Both the position numbers and the translations under genes were made by a program. A model generated the notes under the pieces. That model searched no databases, was not told the DNA's origin, and was given only the letters and a program-made list of their open reading frames with translations. From Candidatus Heimdallarchaeota archaeon (GTDB taxonomy: Archaea > Asgardarchaeota > Heimdallarchaeia > Heimdallarchaeales > Heimdallarchaeaceae), in contig JAGLTP010000616.1 of NCBI GenBank assembly GCA_023135215.1, forward strand, positions 1 through 10,497: 10,497 bases of DNA, written 5' to 3'. Of the stretch, positions 1 through 10,497 are shown piece after piece. Position 1 is the stretch's first letter, and every line of letters begins with the position of its first letter.

Positions 1-959
1 ATGAATCTGTTGATATCAGAGGGATTTTTCATAATCATTCCATATGCTTTACTATCCTGATAGAATACGAAAGTATGTTTGTCCTTGTTTTCTTCAAGGA
101 ATTTTGGAATATTGGTTGGAACGATTTCATCCATCTCAAAGAATTGTCTGAACTCATTCATGTTAGTTTCAGAAACCTTAACCTTAGCTAGGCACCTATG
201 TGTAGCTAAAATCACCAGACCCTCATCTTGAACAGGAACGAGATATGTCATTCTAAAATTATATGCATCATCATCTTTCCATAAGCCTGCTTTTTCTCTT
301 CTCATGTTTCTATAAGTAACAGCTGTCTCATAGCGATGGTGCCCATCAGCTATAACCAGTTGTTGTTCCTTGAATACGTCTTGAACAATACCTATTTTAG
401 CAGGATCTGTTAATTTCCAAACTTTGTTAAGTACACCTAATCCGTCTTTCCCTTCGATAATAGGTGTTTCATTAGCTATTTCATCAAAAAGTCGAATTGT
501 TCGTTTTTCAGGATCAGAATAGAGGATGAAACCTGATTCAAGTGTGTGTCTTGTTGTTTTTAACATGTTCAATCTGTCGATTTTAGGACCTTTGTGAGTC
601 TTTTCATGTGGTAGAACTATATTATCTTCAAAAGGATATAATCGTAAAGCTCCGATGAATCCTTTCCTCACATATTTTTCTCCGAAAAGCTCATATTCTT
701 GATAATAAACATAAATTGCTGGTTCAGCATCCTTCACAACTATTTCTTCTTCTAGCCATTTTACTAGTCTTTCTCTTGCAATTTCGTATCGGTTTTCTTC
801 AGTTGGCAAAGTCAGCCTGCAATAATTATAATCTGATTTTGCATAATACTCATTTTGCATTTCTTCATCAATTTTATCATAAGGCTGAGCTATCAAATTT
901 TCGATATTTCCTGCTTTTCCTGTAAATCTAATCGCTCTAAATGGTTTAATATCTACCAT
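1..959 (-). CDS. DUF1015 family protein (partial, C-terminus outside window)
   Basis: The 319 visible residues begin MVDIKPFRAIRF and read off the left edge without a stop. The family usually exceeds 400 residues, so roughly the last 100 are missing. I recognise DUF1015 from three conserved blocks: QPYDKI (residues 25-30), HEKTHKGPKIDR (118-129) and ADGHHRYETA (204-213). The function is not established to my knowledge. The DGHHR block resembles the motif of the ParB/sulfiredoxin-like fold, which includes the archaeal free-serine kinase SerK. From memory, DUF1015 genes often sit near serA and serC in bacteria, and both enzymes are encoded 3-5 kb away here. A role in serine or phosphoserine metabolism is therefore an inference. 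The ATG at 959-957 follows GAGGT (976-972) at 12 bases, which is long. An in-frame TTG at 968 would add three residues, but the family N-terminus fits the ATG. The gene is divergent from the actin-like gene. Confidence 0.88.
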   Translation of the reverse strand, partial: MVDIKPFRAIRFTGKAGNIENLIAQPYDKIDEEMQNEYYAKSDYNYCRLTLPTEENRYEIARERLVKWLEEEIVVKDAEPAIYVYYQEYELFGEKYVRKGFIGALRLYPFEDNIVLPHEKTHKGPKIDRLNMLKTTRHTLESGFILYSDPEKRTIRLFDEIANETPIIEGKDGLGVLNKVWKLTDPAKIGIVQDVFKEQQLVIADGHHRYETAVTYRNMRREKAGLWKDDDAYNFRMTYLVPVQDEGLVILATHRCLAKVKVSETNMNEFRQFFEMDEIVPTNIPKFLEENKDKHTFVFYQDSKAYGMIMKNPSDINRF

Positions 960-1056
960 ATTTATCAATCAACCTCTCTAGAAACTCTATTTTAATTTTT
1001 GTATTAGAATATAGATTCAACTAATTGAAAATGAATTAATCACCCCATAAGATAAA

Positions 1057-1084
1057 TGATATACCATATTCGAATGGTATATCA
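1057..1084. promoter_or_regulatory. Inverted repeat in divergent promoter, probable operator
   Basis: There are two perfect 11-base arms: TGATATACCAT at 1057-1067 and ATGGTATATCA at 1074-1084. They are separated by ATTCGA. A third, imperfect half-site (AGATATATCA, 1091-1100) lies just downstream in the orientation of the right arm. The repeat lies between the DUF1015 gene (start 959, minus) and the actin-like gene (start 1159, plus), just upstream of the latter's TATA-like box. That is where an archaeal dimeric regulator would bind. The regulator is unknown. There is no T-run, so a terminator is unlikely. Confidence 0.5.
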
Positions 1085-1109
1085 GATTTAAGATATATCA
1101 TCAATAAGG

Positions 1110-1118
1110 TTTAAAAAT
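1110..1118 (+). promoter_or_regulatory. TATA-like box for the actin-like gene
   Basis: TTTAAAAAT lies about 45 bases before the ATG at 1159. An archaeal start site about 26 bases downstream would fall near 1140, leaving a leader of about 20 bases. No Shine-Dalgarno sequence is visible in that leader. The call rests on AT-rich composition and spacing only. Confidence 0.35.
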
Positions 1119-1158
1119 CTGAAAAAGAAGTGTAGTTCTAAAATACAGTTGAATACAA

Positions 1159-2622
1159 ATGTCAAAGAGTTCGAAAAAAACTAAACCAAAACATTGCGGG
1201 AAAACAATGAATACCTTGTATATCAGAAAAGGCACTGATAAAAGAAAATGGATAGCTGTTGGTTATTTTTGTGAAAAATGTAATGAGATGGTTAAAGAAG
1301 AAGACTCTATTCAAATCAAAAGAGTAAATGAAATACAAAGCGCTCCAAATAGATTAGTTAGTAAAATTAGTAGACCAAAAGGCATTGTTATTGATATAGG
1401 AGAAAGTTTTACTAAAGTTGGTGTATCAGGGGAATCCACCCCCAGATTAATATATGATACTGCTCTCTACTTTGATAAGACGGGGGAAGTTTTTATTCAA
1501 GAATATAATTTTATAGAAAAAATCCGAGAATTAGAAACAAAAACAGCAATTTTTTCTAGAGGATCCAAGGATGAAGTGGAAGTCAATATTGATCACTTTG
1601 AAATTTTCATGAACCTAATTTTCTCTGAATTAGATTTAAATCCTTCAAAAACTGATATTCTTCTTATAGAAAAACCAAACATCATAGACTCTGCAGATAG
1701 TTTTAAGGGCAGAGAAGATTTAATCAAAAATAGTTCTTTACCTACAAAGGTCAAAGAATTTCTTCTCAAAGCAAAAATAGTCGAAACTAAAGACGGATTA
1801 GTCATACCTCAGATGATAAGAAGACAAATGGCTCAAGTGCTTTTTGATAGGTTGAATGTTCCAAGGATATATTTTTCTGTTGGAGAGATACTTGCACTTT
1901 ATTCAACTGGTAGAACTACTGGCGTTATAGTAAGTGTAGGGTCTAAGACAACTAGAATTGTTCCCATTTACGAAGGGTTCATCATATCTCATGCTATTAG
2001 TATAAGGCAAAAAGGAGGAATGAATGTTGTTGATAAAGTAGTTGATTATATTGAGAAACAAGGCATAAAAATCGATGGTTCACCATTTAAAAGAGAGTAT
2101 ATTCTCAAAAACACTAGAATCTCCTCAGAGGAATTATGCTATATTTCGCAAGATATTAGAACTGAAGAGAAACTTTGGCAACAATCTGACAGACATATTA
2201 GATCTCTGAATGTAGTAAATGACTCTTTTGTGAAGTTGGATAGCATAAGATATTTAGCTCCTGAGATTCTATTTGAAAAGGAAAAACTGAGTGTTAGTAT
2301 GAAAGAAGGAAATCTTGTTGATGCTGTAATTGAATCAGTCGAAAAATGTGATCGGGATTTGTTCAAGTTATTAGTTGACAACATCATTCTTGTTGGAGGA
2401 GGAACTATGTATGATGGATTTGATGAAAGATTTTCCCGAGAGATAAAAAACCGACTAGAGAATTTTGAAGTTAACGTTTCAGCACCCGTAGAGAGATTCA
2501 TTTCAACTTGGATAGGAGGATCAATCCTTTCGACACTTAAAATATTCGAAGAAAAAAATGTATGGGTTACGCGAGCAGAGTATGATGAGCAAGGATCAAA
2601 ATCAGTCGATAGATGTATATAA
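1159..2622 (+). CDS. Actin-family (ARP-like) protein with N-terminal zinc ribbon
   Basis: This 487-residue protein has two parts. Residues 1-48 look like a small zinc ribbon, with His12/Cys13 and Cys38-x2-Cys41. Residues 75-487 are an actin fold by eye: phosphate loop 1 (IVIDIGESFTK, 76-86), GRTTG...VPIYEG (251-273), the adenosine loop GGGTMY (413-418) and the C-terminal WIGGSILSTL (451-460) and EYDEQG (474-479). The match is closer to eukaryotic actin than to MreB or FtsA. Key residues differ: actin Gln137, Asp154, Asp157 and His161 align with Gly242, Ser259, Ser262 and Arg266. Ser14 aligns with Glu82 and Lys336 with Phe447. The region of the actin hydrophobic plug is charged (LFEKEKLS, 371-378). 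About 45 extra residues (around 176-220) follow LLIEKPN. I infer a protein that may bind nucleotide but hydrolyses poorly and may not polymerise, like several eukaryotic ARPs. The start is the first ATG after the promoter and includes the ribbon. The gene faces panE. Confidence 0.88.
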   Translation: MSKSSKKTKPKHCGKTMNTLYIRKGTDKRKWIAVGYFCEKCNEMVKEEDSIQIKRVNEIQSAPNRLVSKISRPKGIVIDIGESFTKVGVSGESTPRLIYDTALYFDKTGEVFIQEYNFIEKIRELETKTAIFSRGSKDEVEVNIDHFEIFMNLIFSELDLNPSKTDILLIEKPNIIDSADSFKGREDLIKNSSLPTKVKEFLLKAKIVETKDGLVIPQMIRRQMAQVLFDRLNVPRIYFSVGEILALYSTGRTTGVIVSVGSKTTRIVPIYEGFIISHAISIRQKGGMNVVDKVVDYIEKQGIKIDGSPFKREYILKNTRISSEELCYISQDIRTEEKLWQQSDRHIRSLNVVNDSFVKLDSIRYLAPEILFEKEKLSVSMKEGNLVDAVIESVEKCDRDLFKLLVDNIILVGGGTMYDGFDERFSREIKNRLENFEVNVSAPVERFISTWIGGSILSTLKIFEEKNVWVTRAEYDEQGSKSVDRCI

Positions 2623-2629
2623 CAATAAT

Positions 2630-3682
2630 CTACTTCATTCCCCATATTTCCTTAGTTTTTTGCTCTAGTTCCTCTAATCCTTTTAGAGATGGTTTCTTCT
2701 TTCCTTCTTCAATTTTATGTATTTCTTCAAGAACATATGAGTTAAGAGGTGTTTTTACTCCATATTTTTCTCCTTCAGTAATCAGATATCCATTTATAAA
2801 ATCAAGTTCTGTTTTTCTCCCAATTTCAATTGATTGAAGACTTGATGACCTCAGATTTTTGTATTTCCTTCCTATTATTTTGATTATTGTTTGTTTAAGG
2901 AAATGCTTAAAGGACAGACCGCTTAGCTCTTTTTTCGTCAATGCTAAGAAGTCCATATTTAGATTATTCATTTCCTGTAGTTGAACACCTTTCTCTTTAG
3001 CTACTGAAACACCTTCGGTAATTACCGTTAAGAATGCTGTTCTTGTCATCTTTCTCCTTAACATCTCTCCTAGAGTCATACCACTTATTACACCAAAAGA
3101 TGTTACTGCCAAGTTTATAAGCAACTTGGTGAATTTTTCGTTCACAATTTTATCAGACCAGGTTGTTGGAACTGTTTTCGATAACAATTCTATGAGTTTA
3201 TCATCAATTTCTTGCTTCTTTCCATCCATTCTCCCAATGACCATTTCTCCAGAAGAGGTCTTGATTGATTCTGCATGCCCAGATTTAGTTGCACCAAAAC
3301 TAACAACACAACCTAACAGTTGACTCTTATTGATTAATGTACTGAGTTTTTCCTCAATTACACCATTTGTCATTGTAACCAGAGTGAAATTCTTAGCTAG
3401 TTTTTCTTTGACTCTGTTGAAAGCGTCTTCTAAATCTGTAAGTTTAGTTACCATAAAAACTAATTCTAATTCCAATGGAAGATCTTCAATAGATAAAACA
3501 GGTAGAAGATTCTCCTTTACTACATACTCACCATCTACTCCAGTAACTCTTAAACCTCGTTTCTTTACTAAATCAAGTGTCTCTTGATGTTTACATACAA
3601 CATAAAGAGAAAAATCATTCTTAGCTAAATCTGCAGAAATTATTGTTCCAATAGCTCCTAAACCAATTAAAGCAGCTTTCAT
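2630..3682 (-). CDS. panE: 2-dehydropantoate 2-reductase (ketopantoate reductase)
   Basis: The 350-residue protein is full length for the PanE/ApbA family. It would reduce 2-dehydropantoate to pantoate with NADPH in the cytosol, for pantothenate and coenzyme A. The N-terminal Rossmann loop is GLGAIG (residues 7-12). TNG (105-107) carries the conserved Asn. The catalytic Lys is probably Lys186 in KFTKLLIN, with Asn190 following. The C-terminal domain has SSSLQSIEIGRKTELDFING (279-298), with the substrate-binding Ser and Glu292 in the expected places. The extension after residue 325 is charged and not diagnostic. The ATG at 3682 is preceded by a T-run and no ribosome site, and a TATA-like box about 25 bases upstream suggests a leaderless transcript. 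Its stop is 7 bases from the end of the convergent actin-like gene. Family members acting on other 2-keto acids exist, so the exact substrate is inferred. Confidence 0.9.
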   Translation of the reverse strand: MKAALIGLGAIGTIISADLAKNDFSLYVVCKHQETLDLVKKRGLRVTGVDGEYVVKENLLPVLSIEDLPLELELVFMVTKLTDLEDAFNRVKEKLAKNFTLVTMTNGVIEEKLSTLINKSQLLGCVVSFGATKSGHAESIKTSSGEMVIGRMDGKKQEIDDKLIELLSKTVPTTWSDKIVNEKFTKLLINLAVTSFGVISGMTLGEMLRRKMTRTAFLTVITEGVSVAKEKGVQLQEMNNLNMDFLALTKKELSGLSFKHFLKQTIIKIIGRKYKNLRSSSLQSIEIGRKTELDFINGYLITEGEKYGVKTPLNSYVLEEIHKIEEGKKKPSLKGLEELEQKTKEIWGMK

Positions 3683-3700
3683 GAAAAAAACAATTGCCAG

Positions 3701-3713
3701 TATATCTTAAAAC
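3701..3713 (-). promoter_or_regulatory. TATA-like box for panE, leaderless start likely
   Basis: On the minus strand GTTTTAAGATATA is centred about 25 bases before the panE ATG at 3682. This places the expected archaeal transcription start at or next to the start codon. The absence of a ribosome site before that ATG agrees with leaderless translation. Confidence 0.4.
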
Positions 3714-3721
3714 TTTCCTAA

Positions 3722-3746
3722 ATAAAAGAAAAAGAAAAGAAAAAGT
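3722..3746 (-). terminator. T-rich tract after serA, probable archaeal terminator
   Basis: Directly after the serA stop the minus strand carries several T-runs interrupted by single C or A bases (complement of the A-rich run at 3722-3746). T-rich tracts without a hairpin are typical archaeal terminators. The tract lies between serA and the panE TATA-like box, suggesting that panE is a separate transcription unit. Confidence 0.5.
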
Positions 3747-3750
3747 TAAT

Positions 3751-4674
3751 CTATAGTTCTTTGAAAGCTTCAATTACTCTTTCAGCTGCTTGAACGCTAG
3801 CTCGATAGTTGCCTTCTGCGGTTTGAGCTCCGATATGGGGGCTGATAATAACATTTTCATGATGTAATAAAGGATTGTCTGGGCTTGGTGGTTCTTCTTC
3901 AAAAACATCTGTACAGTAATATCCTAAATGTCCAGATTCTAAAGCCTCATGTGCTGCAATCTCGTCAACAATTCCTCCTCTTGCACAATTTATCAGCACA
4001 ACACCTTTTTTCATTTTGTTTATTACATCACTCCCAATCATATGTTTAGTTTCTTTTGTCAAAGGTAGATGAAGACTAATGAAATCTGCTTCTGCAAGAA
4101 CATCTTCCATGGAACTTTTCATTTCCACCACAGGATTTTCAGTAACATACTTATCAAAACCTATAGCATTCATTCCCAACGCTTTGCATTTGACAGCTAA
4201 GCTTGTTCCGATTCTACCAGCTCCAATTAATCCCAAAGTTTTACCATCTATTTCTCTAGAAAAGAGTTCTTTCTTCATTGATTTGAAGGTTTCAGGATTA
4301 GATTTGATTTCACAAGTTCCTTTTACGACATCACGAGTTGATGATAAAACCATTGTGAGAGCCAATTCTGCTACAGAATTCGTTGTTGCTGCAGGAGTAT
4401 TAACTACTTTAATTCCTCGTGTCATAGTAGTTTCTAAATCTATATTATCCAAACCAACGCCAGCTCTTCCAACAACTTTCAAATTGATTGCTTTTTCCAG
4501 TAAATCTCCACGAACTTTTGTCGCACCTCTTACTATGATAGCATCGTATTCTCCAATAATCTTAGGTAAATCATCCTTGGGTAAATCCCAAGCAACTTTT
4601 ACTTCGAATCCTGCTTCTTCTAGAATTTCAACAGCTTTTTCATTTAGTTTGTCAGTTAAAATTATTTTTAGCAT
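3751..4674 (-). CDS. serA: D-3-phosphoglycerate dehydrogenase, short form without ACT domain
   Basis: This 307-residue enzyme is a D-isomer-specific 2-hydroxyacid dehydrogenase. It would oxidise 3-phosphoglycerate to 3-phosphohydroxypyruvate with NAD, the first committed step of serine synthesis. The cofactor loop is GAGRIG (151-156), followed by Asp174. The catalytic set is Arg232 (NCARGG), Glu261 (FEEEPP) and His280 (SPHIGAQT). GRAGVGLDNID (69-79) and VAELALTMVL (101-110) are typical of phosphoglycerate dehydrogenases rather than formate or lactate enzymes. The protein ends right after the catalytic domain. It has neither the ACT domain nor the intervening domain of longer SerA, so serine feedback by the usual route is not expected. 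I choose ATG 4674 over an in-frame TTG at 4680, because GAGGT (4686-4682) is 7 bases from the ATG but only one base from the TTG. The aminotransferase stop TGA overlaps this ribosome site, so the two genes are translationally coupled. Confidence 0.92.
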   Translation of the reverse strand: MLKIILTDKLNEKAVEILEEAGFEVKVAWDLPKDDLPKIIGEYDAIIVRGATKVRGDLLEKAINLKVVGRAGVGLDNIDLETTMTRGIKVVNTPAATTNSVAELALTMVLSSTRDVVKGTCEIKSNPETFKSMKKELFSREIDGKTLGLIGAGRIGTSLAVKCKALGMNAIGFDKYVTENPVVEMKSSMEDVLAEADFISLHLPLTKETKHMIGSDVINKMKKGVVLINCARGGIVDEIAAHEALESGHLGYYCTDVFEEEPPSPDNPLLHHENVIISPHIGAQTAEGNYRASVQAAERVIEAFKEL

Positions 4675-4681
4675 TTTCAAA

Positions 4682-4686
4682 ACCTC
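4682..4686 (-). promoter_or_regulatory. Ribosome binding site that sets the serA start
   Basis: GAGGT on the minus strand overlaps the TGA stop of the upstream aminotransferase gene (4687-4685). It precedes ATG 4674 by 7 bases. The alternative TTG at 4680 would be one base away and is not credible. The arrangement suggests translational coupling. Confidence 0.65.
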
Positions 4687-5764
4687 ACTTTAACTCCCAA
4701 ATTTCATCAATGTAATTTAATAGTTCCTTAATGTCTTCCAGAGTATGATCTCCCATATGACCAATTCTAAATGTTTGATCCTTAAGTTTACCGTACCCAT
4801 TTGCTAATATCATCCCTTTTTCACCTAGTGCTTTATTTAGAGCACTTACATCTTTTCCAAGAGTATTTGCAACAGTAGTTACAGTAACAGATCTATATCC
4901 TTCTTCTGCAAATAATCCGAATCCTCTATCCAAAGCCCATTTGTGAGTGTAATCTGCCATAGCTTTATGTCTCTGATAGACACCCTCTGCTCCTTCTTTC
5001 AACATTTTCTTTAGTTGGAAATCCAATGCATAAAGAAGTGAGATTGCAGGTGTAGAGGGGGTTTGTTTCTTCTTTTCGTAGTATCCTAAGACGGCTACTA
5101 GGTCTGTATAGAGTCCTCTACCTTCTACCTCAGTAGCTCTGTCTAGAGCTTTTTGAGACACAATTCCTATTGCTAAACCTGGTGGCATAGCAAAACATTT
5201 CTGAGATGAAGCAAAAACAAGATCTGTCCCCATTTCTTCAGGATAGAGCAAATCTCCACCCATTGAAGAGACTGCGTCAACTGATAGAAGAGTCTCAGGA
5301 TAATCTTTCAAGACATCAGAGATTTCTTTTAGATGAGCTTTCACACCTGTACTTGTCTCATTGTAACAAATAGTAACTACATCATAATCGCTTTGTTCTA
5401 GTTTCTCTCTAATCATTTCAGGTTTTATGGCTTTTCCCCATTCAACATCTAATCTGTCAGCTTCTTTTCCACTCCCTACTGCAGCTTTGTGCATTCTATC
5501 GGAGAAAGACCCATTAATACAACAAAGTGCTTTCTTTCCAGATCGGATTAAGTTTCTAGCTGTAATATCCATAAAGATAGTACCACTAGCTGCTATAACC
5601 AAAACATGTTGTTCTGTTTTGAAGAATTTTCGCAACTGGGAAAGTACACTGTCATAAAGGTCTGTGAAATCTTGACTTCTATGTCCAATCATGTACTTAG
5701 CTTGTGCTTTTAGGACGTTTTCATTTACTTCTGTTGGTCCTGGAATAAATAATTTTTTGTGCAT
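4685..5764 (-). CDS. Class V aminotransferase, probable phosphoserine aminotransferase (serine-pyruvate/AGXT type)
   Basis: This 359-residue PLP enzyme is full length for the serine-pyruvate/alanine-glyoxylate branch of class V aminotransferases. The N-terminus PGPTEV (8-13) and GHRSQDF (27-33) are family signatures. NETSTG (135-140) and SVDAVSS (161-167, Asp163 facing the PLP ring nitrogen) line the cofactor. Lys189 in SSQKCF is the Schiff-base lysine. Arg333 in FRIGHMG should hold the substrate carboxylate. In methanogens a class V enzyme of this branch (MJ0959) is reported to act as phosphoserine aminotransferase. Coupling to serA here supports the same role: 3-phosphohydroxypyruvate plus glutamate to phosphoserine. 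Activity on glyoxylate, pyruvate or aspartate cannot be excluded, so I assign no symbol. The start has a strong AAGGTGAT site (5775-5768), three bases from the ATG. The upstream membrane protein gene ends 73 bases away. Confidence 0.88.
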   Translation of the reverse strand: MHKKLFIPGPTEVNENVLKAQAKYMIGHRSQDFTDLYDSVLSQLRKFFKTEQHVLVIAASGTIFMDITARNLIRSGKKALCCINGSFSDRMHKAAVGSGKEADRLDVEWGKAIKPEMIREKLEQSDYDVVTICYNETSTGVKAHLKEISDVLKDYPETLLSVDAVSSMGGDLLYPEEMGTDLVFASSQKCFAMPPGLAIGIVSQKALDRATEVEGRGLYTDLVAVLGYYEKKKQTPSTPAISLLYALDFQLKKMLKEGAEGVYQRHKAMADYTHKWALDRGFGLFAEEGYRSVTVTTVANTLGKDVSALNKALGEKGMILANGYGKLKDQTFRIGHMGDHTLEDIKELLNYIDEIWELK

Positions 5765-5767
5765 AAT

Positions 5768-5775
5768 ATCACCTT
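5768..5775 (-). promoter_or_regulatory. Strong ribosome binding site of the aminotransferase
   Basis: AAGGTGAT on the minus strand matches the archaeal anti-Shine-Dalgarno sequence and ends three bases before the ATG. The same GGTGAT plus three-base spacing recurs at the TTG-started transporter, supporting both starts. Confidence 0.7.
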
Positions 5776-5837
5776 AATTTAAATCAATAATTACTAATTT
5801 GATACATAGAAAAACGTTATTGTCAGAACATGAATTT

Positions 5838-6347
5838 CTAATCTTCTGTCGTTGTCGATTTATAGAGGAGTTGTTCAATTGGTCCTTTATCGATTTTTAT
5901 AGGGACAGGATGACAACTAGATCTCCTATGTAACCAGATAGAAACACCTGTGTAAATCAATGAGGATAATTGTAGAGATATAACGAAATATAGACAAAAC
6001 TTTCCAACAATACTTACATCACCAGAGAAGAATAGGATATAGATAGAAACGGGAAGTAGTAAAATACAGATTGATGCTAGTGGTAATCCAAGAAATAGAT
6101 ATATCATTTCGTTCCAAGCGAATAAGAAAACATCGCTTTGTTTCCTACTAAGATAAGGGATAAAGGTTGACATAAATAGAAATACAAATCCTAAAGCAAG
6201 GAATATTACAGCAAAAACAATCAACCAGATTGTTGGAATAAAAGCATTTACAATAATGAATAAAATACCAATTAAAATAAAAAACAAACCCAGTAATGTT
6301 CCTTCTTTAAAAACATCAATTTCCTTGTATTTCAAAGGTATATCCAT
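5838..6347 (-). CDS. Four-helix membrane protein, unknown function
   Basis: I do not recognise this 169-residue protein. It has four hydrophobic stretches long enough to cross the membrane: about 16-36, 40-61, 82-107 and 113-139. A short charged N-terminus (MDIPLKYKEIDVFKEG) precedes the first, and RKQ (68-70) lies between helices 2 and 3. The hydrophilic C-terminal tail (140-169) starts with RRSSCHP and ends STTTED. There is no signal peptide apart from helix 1 and no visible catalytic or metal motif. The ATG at 6347 lacks a ribosome site. It lies about 28 bases from the TATA-like AAAGTTTATAG (6381-6371), so leaderless expression is likely. The serine genes follow on the same strand after 73 bases. 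Co-transcription is possible, but the strong ribosome site of the next gene does not require it. No functional link to serine synthesis is evident. Confidence 0.75.
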   Translation of the reverse strand: MDIPLKYKEIDVFKEGTLLGLFFILIGILFIIVNAFIPTIWLIVFAVIFLALGFVFLFMSTFIPYLSRKQSDVFLFAWNEMIYLFLGLPLASICILLLPVSIYILFFSGDVSIVGKFCLYFVISLQLSSLIYTGVSIWLHRRSSCHPVPIKIDKGPIEQLLYKSTTTED

Positions 6348-6370
6348 TATATTTTTCTTAACTTACTTCA

Positions 6371-6381
6371 CTATAAACTTT
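6371..6381 (-). promoter_or_regulatory. TATA-like box for the four-helix membrane protein
   Basis: AAAGTTTATAG on the minus strand has its TATA part centred about 28 bases before the ATG at 6347, the archaeal TATA-to-start distance for a leaderless mRNA. The identical 11-mer precedes the beta-helix gene at 10130-10140. Confidence 0.55.
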
Positions 6382-6425
6382 ATTCATAAACCAAAAAAAA
6401 CTATCTGAATGATTATTACCATTAG

Positions 6426-6461
6426 TTATTCTGGATTTATTTTTATATTACTTCCAGATAA
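6426..6461. promoter_or_regulatory. Inverted repeat flanking a TATA-like box
   Basis: TTATTCTGGA (6426-6435) and TCCAGATAA (6453-6461) are inverted copies with one bulged base. Between them lies the TATA-like TTTTTATATTA (6440-6450). The site sits in the divergent gap between the membrane protein and the USP-like gene. If this TATA is used for the USP-like gene, the leader would be about 80 bases and the repeat would be a natural operator. A second candidate box, GATATTTATG (about 6505-6514), lies closer to the gene. Confidence 0.35.
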
Positions 6462-6533
6462 GGTTTTCACTGTCCTTGGGCCTTTAGAATGGTTTCTAGT
6501 TCTTGATATTTATGGGAAGGTTTTTTTATGTAA

Positions 6534-6550
6534 AGATTCGTTGGGAATCT
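6534..6550 (+). promoter_or_regulatory. Leader hairpin next to the USP-like start codon
   Basis: AGATTC (6534-6539) and GAATCT (6545-6550) form a perfect 6-base stem around the loop GTTGG. The stem ends one base before the ATG at 6552. It would fold over the place where a ribosome site would lie, and no good Shine-Dalgarno is seen there. Just upstream is an ATG TAA start-stop pair (6528-6533). Translational control is possible; a DNA operator is the alternative. Confidence 0.35.
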
Positions 6551-6551
6551 A

Positions 6552-8180
6552 ATGAGCATTCAAGATAGAGATAAGCAGAAGGCTGCATTAGAAAAGACAC
6601 TTCAGAAATTTACTGAACTACTGCCTTCTGTTAGTCCTGTACCTACTCCCGTAAAAAAGGCGTTAGTCATAATCAATGGTACGGCAAAATCCAGAACAGC
6701 AGTTTTGCTAGCTGAAGAATTGAATCGCAATTTTGGAACTGGTATAGATGTGGTTTGCTTCTATTCTGAACAAAAACAAGAGATTGATGATAGTACAAAA
6801 GAAAGTTATGAAAATACCTTAGCTTTTGCATATGAACACCTTCGGAGTAAAGAATTTGAAATAAAGGGACATGTTGTTGAAAATATCGATATGCTAAAAA
6901 ACATTCTGAACAATGTGATTCAAGCTACAGAATATGACATAATCATTGTTCCTTCATCATTTATAGGAATGAAGAAAGTAAGAATTCTAACCGATGAAGA
7001 AGATACTGAAGCTAGCATAACTGTTTTAGGAGATGTATTTGAATATCTTCTAGAAGATATCGAGGATATTCCTCTCTTACTTGTTCAGAGTGAAAGGGTT
7101 AATCTGGAACTACTGTGGAAAAGTATATGTGTATTATTCAGTAGTAGTAGTCAGATCAGTTTACTGTTTCAGAAAGCTCTCAAATATAGTCTGAAAAAAG
7201 CTGATATTCACTGTTTTTTGAACATTGAACCTAACTTCCATGAAGAGAAATCGGAGGATGAATTCACTGATTATGTGAATAAGAGTAGAGAGGAAATTGA
7301 GAGGTTCGAAAGGGCAAATTCTGAGGTTTTTAAAGAAGCTTCTAGATATGTTGAGTTCCATTATCTAATTAATCAAGAATTAGAAGTTCTAAAGGATGAA
7401 CTTGCAACTTGTGGTAAAGATGTTGGTATTCTAATTATTTACATGCCTTCAAAACATTACAGACTCTATGGGCTCTTCACAGAATTATTGGAAGATCCTG
7501 AGATTTCTTTCCCAATCCTTATAACGAGACGAAAAATATCCACAGTCAAAGAGGAAAAAGAGAAAGAAATGGAAGAAGAAACATCACAAAAGGAAATTGA
7601 AGAGGAAATCTTAGATGATGAGAAGGAAGAAGAAGAAACAATTACAATTGACGATACAATAAAAGAAACCATTAAAGAAGAAGTAAAAAAGGATATACTT
7701 GGAAAATCGGAAACTAAAGAAGAAAAAGAGAAAGAAATGGAAGAAAAAGTAAGTAAAGAAGAGGAAAAAGAGAAAGAGGTAGAAGAAATGGGTGAACCAG
7801 ACAAAAAAGATGAGGAAGAATTGTCAGAAATTGAAGAACTCAAAGAAGAAGTCAAAGAAGAGATCAAGAAAGAAGTGAAGAAAGAGATCAAAAGTGAACC
7901 CAAAAGAGAAGTGAAGAAAGAGGTTTCCAAGGAGCTCAAGAAAGAAGAGAGTATGGTAGAGCTAAAGGAAACCATCATCAATGAAATTAAAGAAGAAATC
8001 AAAGAGGAAATTAAGTATGAGCTCCGAAAAGATTTGAAAGAGCCTAAGAAGGAGCTAAAAGAGAAAGTTATAGAAGAAATTAAAGAAAAAGAAGAAGAAG
8101 AAGAAGAGCTCAAGAAAGGAGAGAGTGAAGAGGAAGAAGAAGAAGATGAGGAAGTAACCTCTAGAATGGAATTCGAATAG
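6552..8180 (+). CDS. Tandem USP-like protein with long Lys/Glu-rich C-terminal tail
   Basis: This 542-residue protein has two adjacent domains that look like universal stress protein folds. The first spans about 35-180: strand KKALVIING, then YDIIIVPSS, then GDVFEYLLEDIEDIPLLLVQ. The second spans about 186-327: SICVLFSSSS near the start, VGILIIYMPS, then FTELLEDPEISFPILITRR. The usual G-2x-G-9x-G(S/T) ATP-binding loop is not clear in either, so nucleotide binding is uncertain. Residues 334-542 are almost entirely Glu and Lys with occasional hydrophobic positions (KEEVKEEIKKEVKKEIK and similar). This segment probably forms a long charged helix or coiled coil. It includes three related units of the type EEKEKEMEE (334-342, 390-398, and a variant at 403-411). 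No signal peptide or membrane segment is seen, so the protein is cytosolic. The transporter gene follows 122 bases downstream on the same strand. A role in stress response or transporter regulation is an inference from family and context. Confidence 0.7.
   Translation: MSIQDRDKQKAALEKTLQKFTELLPSVSPVPTPVKKALVIINGTAKSRTAVLLAEELNRNFGTGIDVVCFYSEQKQEIDDSTKESYENTLAFAYEHLRSKEFEIKGHVVENIDMLKNILNNVIQATEYDIIIVPSSFIGMKKVRILTDEEDTEASITVLGDVFEYLLEDIEDIPLLLVQSERVNLELLWKSICVLFSSSSQISLLFQKALKYSLKKADIHCFLNIEPNFHEEKSEDEFTDYVNKSREEIERFERANSEVFKEASRYVEFHYLINQELEVLKDELATCGKDVGILIIYMPSKHYRLYGLFTELLEDPEISFPILITRRKISTVKEEKEKEMEEETSQKEIEEEILDDEKEEEETITIDDTIKETIKEEVKKDILGKSETKEEKEKEMEEKVSKEEEKEKEVEEMGEPDKKDEEELSEIEELKEEVKEEIKKEVKKEIKSEPKREVKKEVSKELKKEESMVELKETIINEIKEEIKEEIKYELRKDLKEPKKELKEKVIEEIKEKEEEEEELKKGESEEEEEEDEEVTSRMEFE
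7551..8155 (+). repeat. Purine-rich low-complexity tract encoding the Glu/Lys tail
   Basis: The plus strand is almost all A and G for about 600 bases. Near-identical units built on AAAGAGAAAGAAATGGAAGA occur around 7556 and 7727, with a shorter variant near 7766. The reading frame stays open throughout, so this is coding low-complexity sequence probably grown by slippage or short duplications. The complementary strand gives a long serine-rich frame that is only a shadow. Confidence 0.7.
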
Positions 8181-8190
8181 AATTTTTCAA

Positions 8191-8200
8191 AATTTATAAA
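8191..8200 (+). promoter_or_regulatory. TATA-like box upstream of the transporter
   Basis: AATTTATAAA begins 11 bases after the USP-like stop and is followed by further AT-rich sequence. A start site near 8222 would leave a leader of about 80 bases. It could let the transporter be expressed independently of the USP-like gene, although read-through is equally possible. Confidence 0.35.
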
Positions 8201-8293
8201 AATAATATCAGCTTTCCTTCGAATCTTTAGTTGAGTGAGAAGCAATAGTATTCCTACACCTGAATTCAAAGACAGGTTGAGTAAAAAGGAATT

Positions 8294-8299
8294 GGTGAT
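8294..8299 (+). promoter_or_regulatory. Ribosome binding site that supports a TTG start
   Basis: GGTGAT lies three bases before TTG 8303, the same spacing as at the aminotransferase gene. An in-frame TAA sits immediately before the TTG. The next in-frame ATG is at codon 28 and would remove the first membrane helix. Confidence 0.65.
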
Positions 8300-8302
8300 T
8301 AA

Positions 8303-9712
8303 TTGGCAAACGTATTAGGAGAGTATTGGTATTTAGCAACTATAATAATTGTACTTATTGTTTTAGCAACCATTATTCTTCTGATGAAGGAAGATGTTGA
8401 TGCAACAAAGATAACAGTTACAGGAGCAATCGTAGTTGCTTTAATATACTTAATCCTTATGGATTGGGAGACAGGTTTTAGTGAGAATCTTAACTATGAG
8501 CATGTATCACATAATTACTTAGAAGCATTAGCTAAGACAATAAATATTGAAGCTATCTTAATTATATTTTCTGTGAGTATTATAGTTGCTTTGACAAAAG
8601 GAGCTGGTTTCTTCAGTTTTATCTCTCTATCAATAGTTAAGCTTACTAAAGGTGATCCAAGAAAATTAATGGTAGCTTTAGGAGGATTGACTTTCTTTAT
8701 CTCTATGTTCTTTGATAATTTATCAGCTATTATTTTAATGGGATCACTGACGGTAGTTATTTGTAAACAACTCGAACTGAAACTTCGACCTTTCGTACTT
8801 TTTGTAGGGATAAATACAATCATCGGAGGATTACCAACCCCTGTCTCATCTCTTCCAAATATTATTTTCTTTAACTTACTAGTTCCAGGTACCTTAACAA
8901 AAGATATCAATTTTCTTTCATTTATGGCGTACATGTTACCTATTGCGATATTTTTCTTTGGGATAGCAACTGCCTTCTTTTTCTTTATCTACAAAAAAGA
9001 TATCTTTATTGAGGTTCCAGAAGAGAAAAAGGAACAACTAAGTAGAATAAATCCTTGGTCTGGAATTGAGAATCGAAAAGATATTTGGAAATCAGTTATT
9101 CTACTAGGAACTCTCTTTGTCGGTTTTCTATTGACAAGTATTCCTGCAAATCCATTAGATGTTGCGATTATTTCACTAATTACAGCAATATTTGGTATTT
9201 TCTTATTTAGAACTGATCTGAAAAAATATCTTGAAGAGGGAGTTGAATGGGAGATGATAGTTTTCTTTGTAGCTTTGTTTGTACTGATGGGTATCCTAAC
9301 AGCTTCAGGGGCTTTGATTCCATTAACTAATATACTTACTTATGTTCTTGGAACTGGAACACCTAGCATAAAAGGTCAAATACTTGTTGCTCTTATAATT
9401 GGAGCTATTGGATTACCTATTACTGGTTTTCTAAATGGTTCATCTTCGGCACTTATTTTCTCTTACATTTTCCAATCTCTACCTCAAGGAGTCCTACCTG
9501 GTCTCTGGATAGGTTTTGTTCTAGGTGGAAATATAGGAGGAGCGTTAACACCTTTGGGTTCAATCACTATTTTAATGGCTCTGGAAATATTAAAAAGAGA
9601 AGGAGAACCTATCTCTTTCTTTCAATATATCAAAAAGATGCTTCCTCTTACGCTTGTTTTTGGAATATTGAGTATAGGCTATTCTATGGTTTTAATAGCA
9701 TTAATGTTGTAA
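8303..9712 (+). CDS. ArsB/NhaD-type (ion transporter superfamily) membrane transporter
   Basis: This 469-residue protein has about 11-12 hydrophobic segments spread over its whole length and no soluble domain. Its features fit the ArsB/P-protein/NhaD group of the ion transporter superfamily. FFDNLSAIILM (136-146) carries the paired Asp138-Asn139 of the first hairpin region, and SSLPNIIFF (182-190) aligns with the family's PPN block. EWEMIVFFVALFVLMGIL (315-332) is a typical family segment, and GGNIGGALTPLGS (408-420) matches the second Gly-Asn substrate loop. The two halves look like the usual inverted duplication. A charged cytosolic linker spans about 231-262. The substrate (arsenite, Na+/H+, or a dicarboxylate-like anion) cannot be read from the sequence. 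Translation starts at TTG 8303, backed by GGTGAT and a preceding in-frame stop. The USP-like gene upstream could be co-transcribed, as USP proteins often accompany cation or anion transporters. No arsenic-resistance genes (arsR, arsA or arsC) are nearby, so arsenite efflux is not favoured. Confidence 0.8.
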   Translation: MANVLGEYWYLATIIIVLIVLATIILLMKEDVDATKITVTGAIVVALIYLILMDWETGFSENLNYEHVSHNYLEALAKTINIEAILIIFSVSIIVALTKGAGFFSFISLSIVKLTKGDPRKLMVALGGLTFFISMFFDNLSAIILMGSLTVVICKQLELKLRPFVLFVGINTIIGGLPTPVSSLPNIIFFNLLVPGTLTKDINFLSFMAYMLPIAIFFFGIATAFFFFIYKKDIFIEVPEEKKEQLSRINPWSGIENRKDIWKSVILLGTLFVGFLLTSIPANPLDVAIISLITAIFGIFLFRTDLKKYLEEGVEWEMIVFFVALFVLMGILTASGALIPLTNILTYVLGTGTPSIKGQILVALIIGAIGLPITGFLNGSSSALIFSYIFQSLPQGVLPGLWIGFVLGGNIGGALTPLGSITILMALEILKREGEPISFFQYIKKMLPLTLVFGILSIGYSMVLIALML

Positions 9713-10129
9713 AATCAATCATCTTTTCTTAGTATATGCCTTCTGATTTGTTTTAAAAGAAAAACTATTTTCAAGCTCAATGTCATTGAATTTTCCTCAA
9801 CTAATAGAAAATTACTCTAATGTTTTATCAATCAATTTCCTCTTTCAAGAAGTCTTTTTTCTCGTAAAGACTCATCATAAACCACCCTCAGTAACATCTT
9901 TAAGTTTTGTCAGCATTTTCACCAAACTAACAAAAGATTGTTCATATTCTCCTTGATAATGAAATTGTGATTATAAACTTGAATTTGGAGTTTTTAACAC
10001 CTCATTTTCTTAAAATTCTGATAAAGATACCAACTTATTATAATTTTTTGGGAATATAGACATAGTGTATAGTTATTTTTATACTTTATAAACTAACTAA
10101 GAGAATCATTTCCGAAAAAAAGAAGAAAG

Positions 10130-10140
10130 AAAGTTTATAG
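10130..10140 (+). promoter_or_regulatory. TATA-like box for the beta-helix gene
   Basis: AAAGTTTATAG is identical to the box of the membrane protein gene at 6381-6371. Here the predicted start is near 10162, giving a leader of about 25 bases that includes AAGGT (about 10176-10180), six bases before the ATG. Confidence 0.5.
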
Positions 10141-10153
10141 GTGTTCAAACCTA
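10138..10153. promoter_or_regulatory. Short inverted repeat overlapping the TATA end
   Basis: TAGGT (10138-10142) and ACCTA (10149-10153) are inverted five-base arms around GTTCAA. The site begins at the last bases of the TATA-like box and lies before the predicted transcription start, a position suited to a repressor. The arms are short and chance cannot be excluded. Confidence 0.25.
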
Positions 10154-10186
10154 CAAAATTGTGAGTTAGTGGTCTAAGGTTTAATT

Positions 10187-10497
10187 ATGAGAAGAAAGGA
10201 AATCATCAGTGGAATAATAATAGCTACACTATTAATCACAAGTTCAAAACAAATAAACACGGTAGATTTAGAGAGAACATTTTTCACATTTACCAATCTT
10301 ATCCCCTCTGAAGATTACCAAAATTCATCTATGAAATTGAAGTTGAATACCCTTCATGAACCTATATTCATATCCAACGATGGTAATTTTACTGATTATG
10401 GCTTTCCAGGTTCTGGTAGTAAAGCAAATCCGTACAGGATTGAAAATCTAAATATCACAACTGACTTTTCTAATGGAATCACAATCAACTCAACATC
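10187..10497 (+). CDS. Secreted right-handed beta-helix repeat protein (partial, N-terminus only)
   Basis: The 103 visible residues run off the right edge with no stop. MRRKEIISGIIIATLLITSS is a short positively charged start followed by a hydrophobic stretch, which fits a signal peptide or N-terminal anchor. After a polar linker comes EPIFISNDGNF (58-68), then FPGSGSKANPYRIENLNI (73-90) and GITINST at the edge. The pattern 'PI.I..D..F...GFPGSGS..NPY.IE.L.I' is the usual entry to NosD-like right-handed parallel beta-helix domains. Such domains are frequent in large surface proteins of Asgard and other archaea. The protein probably acts outside the membrane in carbohydrate or surface binding; the specific ligand cannot be told. 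The start is supported by AAGGT six bases upstream and a TATA-like box at 10130-10140. Confidence 0.72.
   Translation, partial: MRRKEIISGIIIATLLITSSKQINTVDLERTFFTFTNLIPSEDYQNSSMKLKLNTLHEPIFISNDGNFTDYGFPGSGSKANPYRIENLNITTDFSNGITINST

Follow-up and report, generated by a model that had tools for sequence, protein, structure and literature searches.

A zinc-ribbon-like module fused to an actin fold in Heimdall-type Asgard archaea, with operator-like sites before its gene

We found, in a Candidatus Heimdallarchaeota DNA stretch of 10,497 nucleotides (the whole of it analysed here, and called the window), a gene that encodes, in a single frame, a basic zinc-ribbon-like module of about 48 residues followed by a complete actin fold. 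It is practically certain that this protein, ribbon-actin, represents a real new family of actin-related proteins (ARPs), and by its sequence relatives the family is a lineage-specific ARP of Heimdall-type Asgard archaea. The overall reading put forward below, a non-hydrolysing, non-filament actin with a putative nucleic-acid-binding head that is probably autoregulated, falls just short of an even chance. The gene and the parts of its product are as follows.

1159..2622, plus strand: ribbon-actin gene, 487 amino acids plus stop
1186..1290, plus strand: zinc-ribbon-like core, residues 10–44, from conservation and predicted models
1192, 1195, 1270 and 1279, plus strand: candidate ligands in the ribbon core, H12, C13, C38 and C41 respectively
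1303..1380, plus strand: variable linker of low conservation, residues 49–74
1381..2619, plus strand: actin fold, residues 75–487, by profile match

The window protein scores 195.8 bits in a profile search against the Actin family (PF00022; curated cut-off 27) and has the four-subdomain fold of that family. The layout of ribbon plus actin is covered by no Pfam or NCBIfam model, and the preliminary description knew of no named family of this kind. A full-length model (first six candidates per genome scored) found the fusion in 17 of 227 Asgard genomes, some of which are incomplete, and a ribbon model (first 29 candidates scored) found the same 17 at E-values up to 1.9e-22, the next match being at 1.4e-3. 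Since both models pick the same genomes, the ribbon is, within the 227, confined to ribbon-actin and present in 17 of 17. The claim of an added N-terminal domain on an archaeal ARP in one unbroken frame is supported. Three of the copies (G014, G017 and G022) are truncated near contig ends, that of G014 also having in-frame stops, and the G023 copy is without its last few residues. The catalogue lists 32 relatives beyond the window protein, with query coverage of 86–100% and identity of at least 40%; their sources, where named, are Heimdallarchaeota or Heimdallarchaeaceae, one being entered just as "actin-related protein". One short protein, P0123 (76 aa), has the family ribbon and stops before the actin part; it lies on a 2.4-kb contig and may be a free ribbon or a frameshift. 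Viral spread of ribbon-actin was also considered, and was dropped because none of 27 pattern matches in viral contigs is a true relative.

The ribbon is the best conserved part of the protein. Among 38 non-redundant members (95% identity), residues 10–44 rank first of 452 windows of 35 residues; mean conservation is 0.79 in the ribbon, as against 0.63 in the actin part, and drops to 0.44 over residues 45–72. Aligned relatives share, with few exceptions, the motif P-x-H-C-x3-M-x3-Y-I-R-K-G-T-x2-R-K-W-x3-G-Y-x-C-x2-C. His12, Cys13, Cys38 and Cys41 are invariant (38/38), giving the four conserved Cys/His in two knuckles that mark a zinc ribbon, with an atypical first knuckle in which H12 and C13 are adjacent rather than in the usual Cys-x2-Cys. 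The basic loop R23-K24-G25-T26..R29-x-W31 is likewise invariant in all 38, and residues 1–48 carry a net charge of +5 to +12 in every one; the G014 copy, outside this set, has Glu at position 24 and keeps all four ligands. Predicted models, of middling confidence, fold the N-terminus as a beta ribbon. Neither structure comparison nor Pfam gives a significant match to the ribbon: among the matches listed, no known ribbon family is over its cut-off for member 1 or the window N-terminus, and the best E-value of the other 20 of 21 members is 0.0021. DUF6487, the recombinase zinc beta ribbon and Zn_ribbon_6 give weak matches (best E 0.0069–0.038 among the 21 members), below the curated cut-off wherever one is shown, and ribbon-actin differs from them in its first knuckle, Pro-x-His-Cys instead of Cys-x2-Cys. 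We consider it likely that the ribbon holds a metal site. Contact with nucleic acid is plausible, given that residues 1–48 are basic in all 38 members and that a dedicated operator-like array stands before the gene, and we lean modestly towards the ribbon binding DNA or RNA. A different N-terminal extension was seen in the actin homologue L115 (G046:C66, ORF 1503-2891, plus strand), which adjoins a second ARP in tandem; its zinc-finger-like motif CPKCGKKF...H....C is by eye unlike the family ribbon, and its sole full-length match among those listed for the 227 genomes is L115 itself.

The array consists of repeated palindromes of the class GRTATAYC, followed by a TATA-like box.

1058..1065, no strand: operator-like site 1, GATATACC; same spacing at 16 of 18 loci
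1076..1083, no strand: operator-like site 2, GGTATATC, 18 bases on
1092..1099, no strand: operator-like site 3, GATATATC, 16 bases on
1110..1117, plus strand: TATA-like box TTTAAAAA of the ribbon-actin gene, at a fixed distance after site 3

The window has five copies of GRTATAYC where 0.40 are expected, a number reached in 0 of 200 shuffles. Two to five sites lie upstream of ribbon-actin at all 18 loci (the window and 17 genomes), the placement at its own gene that is looked for in an autoregulated factor. Over the 237 kb surveyed at these loci, 55 of 76 copies are within 280 bases before ribbon-actin, a density of 10.9 per kb against 0.09 per kb elsewhere, the latter somewhat over the window shuffle level (0.40 per 10.5 kb). 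Three sites at the exact spacing (18, 16) were found at 16 of the 18 loci; in 15 of these the TATA-like box keeps one fixed distance after site 3, and in the sixteenth it is shifted by one base; across loci the spacers have diverged and the sites are kept, the window and L061 being near-identical there. The two remaining patterns belong to the deepest members, whose genes lie at unrelated places and still have sites: G008 has five, the last directly before the ATG, and G007 combines two exact sites, spaced 17, with a degenerate third.

The specificity of the array was examined by searching for its pairs. Of the 227 genomes, 27 have the 18-spaced pair, at 32 places in all, against 6 places in 5 genomes for the reversed-pattern control. 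Of the 32 places, 17 are at ribbon-actins (in 16 of the 17 genomes, G008 having two), one is an orphan array in G027 and 14 are elsewhere. For the 16-spaced pair, sought in 30 genomes, there are 19 places in 16 of them (control, two in one genome): 15 at ribbon-actins, one at the G027 array and three elsewhere. The 17 places elsewhere are inside open frames of 203–567 codons, an open frame not being proof of a gene, and none extends to a full triple; in these searches of 227 and 30 genomes the only triple outside ribbon-actin loci is the complete array at G027:C159:6262-6303 (L220 1501-1542), next to DUF1015, at a locus that yielded no ribbon-actin gene. This fits the relic of a lost gene, and also an outside regulator. 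DUF1015 loci without ribbon-actin in G008, G009 and G010 have no array, so the sites follow the actin, not DUF1015. In a search for a regulon, allowing 5–28 bases between paired sites in 12 genomes, ten had a match, each of them at ribbon-actin, G007, whose first site reads GGTATACC, and G009 had none, and six (G001, G013, G015, G016, G018 and G029) also had other pairs; the reversed-pattern control gave at most one per genome, in two of the 12. A wider regulon was therefore set aside, since the extra pairs examined lie in open frames of 182–471 codons and were taken as coding matches. The array private to ribbon-actin is a new observation here.

An operator of several sites that is met once per genome, before a single gene, is the trace to be expected of an autoregulator and makes ribbon-actin the first candidate to bind it; we propose, tentatively, that the protein binds its own predicted operator. 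The basic ribbon would contact nucleic acid, the simplest target being the three operator-like sites before its own gene, in autoregulation; the repeated palindromes would invite two or more ribbon-actin copies; and the actin core, nucleotide-bound and non-cycling, would be a sensor, a signal input or an assembly platform. A stronger version, which we think rather unlikely as it stands, is of an actin turned sequence-specific DNA-binding regulator, whose ribbon would read GRTATAYC and bind its own promoter at three copies, and whose non-hydrolysing core would sense a ligand or another actin and so couple cytoskeletal or nucleotide state to gene expression.

The main rival is a separate single-target regulator, which would leave an identical array; the ribbon would then be a protein-protein adaptor by which a dead actin docks in a complex. 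Nuclear Arps do serve as complex subunits, as excerpts of two papers describe (PMC3510490; PMC6098158), an invariant ribbon could be a docking face, and the orphan array of G027 is easily explained by another factor binding. However, no regulator gene was seen to accompany ribbon-actin, whose neighbours differ across its three genomic places; the ribbon is uniformly basic; and within these searches a single target of the triple turned up per genome, which is more typical of autoregulation. We regard the adaptor as a doubtful alternative, albeit a serious one. It is improbable that the ribbon binds RNA (ribosome, tRNA or mRNA), with the actin core regulating this contact and the array only setting expression. 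Translation proteins often contain basic zinc ribbons, and in G007 a run of proteins that are ribosomal by eye starts about 5.6 kb from the gene; such a neighbourhood is absent from the stretches examined in the other 16 genomes, however, and no ribosomal ribbon family is among the Pfam matches listed.

The actin core bears on what the protein could do beyond its ribbon, and two of its features set the family apart.

1678..1800, plus strand: family insertion of about 41 residues (about 174–214), between actin positions 107 and 116
1933..1956, plus strand: degenerate phosphate loop 2, S259, G261, S262 and R266 corresponding to actin D154, G156, D157 and H161

Between actin positions 107 and 116 all 38 members have 46–49 residues and all 85 other actins 7–8, an insertion of 38–41 residues found in 38 of 38 and 0 of 85, the alignment being approximate here and in subdomain 2. 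The loop that bears it faces, we take it, the opposite strand in F-actin. Of the five residues Gln137, Asp154, Asp157, His161 and Lys213, 37 of the 38 members keep none and one keeps a single residue, whereas 42 of the 85 other actins keep all five and one, a fragment, keeps none; Glu was scored as Asp, and gaps and fragments as lacking the residue. (One of the alignments behind these comparisons leaves out L020 and L086, and P0033 lies outside its set.) Other Asgard ARPs also miss some of the five. His161 is Arg in all 38 ribbon-actins. Between 34 and 38 of the 38 members retain Asp11, Gly13, Lys18, Gly156, Arg210 and Glu214, and Gly301-302 is present in 36 of 36, so that phosphate loop 1 and some of the adenine side are preserved and the Mg-coordinating and hydrolytic residues are gone. 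Excerpts of the actin literature assign Gln137 and His161 to hydrolysis (PMC10062479) and Asp154 and Asp157 to metal coordination and nucleotide binding (PMC3510490). The ATPase has very probably been lost, although residue loss alone does not prove loss of activity. Taken with the insertion at the presumed strand contact, the lost residues suggest a protein that would bind nucleotide without turnover and form no canonical filament; the preliminary view of an ARP that is something other than a filament subunit thus gains ground. That ribbon-actin is active and forms filaments, with a cargo tag at its N-terminus, is very improbable, given the five positions lost in 37 of 38 members, the insertion in the presumed filament contact region and the further, ribbon-less actin gene found in 16 of the 17 genomes (G007 is the exception).

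Two other kinds of unusual actin were met in the survey. Seven Asgard ARPs of about 490–566 aa (L121, L125, L130, L132, L135, L138 and L140) have about 100–180 extra residues near actin position 325–335, close to the C-terminus. In two ORFs of one genome, L143 (G227:C97:100-2200) and L144 (G227:C20:2500-5000), the parts of the actin model are permuted, about 73–375 coming before 7–79, as they would be in circularly permuted actins or tandem fusions.

We examined the neighborhood of the ribbon-actin gene, of which the following feature gives the context.

3..968, minus strand: divergent DUF1015 neighbour, running off the window

Ribbon-actin adjoins and diverges from DUF1015 in 15 of 17 genomes and the window. 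In 11 of those 15, and the window, a convergent PanE-like gene lies downstream, followed by SerA- and SerC-like genes, and in the remaining four the contig stops at the ribbon-actin gene; acyl carrier and luciferase-like genes are also conserved nearby. DUF1015 is probably not part of ribbon-actin function, and a role in serine metabolism suggested by these neighbours was dropped because the gene lies elsewhere, at unrelated genomic places, in G007 and G008. Among the 13 ribbon-negative genomes of G001–G030, two (G010 and G026) have an empty site, with about 100 bases between PanE and DUF1015; G027 has the orphan array and no gene; G009 lacks both gene and array, on a 3.33-Mb contig; the locus of G021 breaks at contig ends; and in the other eight, at the thresholds applied, PanE and DUF1015 did not both turn up. 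The shared DUF1015/PanE context, the moved copies and the empty sites together indicate that the locus is mostly vertically inherited, with relocations and losses. Further along the window (6552-8180, plus strand) is a 542-aa protein with no Pfam match and a very long lysine/glutamate-rich C-terminal part, which at 9 of 18 loci sits beside a gene for a CitMHS-type transporter.

An artefact of a wrong start codon or chimeric assembly, which might be read into the database entries that begin at Met17 (P0012 and P0016, hence missing the motif start) and into the two loci with no ATG, GTG or TTG upstream of a conserved ribbon (G011, locus L010, and G022, locus L017), has a negligible chance and is already refuted by the identical layout in 17 genomes and most of the 32 catalogue relatives, by the ribbon codons, with five synonymous and no non-synonymous changes from the nearest relative over codons 10–48, and by the shared DUF1015 neighbour. 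The same codons and layout run counter to the downstream true start that had been raised against the ribbon; in G011 and G022 our guess is that ATT is the start codon.

The ribbon-actins form one clade, with support of 100 in a 72-row tree and 100/100 in a 57-row tree, on a long stem outside the group of canonical Asgard and eukaryotic actins; within it the copy of G007 is the first to branch off, followed by that of G008 together with P0024. The 72-row tree was built without the permuted or fragmentary L127, L142, L143, L144, L157, L161, L163 and P0038, without short rows and without rows at least 80% identical to a kept row, and 15 further long-branch or distant rows were removed for the 57-row tree. 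In the latter, ACTL6A groups with the eukaryotic actins; by the AU test, constraining the ribbon clade with canonical Asgard actins gave p 0.042, and with ACTL6A p 0.15, which is not rejected. Of the tree asked for in the preliminary description, the single clade is firm, and kinship with Arp4 is neither favoured nor rejected. The loose analogy drawn there with nuclear ARPs holds for how ribbon-actin may work.

Lokiactin and the canonical Asgard actins share the actin fold, at about 29–33% identity to ribbon-actin, and occur in mostly the same genomes (16/17), but have neither ribbon nor 41-residue insertion, mostly keep the catalytic residues and form a separate clade. Excerpts of the literature describe, besides Lokiactin, other ARPs whose histories are complex (PMC9834061), and those of PMC12993045, PMC12050087 and PMC10307638 name actin homologues, none with the ribbon layout. 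A zinc-ribbon actin was not found in the titles and abstract openings of the literature searched, a set that leaves aside preprints and most subscription papers. Arp4 and Arp8, of INO80 and related complexes, are non-polymerising actins that ribbon-actin may resemble as a non-filament protein; excerpts report that the Arp8 N-terminus binds DNA (PMC6098158) and that Arp4 has ATP bound and hydrolysis not above background (PMC3510490). Their insertion site and active-site changes differ from those of ribbon-actin, and in these excerpts neither has a zinc ribbon or private operator described. The regulators of the ROK family (NagC, Mlc, XylR) join a fold of the actin/hexokinase superfamily, a sugar-kinase core, to an N-terminal DNA-binding domain, a helix-turn-helix. 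They are bacterial, and ribbon-actin differs in having a ribbon and a true actin core; its N-terminus is a beta ribbon in models instead of a helix-turn-helix, of which there is no Pfam match among those listed for the window protein. ROK proteins include both sugar kinases and transcription regulators, as given in an excerpt of PMC4856308. The parallels with Arp8, Arp4 and ROK proteins would be functional ones.

Asgard ARPs are usually treated as parts of a cytoskeleton. Here is an ARP family of single origin in which conservation is highest in an added module of nucleic-acid type and not in the actin, and whose gene has a private operator-like array, a hint that an actin may be a DNA-binding control protein. 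If the ribbon binds DNA, DNA-linked non-filament actins existed outside eukaryotes, and the origin of nuclear ARPs would be open to direct comparison. The regulator reading, if true, would give ROK repressors a counterpart built on an actin core, in organisms related to the ancestor of eukaryotes.
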